Assembly: GCF_003943735.1 (NCBI RefSeq)
Contig: NZ_RJMV01000001.1
Coordinates: 231,552-295,551 of the forward strand
DNA: 64,000 nucleotides
Direction of reading: 5' to 3'
Source of the DNA: Streptococcus sanguinis
GTDB lineage: Bacteria > Bacillota > Bacilli > Lactobacillales > Streptococcaceae
In this document: positions 1 to 64,000 of the stretch, one piece after another
Position numbering within the stretch: position 1 is the first letter of the stretch
Layout of the letters: each line of letters opens with the position of its first letter
Notes under the pieces: model-generated
What the model saw: only the letters and a program-made list of their open reading frames with translations
The model's database searches: none
What the model was told of the DNA's origin: nothing
Made by a program: the position numbers and the translations under genes

Positions 1-541
1 AATCTTTTTTCAGACTTCCTGCGCGGGTACGAGTGCGAGCATAGGCAGTCAGAAGGACAGTTCCGATGACTGCTACTGTCGCAGAATTCACCAGAATTGC
101 TACAATACTTTGAGCAATAACCTTATTGACCGGCTCACCAGACACAATCACGTCACCAATCGGGCCGATTATCCAAGCGATTGCATTGGCTCCAAACTGA
201 ATCAAGTTAAAGCGGATAATGTCCTTGACTTCAAATTTGCCTTCTTCCACTTGGAAGAATTTTCTAAAGAAGCCAACCAATAGACCGAAGACCCCGCTGC
301 CGGCAATCCAGAACCACCAAAGTCCGCCACCGCTCATAGCGTCTTTAATGGCATGGCCAATGAAGCCCATAAGGAAACCGACGATTGGTCCAAAGATGAC
401 GCTAAAAAGAGCTTGCAGAGGGTATTGGAGCTGGATGCTGGTATTGGGTACAGGCGTTGGAATATTGATCATTCCGATGACCACGAATAGGGCTGCTCCA
501 ATTCCTGTTGCGACTACGTTTCTGATTGTATTATTTTTCAT
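1..541 (-). CDS. UPF0397-family ECF transporter S component (3' end at window edge)
   Basis: Starts at 541 ([19 protein letters not shown]), read directly from the minus strand; 180 codons are visible down to KKD at the window edge, so only the stop codon should be missing. The protein is strongly hydrophobic with about five membrane segments, and matches the UPF0397 family (about 180 residues), which are substrate-capture subunits of energy-coupling-factor vitamin transporters. In related streptococci the ATPase and T subunits follow downstream, here beyond the edge. The AAGGAAGAAG stretch before the ATG serves as ribosome binding site. The substrate cannot be told from sequence. Confidence 0.85.
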
Positions 542-552
542 TTTCTTCTTCC

Positions 553-1398
553 TTAATTTTCAATTCTCTTAATTTCAATATGCCACTGGGCACCGACACC
601 AACATTGTAGGCCTTAGCAAAGGAACCTTGGTTAATCGCTAAGCCAACCCGATAGAGGGAGTTGATATAGAGGATAGGCTGACCGATGCGGACATCCGCA
701 AAGGACTTGCCATAGGTTACTTGGTTTTGATAAACCAGCATGTCATTATTGTAGATGGTAACCTCGAAGCGGTCGCCAAATTCTGGTTTTAAGGTGTAGA
801 ATTCTTCGCGCGTGATAGAGGTCCAAAGAGAGCCAAAGCGGACATCCAGGATATCAATAGCTCCGCTGACATAAGTATCCGCAAGCGTAGTTTCGACTAC
901 CTGAATTTCGACAATGTCTTCGACCTTGAGTTCTGGTCCAACCTCTTCAAAGCTGATATGGCCGCTGGCTAGCTTAGCACCTGTATAGGCATAGACATCA
1001 CGGCCGTGGAAAGTATAAGAATGCTCCGTATCCTTGCGGCGATTTTCCACTTCAGAAATTTCCCGAATGGCCTCAATGCCGACATGCTTCTTGATGAAAG
1101 ACAGGGTGCCATTGTCAGGCGTGACGATGTACTGACCTTTTTTAGTCTTGGCTACCACACTCTTACGCTTGGAGCCCACACCCGGATCCACTACTGACAC
1201 AAAGGTCGTTCCTGCCGGCCAGTAATTAACTGTCTGAAAGAGACGATAGCTTCCCTCAAAGATATTGTAAGGGGTGATATCGTGAGTCAGATGATGAATT
1301 TTCAGAGTGGGCGACTCTTCTAGCGCCACTCCAATCATGGCTGACACAGCTCCATCTACCAGACCAAAATCCGACTGGAGTACGAGTAAATTGTTCAT
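553..1398 (-). CDS. SAM hydroxide adenosyltransferase-like protein (DUF62)
   Basis: 281 residues; AAGGAGAAAATATG start at 1398. The N-terminal [15 protein letters not shown] with an acidic residue near the start, the [12 protein letters not shown] segment and VTPDNGTLS are hallmarks of the DUF62/SAM hydrolase family, related to fluorinase and chlorinase but using water to split S-adenosylmethionine into adenosine and methionine. It lies 11 bp upstream of the ECF S-component gene and is probably co-transcribed. That neighbourhood suggests a link between a nucleoside- or vitamin-related uptake system and SAM breakdown; this is inference. Confidence 0.85.
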
Positions 1399-1429
1399 AT
1401 TTTCTCCTTAGTTATATTTTCAATGGTAT

Positions 1430-2023
1430 TTAGACCGAAGCTGACTTGGAAAGTCTCGCTTTAAGGATTTTCCTTCCTAACAGGGCTCCAAGTAAAGCGC
1501 CCAGTAAAATGCTGGCTACAAACCAAAGGACTAAGCTGGGTTCTGGCTTAAGCATGACTTGCTCGATATAAGCCTGAGTCTTTCCTCTGGCAAGAAGACT
1601 AGCTTCATACTGCTTGGGCGCCAGCCACATTAGGAAAATAGGACCCGCTGTGCTAAAGCTGAAAACCATAAAAGACAGCAAGCTTCTAACAGTCCTTTGA
1701 TAGCTGCCTGACCGAGCTATCAGATCCGCTAAAACACCACAAATCAAACCTGGTAGAAAGGCTCCAAAGCCATGTCGACTGAGCAGAAAGAAGAAACCTA
1801 GCAGACAGCCTAAGCCGCTGATCAGACCGAAGGTCTTTATTTTCTCTGTATAGAAGATGAACAGAACTCCGCCAAAGAAAGCTGTAAAAGCTGGAGCGTA
1901 AAACATATTGCCGGAGTGGTCAAATAGAAGCCCAACCAAGACGCCTAAGATCATGGCTAGGAAATAAAAGAGGTAAAAGAAGCCAGCCTGCTTCAGTTTG
2001 TCTTTTCTTATAGAGTATAGCAT
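1430..2023 (-). CDS. Trep_Strep/ECF S-component-like membrane protein
   Basis: 197 residues from the ATG at 2023 (MLYSIRKDKLKQ), chosen because GGAAAGGAAGG lies just upstream; an in-frame ATG at 2065 would overlap the preceding peptidase more and has no such site. About six hydrophobic segments cover the protein, with a polar loop (PKQYEASLLARGKTQAYIEQ) and a basic C-terminus. Size and hydrophobic pattern resemble the MptD/Trep_Strep group of putative ECF substrate-binding subunits. It overlaps nothing after start correction and lies between the M20 peptidase and the DUF62 gene in one apparent operon. Confidence 0.65.
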   Translation of the reverse strand: MLYSIRKDKLKQAGFFYLFYFLAMILGVLVGLLFDHSGNMFYAPAFTAFFGGVLFIFYTEKIKTFGLISGLGCLLGFFFLLSRHGFGAFLPGLICGVLADLIARSGSYQRTVRSLLSFMVFSFSTAGPIFLMWLAPKQYEASLLARGKTQAYIEQVMLKPEPSLVLWFVASILLGALLGALLGRKILKARLSKSASV

Positions 2024-2039
2024 AAGCCTTCCTTTCCCG

Positions 2040-3422
2040 CTAGTCAGCTCGACGATAACTGCCAATCAAGTCTTGAATGAGCTCTATGTGCGTATAGTAG
2101 TCAGCAATTTTCACATTCTCATCTCCTCCATGGTCTCGGCTATTAGCATTTCCAAGTCCAAACGCCGCCATAGGAACCTCCAAGGCTTCATAAACCGTGT
2201 GCATCGGACCAGTTCCAGCTGAAGTCGGCAGAACAGAGATGCCCTCTTGGTAGTAATCTTTAGCCAGCTCGATAAGATTGAGAATGGAAGGCGCACTCAT
2301 GTCACTGCGATAGCTCATCTCTCCTAAGGTATAGGTCAGCTTAACCGCTGGATAGCCATTCTTGTCCAGCTGCTGACGAATCTTGTCTAACACATCCTCT
2401 GGCTCCAGTCCTGGCACCAGACGAACCTCCATCTTAGCCTGGGCATCTGAAGGTAAAATGGTCTTGACCCCTTGGCCTTGATAGCCTGATCCGAATCCTT
2501 CAATATTCAGCGAAGGTTCAAAGTAAAAGCGACGGAGAAATTCCTTACGTTCGTCCAGCAAAACCGGTAATTTCAAGCCATAGACTTGACTCAACTCTTC
2601 AGGAGTCCGCAGGGCATATTCCTCAATTAGGGCCAGCTCCCGTTCATTTGGATCTTGAACCTGCTCATAGATGCCTTCAACTAAGATGCGGCCGTCTGGA
2701 CTGCGCAAGCTGGATAAAGCATTGAGCAAATACCAAGAAGCTGAATTGATAACACCGCCGAAGCTAGAATGAATATCTACATCTGCACTTTTGACCGTCA
2801 TATCGAAGGTAACAATTCCCTTGTTACCGCCCGAGATTTCTAGCTGCCCTAGATTATTGCGACTGCCTTGCTCCCAGACCAGCAAATCCGCTCCTCGCAA
2901 GCGTTTGCGATGCTTGGCCAGATATTTATCTAAGTCTGTCGAAGCGGACTCTTCTGCCCCTTCCATCATAAAGATGATATTGACTGGCAAATCCCCGTGC
3001 TCTCGAATATACTTGCGAACGGCCGTCAGACGAGCAGTAATGTGCCCCTTGTCATCATCCACTCCTCGCCCATACATGACCCCGTAATGAACTGACAGTG
3101 TAAAGGGATCATTGGTCCAAGGCTGGTCATTATCTGCCGGCACTGTATCGTAGTGGTTGTAGAAAATAATAGTCTTAGCAGCAGGATTTGAAGAAAGAAA
3201 CTCCGCCAAAATAAATGGAGCAGTATAGCTGTCGTCAATCATGACCTTGGCACCTGCAGCTGTAAAAATCTCTCCTAAATAATTGGCTACTTCCTGAAGA
3301 CCAACCTGCTGGGCAAAGATCGATTTTTTAGAGATCAAGGTCCGCAGCACTTCAAAATAGTGCTGGGCTACCTCGTCGTTTTCAAATTTCTTGATTTGTT
3401 CAGTCTCAGTTGAGAAAGGCAT
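2040..3422 (-). CDS. M20-family dipeptidase/metallopeptidase
   Basis: 460 residues, start ATG 3422 preceded by AGGAGTAACGC. Metal-binding motifs of the M20 family are visible: NHYDTVP (His90, Asp92), GRGVDDDKG (about 118-126) and the catalytic EGAEES (about 155-160); a dimerization domain follows and HGGDENV closes the site near the C-terminus. Family members are cytosolic zinc exopeptidases that split dipeptides or related acylated amino acids. In pneumococci a related peptidase sits beside amino-acid or methionine ABC transport genes, consistent with the upstream substrate-binding lipoprotein here. Exact substrate unknown. Confidence 0.88.
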   Translation of the reverse strand: MPFSTETEQIKKFENDEVAQHYFEVLRTLISKKSIFAQQVGLQEVANYLGEIFTAAGAKVMIDDSYTAPFILAEFLSSNPAAKTIIFYNHYDTVPADNDQPWTNDPFTLSVHYGVMYGRGVDDDKGHITARLTAVRKYIREHGDLPVNIIFMMEGAEESASTDLDKYLAKHRKRLRGADLLVWEQGSRNNLGQLEISGGNKGIVTFDMTVKSADVDIHSSFGGVINSASWYLLNALSSLRSPDGRILVEGIYEQVQDPNERELALIEEYALRTPEELSQVYGLKLPVLLDERKEFLRRFYFEPSLNIEGFGSGYQGQGVKTILPSDAQAKMEVRLVPGLEPEDVLDKIRQQLDKNGYPAVKLTYTLGEMSYRSDMSAPSILNLIELAKDYYQEGISVLPTSAGTGPMHTVYEALEVPMAAFGLGNANSRDHGGDENVKIADYYTHIELIQDLIGSYRRAD

Positions 3423-3443
3423 GCGTTACTCCTATTAACAGCA

Positions 3444-3481
3444 GATAAAGGGCTGGGGAAATCAGCTTCCCCGCCCTTATC
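3444..3481 (-). terminator. Strong intercistronic hairpin between binding lipoprotein and peptidase
   Basis: On the minus strand AAGGGC-GGGGAA pairs with TTCCCC-(A)-GCCCTT around a short loop, extended by GATA/TATC. The U-tract is only TTT, so it is a poor intrinsic terminator and may act as partial terminator or mRNA stabiliser that lowers peptidase expression relative to the binding protein. Confidence 0.5.
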
Positions 3482-3539
3482 GTATTTCTTGGTTCAAAGT
3501 CTAATCAACCAAATTGCAGACTGGACTTGATGGGATTTC

Positions 3540-4367
3540 TTACTTGATGTCTTTTGCATCTGGCAGGTAAGAGCCGCCAAAGAATTCTTGTGATAATTTT
3601 TCAAGCGTACCATCCTCATAGAGTTCTTTGATTCGCTTGTTGACAAATTTTTGCAAGTCTTCCTGACCGCTTGCAATAATCGGATAGACATAAGGCTGCT
3701 GGTCGCTTGGAAGTTCAATCACTTCCAAATTTTTCAAGTCTTGGTCTTTGATAATAGACTCTACAGTTATGCGCTCAAAAATCTTATAGTCCGTACGGCC
3801 GTCATTGAGATTGGCTAAAATTTGCTGAATGGTTCCATCCGTATAATTGATTTTTGTCGGTTTGTCGCTATGCTCCTTGTTGTAGTCCTCTAGTTGCTGA
3901 GCTGTTGAAGTCCCCTGAACTACCTCAGTAGACTTGCCGCCAATGTCATCCAGCGATTTGATTCCCTCACCCTTACGGACAACTAAAACTGTTGGATTTT
4001 TCGCATATGGACTAGCATAGAGATATTTGTCAGCTCGTTCTTCAGAATAGCTGATATTATTTGCACCAATCTGGTAACGGTCACTGTCCAGACCTGAGAA
4101 AATAGAAGCCCACTTGGTCTTATTGAAATTGACTTCATACTTATCTGAGTCCTTAAAAATAGCACGAAGGACTTCGATATCGTAGCCAGTCAGTTTACCG
4201 TCTTTATCCTCGTATGAAAATGGTTTGGTCGTTCCCACTGTTCCGACTTCTACCTTTGTTTTTTCTGTTTTCTTCTCACTTGATGATGAGCAAGCCACCA
4301 AGGCACCAATGGCCAAGACACTGACGGCTGCCAGAGAGAAGTATTTCAAGGTTTTCTTCAGGTTCAT
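3540..4367 (-). CDS. Amino-acid ABC transporter substrate-binding lipoprotein
   Basis: 275 residues from ATG 4367, preceded by TTAGGAGGAATTCGAAAT; an in-frame ATG at 4403 is less well placed. The N-terminus is a lipoprotein signal ([10 protein letters not shown]...) with lipobox ALVAC, Cys26 as the lipidated residue, followed by a Ser-rich linker. The body fits the SBP_bac_3 family of polar amino-acid receptors ([47 protein letters not shown]). It would be tethered outside the membrane and deliver ligand to an ABC permease. No permease or ATPase genes are adjacent, so it must share components encoded elsewhere. Confidence 0.87.
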
Positions 4368-4482
4368 ATTTCGAATTCCTCCTAAAAAGTCTTTCTTTAT
4401 CATATCAAATAAGGAGAAACTTGACCATTATATATTTTTTATGGAGGTGATAGCTTTTCTTTATCAGCTTTGAGGCAGTCAT

Positions 4483-5628
4483 TCACCAGACTTTCTGCCT
4501 GTAGTGTTGCAGGAGAAAGAGAGCACTTTCGACATAGTAAGGAACGGAAACTTTGAAGGCTTCGTCGTCAATGACCATGCTGTCGTGATGGAGGTCAGGA
4601 GCATTTTCTGCCCCATTTGAGCCGATAAAGGCAAAAACGCCCGGAAGCTTCTCCTGATAAAAGGCAAAATCTTCTCCAGCCGAGGAAGGACTGGCTGGTA
4701 GGACCTCAGCCAGATTCTGTGAGTGCTCATAGAGCAGCTCGGCCAAATCGGGGTCATTATAGGTCACTGGCGGAGTATGGTCCCAAGAAATCCTGACCTG
4801 AGCTCCAAAATTCTCAGCTGTATTCTCTACAATTCGGATAAAGTCTTCCTTGAAACGCTGCTGCAAGGTCGGATTGAAGCTGCGGATGGTCCCTTCAAAA
4901 AAGCCCGACTGCGGCAGTACATTCCAAGTCGCTCCTGCTTCGATATGAGTCACAGATAAGACAACCGCTTCAAAAGGAGACACAGTACGGGCCACTAGAG
5001 GCTGCAGATTTTGAATCATACTGGTTAAGGTCAATACTGTATCAACACCCAGATCTGGCCTAGCCGCATGGCTGCTGACTCCTTCTACCTCAACCTTGAA
5101 CTTCTCAACCCCAGCCATCATGGCTCCAGCTTTAAGCGCCAGCTGTCCCGCCTTAAGCTGGGGCATATTGTGAAAGCCGACAATAGCTGACACATCGTCC
5201 AGTAAACCAGTCGCAAGAACCTGACTGGCTCCCTGAGAAGTTTCCTCAGCTGGCTGAAAAATCAGACGAACCGTCCCTCTCAAATCTCCTTCCATAGACT
5301 TGAGCAGCTCCGCTGCCCCCAAGAGGCTGGTCTGATGAAAATCATGGCCGCAAGCGTGCATGACGCCTGCATTCTGACTGGCGTAAGGCAGACCAGTCCG
5401 CTCCAAAATGGGCAGAGCATCGATATCTGCTCTCAGGGCAATAACAGGCTTGCCAGAGCCAACCTCGGCAACTAGGCCCGTTTTCAGACCGGATTCTAAA
5501 ATCCTAATCTCCAAATCTTCCAAATAGCCTTTTAGGAAAGCCGTCGTCTCAAATTCCTGCCCAGACAGCTCTGGATGCTGATGAAGATAATGCCGCGTTT
5601 GCATCAGTTTATCATAAAATTTTTTCAT
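4483..5628 (-). CDS. M20D amidohydrolase (N-acyl-amino-acid / hippurate hydrolase type)
   Basis: 381 residues from ATG 5628, where AAAGGAGTCTGCC precedes the start; a longer in-frame reading to 5826 would overlap the upstream lipoprotein gene and adds an unlikely hydrophobic leader. Motifs: LRADIDALPI (about 65-74), MHACGHDFHQT (about 90-100), QPAEETSQGA and SSAGEDFAFYQ near the C-terminus, giving the two-metal site of the M20D group. These cytosolic enzymes deacylate N-acyl amino acids. It precedes the amino-acid-binding lipoprotein in the same direction with a 115-bp gap, consistent with amino-acid scavenging. Confidence 0.87.
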   Translation of the reverse strand: MKKFYDKLMQTRHYLHQHPELSGQEFETTAFLKGYLEDLEIRILESGLKTGLVAEVGSGKPVIALRADIDALPILERTGLPYASQNAGVMHACGHDFHQTSLLGAAELLKSMEGDLRGTVRLIFQPAEETSQGASQVLATGLLDDVSAIVGFHNMPQLKAGQLALKAGAMMAGVEKFKVEVEGVSSHAARPDLGVDTVLTLTSMIQNLQPLVARTVSPFEAVVLSVTHIEAGATWNVLPQSGFFEGTIRSFNPTLQQRFKEDFIRIVENTAENFGAQVRISWDHTPPVTYNDPDLAELLYEHSQNLAEVLPASPSSAGEDFAFYQEKLPGVFAFIGSNGAENAPDLHHDSMVIDDEAFKVSVPYYVESALFLLQHYRQKVW

Positions 5629-5740
5629 GGCAGACTCCTTTACTCGAATACACCTAGCTACCATCCAGTATAGCACAAAGCTGGACGAGGACACAAAAAT
5701 AGAGAGCAAATAATCAATCATTAGCTCTCCAATTTTAGAA

Positions 5741-6844
5741 TTATGATATATCACCTTCAAAAGAGATGACAATAGATTCATAAGAAAAATCACGCTCCAA
5801 GACCCATTTGCCATCAGTTTTGACAAATTTCAACTGATAATCTCGTTCTGGAGTGAGAAGCGGCCGTGAGTCCAATCCAGCCATCATGTCATCAGCATAA
5901 TTCTTATCCTGTGCTTTATAGAATTCCGAAAGATTCGCATACTCAGAACGATGCTTGTCAGAAAACTCTTTACTGTAGTTCAGGATGGTTTTACTTAGAC
6001 TGACCGTTCTCGGTTTAATCTTGATCACTATCTCGTTCGGCATGTACTGGGCTACTGTATAAGAAATTTCGGAGCGTTTTGCATTATTTTCCACATAGGC
6101 ATCGATAAAGGTATTGACTTCCTTATCAGTAAAGGGATAGTCATGCAATTTACGTTTGAAGTCTTCAGCAAAAGCTGCTCTAAAGTCATTTTTATCTTGC
6201 TCCAAATTACCGCCCAAGACAAAATCTTCCTTGCCCTTGGATGACTTTGCCTTGTCTTTGCTTTTGGCGTCTCCACCTAAGAAAACGGCATTCAGATAAT
6301 CAGAAGCTAGTTTCTTTGAATCTTCGATTTGATCAGGATAGCTCGAAGGATCAACATTTAGCTTGATTTCTTCTGTTTTCTCATCAGCATCATAAGTTTT
6401 CTTCTCATAGTGCAGCTCATATTTTTTATCCTTTTCAACCTTAAATACAAGATAACCAGAAAGAGTCTTTCCCTTAGCTAAATCTTCATATTTCAGTATT
6501 TTAAAGTTTTCTGCATCATCATAAACTCCGACCGGCTGGATTTTCTCACCTTCTGAATCATAAAAGCCAATGTCTGAAGAGGAAATCATGATTTTTTCAT
6601 CTGTTTTATTCTTAATTTCCAATGACAAAGCTAAGTATTTTGAATCAGCGGCCCCATTGCTTGGCAAAATAAACTGGCCTTCCTTAATCTTGATATCTAC
6701 CTGTCCATTGCTGGCTACTTTCTTGTCCTTCTTCTCCTGACTTTGCTTACTTGTAAGATCCTGATTTGGAGTCGGAAGCAAGGCACAGGCAGTTAAGCTC
6801 ATTCCTGCTAAAAGCAAGGTTGTGTATTGAAATACTTTTTTCAT
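5741..6844 (-). CDS. Secreted lipoprotein with DUF5105-like C-terminal domain
   Basis: 367 residues if the second of two tandem ATGs (6844) is used, which puts AAGGAG six bases upstream; 6847 is the alternative. The signal peptide ends in LTACALL (lipobox Cys near residue 20). An N-terminal domain of about 130 residues looks like a beta-rich DUF4352/telomeric-repeat-factor-like fold (SLEIKNKTDEKIMISSSDIG), then a Lys/Ser linker, then an alpha/beta domain resembling DUF5105 proteins of Gram-positive bacteria. Function unknown; it should be anchored on the outer face of the membrane. Confidence 0.7.
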   Translation of the reverse strand: MKKVFQYTTLLLAGMSLTACALLPTPNQDLTSKQSQEKKDKKVASNGQVDIKIKEGQFILPSNGAADSKYLALSLEIKNKTDEKIMISSSDIGFYDSEGEKIQPVGVYDDAENFKILKYEDLAKGKTLSGYLVFKVEKDKKYELHYEKKTYDADEKTEEIKLNVDPSSYPDQIEDSKKLASDYLNAVFLGGDAKSKDKAKSSKGKEDFVLGGNLEQDKNDFRAAFAEDFKRKLHDYPFTDKEVNTFIDAYVENNAKRSEISYTVAQYMPNEIVIKIKPRTVSLSKTILNYSKEFSDKHRSEYANLSEFYKAQDKNYADDMMAGLDSRPLLTPERDYQLKFVKTDGKWVLERDFSYESIVISFEGDIS

Positions 6845-6933
6845 CATTGTCTCCTTAATAACTTAATAATATGACCTTTCTATTTCACCATACTTAGCTG
6901 CGCTGGTAAATACAGTTTGAGGCTTCTCATCAC

Positions 6934-6962
6934 AGAAAAACCTGTAGCTCCAACTACAGGTC
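6934..6962 (-). terminator. Intrinsic terminator of yebC
   Basis: Minus strand: CCTGTAG, loop TTGGAG, CTACAGG followed by TTTTTC, immediately after the yebC stop. Confidence 0.85.
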
Positions 6963-6970
6963 AAGTATCT

Positions 6971-7687
6971 TTAGAATCCATCTACATTCGTATAGATCTT
7001 TTGGACATCTTCGTCGTCTTCTAAAACGCTATAAAGTTTTTCAAAGGTTTCGAGGTCCTCACCAGTCAACTCTACTTCAGACTGAGGAATCATTTCCAGC
7101 TCGGTTACTTGGAATTCTTGAATGCCAGATTCACGCAGAGCCACGATAGCCTTGTGAAGGTCAGTTGGCGCTGTATAGACAGTGATGCTTCCTTCTTCTG
7201 CTTCAACATCATCAACATCCACATCCGCTTCCAGCAGCTGTTCAAAGACGCTGTCGGCATCGTCACCCGCAAAGACAATCACGCCTTTATTATCAAAAAG
7301 ATAAGATACAGAGCCGCTAGCTCCCATATTACCGCCATTTTTACCAAAAGCAGCACGAACATTGGCTGCAGTTCGATTGACATTTGAAGTCAGAGTATCG
7401 ACAATCAGCATAGAGCCGTTTGGCCCAAATCCTTCATAGCGGCCTTCGGTAAAGGTTTCGTCAGTGTTTCCTTTTGCTTTATCGATGGCCTTGTCAATGA
7501 CATGCTTCGGCACCTGAGCCTGCTTAGCTCGGTCAATAACGAATTTCAAAGCTGTGTTAGACTCTGGATCTGGATCACCTTTTTTAGCTGCTACATAGAT
7601 TTCCACACCAAACTTAGCATATACTTTTGAGTTCGCGCCGTCTTTGGCCGTTTTCTTTGCCACAATATTGGCCCATTTACGTCCCAT
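6971..7687 (-). CDS. yebC: YebC/PmpR-family regulator (TACO1 family)
   Basis: 238 residues, start [25 protein letters not shown] upstream. The family signature is clear: [49 protein letters not shown] and [18 protein letters not shown]. Family members were described as transcription regulators and more recently as translation factors that relieve ribosome stalling at proline-rich stretches. It is monocistronic: its own promoter lies upstream and a terminator follows. Confidence 0.95.
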
Positions 7688-7729
7688 TGGAGATTCTCCT
7701 TTTGATAAATTACATTTTTAATCTTTCTT

Positions 7730-7738
7730 ATTATAACA
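7730..7738 (-). promoter_or_regulatory. Extended -10 promoter of yebC
   Basis: Minus strand TGT-TATAAT (extended -10) about 45 bp before the yebC start; no convincing -35, as is common with an extended -10 element. Confidence 0.6.
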
Positions 7739-7854
7739 CAGGGAATCAGAAAAATCACTAAGAAAAAATGATTGTTCCTAGAAGATTCTGGTTGGTTTCT
7801 TCAACTTCTACTAGGCTAAAATCGATACAAAATTGATTTCTGTTTTCAATTCCA

Positions 7855-7887
7855 TAAAAAATCCAGTCGCTAAAAGAGCAACTGGAC
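7855..7887 (-). terminator. Intrinsic terminator downstream of the 7956-8510 gene
   Basis: Minus strand TCCAGTTGC, loop of seven, GCGACTGGA then TTTTTTA. Confidence 0.8.
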
Positions 7888-7955
7888 GGTACATTCTATT
7901 TCCCGAAACCGGCAGGCCTGTCATAACGGTCCTTTACCGAAATCCATCAAAAATA

Positions 7956-8510
7956 TCACTGATAATTTTTCACAATAGGCAAATCCGGTTTGCACCTGCT
8001 TAAGCAGGCAAAAACATCCTCTATTCTGCCATCCAAAAATGTGACATCTACTCGGACGGACTTACCATGATAAGGCTTGACATATAGGTAGTCTCTCCGA
8101 TAGTGCCTGACTCCCAGTCGAAAAGAAACCTGCCCGTCAGAAGTTCGGCCCCAAGCCGGCCGGTAAAAGACACTTTCCAGCTGATTCCAAGCAAAGCTAT
8201 GCTCTTTCAAGAAAGCGCCTCGCACGGTCAAGCCCCACTCTGTTCCCGCAAGAACAAAGCAATTTTTACTCAGCTTACGTCCCGCATGAACTATTGCAAA
8301 GATTTCGACTACAGCAGTCATGAAAAAAGCAAGTATAAAAGGCAAACTGAACGAACGTATTCCTGATCCAGGCATGGCTTTATCAATTGAAAACAAGAGT
8401 AAGGAAGCTAAAGCGCCGAAAATGATGCCTAAGGCTAAAAAAACAGATGCTAAGATGACTATGGTCAAATAGAGTCCCCTACGATAGCGAAAAGCAAATA
8501 ATAAAGGCAT
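7956..8510 (-). CDS. Hypothetical membrane protein with PH-like domain
   Basis: 184 residues, ATG 8510 with AAAGGAAAAGTC upstream. Two hydrophobic helices (about 13-40 and 57-75) are followed by a soluble region of about 100 residues (LAGTEWGLTVRGAFLKEHSF, LESVFYRP, HGKSVRVDVTFLDG) whose strand pattern resembles bacterial PH/YcxB-like domains. I do not recognise a specific family. It follows the 8552-9355 lipoprotein by 41 bp in the same direction and may share its transcript. Confidence 0.6.
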   Translation of the reverse strand: MPLLFAFRYRRGLYLTIVILASVFLALGIIFGALASLLLFSIDKAMPGSGIRSFSLPFILAFFMTAVVEIFAIVHAGRKLSKNCFVLAGTEWGLTVRGAFLKEHSFAWNQLESVFYRPAWGRTSDGQVSFRLGVRHYRRDYLYVKPYHGKSVRVDVTFLDGRIEDVFACLSRCKPDLPIVKNYQ

Positions 8511-8551
8511 GACTTTTCCTTTCTTTCTCAGCTAATCGTTTTGCTTATGCT

Positions 8552-9355
8552 TTACTGAGGCGCTTTAAACTCATCTTCCTCTACCTTATTCCAGTCAGAA
8601 TATTGAGTATCTGTTTGAACATCCAAACTACCTTCTTCACCCTTATAAGATAGACCTAGCTTAAAGTCTTTTAAGAATAAGGTCTTTTTATCCAAGCGTA
8701 CTTCTAACGTTTTATCCATATCAGCCTGAGTAACACCTGTCAGCTCTAGTTTGAATTCTTCACCAAAGAGCCCCAGCAAGTCAGCATTTTTACTGCTTAA
8801 TTTAAAGACATATTCATCACCGCTTTCCTTTACAGTGACATCATCAGCCATTTGATAAAAGCCATCCATGAGTTTGAAATAATCGGGCTGAACATAATAA
8901 TCTGCCCCGCTTCCCATTTCTTGCTTAGTCCATGTTCCATTTTTAGAAGAACGAGTATACAAAAGTTTATCCTCTCCACCTGGCATAATCGCTTCTTGAT
9001 AACTCTCCTGACCGCTCTCTTTTCCATCTATTACTAAATGCCCCTTGGCCAGTTCATCCGTGCTTTTATCATAGAGAAGGTCTCCGCTCATCGTTTGAGT
9101 TTTATTGGAACCATCTACAGTGATAGATAATTTCACCTTCATTTTCATTGAAGTTAGATCTTCATTCGCAGTTTCTGCTTTCTCCAAGAGTTCTTCAATA
9201 TCGTCAGAAGAAGTATTCTTCTGGCTCTCACGGGAGCTATTCTCAGTCCCACCTTGATTCTTTTGAGAATGCTTCTGCCCAATCAAGCTACAAGCACCTA
9301 AACTAAGCGTCAGTAAAGCTGTAAGTGCCATAAAGGTAATCTTTTTGAATTTCAT
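8552..9355 (-). CDS. Surface lipoprotein, DUF6612/LppX-like
   Basis: 267 residues from ATG 9355, with AAAGGAGGAAGACTC ahead; an in-frame codon at 9400 lacks a site. Signal peptide with lipobox LGACSL (Cys near 21), a Ser/Gln/Asn-rich linker, then a beta-rich domain (MKMKVKLSITVDGSNKTQTM, YVQPDYFKLMDGFYQMADD, DKTLEVRLDKKTLFLKDFKL) like DUF6612 and the LppX/LprG lipid-carrier fold. It would be anchored outside the membrane. Function unknown; a lipid- or amphiphile-binding role is only suggested by the fold. Confidence 0.72.
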   Translation of the reverse strand: MKFKKITFMALTALLTLSLGACSLIGQKHSQKNQGGTENSSRESQKNTSSDDIEELLEKAETANEDLTSMKMKVKLSITVDGSNKTQTMSGDLLYDKSTDELAKGHLVIDGKESGQESYQEAIMPGGEDKLLYTRSSKNGTWTKQEMGSGADYYVQPDYFKLMDGFYQMADDVTVKESGDEYVFKLSSKNADLLGLFGEEFKLELTGVTQADMDKTLEVRLDKKTLFLKDFKLGLSYKGEEGSLDVQTDTQYSDWNKVEEDEFKAPQ

Positions 9356-9503
9356 GAGTCTTCCTCCTTTGAGACATGGATAGGAAAGATAAGCATTCAA
9401 TCAGCACAGCAATGTTTTATTGACCGAATGCTAGCTTTCATACCTACAGTCAAACCGCTAAAAAGCAAATCATGCTCCTTAGCAAAAACAAATTTATTTG
9501 TTT

Positions 9504-9532
9504 ATTATACCATTTTTTATTTACAGTCGCAA
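9504..9532 (-). promoter_or_regulatory. Promoter of the DUF6612 lipoprotein gene
   Basis: Minus strand TTGCGA (-35, 9527-9532), 17-bp spacer, TATAAT (-10, 9504-9509), about 150 bp before the ATG at 9355. Confidence 0.7.
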
Positions 9533-9535
9533 ACA

Positions 9536-9562
9536 AAGCAAAAAGGCTGAACATTCAGCCTT
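9536..9562 (-). terminator. Intrinsic terminator of tmcAL
   Basis: Minus strand AAGGCTGAA, two-base loop, TTCAGCCTT then TTT; the tmcAL stop codon is inside the 5' arm. Confidence 0.75.
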
Positions 9563-10655
9563 ACTTATCTTTCATAATCGGAACCCGTCCAAAATTCTGT
9601 TCCCTAAGTGCAGAGTTGCCTAGTTGATAGACCTTATCAGCCTGCTGGGTTAGACCATCCCATGGCTCCTTGCCGATACGACTGACCAATTCAACATTTC
9701 CCTTAAACTTGGATAAATGCTGGCGCCCCTGCTCGGAAAAGCCTAAAATATGGATTCCTGATGGAACTTCTTCTCGTCTAGCTCCGACCAGAATATAGGT
9801 CAGTAGACGCCGAACCCGAGCCTTGGTATAGCGCTTGGTCGCCACCTGCTCAACCAACTCTTCTATAGTCTCACTGTTTTTCAAGGCCTCTCTAATCCTA
9901 ACGGCCAACTCCTGGTTGACCTGATAAAAGTCTGTCAAATCCGGACTTGTCATTATCTGGTAACGGAGATAAGGAAAGAGGTCTGCCCAGGTCACCTTGG
10001 GTGCCATGTCAAGCAAGTGGTAGGCTGGAGTGAATTTTTTGAGAAAGTCTGGCTGATCCAAATTCTGACGAAGGGCAGTTGCGGAGGCGAATTCCTCATT
10101 AGCTAACAAGGAATGATAACCAGCCCCCTGACGTTGAATCGGACACAGCTTTATAGCCTTTCCCGCCACAGCCTTGGCATAAGCCAAGCCCAAGATATGA
10201 TTGGGAGTAGAGCCTGAAAAATTGAGTCCTGAAAACTCCTGCCACATGGCCTGAGTCTTCTGGGGATAGGATAGGGAATCAGGCAGTCCAGCTAGATAAG
10301 CCTCCATCTGCTCTGACTTTTCACCATAGACCTTGGAAATTCTCTCATAATCCAACACTTCCTCGGTCCCAAAAGTCAGCTGTTCGATGCCCAGTCTCTC
10401 TAAGATGTCTACTGCCCCCTTAGCGAAAAAGTCTGCCGCCTGAACGCTGACCAAGAAAGGCAGCTCAAGGACCAAATCCGCTCCAGCTTCCAAAGCCATC
10501 TGTGCCCGAGTCCACTTGTCCACGATAGCCGGCTCCCCTCGCTGAACAAAATTACCACTCATAGCGATAATTTTCAGACCAGAAGCCTGCTCCAGCAGAT
10601 ATTTGTGCCCATTATGAAAAGGATTAAACTCTGCGATAATACCAGTTACTGTCAT
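9561..10655 (-). CDS. tmcAL: tRNA(Met) cytidine acetate ligase
   Basis: 364 residues from ATG 10655 ([19 protein letters not shown]). The nucleotidyltransferase HxGH motif lies in NPFHNGH, with [18 protein letters not shown] and the later [15 protein letters not shown] typical of the family formerly called DUF795. The enzyme forms N4-acetylcytidine at the wobble position of elongator tRNA-Met using acetate and ATP. The start lies one base from the stop of the methyltransferase gene, so translation is probably coupled. An upstream in-frame extension overlapping that gene was rejected. Confidence 0.93.
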
Positions 10656-10656
10656 C

Positions 10657-11391
10657 TCATTTCTCCGCCACAAAGAACCAGCGAGCGCTCTTGTCAGTCG
10701 GCTCCTTGTCCTCAAAGTCCGCGTAAACCTTGACATTCTTAAAACCAGCCTGCTCCAGCAAGATATCATAGGTCAGAATCTCATAGGTCCGCTCCTCATG
10801 CACCTCATCATGGCGCGTGAAGCGCCCATCTTCGTCTTGGACAAAGAAGGTCAGCTCATGCACGATGGAATGAGGCGGTTCGTCCGCATAGGAATCCCAT
10901 ACCATGGCAAAGGTTTCAGCATTTTCATGATAGGAATAGCCTTGAAAAACCTCGTCAATCTGGTAAATCGAGTGCACATCGAAGATAAAGCGACCACCCT
11001 CATTTAGATGCTGGTAAACTTGAGTGAAGACCTGACCGACATCGACTTCGTCTTCCATATAGCAAATCGAGTCCGAATAGCAAGTCACCAAATCAAACTG
11101 ACCAACACCACTCAAATCCAGCATATTGCCCTGGATAAAGGGAATATCCAAACCGGCCTCTCTGCTACGTTTCTCCGCCAAATCCAGCATTTCCTGACTA
11201 AGGTCCAACCCCGTTACATCAAAACCAGCCTGCTTAAAATAAATAGACTGAATGCCCGTACCACAGGCCAACTCCAGCAGCCTTTTCTTATCCTTGGGAA
11301 AATGACGCAGACTGAAATCCGTCCACTTCTCATACAAAGAATCATCCATAATCGCATCGTAAACCGACGCGAAGGTTTCATAAGTTGCCAT
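10657..11391 (-). CDS. Class I SAM-dependent methyltransferase (YqeM-like)
   Basis: 244 residues from ATG 11391 ([17 protein letters not shown]), with AAAGGAAAAGT upstream. Motif I LELACGTG, motif II region [16 protein letters not shown] and [14 protein letters not shown] mark a Rossmann-fold SAM methyltransferase of the group that sits between rsfS and tmcAL in streptococci. The substrate is unknown; position in a ribosome/tRNA cluster hints at an RNA or small-molecule target. Confidence 0.85.
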
Positions 11392-11465
11392 ACTTTTCCT
11401 TTCAAAAATAGCCCAGCCAGCAGGCTGACTGAGCCGAATTCTGCTTTCTGTCCAAGGGCAAAAAA

Positions 11466-11831
11466 TCACTTGTTTTTTTCTTCCAATAAGGCTGCAACAT
11501 TCACACCAGTTGCTTCATGCCATAACTTTTCCAGATTGTAATGCGCCCGCATTTCCTCAGAAAAGACATGGACGACCACGCCGCCTAAGTCTAAGAGAAC
11601 CCAGCCACCAGCTGCGTCTCCCTCAACATGACCAGCAGAAACACCCGCCGCCGCAGCTTTCTCACGGATATTTTCAGCTACCGCATCCAGCTGACGACTG
11701 TTCATCGAGCTGACGATGACAAAGTAATCTGTCACAGTAGTCAGACCTTGCAAGTCCAAAGCCACAATATCTTCTGCACGCTTTTCATCGGCCGCTTTCA
11801 CGACCAGTTCCAATAATTCTTGTTCTTTCAT
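11466..11831 (-). CDS. rsfS: Ribosomal silencing factor RsfS
   Basis: 121 residues, start [20 protein letters not shown]. The family core [24 protein letters not shown] and [30 protein letters not shown] is intact. RsfS binds ribosomal protein uL14 and blocks subunit joining under nutrient limitation. It follows the cysteine hydrolase gene by 9 bp and precedes the methyltransferase in the same transcript. Confidence 0.94.
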
Positions 11832-11840
11832 AGTTCCTCT

Positions 11841-12344
11841 TTAATTAAAAATATTTTTGTAATCTAGAACTTCCGCAAAACGTCCGTCCCAAATTTTTTG
11901 GTAAAAAGTATTTATTTTTTCTGCCGAAGCGTCTTCTCCATCAAAAGTTGTAAAAGCACCTTCTGGAATGACAAGTTTATAATCAAATTCGAATCCAACT
12001 TTAACTGATGCATCTACACAATATTCTGTCTGCATTCCACATAAAACTAGACGGCCAATATCTTCTTTATCCAAGTAATCCTTCAAACCTGTCTCTTTAA
12101 AAATACTATTATACTTCTTCTGAAAAACCTTTTCATCTGACTTTCTATTCAAGAGAGAAGACAACTGCCATTCTTCCAATGCACTATCTTCTGGATTTTC
12201 AATATGCTGAATGTAGATAATTTCGACACCTTTACTCCTAGCCTGACGCTGCAGAAAGGAAATTTTATCCATCATTTTATCAGACTGAAAACCTGTCTCC
12301 ACTAAGATATTTTGTACATCTATAATGATTAGAGCTGTTTTCAT
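11841..12344 (-). CDS. Isochorismatase-family cysteine hydrolase
   Basis: 167 residues, overlapping the yqeK stop by 4 bp (ATGA). Catalytic triad candidates are visible: Asp in ALIIIDVQN, Lys in KKYNSIF and Cys in TEYCVDAS within [15 protein letters not shown]. Family members hydrolyse amides or vinyl ethers; related streptococcal proteins are often called cysteine hydrolases without known substrate. It interrupts the yqeK-rsfS pair found adjacent in many Firmicutes and appears more AT-rich than its neighbours, so it may be a later insertion into the operon. Confidence 0.82.
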
Positions 12345-12940
12345 TCTTCTATTTCCTTCAAATATCCTACAAAGGCATTGTAAGTCTCCAAGGTCTGCGG
12401 ATAGATGGGCATTCCTTTGTGAGCCAAATGCTCTACTGTTCTTGCTGTTTCGTATGCCACGGCTTGATTGAGCGACCGCTGAGCTAGCTCTCTGGCCTTG
12501 TCCACTCCCGGAAAGTCCCGGTTGTGCTCGATATAGTCGGCGACATAGACGACCTTGTCCAGCTCAGACATGGTGCCACTGCCCACTGTATGAATCTCGA
12601 TGGCTCGCAGAACCTCAGCATCTTTGATGCCTAAATCTTCCTGAATCTTATAAATACCCACCATGCCATGCCAGACATTATTGCCCCATTTTTTCAGGTC
12701 AGGATCCAGTTGATATTTGTCAATCAAGGATAGGAAATCCTCATCCGAAACCTTCTTAGCATAGTCGTGCAGGAGTCCTGCCAGACCCGCTTTTTCGACA
12801 TCAAGACCGAAGCGCTCTGCTAATTCTCGGGCGGCCTTTTCCACACCTAGACAATGTCGCAGGCGTTTCTCCGACATGACTGTTTCCATCTTAGCCAGCA
12901 AGGCCTCACGGCCCATACTGATATAGCTTTCATAGGTCAT
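12341..12940 (-). CDS. yqeK: Ap4A hydrolase, HD-domain YqeK
   Basis: 199 residues starting [19 protein letters not shown]-domain metal motifs are visible: [20 protein letters not shown] (His), GLLHDYAKK (HD) and VWHGMVG, plus the C-terminal [16 protein letters not shown] of the YqeK family, which cleaves diadenosine tetraphosphate symmetrically. Its start overlaps the nadD stop by 4 bp, consistent with translational coupling and the usual nadD-yqeK pairing. Confidence 0.93.
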
Positions 12941-13569
12941 AGATAAAGCCCCTCTTTCTTGATATAGTCTAGCACTGGCTGCGGCAGCAGGAAATTAGGA
13001 GTCCGTCCCTGAGCCAGAAAATCCCGCACCATACTGGAGGAAATATCCATGAGGGGCACATCCACCCAGATAACAGGGTATGATGTCCCAGCCTTGTAGC
13101 GCGGCCTCTGAACACCGACAAACTGAACCAGCTCAACCAGCTCATCAATCCGGTACCACTTAGGAAGATAGTCCACCATATCTGCACCGATGATAAAGTA
13201 ATAGTCCGTATCGGGATGTTGCTCTGTCAAGAGCTTCATGGTGTCGTAGCTGTAAGAAATTCCCTTCCGTTCCAACTCAATGGTCTCAATTCCTAGTCCT
13301 GCAATGCCCTTGATAGCCAGCTCCAGCATTTTCAACCGATGATTTTCATCAATGGTCTCTTTCTTATCCACATGCGGCGGCTCGTACTCTGGCATGAGCA
13401 AGACCTGATCCAAGCCTAACTGTTGGCGGACCTGATCCGCCACGACCAAATGAGCATTGTGGACAGGGTTGAAATTCCCACCTAAAATGCCAATCTGCTT
13501 GCGTTTTTTTTCTTTAACTTCTGGTTCTAATTCCACCTTGGTAAAGGGGGTCAGTAATTCAATAGCCAT
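12937..13569 (-). CDS. nadD: Nicotinate-nucleotide adenylyltransferase
   Basis: 210 residues. The nucleotidyltransferase motif [17 protein letters not shown] (about 30-46), [12 protein letters not shown] and the [20 protein letters not shown] motif identify NadD, which adenylylates nicotinate mononucleotide in NAD synthesis. The N-terminal extension [22 protein letters not shown] of about 25 residues before the catalytic core is typical for streptococcal NadD. Confidence 0.95.
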
Positions 13570-13597
13570 AGGCTGACATCTCCACAGAAATTTTTCC

Positions 13598-13909
13598 TTA
13601 AATTTGCTTGACTTTGACAGAGAGTTTGCGATTTTCCTTCTTGCTGGACTGCTTGTAGAGAATCAAGATCCGGCCAATCTTCTGCACCGTATCCACTCCG
13701 ATTTCTTCTTCCAGAATCTCCGCGACCTCATGGATATTCTCATCCGTATTTTGCAAGAGCGTAACCTTGATCAGTTCTCTGGCATCCAGTGCCTGACGGA
13801 CGCTGGTTTTGATTTGGTCGTTGAGCCCGTTTTTCCCTATCTGAATGATAGGTTTGAGACTATGTGCCTGACTGTTGAGAAAGGCTCTTTGTTTTGATGT
13901 TAGTGTCAT
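13598..13909 (-). CDS. yhbY: YhbY-family ribosome-assembly RNA-binding protein
   Basis: 103 residues from ATG 13909 (MTLTSKQRAFLNSQAHSLKP), which matches the family's usual N-terminus and length; an in-frame reading to 14101 would overlap yqeH and was rejected. The CRM-domain core IIQIGKNGLNDQIKTSV and LIKVTLLQNTDEN are present. YhbY associates with pre-50S particles. The ribosome binding site is weak (AAGAA), so expression may be low or coupled to yqeH. Confidence 0.92.
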   Translation of the reverse strand: MTLTSKQRAFLNSQAHSLKPIIQIGKNGLNDQIKTSVRQALDARELIKVTLLQNTDENIHEVAEILEEEIGVDTVQKIGRILILYKQSSKKENRKLSVKVKQI

Positions 13910-14016
13910 GTTCTTATATAAGGCTTGAGTCAGTTGGGACTTGCTTGTCTCATCACTGTTCACAGCCTTTTCCTTCCTTATTTTAAGGAGATTTATTCCC
14001 CTTTGTTTCTTGAGTA

Positions 14017-15123
14017 TTATATAATCGCTTTCCGAGTGACAACCGCCACACCTTCTGGAGCCCATCCGGTTACTCGGGCAGGACCACTGACGCGAATCCA
14101 ACCCAGACCAGAAAAGACGATATCCGTCTTGTCCTTGATAGTAAATTCATGCTTGACCAAGGCTGGAAATTCTTCCTTTTCCTTGCCAACCGGCGGCACC
14201 AAGAGACTGCCGACATGCTTGTCATAAAAGCCACTGGCGCCTTCCAACTTGGTTCGGTGGAGCTTGAGCTCATTGTCAAAATACGCTGTGAAGCCCTGCT
14301 TGTCGCCTGCCACAAAATCAAAGCGGCCTAAACCACCCAAAAATAGGGTTTGCTCAGGATTGAGCTGATAAGTTTTGGGCTTGATTTCCTTTTTAGGACT
14401 GATGTATTTGAGATTCTTAGCAGAAAGATAGTGAGCCATCTGGTGACGATGGATAATGCCCGGCGTATCATAGATATGACTGCCGTCCGCTAAAGGAATC
14501 TCGATTTTGTCCAGAGTTGTACCCGGGAAACGCGAAGTCGTAATAATATCCTTATCGCCCGTGATTTCCTGAATAATCGCGTTAATCAAAGTGGATTTGC
14601 CCACATTGGTCACGCCAACCACATAAACGTCACGTCCCTTGCGGCAGTACTCAATCTTGTCAATCAAGTCCTTAATTGCCTGCTTGTTCTGAGCAGAGGT
14701 CAGGACCACATCGACTGGACGCAGGCCTTCTTCGTGAGCCCGCTCCGTCAGCCATTGGGTCACCTTGCAGTCCTTGACCGACTTAGGCAAAATATCTTTT
14801 TTATTTCCGACCAAGAGAACATCATTTCCTGCGACAAAGCGAGGCAGACCAGGAATGACCGATCCATTAAAGTCAAAAATATCGACAACATTGACGACCA
14901 AGGCGTCGCTATCTCCAACCTCATGCAGAAGCCGCAGAAAGTCATCATCCGTCAGCTGGACGTCGCTGATTTCATTATAATGGCGCAAGCGGAAACAGCG
15001 CTGACAATAGAGTTCACCCGTCTCCAAGCCTTTTTCTAGGGCTGACTGGGGCGTGTAGCCTAGCTTGCCCTTATCTTCTGTCTGAATAGGGGCTCCGCAG
15101 CCGATACAGAGAAGTTCTTCCAT
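14017..15123 (-). CDS. yqeH: Ribosome biogenesis GTPase YqeH
   Basis: 368 residues. An N-terminal zinc finger (CIGCGAPIQ ... CQRCFRLRHYNE) is followed by a circularly permuted GTPase domain: G4 NKKD (about 108), G5-like TSAQNK, G1 GVTNVGKSTL, G2/G3 TTSRFPGTTLD and DTPG. YqeH is required for 30S assembly in Bacillus. It starts 2 bp after yqeG and leads into yhbY, the conserved order. Confidence 0.95.
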   Translation of the reverse strand: MEELLCIGCGAPIQTEDKGKLGYTPQSALEKGLETGELYCQRCFRLRHYNEISDVQLTDDDFLRLLHEVGDSDALVVNVVDIFDFNGSVIPGLPRFVAGNDVLLVGNKKDILPKSVKDCKVTQWLTERAHEEGLRPVDVVLTSAQNKQAIKDLIDKIEYCRKGRDVYVVGVTNVGKSTLINAIIQEITGDKDIITTSRFPGTTLDKIEIPLADGSHIYDTPGIIHRHQMAHYLSAKNLKYISPKKEIKPKTYQLNPEQTLFLGGLGRFDFVAGDKQGFTAYFDNELKLHRTKLEGASGFYDKHVGSLLVPPVGKEKEEFPALVKHEFTIKDKTDIVFSGLGWIRVSGPARVTGWAPEGVAVVTRKAII

Positions 15124-15125
15124 GC

Positions 15126-15653
15126 TTAAATTCCTTTTTTGTATTGAATTGGGCCGTATTTTTCAGTAATTTTCTTAAGCACACGGCGTTCACGCGCCCG
15201 ATTGATCTGGGTTTTGATAGAGTCGTGCTCGACCAGCGGTTTGACCAAAATCGAACGAATCCCAGCCCGATGAGCTGCCCGAATATCCGTCATGAGCTGG
15301 TCGCCCACCATGACCACTTCCTTTTTTTCAAAATGAAAAAGCTTGAGCGCCCGATCAATTCCCCAAGTGAAGGGTTTCATCGCCCAGTAGACATAGTCAA
15401 TATCAAACTTTTCAATAGCCCGCTTGACCCGTTTTTGATTGTTATTGGACACCACAATAATCCGAATGCCCGCGTCCCGCAAATCATGGAGCCACTTCTT
15501 CATCTCTGGGGTCCCATCAGGATTATTCCAAGCAATCAAGGTATTATCCAAATCCACCAAAACCGCTTTGATACCCTGTCTTTTCAAACTCTCTACTGTC
15601 AAATCGTAAACTGCCTCGACCGCAAAGTCCGGCATATAATCTTCAATCGCCAC
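15126..15653 (-). CDS. yqeG: YqeG-family HAD IIIA phosphatase (GTG start)
   Basis: 175 residues when started at the GTG 15653 (then AIEDYMPDFAVEAVYDL), with GGAGAGAG just upstream; a TTG four codons earlier is the alternative. HAD motifs: VDLDNTLIAWNNPDGT (motif I), VVSNNNQ (motif II), AMKPFTWG (Lys) and VGDQLMTDI (motif III/IV). The substrate is not established; YqeG heads the yqeH operon. Confidence 0.92.
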   Translation of the reverse strand: MAIEDYMPDFAVEAVYDLTVESLKRQGIKAVLVDLDNTLIAWNNPDGTPEMKKWLHDLRDAGIRIIVVSNNNQKRVKRAIEKFDIDYVYWAMKPFTWGIDRALKLFHFEKKEVVMVGDQLMTDIRAAHRAGIRSILVKPLVEHDSIKTQINRARERRVLKKITEKYGPIQYKKGI

Positions 15654-15725
15654 ATCTCTCTCCAAAAATTCGTATTCTCATTATTATAGCATAAAATAGG
15701 CTTTTTGGCACTTACAGCCTCAAGT

Positions 15726-15754
15726 GTTACAAAAAGGAAAAAAGATGATATTAT
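15726..15754 (+). promoter_or_regulatory. Candidate promoter of the TVP38-family gene
   Basis: GTTACA, 17-bp spacer, TATTAT on the plus strand, 34 bp before the start codon at 15788, divergent from yqeG. Confidence 0.5.
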
Positions 15755-15787
15755 AGTGGTGATAGTATAAATGTTCTGGAGGTTTGT

Positions 15788-16414
15788 ATGGCAGAAAAAA
15801 ACAGGCAGATGCAAGCTGTTTCCCCTCTTTTGCAAAAGATTATCAACTGGTCGTCCGCCATTGGTGCTCTAGGAACGGTGGCTTTTTGTCTTTGGGCATA
15901 TTTCGCAGGTATTCTCCAGTCCAAGGAAACTCTCTCAGCCTTTATCCAGCAGGCAGGTATCTGGGGTCCACCCCTCTTTATCTTCCTGCAGATTCTACAG
16001 ACGGTAGTGCCCATTATCCCTGGCGCCCTGACCTCTGTCGCTGGCGTTTTCATCTACGGCCATATCATCGGCACCATTTATAACTATATCGGTATCGTCA
16101 TTGGCTGCGCTATTATATTTTACCTAGCTCGTACCTACGGTCCGGCTTTTGTCCAGTCTGTCGTCAGCAAGAGTACTTATGATAAATATATCGGCTGGCT
16201 GGATAAGGGCAACCGCTTTGAGCGCTTCTTTATTTTCATGATGATTTGGCCCATCAGTCCAGCCGACTTTCTCTGCATGCTGGCGGCCCTGACCAAGATG
16301 ACTTTCAAAAAGTACATGTTGATTATCCTTCTCTGCAAGCCTATCACTCTCGTCATCTATACCTACGGATTGACCTATATCATTGATTTTTTCTGGAAAA
16401 TGGTCTCCAAATAA
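15788..16414 (+). CDS. TVP38/TMEM64 (VTT domain) membrane protein
   Basis: 208 residues, one of three plus-strand genes; TCTGGAGGTTTGT precedes the ATG. Five to six hydrophobic segments; the VTT-domain signatures are GALTSVAGVFIYGHIIGTIY and the terminal MIWPISPADFLCMLAALTKM. Family members are DedA-related membrane proteins, some involved in lipid scrambling or undecaprenyl-phosphate recycling. Specific function here unknown. A bidirectional terminator follows immediately. Confidence 0.88.
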   Translation: MAEKNRQMQAVSPLLQKIINWSSAIGALGTVAFCLWAYFAGILQSKETLSAFIQQAGIWGPPLFIFLQILQTVVPIIPGALTSVAGVFIYGHIIGTIYNYIGIVIGCAIIFYLARTYGPAFVQSVVSKSTYDKYIGWLDKGNRFERFFIFMMIWPISPADFLCMLAALTKMTFKKYMLIILLCKPITLVIYTYGLTYIIDFFWKMVSK

Positions 16415-16449
16415 AAAGAAGTTGATTGAAGAGTCAACTCCTTTTTTAA
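16413..16449. terminator. Bidirectional terminator
   Basis: AAAAAG-A-AGTTGA, eight-base loop, TCAACT-C-CTTTTTT; U-rich in both directions, placed between the TVP38 gene and the EamA remnant. Confidence 0.8.
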
Positions 16450-16479
16450 TTATCCTTTTTGTCTCCCATATATAATGAT

Positions 16480-16738
16480 TCAACTAAGAGAGTCTGCAGG
16501 ACTTTTTCTTTTTTTGCAGCCATAAATCTTTAAGGAAATGAGCAAAACAGCTATTAAAATCATAACAATCCCTACCAGATCAACGACATAAAAACGCTAA
16601 TTCATCAGAAAAAGCAAAGAAGATCGTTGAAATAGGATCAATGGAAGCTAGAAGACTGGATTTGACAGGACCTATCAGGGAAGTACCCTTTAAAAAGACC
16701 GTGTAGGAAAAGATGTTCCCTTTCAAAACTTTTGACAT
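16480..16738 (-). pseudogene. Decayed C-terminal remnant of an EamA/DMT transporter
   Basis: The minus strand encodes GNIFSYTVFLKGTSLIGPVK then SSLLASIDPISTIFFAF, a clear match to the C-terminal half of EamA drug/metabolite transporters. The frame then shifts at about 16620: the continuation (FLMN, stop, RFYVVDLVGIVMILIAVLLI) is read in another frame with an in-frame stop before ending at 16480. The first nine or so membrane-spanning segments are missing. An ATG with GAGG upstream exists at 16738 but probably starts no functional product. Confidence 0.72.
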
Positions 16739-16784
16739 TCCAAACCTCTTTCTATATCTTTGCTTATTACAGCACAAACCATAA

Positions 16785-16815
16785 AGAAAAATCAGCCAGT
16801 TTTGACTGATTTTCG
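16785..16815 (-). terminator. Intrinsic terminator of the butanediol dehydrogenase gene
   Basis: Minus strand AAAATCAG, loop, CTGATTTTT. Confidence 0.75.
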
Positions 16816-16836
16816 TCTCATGATTAAGCAAAGATT

Positions 16837-17883
16837 TTATTCTGGCGATACCAAAATCTTGATCTGCGCCTTGTCCTGAGTCAGCTCGATAAAGCCTTCT
16901 TGCACAATATCCTCTAGCTTAATCTTCTTGGTCACAAGCTTGTCAGCAGAGAAATAACCCTGCTCCATCAGTTCCAGCACCTTAGGGAAAATATGCCGAT
17001 AGGCGATAATACCCTTGAGCGTTTTTTCTTGAATAGCAAATTCATTAGGATTAACGCTGGCTTCTCGCTCCCAGATAGAAACCACCATACATTCCCCTGC
17101 CTTGTGAACAGCAGCCAAAGCTTGCCCCAGCACAACCGGCACTCCAGTCACTTCATAAGACACATCTGCCCCACCACCAGTTAAACGATGAATAGCAGCT
17201 ACCATGTCTTCGCCTTCTTCTGGCCGCACAATGATGGCCCCAAGCTCCTCTGCCTTGGCTTGGCGTTCTGGAGATAACTCGACACCATAAATCTTAGAGG
17301 CACCGGCTGCCCGCAATGCCTCAACAATCAAGAGCCCGATTGGCCCCAAACCGAAGACAACCGCAGTATCGCCCGTCTTAAGAGCTGACTGACGGACCGC
17401 GTAAACAGCCACAGCAGCAGGTTCTGTCAAAGCTGCCTGCTCATAGCTAAGGCTGTCTGGAACTTTGTGAACAATGTCACCGTCCAAAACACAGTATTTG
17501 GCAAAACCACCGTCTGCCGCCAAACCGACAAAGTTTAGATCGGGGTCCAGATTGTAATCACCGACAAGATTATGCTTAGCCAAAATAGGCTCAACTGTTA
17601 CTCGATCGCCAACCTTGACCCGTGTCACGGCACTGCCGACCTCAACAATTTCTCCAGCAAATTCATGTCCCAAGGTCACAGGCGCTTTCTGACCAGAGTA
17701 GACATGCTCTGTTTCTGTCGGAATAAAAATCGGTCCATCCAGATATTCATGCAAGTCAGTTCCGCAGATTCCTGTGAACTTGACAGCAATTTTAACCTGA
17801 TGTGGTTTGACTTCCGGTACATCCACTTCTTCAATACGAACATCTTTAGCGCCATACCAACGCGCAGCATTCATTTTTGCCAT
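16837..17883 (-). CDS. bdhA: 2,3-butanediol dehydrogenase (zinc alcohol dehydrogenase)
   Basis: 348 residues from ATG 17883, which has GAGGT at good spacing; an ATG two codons earlier directly abuts the site. Zinc and NAD motifs: FTGICGTDLHEYLDGP, TLGHEFAGEIVEVG, DGGFAKYCVL and the Rossmann AVVFGLGPIGLL. Family members interconvert acetoin and (R,R)-butanediol with NADH, a redox sink in fermentation. Its promoter overlaps a near-perfect cre site, so carbon catabolite repression by CcpA is likely. Confidence 0.87.
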   Translation of the reverse strand: MAKMNAARWYGAKDVRIEEVDVPEVKPHQVKIAVKFTGICGTDLHEYLDGPIFIPTETEHVYSGQKAPVTLGHEFAGEIVEVGSAVTRVKVGDRVTVEPILAKHNLVGDYNLDPDLNFVGLAADGGFAKYCVLDGDIVHKVPDSLSYEQAALTEPAAVAVYAVRQSALKTGDTAVVFGLGPIGLLIVEALRAAGASKIYGVELSPERQAKAEELGAIIVRPEEGEDMVAAIHRLTGGGADVSYEVTGVPVVLGQALAAVHKAGECMVVSIWEREASVNPNEFAIQEKTLKGIIAYRHIFPKVLELMEQGYFSADKLVTKKIKLEDIVQEGFIELTQDKAQIKILVSPE

Positions 17884-17915
17884 AAACATACCTCGCTTTA
17901 TAATTTGTTAGTTTT

Positions 17916-17944
17916 ATTGTAAACCCTTTCAGAAATCTTGTCAA
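17916..17944 (-). promoter_or_regulatory. Promoter of bdhA with overlapping cre site
   Basis: TTGACA (17939-17944), 17-bp spacer, TACAAT (17916-17921). TGTAAACCCTTTCA at 17918-17931 differs from the CcpA cre consensus at one central base (CC for CG) and covers the -10 and spacer, a position that represses. Confidence 0.75.
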
Positions 17945-17975
17945 AAGATTAGCTACATTTTCAAAAAATAACATA

Positions 17976-17998
17976 CAAAAAACCAGCATCTGCTGGTA
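17976..17998 (-). terminator. Intrinsic terminator of the 18005-18361 gene
   Basis: Minus strand ACCAGCA-GA-TGCTGGT followed by TTTTTT. Confidence 0.85.
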
Positions 17999-18004
17999 TC
18001 AAGT

Positions 18005-18361
18005 TTATTCTGCAATTCTAGCTGAGTAGAAAGGAAGAAGGAACATTAAAACAATATAAAGAATCAAGAGAATCGCACGAAGCAATCCACCAAATAGAAG
18101 AGCAACTACTAAAGTTCCCAAACAAATAGAAAAATTAGTAAAATTTGTTTCAATCAGCAAGGTCTGCCCTGATTTAACTGTCACTGGCTTGGTTTTCATA
18201 GGAGCAGATCCAGCACGGACTTCTGCTTCATTAGCTGCGATTGGAAAAACAGCCTCTTCTCCGTTTTTGATTGCGCCAACTTTCTGACCATCGATAAAGA
18301 CTGGAAACTTACCAATAATCCCTACAAAACCTGTCTCGCGTTTGATTTTAATTTCTGACAT
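18005..18361 (-). CDS. Small hypothetical protein with PEGA-like domain and C-terminal membrane segment
   Basis: 118 residues; AAAGGAGTC precedes the ATG. The first 75 residues are beta-rich (FVGIIGKFPVFIDGQKVGAI, FPIAANEAEVRAG) in the style of a small PEGA-like or carrier domain; residues about 78-112 are hydrophobic and end in a short polar tail. No family assigned. It lies between gatB and bdhA and has its own terminator. Confidence 0.6.
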   Translation of the reverse strand: MSEIKIKRETGFVGIIGKFPVFIDGQKVGAIKNGEEAVFPIAANEAEVRAGSAPMKTKPVTVKSGQTLLIETNFTNFSICLGTLVVALLFGGLLRAILLILYIVLMFLLPFYSARIAE

Positions 18362-18414
18362 AAAGACTCCTTTGTTTTTTTAATTATTTTAACACAACTG
18401 ATGGCTAAAGAAAA

Positions 18415-18443
18415 GATAAAAAACCAGCCTCACGACTGGTTTT
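18415..18443 (-). terminator. Intrinsic terminator of gatCAB
   Basis: Minus strand AACCAG, eight-base loop, CTGGTTTTTT, 10 bp after the gatB stop. Confidence 0.85.
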
Positions 18444-18453
18444 CTACTTATTT

Positions 18454-19887
18454 CTATAATTTCTCCAACTCTTCATTGAGCAGTTTTTGTGCTACTTGTG
18501 GGTTGGCTTGGCCCTTAGTAGCCTTCATGAGCTGGCCAATCAGGGACTTGGCCGCATTCTTATTGCCGCCCTTATAGTCATTGATAGCTTTTTCGTTGTT
18601 TGCAAATACTTCTTGGATGATTGGCAGAAGCTGCGCAGGGTCTGAGATTTGAATCAGGCCGGCTTTCTGTACATACTCTTTGGCAGAGCCACCATTTTTA
18701 GCCAGATGAACAAAGACCTTCTTAGCGATCTTAGAGGAGATCGTTCCGTCTGCAATCAGAGCAATCATCTCAGTCAGGTTCTCAGGTGTAAGCTCAATCT
18801 CAGAGATGGTCTTGCCTTCGGCATTGAGGTATTGAGCCACTTCCCCTTGGAGCCAGTTAGAGACAGCCTTGGCGTCACCGCCTGCTGCAAGAGCTGCTTC
18901 AAAGAAGTCTGACACAGCCTTGGTCGCTGTCAGCTGCTTGGCATCGTAGTCAGACAGACCGTAATCGCCCACATACTTTTCCCGGCGTTCTTTTGGAAAG
19001 GCTGGCAGACTGCTACGCACTTGCTCAATCCAAGCATCCTCAATCTCAAAGATAGGCAGATCAGGCTCTGGGAAGTAACGGTAGTCCGCTGAACCTTCCT
19101 TAACCCGCATGAGCAGGGTTTCGCCAGTTGCTTCATCGTAACGACGGGTTTCCTGACGGATTTGACCACCGCTACGTAGGATTTCTGCTTGGCGTTTTTC
19201 CTCAAATGCCAAACCCTTACGGACAAAGTTGAAAGAGTTAAGGTTTTTCAGCTCAGTCTTGGTACCAAATTCTTCCTGGCCGTAAGGACGGATGGAAATA
19301 TTGGCATCAACCCGCATGGAGCCCTCTTCCATCTTGACATCAGAAATGCCCGTGTACTGGATGATTTCCTTGAGAGCAGTCAGATAGGCATAGGCCTCTT
19401 CTGGACTACGCATATCCGCTTCAGACACAATCTCAATCAGCGGCACCCCTTGGCGGTTGAGGTCCACATAAGAGTAGCCGTCACTACCGTGGGTATTCTT
19501 TCCAGCATCTTCTTCCAAGTGAGCCCGCTCGATACGGATTTTCTTGGTCGTGCCATCTTCTAGCTCAATTTCAATCCAGCCATTGTAGCCAATTGGCTCA
19601 TCAAACTGAGAAATTTGATAGGCTTTTGGATTGTCCGGATAGAAGTAATTCTTGCGATCAAAGTGCATCTTCTGGTGAATATCCATGTTCAAGGCCAGAG
19701 CAGCCTTGATACCATAGTCAATGACACCCTTGTTCATAACAGGCAGAACACCTGGGAAGGACCAGTCGATGATATTGGTGTTGGCATTAGGATCTTCACC
19801 GAAGTGAGCTGGAGCTGGTGAGAAAATTTTTGAATTGGTCTTCAATTCAACATGGACTTCCAGTCCGATAACTGTTTCAAAGTTCAT
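18454..19887 (-). CDS. gatB: Asp-tRNA(Asn)/Glu-tRNA(Gln) amidotransferase subunit B
   Basis: 477 residues. Signature [34 protein letters not shown] and [17 protein letters not shown] identify GatB, the tRNA-binding and kinase subunit that activates mischarged Glu-tRNA-Gln before amidation. The C-terminal YqeY-like tail domain is present. Its ATG overlaps the gatA stop in TAATG. Confidence 0.97.
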
Positions 19888-21353
19888 TATTTTTCACCTC
19901 CAAAGATAACTGGCTGCTGTTTGTGGTAGTCAGTCGTCGCTTCAAATGCTGCGGCTACCTGATAGATGGTCGCTTCATTAAAGTGGTTCCCAATCAGCTG
20001 CAAGCCGACAGGAAGGCCATCTGCAAAGCCAGCTGGAATTGAAATACCAGGCAGGCCAGCCAGATTGACTGGAATGGTCAAAAGGTCAGCCAGATACATA
20101 GCCACTGGATCTTGGTTTTGACTGCCCAAGTCATAAGCTACCGTTGGTGCAGTTGGACCTAAAATCAAATCATATTTCTCAAAAACCTTGGCAAAATCCT
20201 GCATAATCAAGGTCCGAACCTGACCAGCTTTCTTGAAGTAAGCATCGTAGTAACCAGATGACAGACTGAAAGTTCCCAGCATGATACGGCGTTTCACTTC
20301 TTCACCAAAGCCTTCGCTGCGAGATTTGACATAGACATCTTCTAGATTTTCAATGCCTTCTGCACGGTAGCCATAGCGAATACCGTCAAAACGCTGCAGG
20401 TTAGAACTGGCTTCAGAAGAAGCAATAATATAGTAGACTGCCACGCCGTACTTGCTGTGAGGCAGGCTAACTTCTTCAACGATAGCTCCTAGACTTTCCA
20501 AGTGCTTGGCTGCTGCCAGAATCGTTTCCTTGACCTTGCTGTCAATTCCCTCACCCATGTATTCCTTAGGCAGGGCAATCTTCATACCCTTGATGTCTTG
20601 GCCAATCTTGCTGGTAAAGTCTGGCACTTCCTCTTGTGATGATGTCGAATCCTTAGGATCATTACCAGAAATAACATTCAGAAGTTGAGCATTTTCCTTA
20701 ACTGTCTGAGAGAAAGGCCCAATCTGGTCTAAAGAAGAACCAAAAGCAATGAGACCAAAACGGGAAACCCGGCCGTAGGTTGGCTTGAGGCCGACTACGC
20801 CGTTAAAGGAAGCGGGCTGGCGAATAGAACCACCCGTATCTGAACCCAGTGATAGACGAACCTGACCAGAAGCAACAGCTGTCGCTGAACCACCAGATGA
20901 GCCACCAGGAACCTTGCTGCTGTCCCAAGCATTCTTAGTCGTCTTAAAGTAAGAGTTTTCGCTGGAACCACCCATGGCGAACTCGTCCATGTTGGTCTTC
21001 CCGACGATAATCATGTCCTTACCGTAAAGCTTCTCTACGCTGGTCGCATCGAAAATTGGTTTATAATTGTAGAGTATCTTAGAAGCAGCCGTCGTCAAAA
21101 TCCCCTTGGTTGAGATATTATCCTTGACTGCCAGCGGAATTCCGCTCATAAGATTGTCCGCATCAATGCCCTTAGCATCCAGAGCCGCAGCCTGAGCCAA
21201 AGCCTCCTCTTCGCTGACAGTAATGAAGCTATCCACAGCCGCTTCACGTTCTTTGATGTCTGCCAAAGTTGCCTGAGTTAACTCTACCGCAGAAATTTCT
21301 TTCTTGACCAGCAAATCATGCAACTCTTCAATAGTCTTGTGATTAAAAGTCAT
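19887..21353 (-). CDS. gatA: Asp-tRNA(Asn)/Glu-tRNA(Gln) amidotransferase subunit A
   Basis: 488 residues. Amidase signature with Lys-cis-Ser-Ser triad: PLAVKDNIS (Lys), [14 protein letters not shown] (cis-Ser) and [14 protein letters not shown] (nucleophile Ser). GatA releases ammonia from glutamine for GatB. Start overlaps the gatC stop by one base (TAATG), as in tightly coupled gatCAB operons. Confidence 0.97.
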
Positions 21354-21655
21354 TAGGCATCTCCTCCGTCATCTAGGATGGCAGGCACTTTGATGTAGCC
21401 CCGCTCTTTTTCAGGTACATTTTGGAAAAGCTCTTCCCGGTTCCAACCTGGCTGAGCCACATCTTCTCGCATATAGTTGATATTAGCAGCTACATTAGAA
21501 GTGAAAGGCACACCCTCCGTGTCCACTTCATTGAGCAATTCGACCATGTCGACAATCTTGGTTAATGTCGTCGCAAACTCAGCAGTTTCTTCTGGTGAAA
21601 AAGCCAGTTTTGACAACTTTGCTACGTGACTTACTTCTTCTTGAGTAATCTTCAT
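21353..21655 (-). CDS. gatC: Asp-tRNA(Asn)/Glu-tRNA(Gln) amidotransferase subunit C
   Basis: 100 residues: [20 protein letters not shown] and [20 protein letters not shown] match GatC, the belt subunit holding GatA and GatB together. It heads the gatCAB operon behind a promoter near the end of aspS. Confidence 0.95.
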
Positions 21656-21840
21656 CTCTGATTCCTTTCATAAGATATGTGAGCTTTAGCGACTGAAAAT
21701 AAGAATTTCTAGATGATATCTTTATTTCCAAGCTTCAGCTCACCTTTACTTTGACAAGCTAGGGACGCTCATTTATTTGCCATCCGCTAGCTCTTTTCTT
21801 CAGCTTCTTCCTGCCATTCTTCAGGAATTCGCATCATTTC

Positions 21841-21870
21841 ATTTTACCATATTTCAGGCTAATTCTTCAA
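21841..21870 (-). promoter_or_regulatory. Candidate promoter of gatCAB
   Basis: TTGAAG, 18-bp spacer, TAAAAT on the minus strand, inside and just past the 3' end of aspS, about 190 bp before gatC. The leader contains a 16-codon ATG frame (MMRIPEEWQEEAEEKS) without a ribosome binding site. Confidence 0.55.
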
Positions 21871-23595
21871 TTCCAAATGCAGTTCTTTGAGCTGTCTTAG
21901 ATCCACCAAACTTGGACTTTCCAGCATAGGATCAAAGCCAGTACCATTTTTCGGAAAGGCGATGACTTGGCGGATATTTTCTTCCCCAGCCAAAATCATA
22001 ACCAAGCGATCTAAGCCCAGAGCCAAGCCGCCGTGTGGTGGGAAGCCGTATTCTAAGGCTTCCAGGAAGAAACCAAAGTCCCGTTCATAGTCTTCTCGGC
22101 TCATGCCTAAAAGCTCAAACATAGCTTCCTGAGCCTTCCGGTCATGAATCCGCAGACTCCCACCGCCAATTTCATAGCCATTCAAGACGATGTCGTAGGC
22201 ATGGCTGCGGAATTGGTCTGGCTCCTGTCTATCTTCAAAAATCCCCTGTGTGAAAGGATGGTGCATGGCTTGATAGCGATTTTGGTCTTCATTCCACTCC
22301 AGCAGCGGCCAATCCACAACCCAGAGGAAATGAAGCAGACTCGGGTCAATCAAATCTAAAGCTTTTGCGACTTCTATACGCAGATGTCCCAAAGCTTCCT
22401 GAGCCCGACGCTTCTTAGCCATGACTAGCAGAATCAAATCTCCATCCTTGGCCTCAAAACGTGCTAGTAAATCCTGACTCTCAGCCTCAAAGGTACTAGC
22501 CAAATCTCCAACCAACTGGCCATTTTCAACCTTTAGATTGGCAAAACGACTGCAACCAAATTCCTTCATTTCCTGATAGTAGTGACTCAGCTGTTTCTTG
22601 CTAAAAGCACTAGCCGCATCTGGCACACAGATCCCCATCACCTTTTCTTGATTATCCAAGGCTTTCTTGATGAGCAGCGAGTCATTGGACTGACACAAAT
22701 CCGTCAAAGTCTTTAGCTCCAGACCAAAGCGCGTATCCGGTTTATCAGAACCAAAGCGGCTCATAGCCTCTTCATAGCTGATAGTCGGAAAAGCTTCTGT
22801 CAGTTCTAAACTATGAGTTTTCTTGACAACAGCCTTGAGCATGGCTTCAACCAGAGCTCGGATTTCTTCCTCGCTGGCAAAACTCAGCTCTAAGTCCACC
22901 TGGGTAAACTCTGGCTGACGGTCTCCCCGCAGGTCTTCGTCACGGAAACAACGAACAATCTGATAATAGCGCTCGAGTCCAGCGCCCATCAATAACTGCT
23001 TGAGCATCTGTGGGCTCTGAGGCAGCGCGTAGAATTGATTTTTAAAGACCCGACTAGGAACTAAGAAATCTCTAGCACCTTCAGGAGTTGATTTGGTCAG
23101 ATAAGGTGTCTCCACTTCCAAAAAGTCCAAATCATTCAAATATTCCCGAATGGTTGATGTGACCTGGTGACGAAGTTTGAGGTTATGTGTCATCTTCTCA
23201 CGGCGCAAGTCCAGATAGCGGTATTTCTGACGCAGGTCTTCCCCAGTATGGGCATGCTGGTCCAGCTCAAAAGGCAGGGCCTTGCTGCTAGCAATGACCT
23301 CAATCTTCTCAGCCCTTAGCTCAACCTGACCAGACTTAATAGCCTTGTTGACAAAGCGCTCTTCCCGCTGAACTACTTGCCCAGTCACTGCAATGACATC
23401 CTCTTTACCAATGTCTTCCAGCTTAGCAAAATCTTCGATTTCACCGCCAACGAAGACCTGAAGCAAGCCTTCGCGGTCCCGCAATTCAATAAAGGCTAGC
23501 TTGCCGTGATTGCGGATATTGGCCACCCAGCCAGTTGCGGTCATGGTCTGTCCGACCTGCTCTAAACCATAATTTCCGATAAAAATTTCTTTCAT
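21859..23595 (-). CDS. aspS: Aspartyl-tRNA synthetase
   Basis: 578 residues, bacterial type. An N-terminal OB-fold anticodon domain (GWVANIRNHGKLAFIELRDR) is followed by the class II catalytic core: motif 2 FRDEDLRGDRQPEFTQVD, an inserted GAD domain (about 290-420) and motif 3 GLALGLDRLVMIL. A bacterial-length enzyme beside gatCAB fits possible Asp-tRNA-Asn formation, though asnS status cannot be judged here. Expression is controlled by the T-box upstream. Confidence 0.97.
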   Translation of the reverse strand: MKEIFIGNYGLEQVGQTMTATGWVANIRNHGKLAFIELRDREGLLQVFVGGEIEDFAKLEDIGKEDVIAVTGQVVQREERFVNKAIKSGQVELRAEKIEVIASSKALPFELDQHAHTGEDLRQKYRYLDLRREKMTHNLKLRHQVTSTIREYLNDLDFLEVETPYLTKSTPEGARDFLVPSRVFKNQFYALPQSPQMLKQLLMGAGLERYYQIVRCFRDEDLRGDRQPEFTQVDLELSFASEEEIRALVEAMLKAVVKKTHSLELTEAFPTISYEEAMSRFGSDKPDTRFGLELKTLTDLCQSNDSLLIKKALDNQEKVMGICVPDAASAFSKKQLSHYYQEMKEFGCSRFANLKVENGQLVGDLASTFEAESQDLLARFEAKDGDLILLVMAKKRRAQEALGHLRIEVAKALDLIDPSLLHFLWVVDWPLLEWNEDQNRYQAMHHPFTQGIFEDRQEPDQFRSHAYDIVLNGYEIGGGSLRIHDRKAQEAMFELLGMSREDYERDFGFFLEALEYGFPPHGGLALGLDRLVMILAGEENIRQVIAFPKNGTGFDPMLESPSLVDLRQLKELHLELKN

Positions 23596-23689
23596 GTTCT
23601 TTCCCTCTCAAATCAATTCGTAGCTCCACCCTGCTGTTCAGGATATTAGCTATATTTCCCCATCGTCTTCACTGGACCTACTGCAAAAT

Positions 23690-23913
23690 AAAAAGCTTCC
23701 GTCTCTAAAACAGACGAAAGCCGTGGTACCACTGTTATTCGCCGCCCTAAAAGGCAGCCTCTGAACTCGTAACGTGAGCGACGTTTGTGCTTAATCACAC
23801 AAAAGATTACGAAACATGTTCTTCGGCTTTTGCTTTCTTGGTGCTGCTCTCAGCCATCAGCACTCTCTGTGCAAGTCAGCAAGCCTACTCTGCTTCTCTT
23901 TTACTTTTAAATT
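23690..23913 (-). promoter_or_regulatory. T-box riboswitch leader of aspS
   Basis: The hallmark T-box sequence lies at 23723-23732 (GTGGTACCAC, pairing with uncharged tRNA acceptor end). It is followed on the minus strand by a terminator: GCTTTCGTCT, loop, AGAGACGGAAGC and TTTTT (23690-23721). The upstream 180 nt hold the expected stem I region. The specifier codon should be GAC for aspartate; I did not resolve its position. Uncharged tRNA-Asp would favour the antiterminator and raise aspS expression. Confidence 0.88.
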
Positions 23914-24464
23914 GTATCTATTATAGTCGAACCCAGAACATTTTGCAAGTGGTTTAAGGCAAATTTGTGATTTTCCTCTGACAGAGAAGCCACAGCTGGC
24001 TCTACCACCTGAATCTGATAACCAAGATTATAGGCATCAATTGCTGTATGCAGGACGCAAATATCCGTCAAGACTCCTGTCAAAATAACTGTATCTACCT
24101 TTCTTTCCCGCAATCGAATATCTAAATCCGTGCCAGAAAAGGCAGAATAATGACGCTTATCCATCCAAAAGACCCGAGAGTCTGCTTGATGCTTGTCATA
24201 AAAATCAGCCAAAGGACCATAAAGATTGCGACCGCTAGTTCCTTTGATATTGTGAGGCGGAAACAGCTTGCTTTCTGGGTGAAAGGCATCATTCTCATCA
24301 TGGGCATCAATAGCAAAGAAGATATAATCGCCTCTGTCAAAAGCTGCCTTAGTCACTTGAGCAATGGCTTCAGAAATTGCCTGTGCTGGCGCTCCTGCTG
24401 TCAACTTGCCCTCATCTGCGACAAAATCAACTGTATAATCAATGGAAATCAGTGCTTTAGCCAT
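23907..24464 (-). CDS. pncA: Nicotinamidase-like cysteine hydrolase
   Basis: 185 residues. Isochorismatase fold with Asp in ISIDYTVDFV, Lys in WMDKRHYSAFSGTDLD and Cys in LTGVLTDICVLHTAIDA; DAHDENDAFHPESKLFPPHN supplies the metal-binding residues typical of PncA, which converts nicotinamide to nicotinate for NAD salvage. Its start overlaps the codY stop, so the two are co-transcribed, an arrangement also seen in other streptococci. Confidence 0.85.
   Translation of the reverse strand: MAKALISIDYTVDFVADEGKLTAGAPAQAISEAIAQVTKAAFDRGDYIFFAIDAHDENDAFHPESKLFPPHNIKGTSGRNLYGPLADFYDKHQADSRVFWMDKRHYSAFSGTDLDIRLRERKVDTVILTGVLTDICVLHTAIDAYNLGYQIQVVEPAVASLSEENHKFALNHLQNVLGSTIIDTI
23920..23948 (-). promoter_or_regulatory. 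Promoter of the aspS T-box transcript
   Basis: TTGCAA (23943-23948), 17-bp spacer, TATAAT (23920-23925). It lies inside the 3' end of the upstream nicotinamidase-like coding region. Confidence 0.75.
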
Positions 24465-25252
24465 TAGTAGTCCCTCTTTTTAATTTCATCAAAGACATCT
24501 GGAATCAGAACTTTCAGATAAGTTCCCTTCATTCCCAGTGAGCGGCTTTCAATAATCCCAGCACTTTCCAGCTTGCGCAAGGCATTAACAATCACTGAGC
24601 GGGTAATCCCGATACGGTCAGCAATGACAGATGCTGTCAGCTGGCCTTCATTGCCATTGAGCTCTCCCAAAATTGCTGAAACAGCTCTCAGTTCTGAGTA
24701 AGACAGAGTATTGACTGCCATGGTCACTGCCGTCCGGCGGCGGATATTTTTTTCATCCTCTTCCCGCTGGAAGTTAAGCAGCTGGATACCAACCACTGTG
24801 CTGGCAATCTCAACCAAAATCAGATCATCGTCCGCAAATTCCTTGTCATTGCGCCAGATAATCAATGAACCCAAACGAATACCTGAAACATGAATGGGAG
24901 CAATGGTAGTCAGGCCATCTGGAAAATCATCCTTGGTCTCCACTGGGAAAATCGTCAAATCATGCGTCACCGGCAGATTAGCTTCCGTTTCATAAACCAG
25001 ATTGGCTTCTTGGACATACTCCTCTGGGAAATTCTTATCTTGGAAAAAAGCTTCTACACGGTCATTATTGGTCTTGTAGCGCATGAAATAGCCTAGAAGA
25101 CGTCCCTTGCTATTGATAATGCAGGCATTGCAGTGGATAATATCAGCCAACTGACGCGTAATAGCATTATAGGGCAAATCTTCCTGCATCTGCTCTTCCG
25201 AGCGCTTCAGAATAGACGTAATTTTTCGTGTTTTTTCTAGTAAATCGGCCAT
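24464..25252 (-). CDS. codY: Global GTP/branched-chain amino-acid-sensing repressor CodY
   Basis: 262 residues. The N-terminal GAF domain ([35 protein letters not shown]) binds isoleucine; the C-terminal winged helix [20 protein letters not shown] binds DNA. CodY represses amino-acid transport and biosynthesis genes in rich medium. A CodY box lies next to its own promoter, indicating autoregulation. Confidence 0.97.
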
Positions 25253-25278
25253 ATTTTTACCTCATATTTATTAGCTTC

Positions 25279-25307
25279 ATTGTAACATAAAAGCAGTGAA
25301 ATTTCAA
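25279..25307 (-). promoter_or_regulatory. codY promoter
   Basis: TTGAAA (25302-25307), 17-bp spacer, TACAAT (25279-25284), 27 bp before the codY start. Confidence 0.78.
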
Positions 25308-25308
25308 T

Positions 25309-25323
25309 AATTATCTGAAAATT
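25309..25323 (-). promoter_or_regulatory. CodY-binding box
   Basis: AATTATCTGAAAATT (plus-strand reading) differs from the AATTTTCWGAAAATT consensus at one base and abuts the codY -35, consistent with autorepression. Confidence 0.75.
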
Positions 25324-25405
25324 TTTTATTGAAAAACAATTACATACAATTCTATAAAATAAAGAATTTTTCAGGTATATGTCTTGATATGTCAAGTTAT
25401 ATTAA

Positions 25406-25437
25406 ACAAAAAACAGTCAAGAATTTGACTGTTTTTG
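25406..25437. terminator. Bidirectional-looking terminator after the surface protein gene
   Basis: AAAAAACAGTCAA, three-base loop, TTTGACTGTTTTT; placed 17 bp past the surface protein stop and upstream of codY. Confidence 0.82.
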
Positions 25438-25453
25438 ATTACTTTTGTTCTTT

Positions 25454-28039
25454 CTAATCAAGAAAACGTTTCTTGTAGAACAATTTCATAGCCATGAGCA
25501 GAAGCATTTGGCCTGCTAGAATAAGCCAAGAAGAATGTTCCCCTGTCTTAGGTAAGACATGACCTGAAGCAGCTGCCTGTTTATGATTTACAGGGCTAGC
25601 ACTTCCAGCATCTCCAGTAGTTCCAAGAGCTGTATGCTGAGGATCTCCTACTTGTCCAGTAAGCGGATAGCGAGCGAAGCGCTCCTCTGTATGAGCCAAA
25701 ACAGACTGGTAATAGCGAATATCTTCTTCCTTATTTTGTTCTGCATAAGTTTGAGCTAGCAAGTCGTATGTCGCCTTAGCTTGTGCTTGAACTGCAGTTA
25801 AAACTGCCACCTTTGCTTCTTGATCTGTTTGAGCTGTAAGAGCCGCTTGGTAAGCTGCCTGAGCTACAGCTAACTTGCTTTTAGCTTGTTCCAAGTTTTC
25901 TTCTGCATTTTCAAGATTTGACAATGACTCTTTAGCTGTTTGCAAGGCTGCTTCAGCTGCTGTAAGAGCATTTTCAAGGTTAGTCTTTCTTTCTTTTGCT
26001 GCATTCAAAGCTGCTTCTAGCTGAGCCAACTTATCTGATTCAGTTTTTAGAGCTTCTTGAGCTGCGGCAACTGTTGCTTGAACAGCAGTCAGAGCTTCTT
26101 GAGCCTGAGTTAATTTGTCCGCTTTAGTCTTGTCATCCAAGTTTGAGTTTTGCAGAGCCGCTTGTGCTGCTGCCAAAGCTGCTTGATCAGCTGCCAACTT
26201 CTCTTGAACTGCTGCAAGAGCTGCTTGAGCCTGAGCAGTTGCTGACTCACCTGCTTGAGCTTGCGCCTGAGCAAGTTGCTGATTGGCTTGCTCTAAAGCT
26301 GCAGCTCTCCGATTATAAGTAGATTGGGCAACTCCCTTAGATGCCAGAGCCAGTTGATTGGCCTTGAAGGCAGCATCATAGGCTGTTTGAGCCTTGGCTA
26401 CTTCTTGCGGATCTACTTTTGCTGTTGGAGCTTTTCCTGTAATAGGGCTGGCATTGAAGTTCTTTTTGCTAGCATATTTGACTTGATCTTCTGACACCAT
26501 GGTGAAATGAGCCATAGTGATGTCGCCTTCCATTGAGAAATCAACTCCCAGATAGTTTTTCTGGCGACCAGTATTGAGACCAGAGATAGATGTAGCATGC
26601 AGCCATTCGTAGCCATTAAACATGAATTCAACAACAGAATCATAGACCCGTCTCTTCATTTCAGCCACACTCATTTGACTAGCATTTTCTCTCCAGATAT
26701 AAGCGTTTTCATAGTACTGGAGACCTTTGCTCTCCTGCTCAGCACTTGTGGTCATCAAACCATATTCACGCGCTACGCGGTTAATTCCTCGAGCATCGTG
26801 ATGGTATTCCTCCATCAAATCCCAGTTCCAGTTGTCTTTGCGGTATTCTGTTGCCACTTTATCAGCGAAATCAATTGAAGACGGTGTCACAACTACTTCA
26901 CCTGTTCCCATCTGAACACGCAGCTGGTTGATGAGTTCTGAAGCAAACTGTGAAAGTTCCTGACGAACATTCTGTGGAATATTGTTGGTATCAATCAAAG
27001 CTTTGCTATCTGTAGGATCAGCCACATAACGATTGAGAGCCTTAGCACTGGCATTCAGTGCAGCAAGTCTCTTTTGAATCTCATTAGTTTTTTGCTCTGA
27101 TAAATTCGGTGCAACTAGCTCTCTCAAGGCTGCAATGTATTCCGGAGTCATAGACACACGGTTTTTATTGCTAGAAGCTTCAGTAGTAATCGTTCCAGCT
27201 TGAGCCTTTTTCAAAGCCTGTTGAGCTTGGTTCAAGTCTGACTGAGTCTTCTCAGCTGCAGCAGTTTTTTCCTGCAAGTTCTTCTGAGAAGCATCACGAG
27301 CCGTCTTAGCCTGAGTCTGGTTGGTCTGAGCTTTTGCAACCTCAGCCTGCTTCTGACTGTCAGTCTGACGAGCTGTAGCTACTTTTGCTTGAGCTGTTTC
27401 AACAGCAGACTGGTCAGCTGCCACCTTATCTTGGGCTGCTTTCACATTCTTTTCTGCCTTAGCTGTAGCTTCACCGCTTAGGTTGGCCTGAGCTTCCTTC
27501 ACGTCATTTTGCGCTTTAGCAAGTCGTCCTTCTTGAGTTTTCGCTTGCTCTTGAGCTTCTTTAGTCTTGGCTGCCTGAGCATCGCGCTCAGCTTCAGCCG
27601 TCTTGGTTGCTTGGTCAGCTTTAGCCAGTTCTGACTTATTGCTGTCCACTTGAGCTTTTTGATTGCTCTCTTCTTGCTTAGCTGTTTCAATAGCTTCCGG
27701 ACCAGCTTTATCAGCTGCCTCCTGTGCCCGGTTAGCTTCAGCTTGTGCTTGCTCGACCTGACTTTGAGCCGCAGCAGTATTTGCCTGAGCCTGAGCCAAA
27801 TCAGCTTTCCCTTGTGCAACATTGCTGTCGGCTTCTTGTACAAGAGCCTGAGCAGCGTCTACCTGTTCTTTCGAAACAGATTCATCCTTCTGTGTGTTTT
27901 CTGCCTGTGGTTGGCTTTGACTAACGGGCGCATCAGAATAAGACTGATTATCAACTAATTGATCAGCCTGAACTCCTTCTGCGAGCACCAAAGACAATGC
28001 CGCTGCACTGACAGAAAAAGCACTAAGTGTCTTTTTCAT
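25454..28039 (-). CDS. LPxTG cell-wall protein with SEC10/PgrA surface-exclusion-type domain
   Basis: 861 residues from ATG 28039 (MKKTLSAFSVSAAALSLVLA), with GGAGGAGA 12 bases upstream. Layout: signal peptide ending VQA; Ala/Gln-rich coiled coil about 60-290; a globular domain about 300-560 (YIAALRELVAPNLSEQKTNE; DARGINRVAREYGLMT; FMFNGYEWLHATSISG) like SEC10/PgrA; a second Ala-rich coiled coil about 570-800; LPKTG at about 829-833, hydrophobic helix and KKRFLD tail. It should be sortase-anchored. SEC10-type proteins of conjugative plasmids block mating; chromosomal homologues may act in adhesion. Confidence 0.85.
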   Translation of the reverse strand: MKKTLSAFSVSAAALSLVLAEGVQADQLVDNQSYSDAPVSQSQPQAENTQKDESVSKEQVDAAQALVQEADSNVAQGKADLAQAQANTAAAQSQVEQAQAEANRAQEAADKAGPEAIETAKQEESNQKAQVDSNKSELAKADQATKTAEAERDAQAAKTKEAQEQAKTQEGRLAKAQNDVKEAQANLSGEATAKAEKNVKAAQDKVAADQSAVETAQAKVATARQTDSQKQAEVAKAQTNQTQAKTARDASQKNLQEKTAAAEKTQSDLNQAQQALKKAQAGTITTEASSNKNRVSMTPEYIAALRELVAPNLSEQKTNEIQKRLAALNASAKALNRYVADPTDSKALIDTNNIPQNVRQELSQFASELINQLRVQMGTGEVVVTPSSIDFADKVATEYRKDNWNWDLMEEYHHDARGINRVAREYGLMTTSAEQESKGLQYYENAYIWRENASQMSVAEMKRRVYDSVVEFMFNGYEWLHATSISGLNTGRQKNYLGVDFSMEGDITMAHFTMVSEDQVKYASKKNFNASPITGKAPTAKVDPQEVAKAQTAYDAAFKANQLALASKGVAQSTYNRRAAALEQANQQLAQAQAQAGESATAQAQAALAAVQEKLAADQAALAAAQAALQNSNLDDKTKADKLTQAQEALTAVQATVAAAQEALKTESDKLAQLEAALNAAKERKTNLENALTAAEAALQTAKESLSNLENAEENLEQAKSKLAVAQAAYQAALTAQTDQEAKVAVLTAVQAQAKATYDLLAQTYAEQNKEEDIRYYQSVLAHTEERFARYPLTGQVGDPQHTALGTTGDAGSASPVNHKQAAASGHVLPKTGEHSSWLILAGQMLLLMAMKLFYKKRFLD

Positions 28040-28360
28040 TGTCAATATAATCTCCTCCACTTTTTCATCATTGTTAAAAACATTGACAAACACATTCTAC
28101 CATGTTTGTCTTCTGGAAGGAAGACGCTAACACATTTTTTTAAGCATTTTTGGACAGATATATAAAAAATGTTGGACAAAATCCTAAAAAATGTCGGTAA
28201 AAGCACCTATAATTTTTACCAATCGACCTCAAATTCAATTTCCAGAGCATCTTAATTTTTTTATTTTTGCAATTCAAAGACAACCATTGGACTAAAAAAT
28301 ATGTAAAATAAGTTATAAAAAGGCCGGAATATTTTCCAGCCTTTTTATAACATCCGCTTA
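28040..28360. other. 321-bp gap between surface protein and aminotransferase genes
   Basis: Contains the aminotransferase terminator at 28316-28346. The rest is AT-rich leader for the surface protein gene. Imperfect direct repeats TTTTTGGACA / ATGTTGGACA / ATGTCGGTAA occur at about 28145-28200. I see no convincing sigma-A promoter or gene. Confidence 0.5.
28316..28346. terminator. Terminator of the aminotransferase gene
   Basis: AAAAAGGCCGGAA, short loop, TTTCCAGCCTTTTT; U-rich on both strands. Confidence 0.85.
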
Positions 28361-29575
28361 TTAACGGCGATATTGGCGCAAGAAGCGCGTCATTTTTTCT
28401 TGGATTTGAGCTAGCTCATCTACTCGAGGCAGATAAACGATGCGGAAATGATCTGGATCCTTCCAGTTAAAACCTCGTCCATGGACGAGAAGGACTTTTT
28501 CCTGCTTGAGGAAATTGAGCACAAACTGCTCATCGTCGTCGATGTGATACATGTTCCGGTCAATTTTCGGGAAAATATAGAGACCAGCTTTAGGTTTTAC
28601 AGCTGACAGTCCTGGAATATCCTGAATAGCCTGATAGATGAAATTACGCTGCTCATAGATACGACCACCTGGCAACAGCAGTTCATCCACAGATTGATGA
28701 CCGCCAAGTGAGGTTTGGACGACTTGTTGAGCCAAGACATTAGAGCACAGGCGCATGTTGGAGAGCATGTTTAACCCTTCGATATAACCCTTAACATGAT
28801 GCTTAGGCCCAGATAGCACCATCCAGCCAACACGGAAGCCTGCGATTCGGTGCGACTTAGAAAGACCATTCATACTGACACAGAAGATATCAGGAGCCAG
28901 ACTAGCCACAGACGTATGGACATTGCCGTCCATCACCATGCGGTCGTAGATTTCATCCGCAAAGATAATGAGATTATTTTGGCGAGCAATTTCCACAATC
29001 TCCAGCAGCAGTTCCTTAGGATAAAGTGCTCCCGTTGGATTGTTAGGGTTGATGATAATGATAGCCTTGGTATTAGATGTGATTTTTGACTTGATATCGT
29101 CAATATCTGGATACCATTCTGCCTGCTCATCACAAACATAGTGAACAGCATTCCCACCAGCCAGACTGACTGCAGCCGTCCAGAGTGGATAGTCTGGCAT
29201 CGGCACCAGCACCTCGTCCCCGTCATCAAGCAAGCCCTGCATGGACATAACAATCAGCTCGCTGACGCCATTTCCCAGATAAATATCATCAATATCTACA
29301 TTAGGAAAATTCTTAAGCTGGCAGTACTGCATAATAGCCTTACGGGCTGAAAAAATCCCCTTGGAGTCAGAGTAGCCCTCACTGTCACGCGCATTCATAA
29401 TCAAATCATGAATGACCTCATCAGGAGCGGTAAAACCAAATTCAGCCGGATTTCCTGTATTGAGGCGGAGAATCTTTTCACCGTTGGCCCGCATGCGCAT
29501 AGCTTCATCCAAAACCGGACCGCGAATATCATAGGCAACATGTTCCAGCTTGCTGGACTTGTCAAATTCTTTCAT
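28361..29575 (-). CDS. PLP-dependent aminotransferase (alanine aminotransferase-like)
   Basis: 404 residues from ATG 29575 (MKEFDKSSKLEHVAYDIRGP), with AGAGG upstream; longer in-frame starts were rejected. Class I aminotransferase motifs: NPNNPTGALYP, FADEIYDRMV and the PLP lysine in MNGLSKSHRIAGFRVGW. The N-terminal residues and length match the AlaT/AlaA group that interconverts alanine and pyruvate with glutamate. The exact amino donor is not proven by sequence. Confidence 0.87.
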   Translation of the reverse strand: MKEFDKSSKLEHVAYDIRGPVLDEAMRMRANGEKILRLNTGNPAEFGFTAPDEVIHDLIMNARDSEGYSDSKGIFSARKAIMQYCQLKNFPNVDIDDIYLGNGVSELIVMSMQGLLDDGDEVLVPMPDYPLWTAAVSLAGGNAVHYVCDEQAEWYPDIDDIKSKITSNTKAIIIINPNNPTGALYPKELLLEIVEIARQNNLIIFADEIYDRMVMDGNVHTSVASLAPDIFCVSMNGLSKSHRIAGFRVGWMVLSGPKHHVKGYIEGLNMLSNMRLCSNVLAQQVVQTSLGGHQSVDELLLPGGRIYEQRNFIYQAIQDIPGLSAVKPKAGLYIFPKIDRNMYHIDDDEQFVLNFLKQEKVLLVHGRGFNWKDPDHFRIVYLPRVDELAQIQEKMTRFLRQYRR

Positions 29576-29608
29576 TCTTATTTTTCCTCTATTCATCAGA
29601 ATGTTATC

Positions 29609-29637
29609 ATTATACCACCAGAAAAAGCGATTGACAA
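29609..29637 (-). promoter_or_regulatory. Promoter of the aminotransferase gene
   Basis: TTGTCA (29632-29637), 17-bp spacer, TATAAT (29609-29614). A 10-bp direct repeat AAGCGATTGA at 29625-29634 and 29670-29679 overlaps and flanks the -35. Confidence 0.75.
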
Positions 29638-29769
29638 CAAAAAATAAACTCACTTTTCATCCAATTATGAAGCGATTGATAAGATAAAGAGCCCCATTCC
29701 TTTTCTAATCCCTCAAAGCAACGGACTCTTTCTCAGCTTGCAATTTCCTGACAGCATTTCCATTTTATC

Positions 29770-29798
29770 TTTACTTTTTTTCTGAAAAGGATTACAAT
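29770..29798 (+). promoter_or_regulatory. Promoter of the universal stress protein gene
   Basis: TTTACT (29770-29775), 17-bp spacer, TACAAT (29793-29798); predicts a leader of about 115 nt. Confidence 0.6.
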
Positions 29799-29827
29799 AG
29801 AAACAAGAAAATAGTTGTAAATCACTC

Positions 29828-29888
29828 GGACGTTATGGACTGATTGATTTTTGGTCAGCCCAATCATTCTGTGAATGATGCGACGTCC
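29828..29888 (+). ncRNA. Structured three-way-junction leader of usp (Lacto-usp-like candidate)
   Basis: Closing stem GGACGT (29828-29833) with ACGTCC (29883-29888). Inside are hairpin GG-(A)-CTGA / TCAGCC and a perfect 7-bp hairpin ATCATTC-TGT-GAATGAT (29863-29879). It sits between promoter and ribosome binding site of a universal stress protein gene, the genomic setting of the known Lacto-usp RNA motif of lactic acid bacteria. Match to that motif is inference from position and layout. Confidence 0.5.
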
Positions 29889-29918
29889 TTTGCCGACCAT
29901 TTTAGAGGAGGTAGCTCT

Positions 29919-30371
29919 ATGACTCAGAAATATGAAAACATTATGGTTGCTGTGGATGGTTCTCACGAATCCGAACTAGCTTTTGAAAAAGGTGTTAACG
30001 TAGCTCTCCGAAACGGCTCTCGTCTCACTATCGCCCACGTCATTGACACCCGGGCTTTGCAAAGTGTCTCAACCTTTGATGCAGATGTCTACGAGGACTT
30101 GCAGGAAGATGCCAAAAAGCTGACAGCTGAGTTGAAAGAAAAGGCTCAAAAATCCGGTATCAAGTATGTTGACATTGTCATTGAGATGGGCAATCCCAAG
30201 ACTATTTTGGCAACAGATATCCCAGAAGAGCACAAGGTAGATTTGATTATGGTCGGTGCTACCGGTCTCAATGCCTTTGAACGGCTGCTAGTCGGTTCTT
30301 CCTCCGAATATATCCTGCGCCACGCCAAAGTTGATTTACTCGTGGTCAGAGATCCAGAAAAAACTTTATAA
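29919..30371 (+). CDS. Universal stress protein (UspA family)
   Basis: 150 residues from ATG 29919 (MTQKYENIMVAVDGSHESEL), with AGAGGAGGTAGCTCT upstream; an in-frame ATG at 29844 lies within the structured leader and was rejected. The ATP-binding motif of UspA proteins is present near the C-terminus (MVGATGLNAFERLLVGSSSE, then YILRHAKVDLLVV). Such cytosolic proteins accumulate under stress or growth arrest. Monocistronic, followed by a bidirectional terminator. Confidence 0.92.
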   Translation: MTQKYENIMVAVDGSHESELAFEKGVNVALRNGSRLTIAHVIDTRALQSVSTFDADVYEDLQEDAKKLTAELKEKAQKSGIKYVDIVIEMGNPKTILATDIPEEHKVDLIMVGATGLNAFERLLVGSSSEYILRHAKVDLLVVRDPEKTL

Positions 30372-30403
30372 AAACTAGAGCAGGTAACTGCTCTAGTTTT
30401 CTT
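30371..30403. terminator. Bidirectional terminator between usp and the HAD gene
   Basis: AAAACTAGAGCAG-GTAA-CTGCTCTAGTTTT; serves both convergent genes. The HAD stop codon (TAG at 30393-30395) lies inside the stem. Confidence 0.9.
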
Positions 30404-31796
30404 CTTTCTGCTCTAAGGTACGCTGGTAGGCCTGAATCTGTCGTTCCAGTTCTTCTTTGATAGCTCCTTCGGGAGCGTATTTTTCTTCCCAATCATCTGG
30501 TTTGAGAATTTTATGGGTAACGGGGTCAAAGTGAGCTTTTCCATCTGGGAAAATTTTGCCCATATTAGCCCGATGGACAATATCGAACAGCTGCTCTGGA
30601 TCCACTCCCATCAGGACAAAACTGCCATAAGTGAAGTATAGAGTATCAATCAAGGCATCCACCTGACCGACTAGAGAAACCTCAGCCTGACTCTTGGAGC
30701 GAACCTTGTCGGCAGCCTTGTCAAGGGCCTGATGGAGATAGGCTACAGAGCTATCAAAGTCTTCCTCTGAGTTACTAGCTGCTCGCAGAAACTCGACCAG
30801 CTCTTCCAGCTTGAAGCCTGCCCGATAGCGAGCGTCCTGAGGCGACCAAGCAATTGGCTCTTCCTGAGTGCTTTCATCCATAACACTATGGAACTCTTTA
30901 ACCTTATTAAAGTGATGGTCGCTGCTGGTAAAGACCTTTTCCCTCGCTAGGATACCAAAATGCTCCAAAGCCCTGTGAATCCCATCCTGACTATTGCTGC
31001 TAGTCGTATGCTTGGCCACTTCCTTGACCGAGCTGGTTCCATTTCCCATAGCAATGGAGAGGCCAACTCCCGATAGCATTTCCAAGTCATTGTCAGAATC
31101 ACCGAAGGCCATGACCTGATGAATGTCAAAACCGTATTCCTTACCGACTCGGCGAATCCCCTCTAGCTTAGACGTGTCTTTATTGATAATATCGACCGCA
31201 TAGGGGCTGCTGCGAGTAAATTTCAAATCAGGAAAGTCTGCTTCAATCTTACGGCTTTCTTCCGGGCTGGCCAAAATCAATGCTTGGTAAATCGGCTCTT
31301 GTATCAGCTGTAGAAGATCCTTTTCATGCTGGGGCAAGGCCTTGCTGATGACTTTATTAAAACCGTGACTGACTGTTCGCGCCATTCGCTTAGGGATGAA
31401 GCGGCTAGTCCACTGGGAGAAAGGGCTCATGCCGAAGGACATAATCTTGGAGCCCAGCATAGCCTCAGCCGTTCCCAAGGAAATCTCTTTCCGATGCTTC
31501 TTAGCATAGGCGATTAAATCCCGTAAACTCTGCTTGTCAATAGGACTGGCAGAAATCACTCTATCTCTTGAAAAAATATACTGGCCATTATAGGTCACAG
31601 CAAAGTCTAAGTCCAATTGCTCCATAAAAGGTTTGACAAAGAAAGGACCACGGCCTGTTGCCAAACCGACTAATATTCCTTGCTCCTTTAAACTCTGAAT
31701 AGCCTTTTCTGTAGATTTCAAAACCGTTCGACTGTCATTGACCAGTGTCCCATCAATATCAAAAAAGACGGCCTTTACTTCCATTGATTTTCTCAT
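30393..31796 (-). CDS. Cof-type HAD hydrolase fused to a MazG/PRA-PH-like domain
   Basis: 467 residues; AAAAGGAAAG before ATG 31796. Residues about 5-275 are a Cof/HAD-IIB phosphatase (FFDIDGTLVNDSRT, GLATGRGP, KLEGIRRVGKEYG, MAFGDSDNDLEML). Residues about 300-450 are helical with RAGFKLEELVEFLRAA and SLVGQVDALIDTLYFTYG, resembling all-alpha NTP pyrophosphohydrolases (phosphoribosyl-ATP pyrophosphohydrolase-like). The pairing suggests sequential house-cleaning of a nucleotide or sugar phosphate; substrate unknown. Confidence 0.82.
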   Translation of the reverse strand: MRKSMEVKAVFFDIDGTLVNDSRTVLKSTEKAIQSLKEQGILVGLATGRGPFFVKPFMEQLDLDFAVTYNGQYIFSRDRVISASPIDKQSLRDLIAYAKKHRKEISLGTAEAMLGSKIMSFGMSPFSQWTSRFIPKRMARTVSHGFNKVISKALPQHEKDLLQLIQEPIYQALILASPEESRKIEADFPDLKFTRSSPYAVDIINKDTSKLEGIRRVGKEYGFDIHQVMAFGDSDNDLEMLSGVGLSIAMGNGTSSVKEVAKHTTSSNSQDGIHRALEHFGILAREKVFTSSDHHFNKVKEFHSVMDESTQEEPIAWSPQDARYRAGFKLEELVEFLRAASNSEEDFDSSVAYLHQALDKAADKVRSKSQAEVSLVGQVDALIDTLYFTYGSFVLMGVDPEQLFDIVHRANMGKIFPDGKAHFDPVTHKILKPDDWEEKYAPEGAIKEELERQIQAYQRTLEQKEEN

Positions 31797-31964
31797 TCTT
31801 TCCTTTTATGATACAATAAATTATAACACAAAAACGACACACAATCACATGAATTTCAGAAAAGAAAAGCTGGAGTAAAATCTATGCAATAGAATTGAAA
31901 ACTCTATGAAAATATAATGTAGTTTTTCAACTCTGCATTATGAGTACAAGGAGAAAAAGGATTT

Positions 31965-32927
31965 ATGACAAAGAAAATCTTGGTCCTGCATACAGGAGGA
32001 ACCATTTCCATGCAGGCTGACGGCTCTGGGGCTGTCGTTACCAATGCTGATAACCCTATGAACCATGTGACCGTTCCGCTTGAGGGGATAGAGACGGAAG
32101 TCATTGACTTTTTTAATATTCCCAGTCCTCATATCACGCCCCAGCACATGCTCAAGCTCTACCAGAAAATCAAAGCCAGTGCTGACCAATTTGACGGAGT
32201 GGTCATTACTCATGGGACAGATACTTTAGAAGAGACAGCTTACTTTCTAGATACTATGCAGCTGCCGAAGATTCCGGTCGTTCTGACCGGAGCTATGCGC
32301 AGTTCCAATGAGCTGGGGAGTGACGGAGTCTATAACTACCTGACAGCCCTACGGGTGGCTAGCGATGAAAAAGCTAGTGATAAAGGCGTACTTGTCGTTA
32401 TGAATGACGAGGCACATGCTGCCAAGTATGTAACCAAAACCCACACGACCAATGTCAGCACCTTCCAGACGCCGACTCACGGACCGCTTGGCTTGATTAT
32501 GAAGCAGGAAATTCTCTATTTTAAGACAGCGGAGCCTCGGGTCCGCTTTGACTTAAACAGCATCTCTGGTCTGGTGCCCATCATTTCAGCTTATGCTGGT
32601 ATGAAGACAGAGCTTCTGGACATGCTGGATTTAGACAAGATAGACGGCCTCATCATAGAGGCATTCGGTGCTGGCAACCTCCCCAAGGAAGTAGCTGACA
32701 AACTGGCTTATATGATAGCTGACGGCTTGCCAGTTGCTCTGGTCTCTCGCTGCTTCAACGGAATTGCTGAGCCTGTCTATGCTTATGAAGGTGGCGGCGT
32801 TCAGCTACACCAGGCTGGCATCTTCTTTGTCAAAGAGCTCAATGCTCAAAAAGCCAGAATCAAACTGCTCATCGCCCTGAATGCTGGACTCAAAGGTCAA
32901 GAACTACGAGATTATATGGAAGGCTGA
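31965..32927 (+). CDS. Type I L-asparaginase
   Basis: 320 residues, start MTKKILVLHTGGTISMQADG with AAGGATTT upstream. Two catalytic threonine motifs: HTGGTISM near residue 10-17 and VITHGTDTLEETAYFLD near 85-100; TGAMRSSNELGSDG follows. No signal peptide, so a cytosolic type I enzyme converting asparagine to aspartate and ammonia. TATAAT at 31913-31918 may be the -10, without a clear -35. Confidence 0.93.
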   Translation: MTKKILVLHTGGTISMQADGSGAVVTNADNPMNHVTVPLEGIETEVIDFFNIPSPHITPQHMLKLYQKIKASADQFDGVVITHGTDTLEETAYFLDTMQLPKIPVVLTGAMRSSNELGSDGVYNYLTALRVASDEKASDKGVLVVMNDEAHAAKYVTKTHTTNVSTFQTPTHGPLGLIMKQEILYFKTAEPRVRFDLNSISGLVPIISAYAGMKTELLDMLDLDKIDGLIIEAFGAGNLPKEVADKLAYMIADGLPVALVSRCFNGIAEPVYAYEGGGVQLHQAGIFFVKELNAQKARIKLLIALNAGLKGQELRDYMEG

Positions 32928-32957
32928 GAAAAAAATCCCTATTTATTTTCTTTAAAT

Positions 32958-32989
32958 CAAAAAGTGCTAAGGTTGCTTAGCACTTTTTT
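32958..32989. terminator. Bidirectional terminator after asparaginase
   Basis: AAAAAGTGCTAAG-GTTG-CTTAGCACTTTTTT. It would also end the minus-strand transcript that starts near 33260. Confidence 0.9.
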
Positions 32990-33083
32990 GACTCATTCAT
33001 ATTCTAACACTGGGAAAACTTCATTGAATCGCTGGACTTAGAAGATAACCTCAAACAGAGACTCTAGAATTTCAAAAATATAA

Positions 33084-33161
33084 TCACTTACCATAGGTCA
33101 CCTTCATTTTCTGAGCTTGCTTAAATGTCTTCGGATAGTGGACTTTGATTGTAACTTTCAT
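33084..33161 (-). CDS. Candidate 25-residue basic peptide gene
   Basis: ATG 33161, stop TGA 33084; product MKVTIKVHYPKTFKQAQKM then KVTYGK, strongly basic, no signal peptide or hydrophobic helix. GCGAGGT lies seven bases before the ATG, an excellent ribosome binding site. It is about 100 nt downstream of the predicted start of the phased-hexamer promoter at 33267-33321 and is followed by the terminator at 32958-32989. I do not recognise it. Promoter, binding site and terminator together make translation plausible, but length alone gives no support. Confidence 0.45.
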   Translation of the reverse strand: MKVTIKVHYPKTFKQAQKMKVTYGK

Positions 33162-33266
33162 AGCTTTTACCTCGCTTATCATTCATTCTTTAAGAGCAAA
33201 AACGAAACTCTTGGAGTGTTTAGCTTCAAGTTTGGTATCTAATCTTTTTGTTCTTACTTGGATATA

Positions 33267-33321
33267 AGGATACAGCCCTAAACTTAAGAATCTCTTATAG
33301 ATTTCTTAGGGAAAGCTTATA
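33267..33321 (-). promoter_or_regulatory. Promoter A with four 11-bp-phased hexamers
   Basis: Minus strand reads TATAAG-N5-CCTAAG-N5-TATAAG-N5-CTTAAG (33283-33321), then 10 bp, then TATCCT as -10 (33267-33272). The last pair fits the CiaR direct repeat NTTAAG-N5-WTTAAG of streptococci at its usual distance from the -10; two further hexamers extend it. Confidence 0.6.
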
Positions 33322-33385
33322 GTCAAAGAAATCCGGCAGCAATCCCTATCTACTATTTGAAACGAACAAGTCTTTTCAATTAAAT

Positions 33386-33568
33386 ACAAAAAACTTCACC
33401 GATTGGGTGAAGTTTGTGATTTGTTAGGAGATTTATGATGAAAAAATTCTAAATTATTCTTATTCTTTGAGTGGCTCATACCTCGCAAGTCTTCTTGTCT
33501 TCAAGCTTTGGTTATAGGATTTTAAGGGATGTTTACTTTGTCATTGGTCCTACCTCTTTCTTTGATTT
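33386..33568 (-). ncRNA. Candidate CiaR-type small RNA (csRNA-like)
   Basis: Starts about 7 nt after the -10 of promoter B and ends at an intrinsic terminator (AACTTCACC, five-base loop, GGTGAAGTT, then TTTTTTG at 33386-33414), about 183 nt. Just before the terminator hairpin it carries AAATCTCCTAAC, complementary to a Shine-Dalgarno, preceded by TTTTTTCATCAT, complementary to an ATGATGAAAAAA start region. This layout matches csRNAs, which pair with translation start sites. Confidence 0.6.
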
Positions 33569-33574
33569 GACAAT

Positions 33575-33629
33575 AGTATAATCCCTCAAACTTAAAGCCT
33601 ACTTATAAATATCTTGCAGGAAACTTAAT
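33575..33629 (-). promoter_or_regulatory. Promoter B with four 11-bp-phased hexamers
   Basis: Minus strand reads ATTAAG-N5-TGCAAG-N5-TATAAG-N5-TTTAAG (33591-33629), 10 bp, TATACT as -10 (33575-33580). Same layout and about 70 bp of similarity to promoter A. It begins 12 bp after the recG stop. Confidence 0.65.
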
Positions 33630-33640
33630 TCAAAGAACCT

Positions 33641-35656
33641 TTAATCTAGGTAATCTCGCTTGTCCAAATGAAGAGCAATCAAGTGCCAATTAGAATCTGT
33701 CCGCCAGTTCGGATCAGCTGTAATCTGGCTGGCAACCTTTCTGGCTTCTTCTAAAATCGGATAATCTTCTACGATGTCTGCCACTTGAAACTCTGGTATA
33801 CCAGACTGCCGAGTACCAAAGATTTCTCCAGAGCCTCGCATTTTCAGATCCTCCTCAGCCAGCAGGAAACCGTCGGTCGTCTCAGTCATGATTTTCATGC
33901 GGCGCTTGCCCGACTCCGTCTTAGGATTGGCAACAAGGACGGCATAAGACTGCTTATTACCTCGGCCGACACGGCCTCTCAGCTGATGAAGCTGGCTGAG
34001 TCCGAAGCGGTCCGCATCCATGATGACCATCACCGTAGCATTAGGGACGTTGACTCCGACCTCAATGACCGTGGTAGAGACCAGAATATCAGTCCGTCCT
34101 TCCTTGAAGTCCTGCATAATCGCCTCTTTTTCCTCGCTCTTCATCTTGCCATGAAGCAGAGCCACTTGGCCCTGCCGACCAAAATAGGCTGTCAATTCTT
34201 CTTCTAGGGCAATGGCATTCTTAAGATCCAAAGCTTCTGACTCCTCAATCAAGGGAGAAATAAAATAGACCTGAGCACCCTTGTGGAGCTCTTTTTTCAG
34301 CCAGTCGAGGACGACTTCCAGCTGCTCATGCTTGACCCAGCGGGTGATGATAGGCTTGCGTCCCGCCGGCATCTGGTCAATAATAGACACATCCATATCA
34401 CCAAATGCTGTGATAGCAAGGGTTCTGGGAATAGGCGTCGCCGTCATCATGAGGACATCAGGATTGTCTCCCTTTTCCCGTAAAATCCGGCGCTGCTCCA
34501 CCCCAAAGCGATGCTGCTCGTCAATAATGACCAACCCCAATGCATGGTAACGAACTCCTTCCTGAATAAGGGCATGGGTTCCGACAATCATGTCCACCTG
34601 ACCTTTTTCAATCGCTGCCAAAGTTTCCCGGCGTTCAGCTGCTTTCATTCCCCCAGTTAGCAGGGCTAGCTTCAATTCTGGAAAAAGCTGAGCTAGGCTG
34701 TCAAAATGCTGCTCAGCCAAAATTTCTGTCGGAACCATCAGAGCGGACTGATAGCCTGCTGTATAAACAGCATACATAGCCAGACCAGCGACTACTGTCT
34801 TTCCGCTTCCCACATCACCCTGCAGCAGACGATTCATGTGCCCAGGCGACCGCAAATCCTGCAAAATCTCTGTCAGACTGCGCTCCTGAGCCGAAGTCAG
34901 CTCAAAAGGTAAGCTCTGCTTTTTCTCGGCTACAGCATCCGACCGCCAATCAATCTTCAATCCATTGCTGACAGCCTTTGTTTCTCTCTTTAAGACCTGC
35001 AGCTGCATTTGGAAATAAAAGAGTTCTTCAAATTTAACCCGCCGAAGAGCCTGCTTGTAGTCCGCCAAGTCCTTTGGAAAATGCATAGCCCGCACAGCCT
35101 CCACTCTGCTCACTAGCTGGTAGCGTTCCAGCAGGGGCTGGGGCAGATTTTCCTCTAAGAGCAAGTCCAAACCTTGGTCAAAGGCAGTCTTAATCAGCTT
35201 GACCAGACTGGCCTGACTAATTCCCTGAGCCAGCCGATAGACAGGCTGCAAGTCGTCCTCTACCTGAGCCAGCAGTTTCATACCAGTCAGACTGGCTTTG
35301 GCTTTGTCCCACTTGCCAAAGACGGCTATATTGGCTCCCACTTCAATCTTGTCCGCCAGATAAGGCTGGTTAAAGAAATTAACTGCCAGAGCGACTTCCC
35401 CTTGCTTGATGGTAAAGCGCAGGCGATTGCGTTTGTAGCCATAATACTGGACATTAGCCGGGGTTACGACCTGACCAGAAACAACCGCCTTTTCTCCATC
35501 CTCCAAGTCTAGGACATTCTTACTCTTAAAATCCTCATAACGAAAAGGAAAATAAAGCAGCAAATCCTGCAAGGTCCCTAGACCCAGCTTGGCAAATTTT
35601 TCTGCTGATTTCGGTCCCACACCAGGCAGAACCGTCAAAGGTTGGTGTAAATTCAT
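33641..35656 (-). CDS. recG: ATP-dependent DNA helicase RecG
   Basis: 671 residues. N-terminal wedge/OB domain (LPGVGPKSAEKFAKLGLGTL), Walker A LLQGDVGSGKTVVAG, Walker B IIDEQHRFGVEQR, motif III MTATPIPRTLAIT and motif VI QLRGRVGRG. RecG remodels stalled replication forks and Holliday junctions. It is the last gene of the secA-aroG-acpS-alr-recG order conserved in streptococci. Confidence 0.97.
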   Translation of the reverse strand: MNLHQPLTVLPGVGPKSAEKFAKLGLGTLQDLLLYFPFRYEDFKSKNVLDLEDGEKAVVSGQVVTPANVQYYGYKRNRLRFTIKQGEVALAVNFFNQPYLADKIEVGANIAVFGKWDKAKASLTGMKLLAQVEDDLQPVYRLAQGISQASLVKLIKTAFDQGLDLLLEENLPQPLLERYQLVSRVEAVRAMHFPKDLADYKQALRRVKFEELFYFQMQLQVLKRETKAVSNGLKIDWRSDAVAEKKQSLPFELTSAQERSLTEILQDLRSPGHMNRLLQGDVGSGKTVVAGLAMYAVYTAGYQSALMVPTEILAEQHFDSLAQLFPELKLALLTGGMKAAERRETLAAIEKGQVDMIVGTHALIQEGVRYHALGLVIIDEQHRFGVEQRRILREKGDNPDVLMMTATPIPRTLAITAFGDMDVSIIDQMPAGRKPIITRWVKHEQLEVVLDWLKKELHKGAQVYFISPLIEESEALDLKNAIALEEELTAYFGRQGQVALLHGKMKSEEKEAIMQDFKEGRTDILVSTTVIEVGVNVPNATVMVIMDADRFGLSQLHQLRGRVGRGNKQSYAVLVANPKTESGKRRMKIMTETTDGFLLAEEDLKMRGSGEIFGTRQSGIPEFQVADIVEDYPILEEARKVASQITADPNWRTDSNWHLIALHLDKRDYLD

Positions 35657-35758
35657 AATTCCTCTTTCAGTTCTGATACTGCTGCGGATCTAAAATCACA
35701 GACAGGCGGATCAAGCTAGAAAATTATCAAGTACTTCAAGCGGTCTGCATTAATCTTC

Positions 35759-36865
35759 TTAGTCTTTGTAGACCCTCGGTACACGGTCGCTAATCAAGCA
35801 AACCACCTCATAGTTAATGGTGCCACGCTTTTCTGCCACATCTGTCACCGTAATGGTCTCCGCTCCGCTATTTCCAATCAACACAACCGGCGTGCCAAGG
35901 GGATAAGACTGAGGCAGGCGCACTGTAATTTGGTCCATGGAAACGCGGCCAACAATAGGGCAGCGCTGACCATCAATCAAGACATCAAAGCCCTGCATAT
36001 CGCGTGTCCAGCCATCTGCATAACCCAAAGGAATGGTGCCAATCCACTCTTGAGACTGGCTAGTGTAGGTGGCTCCATAGCCAACATCTGCTCCAGCCTC
36101 TACTTCCTTGACATGCACCAATTCTGAGACCAGCGACAGAGCTGGCTTGAATTCATAAGGAAGTTCCAAGACTCTTCCGCTGGGGTTGAGACCATAGATG
36201 ATGTCACCTAGCCGAACGGCATTTAGAACGGTCTCGCTGTGCCAGAGAGAGGTGGCGGAATTACTAGCATGAACGAGAGGAGGCACACTGTCCAGCTCAG
36301 ATAAAATCTGATGAAAACGAGTCAGCTGGGCTTCAAACTTTTGGTGCTCCGCTTCATCTGCCGTTGCAAAGTGGGTAAAAATTCCCTCCGCGACAGCCCC
36401 AGCAGCCTGCAAGCGATGGATTGCCTCCTGAGCTTCCTGACTATCTCGAAAACCAATCCGCCCCATACCAGAGTCAATCTTGATATGAAAATTCAATCCA
36501 GTCAAGTCTTCTTCAGCATCTAAAGCTAGATCCAGCCATTCTAAACTGGCTACGGTCAGAGATACCTTTTCATTTCTAGCCAGCGGAAGCGCAGCCAAAT
36601 CTGACACTCCTAGCACCAGAATTTTTTTTCCAATACCAGCTGAGCGCAGCTCCAAGGCTTCATCAATATTAGACACACAAAATCCATCTACGAGGGGGTC
36701 AATGTGCTTAGAAACCTCAATAGATCCGTGGCCATAAGCATTGGCTTTAACGACAGCCCACTTCTCTGTCGTCTGAGGCAGATGGGCACTCAATTGTCTA
36801 ATATTAAAAGCAATAGCAGCTAAATCAATCACTGCCTTGCTGGGTCTATGCAGACTAGCTTTCAT
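35759..36865 (-). CDS. alr: Alanine racemase
   Basis: 368 residues from the second of two tandem ATGs (36865), six bases after GGAGG; 36868 is possible. PLP lysine in [11 protein letters not shown], the catalytic tyrosine region [12 protein letters not shown] and [12 protein letters not shown] identify alanine racemase, which supplies D-alanine for peptidoglycan and teichoic acids. Its start overlaps the acpS stop, so the two are translationally coupled. Confidence 0.96.
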
Positions 36866-37217
36866 CATTTTCCTCCAAAATAACGCTGGCCGTAACTAGC
36901 CCAGCAGCATGGCTGATCGAAATCCAAACCTTGCCAGTAAAAGGTGACCGGCTGAAATAAGGTGCTCCCTGACGGTCGTTTAAAATCTCCAAATCCTGAA
37001 ACCTAAGCTTACCGATACCGGTTCCCCAAGCTTTAGAAAAAGCCTCCTTGGCAGCCCAACGACCAGCCAGAAATTCAATTTTTCGTTTGCCAGATAACTC
37101 CTCAAAACGAGAAAACTCCGCCTTTGTCAAGACTTTCTTTGCAAAGCGGGTATTTTTCAGATAGGCTCGCTCAATAGCAGCCAGTTCTTCTATGTCAATT
37201 CCGTGTCCTTTTATCAT
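36855..37217 (-). CDS. acpS: Holo-[acyl-carrier-protein] synthase
   Basis: 120 residues: [16 protein letters not shown] gives the metal-binding Asp, [19 protein letters not shown] the catalytic signature and [19 protein letters not shown] the C-terminal strand. Transfers 4'-phosphopantetheine from CoA to acyl carrier protein. It is followed by alr with overlap and preceded by a terminator after the DAHP synthase genes. Confidence 0.96.
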
Positions 37218-37235
37218 ATCATTCTCTGAAAAGGC

Positions 37236-37266
37236 GACAAAACTCAGCTGGGCCGCCAGCTGAGTT
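37236..37266 (-). terminator. Terminator between the DAHP synthase genes and acpS
   Basis: AACTCAGCTGG, four-base loop, CCAGCTGAGTT then TTTG; 11-bp perfect stem with a short U-tract. Confidence 0.65.
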
Positions 37267-37324
37267 CGTCTTCACCCGACAGTTAGTCCTCTTTACAGGT
37301 CAAGACTGTCCCTTTCAATTTTCC

Positions 37325-38356
37325 TTATTTATCTAAAGTGTTGTAAATTTCTTCAATGAGCTGAACAGTATTGTCCCAGCCCAGGCAAGGATCGGTGATG
37401 GATTTACCAAAGACTTCCGGCTCATTTTGCCGGCCGTCCTCCAGATAAGACTCAATCATAAAACCACGAACCGCTCTCTTAATCTTTTCGTTCCAATCCC
37501 GATTAAGCAAGGTCTGACGCACAATCCTAATCTGATCCAGATACTGCTTGCCAGAGTTATCATGATTGGTATCGATAACGATGAAAGGATTCTCCAAGCC
37601 CATCTTTTCATAGTAGAAAATGGCATCCAGCATATTTTCATAGTAGAAATTTGGAATGTTCTTACCGTATTCATTGGTAGCCCCACGCAGAATAACGTGA
37701 GCCAAAGGATTTCCAGATGTTTCTACTTCCTGGCCATGAAAAAGGAAAGTCTGCTTATTTTGTGCAGCATAGACAGCGTTAAACATAACCCCTAGATTGC
37801 CAGAAGTTGGATTTTTCATGCCGACCGGAGCGTCAATACCTGACGCCACAAAACGATGCTCCTGGTCTTCAACTGAGCGGGCACCCACAGCATGATAGCT
37901 AACCAAGTCATCTACCAGCACAAGATTTGACGGATAGAGCATCTCATCCGCCGTCGTCAGACCAGTCTCTGTAATGACGCGGTAGTGGAGCTGACGAACT
38001 GCCTGCAAACCATTGATAAGGCTAGGCGCTTTAGAAGTATCAGGCTGATGAACCAAGCCCTTATAGCCATCCCCATTGGTCCGCGGCTTAGCAGTATAGA
38101 CCCGCATGACGATAAAAATCTTATCTGCGACCTTCTTCTGCAGCTCTGACAAACGGCGGGCATACTCCAGCACAGCCTCTTCATTGTCCGACGAACAAGG
38201 GCCAATCACCAAGAGAATACGCTCATCTTCCCCACTGAGAATCTCAGCTAGTTCTTGGTCTCGCTTGTTTTTATGAGTCAAGGCCTGACCAGTCAGTCTG
38301 GTTCTGGACTTAATCTGCTCAATGTCAATCTTCTGACCTTTTTCGATAAATGCCAT
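37325..38356 (-). CDS. aroG: 3-deoxy-7-phosphoheptulonate synthase, class I (paralogue 2)
   Basis: 343 residues. Motifs: LLVIGPCSSDNEEAVLEYAR, MRVYTAKPRTNGDGYKGLVH, GARSVEDQEHRFVASGI and DTNHDNSGKQYLDQIRIVRQ; ends DPCLGWDNTVQLIEEIY. Condenses phosphoenolpyruvate and erythrose 4-phosphate, the first step of the shikimate pathway. It is a tandem copy of the next gene upstream, one base apart. The two copies probably differ in which aromatic amino acid inhibits them; that is inference. Confidence 0.95.
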   Translation of the reverse strand: MAFIEKGQKIDIEQIKSRTRLTGQALTHKNKRDQELAEILSGEDERILLVIGPCSSDNEEAVLEYARRLSELQKKVADKIFIVMRVYTAKPRTNGDGYKGLVHQPDTSKAPSLINGLQAVRQLHYRVITETGLTTADEMLYPSNLVLVDDLVSYHAVGARSVEDQEHRFVASGIDAPVGMKNPTSGNLGVMFNAVYAAQNKQTFLFHGQEVETSGNPLAHVILRGATNEYGKNIPNFYYENMLDAIFYYEKMGLENPFIVIDTNHDNSGKQYLDQIRIVRQTLLNRDWNEKIKRAVRGFMIESYLEDGRQNEPEVFGKSITDPCLGWDNTVQLIEEIYNTLDK

Positions 38357-38357
38357 A

Positions 38358-39389
38358 CTATTTTCCTAATGTATCATAAATTTCACGAACCAGCTGTTCT
38401 GTATTTGTCCAGCCCAGACAAGGATCAGTAATGGACTTGCCAAAGACTTCTGGTTCGTCCTGACGACCGTCTTCCAGATAAGACTCGATCATAAAGCCAC
38501 GTACTATAGCCTTAATCTTTTCATTCCAGTCCCGGTTAATCAGAGTCTGGCGAACGATACGAACCTGTTCCAGATACTGCTTACCAGAGTTATCATGATT
38601 GGTGTCAATGATGATAAAGGGATTTTCTAAGCCCATTTTTTCATACTGGGCAATGGTATCCAGCAGGTTATCATAATAGTAGTTAGGAATATTCTTGCCA
38701 TATTCGTTCAGGGCACCGCGCAAGATGGCATGCGCCAAAGGATTGCCAGAGGTTTCTACTTCCTTACCAGCGAATAGGAAACTCTGCTTGTTCTGAGCTG
38801 CATAGATACCGTTAAACATGACATTGAGATTACCAGAAGTCGGATTTTTCAAGCCAGTCGGCAGATCCGCTCCACTAGCTACAAAGCGATGTTGCTGGTC
38901 TTCGACCGAGCGAGCTCCTACAGCCATGTAAGAAATCAAATCATCTACCAGAGGCAGATTTTCTGGATAGAGCATCTCATCAGCTGTGGTCATGCCTGTC
39001 TCGGAAATAACCCGATAGTGCAGATTGCGGACTGCCTTGATGCCGTTAATCAGACTTGGAGCGGCAGTCGCATTGGGCTGATGAATAAGCCCTTTGTAAC
39101 CATCTCCGTTCGTCCGAGGCTTGGCAGTATAAACCCGCATGACCATGAAAATGCGGTCTTTTACTTCTTCTTGGAGAGCAGATAGACGCTTGGCATACTC
39201 TAGCACCGCTTCTTCGTTATCTGAAGAGCAGGGACCGATAACCAAGAGAATGCGGTCATCTTGACCACGCAGAATTGCTTCCAACTCTCGGTCACGCTTT
39301 TCCTTGCGAGCTAACATTTCGCCTTCTAGCTTAGCGAGTTGGCGAACTTCTGCCACATCAATGGGTTGACTAGTTGCTTTAAAGGTCAT
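38358..39389 (-). CDS. aroG: 3-deoxy-7-phosphoheptulonate synthase, class I (paralogue 1)
   Basis: 343 residues, same length as its downstream twin and aligned without gaps over most of its length (LLVIGPCSSDNEEAVLEYAK, MRVYTAKPRTNGDGYKGLIH, DPCLGWTNTEQLVREIY). Same reaction. Divergence is spread along the protein, with the N-terminal 30 residues most different, the region that commonly carries feedback control. It follows secA by 21 bp and is probably on the secA transcript. Confidence 0.95.
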   Translation of the reverse strand: MTFKATSQPIDVAEVRQLAKLEGEMLARKEKRDRELEAILRGQDDRILLVIGPCSSDNEEAVLEYAKRLSALQEEVKDRIFMVMRVYTAKPRTNGDGYKGLIHQPNATAAPSLINGIKAVRNLHYRVISETGMTTADEMLYPENLPLVDDLISYMAVGARSVEDQQHRFVASGADLPTGLKNPTSGNLNVMFNGIYAAQNKQSFLFAGKEVETSGNPLAHAILRGALNEYGKNIPNYYYDNLLDTIAQYEKMGLENPFIIIDTNHDNSGKQYLEQVRIVRQTLINRDWNEKIKAIVRGFMIESYLEDGRQDEPEVFGKSITDPCLGWTNTEQLVREIYDTLGK

Positions 39390-39410
39390 CTATTCTCCTT
39401 CTTTTATGTT

Positions 39411-41930
39411 TTACTTTTTGCGGCCGTGGCAGTTCTTGAACTTCTTGCCAGAACCACATGGACAAGGGTCATTTCTCTTTACGTTAGACAAGTCTGTATT
39501 CTCAGGCATATTTGGCGCCTTAGCAGAGATATTGCGGGTAGCTGTTGTACTGATAGCCCGCTCTGTCCGTGGACGCTCTTGCTCATGAATCTGCGCTTTC
39601 ATCATCAGACGAGTCACGTCAAACTCGATGGAGCCAATCATGTCGTTGAACATACGGAAGCTTTCTGCTTGATATTCGACAACTGGGTTATTTTGTGCAT
39701 AACCACGTAGTCCAACAGCATTGCGCAACTGGTCAAGGGCGTCGATATGGTCAGTCCACTTGCTGTCCACCACGCGCAGAATCAAGACCTTCTGGAATTC
39801 ACGCACTGCTTCTTCGTCTCGCAGCTTAGCAATCTGACTGTCATAGACTTCCAATGCACGTTCAAACAGATAATCTTTGATTTCTTGGTCAGACTTGCCT
39901 TCCAAATCGCTGTCTGAAATAGAATCTTCTGAAACTAAGTTATACTTAGCAAAGTTTAAAATTGCTTCAATCTTATCATCCTGATCAGAGTGGCTGCTGC
40001 CATCAACGATACGGTTGATAGTCCGTTTAATCATAGCATGGATTTCAGGACTGAGGTCACGGTCAGCAGTAATGACATCGTGGCGCTCAGCATAGATAAT
40101 TTCCCGCTGCTCACGCATCACGTCATCATACTGCAAGACTTGTTTCCGCGTATCGTAGTTATTTCCTTCGACACGCTTCTGAGCTGCCTCTACCTGACGG
40201 GTCAGCATGCCAGACTTGATAACAGAATCTTCGTCACTAAGGTTCATTCGATCCAGCAGGGCTTTAATGCGCTCTGAACCAAAGCGGCGCATAAGCTCAT
40301 CTTCCAGTGACAGGTAGAACTGTGACTCGCCTGGATCGCCCTGACGTCCTGAACGTCCGCGCAGCTGATTGTCAATCCGGCGACTTTCATGGCGTTCTGT
40401 ACCAATAACGCAGAGGCCACCCAGTTCGCGAACACCTTCACCCAACTTGATGTCGGTTCCCCGTCCAGCCATATTGGTCGCAATGGTAACCGCCCCACGT
40501 TGACCGGCGTTCATGATAATTTGTGCTTCTTTATAGTGGTTTTTCGCATTGAGGACTTCGTGAGGAACCCCAGCTTCTACCAATTTCTTAGAAATATAAT
40601 CACTGGTTTCAACCGCAACGGTACCAACCAGAACTGGCTGGCCTTTTTCATGACGCTCTTTAACATCCTGAACAACTGCCTTGAACTTAGAATCAATACT
40701 TGGGTAGAGCAGGTCAGAATGGTCAATACGTGCTACCGGACGGTTGGTTGGAATTGGAATAACACGAATGTTGTATGTTTCGCGGAACTCTTCTTCCTCT
40801 GTCTTAGCTGTACCTGTCATACCAGACAGTTTCTTATACATACGGAAAAGATTCTGATAAGTGATGGAAGCAGAAGTTTTTGTTTCTTCCTGAATCGGCA
40901 CACCTTCTTTGGCTTCAATCGCTTGGTGGAGACCGTCAGAGTAACGACGTCCCTCCATTGTCCGACCGGTAAACTGATCGACAATCAGAATTTCCTGATC
41001 TTCACTGACCACATAGTCAATGTCAAGGAGCATGATGTAATTAGCTCGCAGAGCATTGTCGATAAAGTGAGTCAGGGCAACATTTTCAATATCGTAGAGA
41101 TTGTCCAGCTTGAAATAGCTTTCCGCCTTGTCAATACCTGAGTCAGACAGACCAATCGTCTTAGACTGAACATCGATGATGTAGTCGTCCTTATCCAGTG
41201 ATTTGACATAGTGGTCAGCCATATGATAAAGCTGGTTGGTATCTGAAGAAACCGGTCCGGATACAATCAATGGTGTCCGAGCTTCGTCAATCAAGATTGA
41301 GTCCACCTCATCGACCAAGGCATAGTTGAGTGGGCGCTGTACCATGTTTTCAGCGCGGACTACCATGTTATCACGCAGGTAGTCAAAGCCGATTTCAGCA
41401 TTGGTTGAATAGGTAATGTCGCAGGCGTACGCTTCTTTCTTCTCAGATGGAGACTTAGCTGCCAGATTGATACCGACAGAAAGGCCCAGCCAAGAGTAGA
41501 GTTCACCCATTTCGGTCGCGTCACGCTCAGTCAGGTATTCATTAACTGTGACAACGTGTACTCCTTTACCTGCAAGGGCATTTAAGTAAACTGGCATTGT
41601 CGCAGTCAAGGTTTTTCCTTCACCGGTACGCATCTCTGGAACGTCACCATGATGGAGAACGATCCCTCCCATAACCTGTACCTTATAAGGGAAAAGACCC
41701 AACACTCGCTTAGCTCCTTCACGGACAACCGCAAAAGCTTCAAATAAGAGCTGATCTAAACTTTCGCCATCAGCATAGCGTTTCTTGAATTCTTCTGTTT
41801 TTGCCTGAAGTTCTTCATCAGACAAGGCTGCCATTTCGTCTTCATAAGCCAAGACCTTGTCAGCCATTTTTTCTAATTTTCTTAATTCACCTTTATCATT
41901 TTCAATGATAGTCTTTAAAATATTCGCCAT
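39411..41930 (-). CDS. secA: Preprotein translocase ATPase SecA
   Basis: 839 residues. Walker A region [49 protein letters not shown] and [20 protein letters not shown] are intact, and the C-terminus ends in the zinc-binding [20 protein letters not shown] that contacts SecB-like partners and phospholipids. Housekeeping SecA by length and zinc tail, not the accessory SecA2. Expressed from a consensus promoter. Confidence 0.98.
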
Positions 41931-41980
41931 TTTTTTCCTTACTATATAATAATCTTTCTGATTTTTAGAATGTTCTTTTC

Positions 41981-42009
41981 ATTATAGCATGTTTTCCTAT
42001 ATCTTTCAA
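41981..42009 (-). promoter_or_regulatory. secA promoter
   Basis: TTGAAA (42004-42009), 17-bp spacer, TATAAT (41981-41986), 51 bp before the ATG. Confidence 0.82.
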
Positions 42010-42080
42010 GAATGAAAAAAGCAAAAAAACTCCATCAGACTGTGCTTACAGAACTGGAAGATGGCAAGATATCTAAGCTA

Positions 42081-42114
42081 AAAAAGAAAAGGCAGAGGTC
42101 TTGCTCTGTCTTTT
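42081..42114 (-). terminator. Terminator of the pdu/ackA transcript
   Basis: Minus strand AAAAGACAGAGC, loop, CTCTGCCTTTT then CTTTTTT; one mismatch in the stem. Confidence 0.75.
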
Positions 42115-42220
42115 CAAATACGAATGATGCAAGGATAAATTAGTCTTCTTTTTCTTCTTAATAAAGAAAGCTGTTCCTGATAAGATCTATCACTCCTTGA
42201 ACATTCTACCCCTCTTTTGG

Positions 42221-43420
42221 CTACTTAAATTCCAACAAGCGCATGGTATCTTGGGCAATCATCAGTTCTTCGTTTGTTGGAAGAATGAGAATTTTAGCCT
42301 GCGACTGAGAATTTTGAATAAAGAGCTGACCTTGCTCATTAGCTGCCTGATTTAAAGAAAGTCCTAAGCAATTGAGTTTTTGAACGACTAAGCTGCGAAT
42401 CAAGGCTGAATTCTCCCCGATTCCAGCAGTGAAAACCAAGGCATCCAGGCCATCTAAATCTGTGATGTAGCTTGCAATAGTCTGAGCGATGCGGTTGACA
42501 AACATATTGACTGCTAGACTAGCTTTTTCATCGCCTCTGTCACAAGCTTCCAGAACATCTCTTAAATCATTGCTGAGCTGGGAGATTGCTAGCAGACCAG
42601 ATTCTTTATTGAGGACATCGCTTAATTGCTGGGCTGATAATTTTTCCTGTTCCAGCAAAAAAGGAAGAATCATAGGGTCAATATCACCTGAGCGGGAGCC
42701 CATCATCAGGCCAGCTAAAGGGGTGAATCCCATCGAAGTATTGACAGACTGACCATTTTTAATGGCGCAGATACTAGCACCATTGCCCAAATGGCAATTG
42801 ATAATCTTCAAATGCTCTGCAGTTTCTCCTTGCCCTTCCCAAATTTCCTTTACTTTTTGAGCAATATACTTGTGACTTGTTCCGTGGAAACCATACTTTC
42901 TCAAACCGTATTTATGATAGTAATCCCAGGAAAGAGGATAAAGATAATAAGCTTCTGAGAGGCTTTGATGAAAGGCTGTATCAAACACAGCCACTTGTCC
43001 TGTCTCCGGCAAGGCCTTTTGGAAAGCTCGAATCCCTACCAAGTTGACAGGGTTATGGCTAGGAGCTAGGAAGGACAGCTTCTCAATGATGGATAGCACT
43101 TGCTCGTCTATCAAAGCAGAATCATCAAAGGATTCTCCGCCATGGGCTACACGATGACCGACTCCATCTATCTCGTCCAGAGATGCAATCAGCTTCCGCT
43201 CCAAAAGAAAGTCAAGCAAGTAATCAACGGCAAATTGATGTGAAGGAATGGCCAGCAGTTCCTTTTCTTTTTGACCTTCAAATTCAATCTTAAAAATACC
43301 TTCCTTTAAGCCAATCTTTTCAAAAATTCCTTTCACCAAAAGGCTTTCATCAGGCATACTGAGCAGTTGAAATTTTAATGACGAACTGCCCGCATTAATC
43401 GCAAAAATTTTTTTAGACAT
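42221..43420 (-). CDS. ackA: Acetate/propionate kinase
   Basis: 399 residues from ATG 43420 (MSKKIFAINAGSSSLKFQLL), with CAGGAGAAAAAT upstream; a longer in-frame start was rejected. Family motifs: IDGVGHRVAHGGE, YGFHGTSHKYIAQ, IINCHLGNGASICAI and VFTAGIGENS. Converts acyl-phosphate plus ADP to acid plus ATP. As last gene of the pdu/eut run it most likely plays the PduW role, taking acetyl- or propionyl-phosphate made by PduL. Whether the genome has a second acetate kinase cannot be seen here. Confidence 0.93.
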   Translation of the reverse strand: MSKKIFAINAGSSSLKFQLLSMPDESLLVKGIFEKIGLKEGIFKIEFEGQKEKELLAIPSHQFAVDYLLDFLLERKLIASLDEIDGVGHRVAHGGESFDDSALIDEQVLSIIEKLSFLAPSHNPVNLVGIRAFQKALPETGQVAVFDTAFHQSLSEAYYLYPLSWDYYHKYGLRKYGFHGTSHKYIAQKVKEIWEGQGETAEHLKIINCHLGNGASICAIKNGQSVNTSMGFTPLAGLMMGSRSGDIDPMILPFLLEQEKLSAQQLSDVLNKESGLLAISQLSNDLRDVLEACDRGDEKASLAVNMFVNRIAQTIASYITDLDGLDALVFTAGIGENSALIRSLVVQKLNCLGLSLNQAANEQGQLFIQNSQSQAKILILPTNEELMIAQDTMRLLEFK

Positions 43421-43504
43421 ATTTTTCTCCTGAGCAATGAAAACAGTGATTTTTTCAAATAACGTTTTTTGAAAACTGAAACTTCCCATTGCTGCTTGTT
43501 AGAT

Positions 43505-43540
43505 AAATAAGCTAGCTTCAAATGGTCGGCTAGCTTATTT
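43505..43540. terminator. Long hairpin between facilitator and acetate kinase genes
   Basis: AAATAAGCTAGC, 12-base loop, GCTAGCTTATTT, perfect 12-bp stem. The 3' side is U-rich only within the stem (TTATTTAT), so it may terminate partially and lower ackA transcription. Confidence 0.55.
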
Positions 43541-43553
43541 ACTATTTTGTATA

Positions 43554-44267
43554 TTACATAGCATTGACTGCCAAGACAGCCAAGACAGCGCCGATAGTCG
43601 GTCCTACAATTGGCACCCAAGCATAAGCCCAGTTTGCATCTCCTTTATTCGGAACTGGCAAGAGGGCATAAGCAAGGCGCGGACCGAAGTCCCGGGCTGG
43701 GTTGAGGGCAAAACCTGTCGTCGAACCCAAAGACAAGCCGACCGCCATAATGAGGAAGCCAACTAAGAGTGGAGTGAGTCCAGGCGTGATTTCGCCGTGC
43801 GTTATCATCAAAAGTGCAAAGATGAAGAAGAAAGTCGCAACGATTTCGCTAAGCAGATTAAATGCTGGATTCTGGATGGCTGGTCCAGTAGCAAATACGC
43901 CAACTGAGTTGCCTTCTTCTGCCTTGGTTTCTTTGAAATGGGGATAATAGAAGAGCACCACAATAGCCGCTCCGACAAAGGCCCCTAGAATCTGAGCGAT
44001 GATATAGCCCACCACTTGCTCCCATGGGAAGATGCCACCCACCGCAAAAGCAATGGTGACAGCTGGGTTAAGGTGACCGCCAGTATTATAAAATCCTGCC
44101 GTATAGACACCCAAGGTCACTGCCAGGCCCCAACCAAATACAACGGTAAACCAATTGGGAGAGAAACCTTTTGCGATACTCTTATTAAGACTGATAGACG
44201 CTCCGATTCCATTCCCAAAAACCATCAGAACCATGGTGCCTAAAAATTCACCTAGATATTTTTCCAT
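43554..44267 (-). CDS. pduF: MIP-family glycerol/1,2-propanediol facilitator
   Basis: 237 residues with six membrane helices and both NPA boxes: NTGGHLNPAVTIAFAVGG and FALNPARDFGPRLAYAL; the Asp after the second NPAR is typical of glycerol facilitators rather than water channels. Between pduG/pduH-type genes and acetate kinase its natural role would be diol entry, so pduF is the fitting name, though glycerol transport is equally compatible with the sequence. A 188-bp leader with a hairpin and a repeated motif precedes it. Confidence 0.85.
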   Translation of the reverse strand: MEKYLGEFLGTMVLMVFGNGIGASISLNKSIAKGFSPNWFTVVFGWGLAVTLGVYTAGFYNTGGHLNPAVTIAFAVGGIFPWEQVVGYIIAQILGAFVGAAIVVLFYYPHFKETKAEEGNSVGVFATGPAIQNPAFNLLSEIVATFFFIFALLMITHGEITPGLTPLLVGFLIMAVGLSLGSTTGFALNPARDFGPRLAYALLPVPNKGDANWAYAWVPIVGPTIGAVLAVLAVNAM

Positions 44268-44296
44268 ACTCCATACTCCTTCATTTCGAAATACTT

Positions 44297-44339
44297 TATA
44301 CTCTCTCCTCTATATTGCTTCTACAGGGCAATATAGAGG
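44297..44339. repeat. Hairpin and repeated motif in the pduF leader
   Basis: CCTCTATATTGC (44307-44318) pairs perfectly with GCAATATAGAGG (44328-44339). The flanking motif TATTCTCTCCTCT-ATATT (44297-44316) recurs as GTATTCTCTCCTCTGATATT at 44413-44432, a direct repeat about 116 bp apart. No U-tract, so more likely an operator pair or mRNA element than a terminator. Confidence 0.5.
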
Positions 44340-44455
44340 ATAAGAAAGCATAAGAGAAATGTGCTCGTAAAATAGGAGAAAATCCCTAGCACCAAAGCAT
44401 GGATTGCAAGTGGTATTCTCTCCTCTGATATTATTTAATTAGCTAGCTTGCTTCT

Positions 44456-44989
44456 CTACAGTCCCACAGCATACTCAGCAATGGACTGGTCTTCTTCAGA
44501 ACTTCCTCCGCTGACGCCGATACCGCCAATCATTTCTGACTGGCAATAAATAGGAATGCCACCAGCTAAACTAACAACCTTATTGTCAGTCATCGTTTCC
44601 AGCTGATAGAGCCACTGGCCAGGCTGAGTTAAAGGTGCTAGATCCTTGGACTGCATCCTCATGCCAACAGCTGTGTAAGCTTTCTTATAAGCCATATCGT
44701 TACTCACTAACAAGGCATCTTCCATACGATAGGTCATCACGACTTGTGCTGCTGAATCAACCACCGTTATCACGACGGCTAGTCCTAGCTCTTCAGCCTT
44801 GCGTCTGGCCCTTGTTACCAATTCCCAGGCATCCTGATAGATATTTGTGAAAAGAACAGGCTCTTTATCCAGTAAGGTTTGGCATCTAGCAAGGACTTTT
44901 TGGATAATGTTGTCTTGCAATTCTGAGTTTCCTTCCCAGCTTGATAGTTCTGGACTGCTGAGCTCGTCTTTCTCTCTATCTCTAGCCAT
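44456..44989 (-). CDS. GlcG/HbpS/PduO C-terminal domain protein
   Basis: 177 residues from ATG 44989, six bases after AGAGGTG; the in-frame GTG at 44998 is part of that site. After a polar N-terminal stretch the domain reads AWELVTRARRKAEELGLAVV, VVDSAAQVVMTYRMEDALLV, AYKKAYTAVGMRM and IGGIGVSGGSSEEDQSIAEY, the heme-binding GlcG/HbpS fold found at the C-terminus of PduO. The cobalamin adenosyltransferase domain of PduO is absent, so adenosylation would depend on EutT or another enzyme. Role in the pathway not known. Confidence 0.8.
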   Translation of the reverse strand: MARDREKDELSSPELSSWEGNSELQDNIIQKVLARCQTLLDKEPVLFTNIYQDAWELVTRARRKAEELGLAVVITVVDSAAQVVMTYRMEDALLVSNDMAYKKAYTAVGMRMQSKDLAPLTQPGQWLYQLETMTDNKVVSLAGGIPIYCQSEMIGGIGVSGGSSEEDQSIAEYAVGL

Positions 44990-45047
44990 CCATTTCACCT
45001 CTTTTCAGTAGTTAGCTCGGCCATCTTTTTGAATCGATCGGAACAAG

Positions 45048-45428
45048 TCAAAAAGATGCTTCTAACAGGTCAGATTTTTTAAACGGGACTCCCTTGACCA
45101 ACCGCGCTGCATTTGAGCCAAACAGGCGCAAGACATGGTCTGGTATAGCGGAATAATCTTTGATACGATAGATAAATTTTTCAAGCGGCAAGTTACGATA
45201 ATGGAGGACTGCGTCTCGCCCGTCACAGGCAATCCCTACTAAAAGCTGGGATTGAGTTGCAGCCACATGCGCTAGCGACACAGGATCGCTAAGTTCATCT
45301 GGGCTGACCAGACTAAATGGGATACCTTCCTCTTCGATACCGTAGCCGATTTGTGCCACCTTATCCGCAGGAGCATCGTCCGTAGCAATAAACCTAATGG
45401 TGGGCTTTCTAGTATAAGCTAATTCCAT
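45048..45428 (-). CDS. pduH: Diol dehydratase reactivase small subunit
   Basis: 126 residues from ATG 45428, overlapping the pduG end by 20 bp; a GGGGGG run upstream serves as binding site. The sequence (KPTIRFIATDDAPADKVAQI, YGIEEEGIPFSLVSPDEL, VGIACDGRDAVLHY) matches DdrB/PduH, which with PduG exchanges damaged cobalamin for fresh adenosylcobalamin in the dehydratase. Overlap with pduG fits stoichiometric expression. Confidence 0.88.
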   Translation of the reverse strand: MELAYTRKPTIRFIATDDAPADKVAQIGYGIEEEGIPFSLVSPDELSDPVSLAHVAATQSQLLVGIACDGRDAVLHYRNLPLEKFIYRIKDYSAIPDHVLRLFGSNAARLVKGVPFKKSDLLEASF

Positions 45429-47265
45429 AGTCGACCCCCCATTTCTCTCTGACATAGGTCAAAATCAGTCCGGTCGCTACTGCATTTCGAGGTCCCACCA
45501 AGCCACGCACATTGCCTCGACCAGCTACAATGGCATGCTGAGAGAGGGCTTCGGTCACTAGCTGAGGTATTTCAAAGTCCAAAGCTGATCCACCTACGAT
45601 GACAACGAAAGGAATGTCTCGAATATTCTGAGTAGGGCTGACACGCTTGAGAGCCCGAACCGCATTGATAACAAAGACTCTTTCCTTGGCTGACTGCCGA
45701 ACGAGTTTGATTTTCTCGATAGAGTAGTCTCCGTCATCAATAGGAACAAATTCATCATTTTCCTTGACGATGACGACCCTGGCAAACAAATCTCCAGACA
45801 GAGGTTTGTCAAAAAATTGAACAGTGCCGTCTTCATGCCGGATATGGAAAAGACTTTCTACCTTAGCCAGAGGATATCGTTTGATGTCCTCTGCCAGATG
45901 ATGATTTTCCAGTCCCAACTCCGAGTTGATCAGCATGGTTACCATATCACCGGCACCGGCTAGATGGACAGCCAAGATTTGACCCCTGCTATCAATAATG
46001 GAAGCATCTGTCGAGCCTGCTCCCAAGTCCAAAATAGCCAAGGGGCGATCCGTCCCTGGTGTAGTCAGGGCCCCGAGGATAGCTGATTCAGCTTCTGCTC
46101 CACCGATTTCTACAGTGATACCCAGCTCACGTTCGACTTCTTGGGCAATGATGGACATTTGCAGCTTGTCGGAATTTACCATAGAGGCGATACCGACAGC
46201 CTGCTCCATAGAAAATTCTCCTGCCACACCTCCGCGCACAGAAATCGGAGCAAAAGTATTGACGGCCAGTAAGTCACGGATATAAATGTCGGAAGGCTCT
46301 TTCTCGGTCAGGTCAGCCATGGTTTGGCGCACCTTCTCCAGCATGCCTCCAACATTGGTTCCCGCTTCTCCAACAACATTGCTAATCTCACCAGCATAGA
46401 CGATTTTCTCCATAATCTCATCGGCACCCTTGGAAATATCCACCTTTAAGGTATGCTCCTTGCCGATAATTTGGATACTGCCTGCTGGAATCGTCCTAGC
46501 CTGAACATCACCTGCTGGTGTCTTAATTACGACAGCCGAGCGGTTGCCAATGAGGGCACGGGCAATGGGAACGATGCTTTTCGTCTCTTCTGCGCTCAAG
46601 CCGAAGACCGTCGCAATGCCATAGGGATTGGATAATTGGGAAATCACCTTTCCTTGCTCTACCACTTCAACAGCAGCTTGCATTCCCAAAGGAACCTTGT
46701 CGATAAAGAGAATCTCATCCACGATTGGAATCTTCTGGCTAATGCGGTTGTTGACCAGGACCCCATCATCCGCCTGCAGAATGGCAGCAGTAATCTGATA
46801 GCCCTTGGCTAGATAGGCATTGATCAGCTGGGCAACCAAGTCAAAATCAATGACCTTCGGCACTACTACGATGTATTTCCCATCAATCGGATGATGAACC
46901 AAGTCGAGAATATCCACTGTCAGTCCAATCCCCAATCCCAGACCGCCAGGAGTACGGGGATTATGACCTATCATGGTAGACTCAGTAATGACCGTCTCTG
47001 TGATAGTTTCCATGGCAACATCGCCGATAACAGGCGTCGCTTCATTGATCCGAATCAAATCAACTTGCCCCAACTCAAGCGGTGTTTGCTCCATCAATTT
47101 TCTCAAAGATTGATAAATCCCGTGGACATTTTCCTTGGTCCCCTTGATGCCTGTTGTATCCGCAATGGCTGAGGCAAGAAAGTGAATGCTTCCATCATCT
47201 TGCACTTCAGCTAAAGCAGACTCGGTCGAAGAATTTCCTATGTCTACTCCAATGATTCGTTTCAC
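45409..47265 (-). CDS. pduG: Diol dehydratase reactivase ATPase large subunit (GTG start)
   Basis: 618 residues; start GTG 47265 after GGAGGTGAAAAT. Actin-like ATPase fold: RIIGVDIGNSSTESALAEV at the N-terminus, RPLAILDLGAGSTDASIID centrally and VIVGGSALDFEIP near the C-terminus. Length and motifs fit DdrA/PduG. It reactivates inactivated diol dehydratase at the expense of ATP together with PduH. Confidence 0.93.
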   Translation of the reverse strand: MKRIIGVDIGNSSTESALAEVQDDGSIHFLASAIADTTGIKGTKENVHGIYQSLRKLMEQTPLELGQVDLIRINEATPVIGDVAMETITETVITESTMIGHNPRTPGGLGLGIGLTVDILDLVHHPIDGKYIVVVPKVIDFDLVAQLINAYLAKGYQITAAILQADDGVLVNNRISQKIPIVDEILFIDKVPLGMQAAVEVVEQGKVISQLSNPYGIATVFGLSAEETKSIVPIARALIGNRSAVVIKTPAGDVQARTIPAGSIQIIGKEHTLKVDISKGADEIMEKIVYAGEISNVVGEAGTNVGGMLEKVRQTMADLTEKEPSDIYIRDLLAVNTFAPISVRGGVAGEFSMEQAVGIASMVNSDKLQMSIIAQEVERELGITVEIGGAEAESAILGALTTPGTDRPLAILDLGAGSTDASIIDSRGQILAVHLAGAGDMVTMLINSELGLENHHLAEDIKRYPLAKVESLFHIRHEDGTVQFFDKPLSGDLFARVVIVKENDEFVPIDDGDYSIEKIKLVRQSAKERVFVINAVRALKRVSPTQNIRDIPFVVIVGGSALDFEIPQLVTEALSQHAIVAGRGNVRGLVGPRNAVATGLILTYVREKWGVDYGISLY

Positions 47266-47363
47266 ATTTTCACCTCCACCAAGATTAGGCTATTTGAGCA
47301 GCATTTATAAAAGCAGTGACAACAATCTTTTTTCAAACCCAAAATAGCCTTGATAAAACCGGA

Positions 47364-47879
47364 TTAGTTGTCGCCTTTCAACTTCTTGCGGCGCTCATAA
47401 TTTTCAGCAGCTTCTCTGACAAAGCCCGCACAGATAACAGCTCCATATTGGTTTTCCAATTCATTGGCAATGTCCAATAATTCCTGTTTGGAAGACCGGT
47501 ACGGGCGCAGGGCATTGTAGATTTCCAGTACACGCGCATCCGGAACCTTGGTCAGTTCCGCAGCCCGAGAAAAGTTATACTGGATTGCTTCGCGGCCGGC
47601 ATTCTTAGCAATTTCACCTTGCTTGATCAAAATCTCCGGCTTAATCCGCAAATCCTCTGCTTTTACATAGCCAGACAAGATATTTTCCAGTGTAATATCT
47701 TCGAATTTCTTATCCTGACCAACCTTTATCCAGTCTGGGTGTTTTTTAGAAATAGGATAATCAGCCGCTGTCGCTTCATCAGAACTGACAGGACGACTGG
47801 TTGCTCCTTGACTAGCTGAGCCGCTATCGCTTAGCTCGGCTAATATTTGTTTTACTAATGTTTCTACTGATTCACTCAT
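47364..47879 (-). CDS. pduE: Propanediol dehydratase small subunit
   Basis: 171 residues. The N-terminal helix MSESVETLVKQILAELSDSG is amphipathic and followed by a Ser/Ala/Thr-rich linker, the form of a shell-targeting peptide. The body (DYPISKKHPDWIKVGQDKKF, ITLENILSGYVKAEDLRI, NFSRAAELTKVPDARVLEIY) is PduE. Its length is nearer to diol than to glycerol dehydratase small subunits. Confidence 0.92.
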   Translation of the reverse strand: MSESVETLVKQILAELSDSGSASQGATSRPVSSDEATAADYPISKKHPDWIKVGQDKKFEDITLENILSGYVKAEDLRIKPEILIKQGEIAKNAGREAIQYNFSRAAELTKVPDARVLEIYNALRPYRSSKQELLDIANELENQYGAVICAGFVREAAENYERRKKLKGDN

Positions 47880-47909
47880 TCTGATTTCTCCTTGTAGACA
47901 TCATATGCA

Positions 47910-48578
47910 TCAAATCACCTGACATTCATCAGCTGGTTTTCCTCTTTTAACCAGTTTCGTTTCCTTGATATGCAGCAAGGCTGAGTAGGCCTGGTACTTA
48001 GGACGAGCCATTTGGTCGTTAAGGGTTGGCACCGGATTTGGTGTTTCACCCTTAGCATACTTAGCAGCATTTTTACCAATCAAACGATAGGTTTCAGGAG
48101 TTAACAAAGGTGCCTGCGGGAAAAGTTCCAGATTACTGAGCGGTGGCAAATCACGTTGGTGAATAACCGTTGTTCCCTTAGACTGAACACCGATAGAAAT
48201 GCCAGAACCAGACAAGTGGTCTCCTTCTACCGCTACAAAAGCAACGTCAGAAGAACGATAGACCTTGACAATACGAGCCTTGAGCCCTTCTTCTTCAATA
48301 CCAGCCACCAGCTGACGCAACACTTCCGTATGAGGAATGTCCACCATCGTCTTCACCTGCTGTTCTCCAAAGGCAGGTCCAACTGCAATAACGACTTCAT
48401 CCGTTGACTGGCTAGGCTTAGCCACACCAACTGTACGGATGACAGCTTTTTCATTGGACACAGGCTTTGTGACAGGCTTTTCGCTTGTTGCAGCAGCTGT
48501 TTCGTTGGTATTGGCGCTCATCTCTTTCATCACTTCTGCAATAATGGAGCGCAGTAAAGTTTCATTTATCTCTGTCAT
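47910..48578 (-). CDS. pduD: Propanediol dehydratase medium subunit
   Basis: 222 residues. N-terminal [20 protein letters not shown] is a typical PduD encapsulation helix, then a Thr/Ala/Glu/Lys linker, then the cobalamin-contacting core ([58 protein letters not shown]). Together with PduC and PduE it forms the adenosylcobalamin-dependent enzyme that converts 1,2-propanediol to propionaldehyde. Confidence 0.94.
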
Positions 48579-48589
48579 CTTAGCTCCTC

Positions 48590-50251
48590 CTATACATCAC
48601 GCGGGTCAATCGCTTTAGGAATGTCTTTGACTTTTTCCCATTCTTCGCCGACCAGACGATGGCCTGTACCGACACCAACATAGTCATTCGGTGAATTCAC
48701 CGCTGAAATAACATTCCAATCCCGATCAAAGATAGCAGATGTTTGCAGGAAATCCCCTGCTACACGTTGCTTGAACAAATTGAGCAACTCATTGGCAACT
48801 TCTGGGAAGCCATTATTAGCCAAGGCTTTGATCAAATCAGCCCCTTGAACGCCGCGTTCCAGAATACCTTGAGCAGCCTTGATGTCTTCAACCTTATCCC
48901 GCTCTGGCATATCTTTAGAGCCATGAGCATAGGTCGCTGCTTCGACTTCTTCGTCGGTAATCGGCGGCAGGCCCAAGCCTTTGAAAAGAGCTTGCATAAC
49001 GCGTGCTGCCTTGTTCCGAACCTTGACAACTTCCTCTTCACGTACAGGACGAAGACCACCGTCTACCCGCAGGTCACGTTGCAGGACATTGTAGTCGTCA
49101 AAGTCTTCCGCATCCCAGTTAGAGCCGGCAAACATATTGTCATAGTTTGGTGTAGCAGAGTAGCCAGAGTTGATAAAGTCTGTACCTGGCGCAAACTGCA
49201 TCAAAGTCCGAACAGAGCGACGTAAGTCTGAGTGAGTAAAGGTTTGGTCATTTGATGAAGCACATTCCAAATCCAGCATGCTGGCAATCAAGTTTTCAGC
49301 AACGACTGCTCGAATACCACTCGGAACAGCTGCTGGAATACCGATACAGCTTACTGATCCATTCTGAGTTCCTTGAACCCCAGCTGCTTTTGTTACATAG
49401 AGACAGCGAGCTTCCAGATAGAGCATGGACTTGCCTTCGGCTTGTCCCATCTGCACTTCAGACCCTGTACCGGAAGTGAAGCGCATCTTGAGTCCACGAG
49501 AGGCATAGGCTGAAGCCAGAAAGGCCTTGGACCAAGGTGTATCATCTCCATCGGTGAAAACATCTTCTGTACCATAAACAGAGATGGTCTCAGCATAGGC
49601 TGTAAAGCCACGCATCCCAAATTCTAGTTCTGTTGCTTCTTCCAAGGAACACTGAGTCAGCACCCCAGGACGGCCTACTTGTGAGCCAATCATCAGAGAC
49701 AGGGCATTGAAAGGAGCATAACGCACTACGGCAACCGTTGTTTCTTGCTCTGCAAAACCACGCAGAGCTCCTTCAGCTGCATCTGCTGCAATCTGCACTG
49801 GATTATCATTGACATTAGTGACGTGGGCTTGAGTAGCTGTTTGCTTACGGGTCCGCATCTTTTGCAGACACATCATGATTTCCACGACATTCATCTGATT
49901 GACTACTTCAATGATTTTAGCTGGAGTCATGGCCTTGGTCAGCTTGATGATTTCTGTACGAGGTACACTCGGTGTCAATATTTTATTGGCAATCTCTCGT
50001 GAGTCCATCTGAATAACTTCTTCAGCCCGGCTCAAGTCAATCCCGTAGTTGGCAATGAACTGGTCAATCAGGTCAAATTCTTCTTTTGGTTTGCCGTCTA
50101 ACTCAACCACTTTCCCATTTTGAATCTTGATACTGGGTTTAGGATCATTGGGGCTTTCCATAGCCACTAAACCTTCTTCAACCCATTCTTTTACAAATCC
50201 ATCTTGGTTGATAGGGCGTTCGCTTAATACTTCAAAACGTTTGGATCTCAT
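48590..50251 (-). CDS. pduC: Propanediol dehydratase large subunit
   Basis: 553 residues, full length. Motifs include [24 protein letters not shown]-like [24 protein letters not shown]-like [20 protein letters not shown] and [20 protein letters not shown]. It forms the TIM-barrel with the diol and potassium sites. Glycerol can also be a substrate for this family, giving 3-hydroxypropionaldehyde. First enzyme gene after pduB. Confidence 0.95.
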
Positions 50252-50272
50252 ACCGTTTCCTCCCTCTCACTC

Positions 50273-50977
50273 TTAAATGTAAGATGGCTGTGAGTTGGTT
50301 GGCTCGTCACCCATACTGCCTAAAAGTGCCAGTCCAACTTCACGCGCTGAGATAACTGATTGTCTAACTGCTCCAGAATCCCCACTGATAAAGAGGATAG
50401 CTTCGTTTGAGTGGCTGGTACCACCATTTCCTGGAGAAGCATAGCCGACAACAGTAACATTAGCAGCCTTAACAGCTGTATCCGCCATAACAACACCAAT
50501 AGCTGCAGGTGCTCCGACAATCAAGCCAAAGGCACGACCGTATTCAGCACCAAAGGCAGTCTGACAAGCATAGCTAGCACGCGCAGTATACTGGAGTTCA
50601 ATATGCCCTGCATCATTAGCATAAACATCACCGAAGGTTCGATCCACTTCCTTCAAGGTTACTTCCACAGCTCGTCTGACATCTGATACATCCTCACCAC
50701 CGAAGATAATCAAACTTCCGTGCCCAGCACCACCCTTAGTATCACGAGGCAGTTCGATTTTAACAATTTCTGTATTGGTTGCTTTGACCGCTTCATCTGC
50801 GGCCATAATATGAGGACCCGCACCGGTACGAGCACCGACTACACCAATTGAGCGATAGCTCTTTTCTAGCTTCATAGCATCCAGCACCTGCTGATCCACA
50901 TTGGCAATGACAAGTCCAATTGTATCGCCTATCGGATTAATACCGACAAATTCTGTAATATTGCATTTGTTTTCCAT
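50273..50977 (-). CDS. pduB: Microcompartment shell protein PduB (short, tandem BMC domains)
   Basis: 234 residues with AAGGAGCT before ATG 50977. Two permuted BMC domains: first IGDTIGLVIANVDQQVLDAM ... GARTGAGPHIMAADEAVKAT, second YGRAFGLIVGAPAAIGVVMA ... GGTSHSNEAILFISGDSGAV. It forms trimers with a gated pore. The length corresponds to the short PduB' form of Salmonella, lacking the N-terminal extension that there ties core to shell. It heads the pdu group behind a cre site. Confidence 0.92.
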   Translation of the reverse strand: MENKCNITEFVGINPIGDTIGLVIANVDQQVLDAMKLEKSYRSIGVVGARTGAGPHIMAADEAVKATNTEIVKIELPRDTKGGAGHGSLIIFGGEDVSDVRRAVEVTLKEVDRTFGDVYANDAGHIELQYTARASYACQTAFGAEYGRAFGLIVGAPAAIGVVMADTAVKAANVTVVGYASPGNGGTSHSNEAILFISGDSGAVRQSVISAREVGLALLGSMGDEPTNSQPSYI

Positions 50978-51005
50978 AAGACAGCTCCTTTCGCTGACAT
51001 ATATT

Positions 51006-51020
51006 TTGAAGCGCTTACAA
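51006..51020 (-). promoter_or_regulatory. cre site upstream of pduB
   Basis: TTGTAAGCGCTTCAA on the minus strand fits the CcpA consensus WTGNAANCGNWNNCW at every position, 29-43 bp before the pduB start. CcpA repression in glucose is expected. Confidence 0.8.
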
Positions 51021-51278
51021 TTTTAGGGAATAGGGAAATCAGATAAGAGGAGCACCATAACTATACACCTCTTTCTGATTCCTTTTTTTAACTTTTTTTG
51101 GGTCAAAAGAATAGATTATTCTAAGGTTTTCTGTTAAAATGAGTATGGTTGTTTTTTAAAAAGGAAGATTTTTCCGCGTTCTCCAAAAAAGCCTAACCAA
51201 CTTTTTTAGGAATGCCAAGCTAAGCCTACAAGAAATATACTTGACAGGCCTTTCCCTTCAGAAATAACAATCGCAGAG

Positions 51279-51334
51279 ACAGATAACAGATGATAAACTT
51301 TTCGCAGGGTTGCTCATCTTTTATCTGTTTTTTT
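51279..51334 (+). terminator. Orphan plus-strand intrinsic terminator
   Basis: ACAGATAACAGATGA, 20-base loop, TCATCTTTTATCTGT, then seven T on the plus strand; 14 pairs with one mismatch. No plus-strand gene precedes it for several kb. A TTGACA lies at 51241-51246 on the same strand. Confidence 0.75.
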
Positions 51335-51349
51335 ATTTTCCATTATTAC

Positions 51350-51386
51350 AGAATGGCAGGACAGCAGGCCGCTGTCCTGCCATTCT
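51350..51386. repeat. Perfect 16-bp inverted repeat after eutQ
   Basis: AGAATGGCAGGACAGC, loop AGGCC, GCTGTCCTGCCATTCT; no U-tract on either side, 32 bp past the eutQ stop. Confidence 0.8.
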
Positions 51387-51417
51387 AGTAAATCTGATAG
51401 TTGAATCTTCCGACAAA

Positions 51418-51867
51418 CTAGCCTTGCCAGTCAGCCGGATAGGTGACATAGATAAAGCGGGCCTTATCTCTGACAGAGAACTGAATGTCGCTGCCTTTAG
51501 GGATAAAGAGTACTTCGCCAGGGCCAGCTGTCATGACTTCGTCACCAACGATAATATCAAGACGCCCTTCAATAACATAGTCCACTTCATCATAGTCCAG
51601 ATGCCAAGGGAAAGTTGTCTTTTCCATGGTCATCAGACCTAAGCCCAATCTTGGGCTTTCGTCTAAGGTCAGCAAGTCTCGTGTATAAACTTGATGGCTC
51701 GAATCACCTGTATCCAAGCGATCTTCTGGACGAACATCCAGACCAGGCAGGGCGATAGAAGCTACGCCTGCCTTGCTGACTTTTTTCCCACCATCTTTAG
51801 TGGCTAATTCTTCCAATAAAATCTTACGAACCAATGTTTCTAGGTCAGAACGATTAATATCTGCCAT
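51418..51867 (-). CDS. eutQ: EutQ-type cupin protein
   Basis: 149 residues. An amphipathic N-terminal helix (NRSDLETLVRKILLEELATK), a linker, then a cupin barrel: MTMEKTTFPWHLDYDEVDYV, EGRLDIIVGDEVMTAGPGEV and LFIPKGSDIQFSV. Matches EutQ; Salmonella EutQ has acetate kinase activity and supports shell assembly. It is the last eut gene before the structured gap. Confidence 0.9.
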   Translation of the reverse strand: MADINRSDLETLVRKILLEELATKDGGKKVSKAGVASIALPGLDVRPEDRLDTGDSSHQVYTRDLLTLDESPRLGLGLMTMEKTTFPWHLDYDEVDYVIEGRLDIIVGDEVMTAGPGEVLFIPKGSDIQFSVRDKARFIYVTYPADWQG

Positions 51868-51884
51868 ACTTCATACCTCCAAGT

Positions 51885-52979
51885 CTAAGCTTCCTTCTTC
51901 GTTAAGAAGAAAGCCAGTAATACCGCTGTGATACCGCCGACAAATTTACCAATCATCATCGGCACAATCATTTCCGGTTTTTGACCAGCTGTGAAGCCTA
52001 GGTGATCTCCGATAACAAAGGAAGCAGATACGGCAAAGGCTACGTTGATAATCTTACCGCGTTTGTCCATATCCTTCATCATCTGGAACATGGCAATGTT
52101 ATTAGCCAGAGAAGCTACCAAACCAGCTGCACCAACTTCGTTCATTCCTAGGGATTTTCCGATAGCAGAAAGCGGTTTGTTGGCTACCTTGGTAAAGACA
52201 GCTACCAGACCAAAGGCTCCAGCCAAGGTTACGGCAATCGTTCCAACAACTTCAAAGGCTTCCTTCAGTGTTTCAGCACCTTTTGGATAGAGACTGATGA
52301 GCCATTCATTTCCAGTCAGAAGCTGCGCTGCACCAAAAGCCAAACCAAGCGTTGCCAAGATAACAATAATCTGACCAAACACTTCAAAACCTTTGATCAT
52401 AGCATTAGGTGCCAAAAGCAATCCTACGAAAATCAGAGCTGATACAATGATAATCGGAATAAGATTGACAATCAAGGTTCCAAAAGGCAGACCTGGTACG
52501 AAAAATCCTCCGAGAAGACAGCCAATCGGAACAGTTACCAAACCGTATAAGATTCCGCGAGCCAAAAACGGACGATCATCTTTTTCGATAATACCCAAGG
52601 CAACTGGAATCGTAAAGACGATGGTTGGTCCCATCATAGAGCCCAGCACAAAGGCAGCAAAATTTCCTACTGCTGGATCCTGAGCCAGACTGAGAGCCAG
52701 AGGAGCTCCTCCCATATCATTGGCAATGAAGGTTGTCGCAAAGATAGACGGGTCAGCGCCCACCAAGCCATACAAAGGCACGACAATTGGTTTCAAGACA
52801 TCCGCCAAGAGGGGAGCGATTACCATAATCCCAGCCATAGACAGAGCCAAAGCTCCCATAGCCATGATTCCTTCTTCAAATTTTTCACTTAGTCCTAGTT
52901 TGCCACCGATACATTTATCCACTGCACCGATCAGCATGAATAGAACCATGATATAAATGATAATTTCATTGATACTCAT
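51885..52979 (-). CDS. eutH: Ethanolamine transporter EutH
   Basis: 364 residues, about ten to eleven membrane helices. MSINEIIIYIMVLFMLIGAV, DKCIGGKLGLSEKFEEGIMA, ATTFIANDMGGAPLALSLAQ and FVIGDHLGFTAGQKP identify EutH, the inner-membrane protein that assists ethanolamine uptake at low pH or low concentration. Followed by eutQ with 17 bp spacing. Confidence 0.95.
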   Translation of the reverse strand: MSINEIIIYIMVLFMLIGAVDKCIGGKLGLSEKFEEGIMAMGALALSMAGIMVIAPLLADVLKPIVVPLYGLVGADPSIFATTFIANDMGGAPLALSLAQDPAVGNFAAFVLGSMMGPTIVFTIPVALGIIEKDDRPFLARGILYGLVTVPIGCLLGGFFVPGLPFGTLIVNLIPIIIVSALIFVGLLLAPNAMIKGFEVFGQIIVILATLGLAFGAAQLLTGNEWLISLYPKGAETLKEAFEVVGTIAVTLAGAFGLVAVFTKVANKPLSAIGKSLGMNEVGAAGLVASLANNIAMFQMMKDMDKRGKIINVAFAVSASFVIGDHLGFTAGQKPEMIVPMMIGKFVGGITAVLLAFFLTKKEA

Positions 52980-52995
52980 AACATTACCTTAGTTT

Positions 52996-53277
52996 CTAAT
53001 ATTCTTCATCACTGTGATAGTCAACCTTGTCAATGATAGCCACAACAACCATATCCACAGGTATATTTACCTTATTCAGGCTCATACGGGCAGAACTGCC
53101 AGTGGTTACCATTACTTGGTCTCCTTCGCCTGCACCGATGCAGTCGGCCACAATAAGCAGAGCTGGGTCACTTTGATGTTCATTTAGCTGCCGTTCGACC
53201 ACTAAAAATTTCAAACCATTTAAATTTTCGTCTTTTCTAGTCGCCCAAAGGCTTCCTTTTACTTTACCAACAAACAT
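52996..53277 (-). CDS. eutN: Microcompartment vertex protein EutN/CcmL family
   Basis: 93 residues: MFVGKVKGSLWATRKDENLN, LLIVADCIGAGEGDQVMVTT and GSSARMSLNKVNIPVDMVVV are the EutN/CcmL pentamer signature. It caps the vertices of the polyhedral shell. Only one vertex gene is visible in the locus, so both pathways would use it. Confidence 0.94.
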   Translation of the reverse strand: MFVGKVKGSLWATRKDENLNGLKFLVVERQLNEHQSDPALLIVADCIGAGEGDQVMVTTGSSARMSLNKVNIPVDMVVVAIIDKVDYHSDEEY

Positions 53278-53291
53278 CTTTACCCACTCCT

Positions 53292-53939
53292 TTATTCTAT
53301 GATTTCTATTTTTTGACGTTTTAGATAATCTCTCGCCAAGGCTGTCACAATCATTCCTTTTTCTATTTTAAAGCTTCCGCTTTCAGGTAAGCCCATCTCT
53401 CTCAGCCTCTTCTCTGTCAGCAAAACTGGCTTGCCTGGCGCCTTAGTCTTCTGGCTGACTTCTTCTGCCACCGCCCGTTTCACTTCCGGGCGAGGCTCTT
53501 CAGCCTGATCGCTTTCTAGGAGTGCTAAGAGTTGGCCTTCTTTATAAAATTGCAGACCGTAGCGAATAAGCTTTTCTCGCTGTCCCTGCAGTTCCTGATA
53601 CAAGTACACTTTAGAAGATTGCTTGTACTGTTGAATAGCAAAGGCGTTGTCTGATACGAGGACTTTTTTGCCTTTCAAAAGACTCTTTAAAATGACTGCT
53701 TCCTCCACCGCTAAAGGGCAAAGGGATGAGAGTCTTAGAAAAGCATCAAAACCAAGTGACTCAACAACAACAATCTCTGCTGTGCAAGAATCTTTTACAA
53801 CTTGAAAGCCTTCCCCTTCTAATAAGTCAGGAATCTTATCGCCTCCAATGACGTATACTGAAGGTTTCTGAGGCTTTTTCTTCAACTTTTCCATCAGGCG
53901 GTCTGTAATCAAATCTACTAAATGATCTAGATTTTCCAT
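53292..53939 (-). CDS. Conserved ethanolamine-utilization protein (TIGR02536-like)
   Basis: 215 residues. An N-terminal amphipathic helix (LDHLVDLITDRLMEKLKKK) precedes a Rossmann-like domain (SVYVIGGDKIPDLLEGEGF; VLVSDNAFAIQQYK) and a C-terminal motif LTEKRLREMGLPESGSFKI then ALARDYLKRQKIEIIE. Position between pduL and eutN and the C-terminal motif match the uncharacterised protein found in Firmicute eut operons. Function unknown; the helix suggests residence in the compartment. Confidence 0.75.
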   Translation of the reverse strand: MENLDHLVDLITDRLMEKLKKKPQKPSVYVIGGDKIPDLLEGEGFQVVKDSCTAEIVVVESLGFDAFLRLSSLCPLAVEEAVILKSLLKGKKVLVSDNAFAIQQYKQSSKVYLYQELQGQREKLIRYGLQFYKEGQLLALLESDQAEEPRPEVKRAVAEEVSQKTKAPGKPVLLTEKRLREMGLPESGSFKIEKGMIVTALARDYLKRQKIEIIE

Positions 53940-53970
53940 TCTTTACCTACCTTTTATTTGCTCATACGAC

Positions 53971-54597
53971 TTATTTTTTAATAATCCGTCCGCGTGTTCC
54001 TTTTTTGAAACCACAGGCATTAGCTTCATCGTAGTCAATATGCATATAAGTCGCAAATTTAGGACTAACACGGATGACTACATCATCAAATATCAGCGGA
54101 CGAGCACCTTCTACTCTGACTTGTACAATCTCATGATTTTTTACATTCAGACGTTCAGCATCTTCCGGTGTCATATGAACATGACGCTTAGCTACAATCA
54201 GGCCCTTATCCAGACAAACTGCCTTGTCTCCATGAGCCAAAATGACGCCCGGTGTTCCTTCGATATCGCCGCTTTCGCGAATGGGAGCCTTGGTGCCCAG
54301 CTGCAAACAGTCGGTCAGAGAAACTTCTACCTGAGAATGTTTGCGAACAGGTCCCAGAATAACCACATTGTGAAAAGCGCCTTTTGGACCGACAACTGTC
54401 AGCCTTTCTTGACTAGCGAACTGGCCTGGCTGTGATAGGTCTTTTGCTTTTGTTAATTGATAGTTGGGACCAAACAAGGCTTCCAAATCTTCCTGACTCA
54501 AATGGACATGACGTCCGCTCGCTTCTACCTCAAATGACCCCTGCAATTCTTCCTGAACTTTATCAATTACTTTATTTACCAAATTTTCTAAAGTCAT
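53971..54597 (-). CDS. pduL: Phosphate acyltransferase PduL/EutD type
   Basis: 208 residues. N-terminal helix TLENLVNKVIDKVQEELQGS resembles an encapsulation peptide. Two zinc-binding HVH repeats mark the PTAC family: ASGRHVHLSQEDLEALFG and VAKRHVHMTPEDAERLNV, with LGPVRKHSQVEVSLTD between. Converts acetyl- or propionyl-CoA to acyl-phosphate, recycling CoA inside the shell. Confidence 0.94.
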   Translation of the reverse strand: MTLENLVNKVIDKVQEELQGSFEVEASGRHVHLSQEDLEALFGPNYQLTKAKDLSQPGQFASQERLTVVGPKGAFHNVVILGPVRKHSQVEVSLTDCLQLGTKAPIRESGDIEGTPGVILAHGDKAVCLDKGLIVAKRHVHMTPEDAERLNVKNHEIVQVRVEGARPLIFDDVVIRVSPKFATYMHIDYDEANACGFKKGTRGRIIKK

Positions 54598-54620
54598 TGC
54601 TGTTCTTCTTTCTCTTGTTA

Positions 54621-55262
54621 TTAGCTTGCTATCAACCAGAGCAAGACTTCAATTGATTTTAATAATTGAGAAACCTTACAAGCAAATTGATCTCTGTCAC
54701 CATCAGCAGCCTGCTCCAATTCTTTGCGCAGGAGGGTCGTTTCGATATATGTTTCATAGCAATTCAGCTGCCAAGTCGGTTCTTGATAACTCATCATAAC
54801 CGTTTCTTGATCGAGCTGTCGACTGACCCGAATGGCCTGCAATTCTGCATTGCTAGGCAGGTCTGTCTGGTAATCAGAAATATCATCCAGAATATGCTGA
54901 CCAACGATTTGTTCTACTATGTTCAATAGTTGGCCAACTTGCTCACACTTTTCATCCTGAAAAGCCTGATGCAATTCTCTCTGGTTCTTCAAAAAGCAAG
55001 TATAAAGTTTAGTCAGTCTAAATAGTCGTGGATACACAGCAGAGTCCTCAAGGTTTGTAATCGGCACCCTGATAGCATCAGCAGCTGAGCCTGTTTTCCC
55101 TTTGGTCTGACCTGAAGAAATGATTCGAATATGGTGATCATTGAGAAAACCTCTGGCTGCTGGCGTCAGTTTTTCATCTTTGTTTAATTCAAAGACACCG
55201 TTATCAGCGAGAACGGATTCTCTATAAAGCTTTCTAATCTTAGCTTCTGTAAAAACTGACAT
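54621..55262 (-). CDS. eutT: Cobalamin adenosyltransferase EutT
   Basis: 213 residues: MSVFTEAKIRKLYRESVLAD, KLTPAARGFLNDHHIRI, then SAVYPRLFRLTKLYTCFLKN and IRVSRQLDQETVMMSYQEP of the PduO/EutT adenosyltransferase domain. It makes adenosylcobalamin from cobalamin and ATP. The Fe-binding CCxxC motif of Salmonella EutT is not visible; cysteines are scattered singly, so it likely belongs to the metal-independent Firmicute type. Confidence 0.88.
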   Translation of the reverse strand: MSVFTEAKIRKLYRESVLADNGVFELNKDEKLTPAARGFLNDHHIRIISSGQTKGKTGSAADAIRVPITNLEDSAVYPRLFRLTKLYTCFLKNQRELHQAFQDEKCEQVGQLLNIVEQIVGQHILDDISDYQTDLPSNAELQAIRVSRQLDQETVMMSYQEPTWQLNCYETYIETTLLRKELEQAADGDRDQFACKVSQLLKSIEVLLWLIAS

Positions 55263-55284
55263 GTATTCACATCCTTCTACTCCG

Positions 55285-55382
55285 TTGATACTCTGTGAAA
55301 ATCAATCTGATACTCTCTGAAAATCAACATTTCTGTCTAGTATCGAGCTACTGCTCATAAGCTTCATTTTCACTGAGTATTC
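55285..55382. repeat. MITE-like repeat between eutT and eutM
   Basis: Two direct copies (TTGATACTCTGTGAAAATCA at 55285-55304 and TGATACTCTCTGAAAATCAA at 55308-55327) face an inverted copy TTCATTTTCACTGAGTATTC at 55363-55382. The inner copy and inverted copy form about 20-bp imperfect terminal repeats around a 35-bp core. No coding capacity. Confidence 0.6.
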
Positions 55383-55458
55383 TATTTGCATCAGAGGCCT
55401 GTATCAAGCCTGAAAACTACAATACAAGCCCTTTCAGCAAATATTTATCTGCCCCAGA

Positions 55459-55734
55459 TTATTTGGGCAGAATGACTTCCACTTCAGCATGTGGACGTGG
55501 AATTACGTGAACTGAAATCAATTCACCAACATTTTCAGCTGCAGCTGCTCCAGCATCTGTTGCAGCTTTGACTGCGCCGACATCACCACGAACCATTACA
55601 GTTACCAAACCAGCACCGACTTGTTCTTTACCAATCAAAGTTACGTTAGCGGCTTTGACCATTGCATCAGCTGCTTCGATTGCGCCGACGAGTCCTTTTG
55701 TTTCTACCATTCCTAATGCATTTGCGTTTGCCAT
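55459..55734 (-). CDS. eutM: BMC shell hexamer EutM-like, copy 2
   Basis: 91 residues from ATG 55734, GGAGGAAATAAAC upstream. Single BMC domain: [59 protein letters not shown]. It forms flat hexamers that tile the compartment facets. Nearly identical to copy 1 upstream, differing at about five positions plus the C-terminal tail (LPK here). Confidence 0.95.
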
Positions 55735-55789
55735 GTTTATTTCCTCCAATTATTTTCTTGTTTTTAATTTTATCCGAAAGTCTGTAATC

Positions 55790-56071
55790 TTATTCTTGAT
55801 GAGGCAAGATTACTTCTACTTCAGCATGTGGACGTGGGATTACGTGAACTGAAATCAATTCACCAACGTTTTCAGCTGCAGCTGCTCCAGCATCTGTCGC
55901 TGCTTTGACTGCGCCGACATCACCACGAACCAAGACTGTTACCAATCCAGCGCCGACTTGTTCTTTACCAACTAAAGTTACGTTAGCCGCTTTGACCATT
56001 GCATCAGCTGCTTCGATTGCACCGACAAGTCCTCTTGTTTCTACCATTCCTAATGCATTTGTGATTGCCAT
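55790..56071 (-). CDS. eutM: BMC shell hexamer EutM-like, copy 1
   Basis: 93 residues from ATG 56071, GGAGGATACAATC upstream. Same domain as copy 2 ([39 protein letters not shown]) with C-terminal tail LPHQE. The pair parallels PduA/PduJ in propanediol operons. DNA identity is high along the whole gene, suggesting recent duplication or gene conversion. Confidence 0.95.
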
Positions 56072-56105
56072 GATTGTATCCTCCAATTATAATGTTTAAT
56101 ATTGA

Positions 56106-57584
56106 CTATTTTAGTTTTTCCAATACGCGTTGAACCAACAAGGTTACCAGTTCTTCTTCGTTTGATCCGTCAACTGCTACTGCTTTTGGTTCTTCCACTG
56201 CCATATTTTCTGCTTGTCGCAGGTCTGACAGTTCAGCTGTTCCGTAAGCTACACGACGGATATTGAAGAGATTGAGCGGGCTGACATTATCAGATGTCGC
56301 GCTGCCACCCACAGCTCCACAACCCAAAGTAAAGGCTGGGAAGAGACCAGTCGTTGCACCGACACCACCCAGAGCTGCTGGCGTATTGATCAGCAGGCGA
56401 GATACTGGTTTTTTCAGTGCAAATTCACGAATAATTTCTTCGTTTTGACTGTGAATAGCAAGAGTGTGGCCTGCACCTTCGTGATGCAAGATCTTAATGC
56501 TCAGCTCACAAGCTTCCAACCAGTCCTTGACAGTGTAGAAGCCTAAGACTGGAGCCAGTTTTTCCATAGAATATGGATACTGCTTGCCGACGCCTGTTTC
56601 TTCTGCAATCAAGACCCGAGCATCAGCTGGAACTGAAATACCAGCTAACTCAGCAATCACCTGAGGTGTTTTACCAACCATCTTCGGATTCATCGCACCA
56701 CTCGGCTGGATAATGAAGGAGCCCAGTTTCTTAGCATCTTCTGCTGGAACAAAGTAAGCACCTTGTTTCTTGAACTCTGCTACAACCTTTTCCTTCATAT
56801 CTTCTTCAACGATGATCGACTGCTCAGATGCACAAATCACACCATTGTCAAAGGTTTTAGAATCCAAAATCTGACGAACTGCTTTTGGCACATCTGCTGT
56901 TCTTTCGATGAAGGCTGGACCATTACCAGGACCTACACCGATTGCTGGTGTACCAGATGAGTATGCTGCTTTGACCATGGCATTTCCGCCAGTCGCCAAA
57001 ATGAGATTTGTATCCTTGTGTCGCATCAACTCATTGGTAGCTGCGATGGATACCCGATGAATCGCACTGATGGCTCCATCCGGACATCCAGCTGATTTAG
57101 CAGCTTTCTTGATGATTTCCACCGTTTCCTCAATACACTTAAGAGCATTTGGGTGAGGAGAGAAGACGATACTGTTTCCTGCCTTCAAGGCGATCAAAGC
57201 CTTATACATAACCGTTGATGTCGGGTTGGTTGATGGAATCAAGCCAGCAATGACACCGACTGGAACCCCAACTTCCAAGACTTTCTTTTCCTTGTCTTCG
57301 CGAAGAACCCCAACAGTTTTCATATCCTTGATTTCTTCAAGAATACCTTTGGAAGCAAGAGCATTTTTCAACACCTTGTCTTCCCAGCGGCCAAAGCCTG
57401 TTTCCTGAGCTGCCATCTTAGCTAGGCGTTCACGCTCATCATAACAAGCTTTCGCTACTACTTTTACAATGGTATCAATTTGTTCTTGGCTCATTTTAGC
57501 AAGTTCTGCTTGGGCTTTCTTTGCATCCCGAATCAAATTCCTTACTTCCTGAATCGATACCAAATCTTTATCTTCTAAAAACAT
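56106..57584 (-). CDS. eutE: Acylating acetaldehyde/propionaldehyde dehydrogenase
   Basis: 492 residues from ATG 57584 ([20 protein letters not shown]), with AGGAG nine bases upstream; an in-frame TTG two codons earlier is unlikely. Catalytic Cys in [18 protein letters not shown]-binding [39 protein letters not shown]. Oxidises aldehyde to acyl-CoA. The C-terminal helix [16 protein letters not shown] is amphipathic and may also target the shell. The only aldehyde dehydrogenase in the window. Confidence 0.95.
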
Positions 57585-57590
57585 CCGCAA

Positions 57591-58154
57591 TTACTCCTCT
57601 CCTATTGTTTCCATCAAAGTCTCAACGAGAAGTTTCTTGTTGGCAAATTTGATTTCTTTCTTGCTGAGACGGATACCTTCTTGATGATAGGCAAGGCTGC
57701 GTAGTTCGACGACTTTTAGTTTTTCCAGTTTTTCTCTGGTGTAGGTCCTTGTCTCTCCTTCAAGCTTCTCTGCTGGTTCAGCCTTAGTTTCCTTTACAGG
57801 CTGAGGCTTTTCTTCGATTTTTTCTGAAGGGATTGTTTCCGCCGTAGAAGCAATCTCTTTTTTAGCTGTTTTACTGTTTCTCTTTGGTACAAAGAGAAGG
57901 TCTGTCTGGTTATCCAACCTAGAAATTACATGGCTGGCCAGATAGTAAGGTTTATCCTGTACCAACTCAACTGCCGCATCAACCGCTGAGCGGACTGCAC
58001 TGACATCGCCTATCAATTGAACCGTATTCAAACCAGCTTTGACCGTTTCAATATTAAGCAATGATACATTGGCAGCCTTCAAAGCCGCATCTGCCGCAAC
58101 TACAGCACCTAGATAACCTTTTACTTCAATTAAACCTAGTGCTCTATCTGCCAT
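57591..58154 (-). CDS. BMC shell protein with C-terminal helical tail (EutK-like)
   Basis: 187 residues: BMC domain (ADRALGLIEVKGYLGAVVAA; AGLNTVQLIGDVSAVRSAVD) over the first 95, a charged Glu/Lys/Pro linker about 95-135, then a compact helical tail (YTREKLEKLKVVELRSLAYH; GIRLSKKEIKFANKKLLVET) resembling SAP/Rho-N-like helical modules. Architecture is like EutK, which has a nucleic-acid-binding tail, but the tail is different in sequence. Stop lies 6 bp before the eutE start. Confidence 0.85.
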   Translation of the reverse strand: MADRALGLIEVKGYLGAVVAADAALKAANVSLLNIETVKAGLNTVQLIGDVSAVRSAVDAAVELVQDKPYYLASHVISRLDNQTDLLFVPKRNSKTAKKEIASTAETIPSEKIEEKPQPVKETKAEPAEKLEGETRTYTREKLEKLKVVELRSLAYHQEGIRLSKKEIKFANKKLLVETLMETIGEE

Positions 58155-58169
58155 TTAATCAACTCCTAA

Positions 58170-58829
58170 TCAATAACTTTTAGGATCATTTGCTACTGCG
58201 ATAACTGCATTCGCAAATGCGTCGCAGGCAGCTCGGCATGCTGACTGTGATCCGACCAGAAGGCCGCCGGCAAAGTTGGTTTCGCTCGGTGGTCCATAGA
58301 AGGCGCCAACCTGCACATCTGCCGCTTTCAAAGCTGCATCCAGTGCCACCATAGCTTCACCCGGTGGAGCAATCAAATAAGCAATTGCTGTTCCTTCTTC
58401 TGCATTAGCTCCCTCTGACAGGTAAGAGCCCGCACGAGAGATACAATGAGCAAAATAAGGAATGCTGTCATCATCATTGGCACTGTAGAAGCTAGCCCCA
58501 TTTTCGATTTCATAGACTGCTACATCCAGACCGCTGCGAACTTCTTCTGGGTTTGGACCAGCCAAGATACCGATGACTTCACCAGCCAGCTTAGTTGAAG
58601 CGTTGCCTGCACCAGCGTACATACTGCGAGCATAGACTACTTCGACATCTGCTGCCTTGGTTGCTTCATCCAAGGCTACATAAGTGACATCATCACAGTC
58701 AGAAGTGATAATTCCCAGGCTTCTGTGATGTGGTTTAAGCTCCAAAGAAGCTGCCAAACCTGCATCCACGTTTGAAATCAGAAGGGCACTTAATACACTT
58801 GCACCTAATCGATCATTTTTCAAAGCCAC
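58170..58829 (-). CDS. eutL: Shell protein EutL (GTG or TTG start)
   Basis: 219 residues from GTG 58829; AGGAGG lies only two bases before that GTG, and TTG 58823 (giving KNDRLGASVLSALLISNVDA) is better spaced, so the true start may be there. Two permuted BMC domains form a trimer with a gated central pore (SLGIITSDCDDVTYVALDEA; AIAYLIAPPGEAMVALDAAL; GPPSETNFAGGLLVGSQSAC). Confidence 0.92.
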   Translation of the reverse strand: MALKNDRLGASVLSALLISNVDAGLAASLELKPHHRSLGIITSDCDDVTYVALDEATKAADVEVVYARSMYAGAGNASTKLAGEVIGILAGPNPEEVRSGLDVAVYEIENGASFYSANDDDSIPYFAHCISRAGSYLSEGANAEEGTAIAYLIAPPGEAMVALDAALKAADVQVGAFYGPPSETNFAGGLLVGSQSACRAACDAFANAVIAVANDPKSY

Positions 58830-58838
58830 TACCTCCTA

Positions 58839-59759
58839 TTATTTCAAATCAATTCCTGATTTCTTATTATCAAGAATCTTCTTAATGATTTCTGCTACAT
58901 AGGCTCCAGCTTCAACGGCTGGTGTTCCGCCTTTATGAATATTGGAAACAACGGTCCGTTTCGCTTCCGGCATACCAACTGTTGGCTTGTAAGCCAGATA
59001 AGCACTCATGGACTCAGCTGTTACCAGACCTGGACGCTCACCAACCAGCATACAAATAACTTCTGCACCAGTCAGCTCTGCGATTTGGTCCATAGCCGCA
59101 ACCCGAGCATGCTTGATAAAGAGCACTTCACCAAAGTCCAGTCCGAACATTTTCAAACCTTGCTTCAGAGCTGGCAGGAAGTCTTTGACATTAGCCTCGA
59201 TAGCTGATGAGCTAAGACCATCACCAACGACAATCTGAACTTTGGCATTAGGTTTGCATTTTTCCTTGATAATAGCCTGCTGATCTTCTGGGAAGACCCG
59301 GCCAAAATCTGGACGTGTCAGGTACTCATCCTTAGTTGCTGCCTTGGTCTGTACAGGAATGAAGCCCATTTCCTTGACAAAGTCATCTGATACATAGGAG
59401 AAGACCGCATCCTGAGCTGCCGCATGGTCTGCACGGAAACGCAAAACACTTTGTGTCTTGTAGCGATCACCTGCCCGCCATAAGCCCAGACGTGCCGGAG
59501 TAAATTTCTTAATCTTCCTGTAGGCTTCTTCATTGATGGCATTCGGAACCAAGAACTGTTCCTGAATGTCTACTTCTGTTATATCCGGAATAATGCCATC
59601 TTCAATCACTGAAGTGTCTTGTTTGACTTCTTCCTGCAGAGAAACCGCAGGTTTTTCAGCTTTGTTCTGGTCAGTCGCTGCTGTTTCTTTAACAGCTGAG
59701 TCGCCGCCCATCTCATTTAACAATGAGCGAATCATTTCTTTTAATTGCAATTCATCCAC
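58839..59759 (-). CDS. eutC: Ethanolamine ammonia-lyase small subunit (GTG start)
   Basis: 306 residues, start GTG 59759 eight bases after AGGAGG. N-terminal helix [18 protein letters not shown] and a long acidic linker form an encapsulation tail. Core motifs [40 protein letters not shown] and [20 protein letters not shown] hold the cobalamin site. With EutB it splits ethanolamine to acetaldehyde and ammonia. Confidence 0.95.
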
Positions 59760-59775
59760 AATGATTTCCTCCTTG

Positions 59776-61146
59776 CTAATTTGATTTCATAAAGATGGAT
59801 CCGTCTCCGCCGATTTCTGTCAGGTGACCATCTTCCATCAAGCCCATCTTTTCCATCCACTCTTCAAATTCCTTAATCGGACGTTTGTTGAGGAGAGAAC
59901 GCATAGTCGCTGTTTCATGGTAACCAGTTGTTTGATAGTTGAGCATTATATCATCACCGTGAGGAATCGCCATGATGTAGTTAACATTAGCTGCTCCGAG
60001 AAGAACCAAGAGATTTTCAGCGTCGTTTTGGTCAGCCTTCATGTGATTAGTGTAGCAGATATCACAACCCATTGAGATACCAGTCAGTTTGCCCATGAAG
60101 TGGTCTTCCAAACCAGCACGGATAACCTGCTTAGAATCGTAGAGATACTCAGGTCCGATGAATCCAACAACGGTATTTACCAAGAATGGATCGAAGCGTT
60201 TAGCAAAACCATAACAACGAGCTTCCATAGTCACTTGGTCTGCTCCATGGTGAGCATCAGATGAAAGTTCAGAACCTTGACCTGTTTCAAAGTACATGAC
60301 ATTCGGTCCAGCAGCTGTTCCCACTTTCAGAGCTGTATCCCAAGCTTCTTGAATGATTTTAGCATCAAAACCAAAAGCTTCATTTCCTTTTTCAGATCCG
60401 GCGATAGATTGGAAGACCAATCCTGTCGGAGCACCTTGATTCATGGCTTCGATCTGAGTAGTAACGTGAGCCAGCACACAGTGCTGAGTTGGAATCTTGT
60501 ACTCTTCGATGAAGTCGTTAAACTTATGCAAGACACGTTTGGTACTTTCTACTGAGTCATCCACTGGGTTCAATCCTAAGAGAGCATCCCCACATCCATA
60601 AGCAAAACCTTCCATAGTAGAAGCCATGATACCGTCTGGATCATCTGTGGTATGGTTTGGTTGAAGACGAGAAGAGAAGGTTCCCGGCATACCAATCGTT
60701 GTATTGGCATGTTTGGTAATGACAATCTTATTGGCAGCTACAATCAAGTCCAAGTTGGTCATCAACTTAGCAACTGCTGCTACCATTTCAGAAGTCAACC
60801 CACGAGACAGCCACTGAATATCTACGTTCTTAGTCTTGTTATCCAAGATCCATTCACGCAGCTCTTCTACTGTCCAGTTCTTAATCTTTTCGTAAGTACG
60901 AAGATTGACGTCGTCGATGATAATCCGTGTTACCTCATCTTCTTCATAAGGCACTACCGGATTATTGAACAAATCAGACAGTTTTAGCTGAGCTAGTACA
61001 ACCTTAGCAGCGACACGCTCTTCGGCAGATTCTGCTGCTACTCCGGCTAGCTGATCCCCGGATTTGTACTCATTGGCTTTGGCCAGCACTTCTTTTACGG
61101 ATTTAAATTCGTAAAGCCGACCAAACAATTTTGTTTTCAAAATCAT
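59776..61146 (-). CDS. eutB: Ethanolamine ammonia-lyase large subunit
   Basis: 456 residues, full length. TIM-barrel motifs: [60 protein letters not shown] and [20 protein letters not shown]. Binds ethanolamine and the adenosyl radical. Sits 17 bp before eutC. Confidence 0.97.
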
Positions 61147-61177
61147 GGATTACTTCCTCCTTTGTGTAAATAAAAGT

Positions 61178-62611
61178 TTAATTAAACACCAATGTTTTCA
61201 CGACAATCGGTAAGACCGATCCTTCAATGACTGGATTACCAATATCGATATAGTCGCCATTTTGAACATCCACTGAGTCAATGCAGACAAATGGATAATC
61301 CTTAGGCAACTGAGCAAAGAGACATTGACCTAGAACCTTGGCCATATCTTCTCTGACCACCACTAGCAACGGAATTTTCTTTTCAATGCTTTCTCTCATT
61401 CCCTTGACAATAGCCTCTGCGTATTCCAAAACCCGGGCGAAGCTTGGGCTTTTTTCTCCATTGATTGCCAAAGCCACCTGCTGGACTTCATTTTCCAGTG
61501 TGAACCAGGCCACCTTGTCCTTGATAATCTGCTGCAGCCCCTCCTTGTCCTCATGCTCATCAGAAGCTGCCAGCTTGAGAACTGGAATGTTCTTAATAGG
61601 AAGGATATCGGAGATGTAGGTAATGGTGCTGCCGCTGACATCGGTCGTATGGCTGCCCGCTCCAACAACGGTTGCCCGGATGGTCTCAGCTGACTGGATG
61701 ACTTTCTTTTGATCAAAAATCTTGGATTTGCTCAGCGCCCTGCCTAGCAAGATACCGATATCCCCATAGCGGAAATCATCCGCCGAGGTCGTTTCCAAGT
61801 ATATTCCATCAGCTACACCACCAGAGAAAGATACGCAGTGGAGATCATAGTTCAACTTGAGACCGTGGTTGGTCTGTAGGAGCTCATAGTAAGGACTGTG
61901 ATTGTCAATTCCTACAGACTGTTCTAATACGGAGACCATTTCTTGAATCAGTCGATCCAAATCAGCTCGATGGACCGTTTCACCAACTGCCAGCTGAAGC
62001 CCCTGCTCTGCAATGATAGTCTGCAGTTTTGGAGCAATATAGCTAATCCGCTGGGTCTGCGGATCCATCTTTATCAGCCGACCTCCGATATCAAAACACC
62101 CTGTATCAATCACATCTCCTTCTCGGAAGACTGCCAGATTGGAAGTCCCCCCACCAATATCAATATTGACTACTGATGTATGATGCTCTTGAGAATACTG
62201 ATGGCTGCAGGCCCCTTTACCAGCAATGATGCTCTCAAGGTCTGGACCGGCCGTCGCAACGACAAAGTCACCAGCATAGCCACTCAGTGCTTGAAGCACC
62301 TGACTGGCATTTTCCTTGCGAGCCGTCTCACCAGTAATGATGACTGCCCCCATCTGAATATCTTTTTTCTGAATGCCTGCTTTCGCATACTCATTCAGAA
62401 CAAAGTTTTTGATCTTATCCACCTCGATCAAAAGTTGATCCGAAATTGGTGTGAAGATAATTTCACTTTTATAAAGAACTTTTTTATCTGTAATATAGAC
62501 ACGAGGAATAGTAAACACAGAAGCAATATTCTCGATGGTAAGCTCTGACAAGATCAGCTGTGTAGTGGCTGTCCCGATATCGAGCCCCACACTCAAAATT
62601 TTATCTGACAT
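61178..62611 (-). CDS. eutA: Ethanolamine ammonia-lyase reactivase
   Basis: 477 residues from ATG 62611 (MSDKILSVGLDIGTATTQL), with TTGGAGGTTTTTAGT ahead; an in-frame ATG at 62665 lies inside the terminator structure and was rejected. Actin-like ATPase motifs LDIGTATTQLILSEL and VVNIDIGGGTSNLAVFREGD. Removes inactivated cobalamin from the lyase. Its leader carries the ANTAR antiterminator. Confidence 0.95.
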   Translation of the reverse strand: MSDKILSVGLDIGTATTQLILSELTIENIASVFTIPRVYITDKKVLYKSEIIFTPISDQLLIEVDKIKNFVLNEYAKAGIQKKDIQMGAVIITGETARKENASQVLQALSGYAGDFVVATAGPDLESIIAGKGACSHQYSQEHHTSVVNIDIGGGTSNLAVFREGDVIDTGCFDIGGRLIKMDPQTQRISYIAPKLQTIIAEQGLQLAVGETVHRADLDRLIQEMVSVLEQSVGIDNHSPYYELLQTNHGLKLNYDLHCVSFSGGVADGIYLETTSADDFRYGDIGILLGRALSKSKIFDQKKVIQSAETIRATVVGAGSHTTDVSGSTITYISDILPIKNIPVLKLAASDEHEDKEGLQQIIKDKVAWFTLENEVQQVALAINGEKSPSFARVLEYAEAIVKGMRESIEKKIPLLVVVREDMAKVLGQCLFAQLPKDYPFVCIDSVDVQNGDYIDIGNPVIEGSVLPIVVKTLVFN

Positions 62612-62624
62612 ACTAAAAACCTCC

Positions 62625-62683
62625 AAAAAAAGACGCTCAAAGCAATGCAAACAAACGGAGTTCATTTACATTCTTCAAGCGTC
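62625..62683 (-). terminator. Leader terminator of eutA
   Basis: GACGCTTGAAG (62673-62683) pairs over 11 bp (two G-U) with CTTTGAGCGTC (62632-62642), then seven T. The 5' arm shares bases with ANTAR hairpin P2, so the two cannot coexist. Confidence 0.85.
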
Positions 62684-62715
62684 ATTGCTTTTTTCGACTG
62701 ACATCATTGTTAGTC
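62677..62715 (-). promoter_or_regulatory. ANTAR (EutV) two-hairpin antiterminator site
   Basis: P1: GACTAAC-AATGAT-GTCAGTC (62696-62715, one mismatch). Linker of five. P2: AAGC-AATGAC-GCTT (62677-62690). Both hexaloops are A at position 1 and G at position 4, the ANTAR recognition code. P2 overlaps the terminator arm, the established EutV mechanism in Enterococcus. Confidence 0.85.
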
Positions 62716-62724
62716 TGGTAGTAT

Positions 62725-64000
62725 TTATTTTTTAAAACGAATGGTCGTTGTCGTCCCCTCACAGTCTGAGTGGATAGACAAGGTTCCAAACAACTTTCCT
62801 TGGACAAAACGCTCCACCAAGAGTAGACCCAGATGATTTTCAAAGGTGTGCTCTCGATTGTAACCGCTACCATTATCCAGTACTTTTAAAGTTATTATAT
62901 CATTTTTAAATCCAACCTGCAAACGGATTTGCGGTTTTTCTGGATTTTTTTTGTCCTTAAAAGCATGTTCATAGCTGTTCTGCAGTAATTCATTGACGAT
63001 TAGCGCCAGTGAAGTGGCTCGGCTGCTGTCGAGACAGAGTTCCGGTTCCAGGCTGTAGGTCAGGGTTATTTCCCTATGCCCGGAAAAACAGCGCTGAACA
63101 TTATCGATAACTCTCTTCAGCAGATGCTCAATCTGAATGCTGTCATCCTGCTGAGAAGACAGGAGTTCGTGGGTCGCCGCTATAGAGAGCACACGATTCA
63201 TACTGTCATTAAGAGCTTTTTTGGTGTCTGCTCCTAAACTTTGCTGAGCCTGTAGTCGCAGCAAGGAAACAACGGTTTGCAAGTTATTCTTTACCCGATG
63301 GTTCATTTCACGAATGGTAGTTGTATGGGTTAAGAGCTGCGCTTCCTTTTCCTTGATGTCTGTAATATCCTTACAGATCATGACCACATTTTCACTTTCA
63401 GCCAGCAAATAGCGTTTGACCAAAAAGCAATATGTTCCATAATGTACCTCAACTTGGTGAGGTTTTTCTTGAGGGGCTTGCGGTCCCAGTTGCTGGATTT
63501 CTTCAAAAGTCAGACTGTCTAAGACCAGATTGCTGTAGTGCATTCCCTCAATCGAGTCCATATAGCCCAGCTTATGGCGATAAGAATCGGCAGCTGCTTG
63601 ATTGAAATACTTGAGATAGCCCTGCTGGTCAAAGACCAGACAAGCTTCGTCAATATGATCAAATAAAACAAACTGCTCTTGCGCTGAAATCTCAGGAGTG
63701 CTTCGCAACCCAAAACCGTCGTCCTCTTTATCCAAAGAAAAGTGGTCCGGTAAAGTCTGAGGAGCATTTTTTTCGATAATCAGCGTTCCGATGACGCGCT
63801 CTTCTCTCACTATCGGAAAGACCGTCTGGTGAATGGCTAAGCCCTCCTGCGATCTGGCCGAAAGCCCAATCGAGGGAGCGCCCGTCTCCAAGGTTCGGAT
63901 AACACCTGGCTCATTTTCCAGATAAGCCATAGCACCTACGACCGAGTTTTCGTACAAGCTGAGCTTGCTTTCCGGTTTTTTGTGAAAGATGACAATGGCA
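62725..64000 (-). CDS. eutW: Sensor histidine kinase EutW (5' end outside window)
   Basis: 424 residues are visible; the frame stays open to the window edge (AIVIFHKKPESKLSLYENSV), so the true start lies upstream. An N-terminal GAF-like sensor region, a PAS domain at about visible residues 110-225 (EACLVFDQQGYLKYFNQAAA), then HisKA_2 with the phospho-acceptor His in REMNHRVKNNLQTVVSLLRL and a HATPase with N box LIVNELLQNSYEHAF and DNGSGYN. Soluble, no membrane helices in the visible part. Phosphorylates the ANTAR protein EutV in response to ethanolamine; eutV should lie just beyond the window. Confidence 0.88.
   Translation of the reverse strand, partial: AIVIFHKKPESKLSLYENSVVGAMAYLENEPGVIRTLETGAPSIGLSARSQEGLAIHQTVFPIVREERVIGTLIIEKNAPQTLPDHFSLDKEDDGFGLRSTPEISAQEQFVLFDHIDEACLVFDQQGYLKYFNQAAADSYRHKLGYMDSIEGMHYSNLVLDSLTFEEIQQLGPQAPQEKPHQVEVHYGTYCFLVKRYLLAESENVVMICKDITDIKEKEAQLLTHTTTIREMNHRVKNNLQTVVSLLRLQAQQSLGADTKKALNDSMNRVLSIAATHELLSSQQDDSIQIEHLLKRVIDNVQRCFSGHREITLTYSLEPELCLDSSRATSLALIVNELLQNSYEHAFKDKKNPEKPQIRLQVGFKNDIITLKVLDNGSGYNREHTFENHLGLLLVERFVQGKLFGTLSIHSDCEGTTTTIRFKK

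Follow-up and report, generated by a model that had tools for sequence, protein, structure and literature searches.

Between recG (35656-33641, minus strand) and an asparaginase-like gene (31965-32927, plus strand) of a Streptococcus genome lie two minus-strand promoters, here called A and B, that each present four regularly spaced hexamers ahead of a -10 element. The closest known promoters, those activated by the response regulator CiaR, are described with two. This raises the question of whether such an arrangement forms a promoter class of its own, which regulator would use it, and what the two promoters transcribe. The window, i.e., the whole 64,000-nt stretch of DNA that we analyzed, can be placed through its recG, which shares 97-98% identity with the recG of six named Streptococcus sanguinis loci.

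Read directly on the minus strand, promoter A (33629..33575) has the structure ATTAAG-N5-TGCAAG-N5-TATAAG-N5-TTTAAG-N10-TATACT and promoter B (33321..33267) the structure TATAAG-N5-CCTAAG-N5-TATAAG-N5-CTTAAG-N10-TATCCT. Both thus show what a sequence-only reading of this DNA had described, namely four hexamers with an AAG every 11 bp, followed by 10 bp and a -10. Counted from upstream, promoter A comprises the distal hexamers 1 (ATTAAG, 33624..33629) and 2 (TGCAAG, 33613..33618), the proximal hexamers 3 (TATAAG, 33602..33607) and 4 (TTTAAG, 33591..33596), and the -10 TATACT (33575..33580). The corresponding elements of promoter B are TATAAG (33316..33321) and CCTAAG (33305..33310) as distal pair, TATAAG (33294..33299) and CTTAAG (33283..33288) as proximal pair, and an imperfect -10, TATCCT (33267..33272). 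Placing the start 7 bases past the -10, a rule from PMC3091779, predicts starts at 33568 for RNA A and 33260 for RNA B. A sigma-70 scan called a promoter at neither A nor B, as expected since both are without a -35 element, and the 10-bp gap between the last hexamer and the -10 is the same as in the csRNA promoters that we compared.

The published CiaR consensus is a direct repeat, NTTAAG-N5-WTTAAG, in which the third T, the second A, and the last G are described as invariable (PMC3091779), which agrees with the earlier statement that known CiaR promoters have two hexamers. The proximal pairs of A and B keep these invariable letters; hexamer 3 (TATAAG) deviates at the second T of the consensus, and hexamer 4 of B (CTTAAG) has a C at the W position. 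Hexamer 2 of A (TGCAAG) is without the invariable third T.

The genome-wide count that had been proposed as a check yielded three perfect matches in the window's own genome (pattern: four AAG at 11 bp, N10, and TATNNT; control: the reversed pattern), i.e., A, B, and a third copy at G000:C10:1225-1276 that stands behind a CNNM/CorC-type membrane protein gene. At up to two mismatches, 10 sites compare with 7 for the reversed control, so that only perfect matches rise above the control. With a slightly stricter pattern that has TAAG as third hexamer, 49 of 197 Streptococcus genomes match at a total of 93 sites, and the reversed control gives none. An order-wide sample of 198 genomes contains five matching ones: the own genome, one further Streptococcus, and 3 of the 171 genomes from other genera, each with a single site, of which two are near-identical and cover an apparent ribosome-binding site and start codon. 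A first DNA similarity search had matched 5 of 41 genomes, with L004 and L005 as weak matches from other genera (E near 8e-4). The locus of the third copy (L007, 1187-1278) combines the promoter with a 20-aa open reading frame (ORF) and a csRNA module near a contig end. Elsewhere in the same genome, six TTAAG at exact 11-bp spacing and with no good -10 were seen on the minus strand of L012 (~1494-1557; G000:C3:206626-206699), with the start of a gene of opposite direction ~500 bp away, whose product looks by eye like a secreted protein rich in tyrosine and asparagine.

What would these promoters express? RNA B is predicted to span 302 nt (32959..33260, minus strand) and to end in a hairpin at ~32988-32959 that was placed by script and fold and is not listed by the terminator scan. 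It contains an ORF of 25 aa, MKVTIKVHYPKTFKQAQKMKVTYGK, behind GCGAGGTAAAAGCT (33084..33161), the end of which is overlapped by a second ORF of 18 aa, MVSDYIFEILESLFEVIF, preceded by GAAGGTGACCT (33038..33094). The residues of the 18-aa ORF are mostly hydrophobic and acidic, and it is present in the window and all six named S. sanguinis loci, once with a single residue change. RNA B as a whole shows no strong fold, i.e., none better than its shuffles (z -0.67), and no csRNA module by our own pattern.

The longer ORF resembles rio82, a 20-aa peptide (MTVTIKVNYQTTFQKKEAKN) encoded within srf-21 of S. pneumoniae D39 and found by ribosome profiling (PMC9426450). Downstream of recG in S. pneumoniae (L120), a four-hexamer promoter with TTTCAG as hexamer 4 likewise precedes an ORF near-identical to rio82. 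Gene B stands directly downstream of recG behind a CiaR-type promoter, and its 25-aa ORF, preceded by a Shine-Dalgarno sequence, encodes the IKVxYxxxF core of the rio82 family; Pfam and NCBIfam assigned none of five rio82-like peptides to a family. Judged by these sequence features, RNA B is a rio82-type gene with predicted translation of the 25-aa ORF, and B would give a 302-nt mRNA for a rio82-family peptide and the overlapping 18-aa ORF. PneumoBrowse 2 annotates rio82 as shp1518 (PMC11701578), and PMC9426450 places rio82 in srf-21 beside spv_1506 and rio83/rio84 between spv_1517 and spv_1518; the shp1518 label is probably a mislabel.

We consider it unlikely that promoter B and its ORFs are merely the decaying, functionless remnant of such a gene. 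The imperfect -10, the lack of a csRNA module by our pattern, and a leader of ~100 nt compared to ~30 in relatives would all fit decay, but the four hexamers, TATCCT itself, and both ORFs are kept in six out of six named S. sanguinis loci. Furthermore, the peptide ORF of related groups varies mostly at third codon positions, with 1,6,9 / 2,5,7 / 1,1,7 / 2,2,7 variable columns by codon position in four length groups. The pN/pS values are 0.22 for the 9-codon core and 0.28-0.66 by length group, figures that are biased because the ORFs were chosen by that same core and peptide pattern.

RNA A is predicted to span 181 nt (33388..33568, minus strand). Its intergenic CiaR-type promoter is followed by a terminator (33388..33415) from the terminator scan, and comparison with csRNAs of S. 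pneumoniae and the own genome identified at 33446-33424 a csRNA module, TTTTTTCATCATAAATCTCCTAA, which is complementary to a Shine-Dalgarno sequence and AUG start codon region. The first seven bases of the module are paired in the minimum-energy fold and none in the centroid, with a weak fold overall that is no better than shuffles (z -0.48). Scans of the window with Rfam and for tRNA/tmRNA had no matches. Elsewhere in the genome, the module has no near-full antisense match at up to two mismatches and one at three mismatches, at C6:4616 beside a possible ATG. By analogy with the csRNA class, RNA A would act as a 181-nt CiaR-type small RNA whose anti-Shine-Dalgarno stretch pairs with the start regions of target mRNAs. 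An intact peptide ORF is absent from RNA A; what is left is a rio82-like relic (33533..33544) of a start codon, two more codons, and a stop, with the Shine-Dalgarno sequence kept. The window shares this stop as fourth codon with all six named S. sanguinis loci.

S. sanguinis SK36 has six csRNAs, all of them detected on Northern blots, including csRNA8 with 177 nt (PMC3091779). The own genome contains five other csRNA genes which together with A make the same count of six; for the fifth, the promoter was seen in related genomes only. Sized in one and the same way, three of them measure 92, 95, and 86 nt compared to 91, 94, and 85 nt in SK36, and a fourth 94 nt compared to 95 or 84 nt; the 181 nt of RNA A are close to the 177 nt of csRNA8, although its being 3-4 nt longer speaks against an identity of the two. 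On a shared strand, csRNA1 precedes RNA A by ~473 kb in G064 and ~466 kb in G063, and 481 kb separate csRNA1-1 from csRNA8 in SK36 (PMC3091779). Less favorably, in G062 the two are on opposite contig strands; in G000, G009, and G051 they are on different contigs. Given this agreement of csRNA count, size, and position, RNA A is taken as the csRNA8 orthologue and most likely is csRNA8, an assignment set by these three features; the rule of PMC3091779 for calling such an RNA csRNA8 is an identity of at least 80% to the SK36 csRNA with no indel exceeding three bases.

The same two kinds of product recur behind other four-hexamer promoters. We read the downstream sequence of 30 loci, covering 31 of the 93 sites, and found a short ORF behind a Shine-Dalgarno sequence in 17, starting 28-32 nt past the -10 (the ORF of L032 is not recognizably of the rio82 family). 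Another 12 have a short RNA with csRNA-like features and no ORF directly behind the promoter, with the TCTCC part not evident in L030, L037, and L046, and one ends at a contig end. An ordinary gene start directly behind the -10 was seen at none of the 30 loci.

Some of these RNAs carry both features at once. Among 26 selected four-hexamer promoter entries from 24 sources, 10 combine an ORF with the csRNA module in a single RNA, 14 have only the ORF, and 2 only the module (A of the window and A in L048). The ten entries with both fall into four sequence groups, namely the third S. sanguinis copy, an S. cristatus-like copy, an S. intermedius-like recG copy, and L032. A keeps the Shine-Dalgarno sequence and start of the missing ORF, and it can be aligned to the RNA of S. 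intermedius along promoter and leader (76% over 102 columns) and also in the module. It therefore looks as though A had been a dual RNA before losing the peptide, and B looks like a peptide-only gene. Given the ten entries with ORF and module on one RNA, csRNA8 and srf-21/rio82 look like a single family by sequence, the RNA and peptide parts of which are divided here between two genes. In some streptococci, one RNA carries both the ORF and the csRNA module; here, the module is on A and the ORF on B. A dual ancestor may have split into A and B, or the B type may never have had a module. The most far-reaching version, in which CiaR drives dual csRNAs that are also mRNAs for ~20-28-aa peptides from a two-dimer promoter, split in S. 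sanguinis into the csRNA8 RNA and a neighboring peptide gene, is one that we put forward tentatively and with somewhat more doubt than conviction.

How are A and B themselves related? They had been described as sharing about 70 bp, with one a duplicate of the other, and this part of the sequence-only reading found no support on closer comparison. Aligned in register, only 52 of 104 bases agree, and blastn at E<=1 between them yields only a match of 9 bases, on which grounds we rejected a recent duplication of A into B. Across the 55-bp promoter, A and B agree at 34/55 positions, and outside the AAG and -10 letters at 17/37. Compared with each other's sequence, A has a closer match in the recG promoter of S. 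massiliensis and in the third copy of its own genome (27/37 each), and B in an S. oralis srf-21 promoter (22/37). From these figures, A and B look like old paralogues rather than recent duplicates.

Whether the distal pair is more than an accident of these promoters was addressed with two sets of promoters that had been chosen blindly, i.e., by what lies downstream. For one, csRNAs were selected by their module only (20 of 20 and 30 of 143 listed module sites) and anchored on the proximal pair and -10, resulting in 46 distinct promoters whose proximal pair is good. Of these, 7 have the AAG of both distal hexamers and 37 that of neither, with hexamer 1 alone in none and hexamer 2 alone in 2; the distal pair is thus missing from 39 of the 46, i.e., from most. 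AAG-N8-AAG pairs occur 7 times at offset 11 and 3 times at other offsets, and shuffled promoters predict 0.013 at offset 11 and 0.89 anywhere. The in-register pair in 7/46 csRNA promoters against 0.013 by shuffles supports the idea that the four-hexamer arrangement is a distinct promoter class. An earlier count with slightly different rules, which left out two rows per type with a poor proximal pair, had found both distal AAGs in 7/18 promoters of the CATAAATCTCCTA type and 0/26 of the CATAATAATCTCC type (AATAATCTCC module).

For the other set, promoters were chosen by a peptide ORF downstream of recG, which our own filter found in 62 of 80 named loci and did not find in the other 18, including the records named S. 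parasanguinis, S. australis, and S. rubneri. The distal pair has AAG at both hexamers in 48 of the 59 distinct promoters, though these form 11 clusters at 80% so that none of the counts are independent. Hexamer 3 has AAG in 59/59, and hexamer 4 has AAG in 12, TAG in 25, and CAG in 22. The distal AG letters are also kept, with AAG at hexamer 2 in 56/59 and AAG or TAG at hexamer 1 in 56/59, the latter being partly forced in much of the mitis group where hexamer 1 overlaps the recG stop codon. Of the 11 exceptions to the distal AAG pair, 7 are second copies with TAG as hexamer 1, and the other 4 comprise L079 and L092 with a replaced distal pair, one AGG at hexamer 2, and one base-shifted promoter. 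Downstream of recG in L079, L090, L092, and L124, other sequence replaces the distal pair, and the proximal pair and ORF remain. Eleven mitis-group loci (L063, L066, L075-L078, L080, L081, L083, L100, and L102) have tandem rio82-like ORFs downstream of recG, where each ORF, as far as readable, has its own four-hexamer-like promoter (the second promoter of L100 is masked).

As proposed earlier, the likely regulator is CiaR: B corresponds to srf-21, which CiaR controls, A fits csRNA8, and the genome has a ciaR gene. This response regulator gene encodes the recognition helix VVEVYVSKIRKKL, the one published for CiaR of S. sanguinis SK36. In S. pneumoniae, srf-21 beside axe1 belongs to the CiaR regulon, and a CiaR sequence has been mapped for it; its authors found no similar entry in two RNA databases and no clear function (PMC6560143). 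In S. oralis, a ciaR mutant has no detectable csRNAs (PMC3091779). Pneumococcal CiaR sites include degenerate second hexamers such as TTTTAN (PMC5719415), which suits the TTTTAG at hexamer 4 of many relatives. CiaR is most likely the regulator of A and B and the best-supported candidate by analogy; its control of both promoters in the S. sanguinis strain of the window is expected from the data on srf-21, csRNAs, and SK36 CiaR in other strains.

In the mechanism that we propose, CiaR would activate A and B, with proximal hexamer pair and -10 forming a CiaR promoter of the usual kind. Further upstream by one and two 11-bp turns (~-61 to -45), the distal pair would serve as a second, in-register CiaR site where another dimer is loaded on the same helix face and may raise or sharpen activation. 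We infer two CiaR dimers per four-hexamer promoter from the exact register, the joint occurrence of the distal half-sites, and the kept AG letters. As a whole, the reading that CiaR activates A and B with a second dimer at the distal pair, that A is of csRNA8 type and B a rio82-type mRNA, and that both belong to one family appears quite probable to us.

The distal block is no plain copy of the proximal site, given the non-consensus TGCAAG in A and a distal spacer (TTTC) that is conserved across 15 diverse promoters where the proximal spacer is not, and this leaves room for an UP element or another regulator. UP elements are contacted by RNA polymerase through its alpha subunits at positions -59 to -38, about where the distal block (-61 to -45) is placed, and so only the proximal pair might be a CiaR site, with an A/T-rich UP element upstream whose AAG phasing is a by-product. 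The well-conserved TTTC spacer would suit this explanation, yet UP elements are not known to require G, and the distal AG letters are retained in the ORF-anchored promoters at the frequencies given above (56/59 for either hexamer). Together with the finding that 7 of 10 AAG pairs sit at an offset of 11 bp, this makes a mere UP element distinctly improbable. Dual control of these small genes, with a different OmpR-type regulator at the distal pair, would have candidates among the eight OmpR-type DNA-binding domains in the own genome and would account for the deviation of distal hexamer 2 and spacer from the CiaR consensus. However, the step from hexamer 2 to hexamer 3 keeps the 11-bp register, for which a separate protein would have no need, and AAG is common to distal and CiaR half-sites; we judge such dual control to be quite unlikely. 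Two CiaR dimers, one at each pair, remain our preferred reading of the four hexamers.

Taken together, the sequence-only reading was right about the four hexamers, was largely supported on CiaR, and found no support for a duplication with 70 bp in common; the putative products of the two promoters, a csRNA from A and a small peptide gene at B, had not been part of it. In the literature that we searched, no description of four-hexamer CiaR promoters was met, though this is no proof of absence. Among papers on srf-21, SPV_2378, rio82, or csRNA8 singly, none was found that treats csRNA8 and srf-21 together; PMC8317062 and others cover one of the two. PMC12323649 has passages on rio82 and on csRNAs. 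The larger point is a four-hexamer CiaR-type promoter class tied to a csRNA/peptide gene family. CiaR promoters would fall into two-hexamer and four-hexamer classes that can be compared directly, and the unexplained pneumococcal srf-21/rio82 becomes linked to an S. sanguinis csRNA known from Northern blots. It also becomes possible to test clearly if a single stress regulator employs RNAs with a double role, in pairing with mRNAs and in encoding a peptide.

Compared with known systems, A, the sixth csRNA found in the genome, shares with CiaR-dependent csRNAs, csRNA8 of SK36 in particular, a CiaR-type promoter, the module (TTTTTTCAT..ATCTCCTAA), a terminator, and a size of ~177 nt. A differs from csRNA8 and other CiaR-controlled csRNAs in having four hexamers compared to two in the published consensus and in carrying the remains of a peptide ORF. 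B shares with srf-21 (SPV_2378)/rio82 of S. pneumoniae D39 the position directly downstream of recG, the four-hexamer promoter, and the peptide core IKVxYxxxF (within 20 aa in rio82). It differs from srf-21 in its leader (~100 nt, with ~30 in relatives), imperfect -10, C-terminal half of the peptide, second overlapping ORF, and neighbor, which is the convergent asparaginase gene and not axe1. Tandem direct half-sites at 10-11 bp are known from other OmpR/PhoB-type regulators, e.g., at Pho boxes and the OmpR sites of ompF, which likewise line up several direct half-sites and differ from A and B in regulator and sequence.
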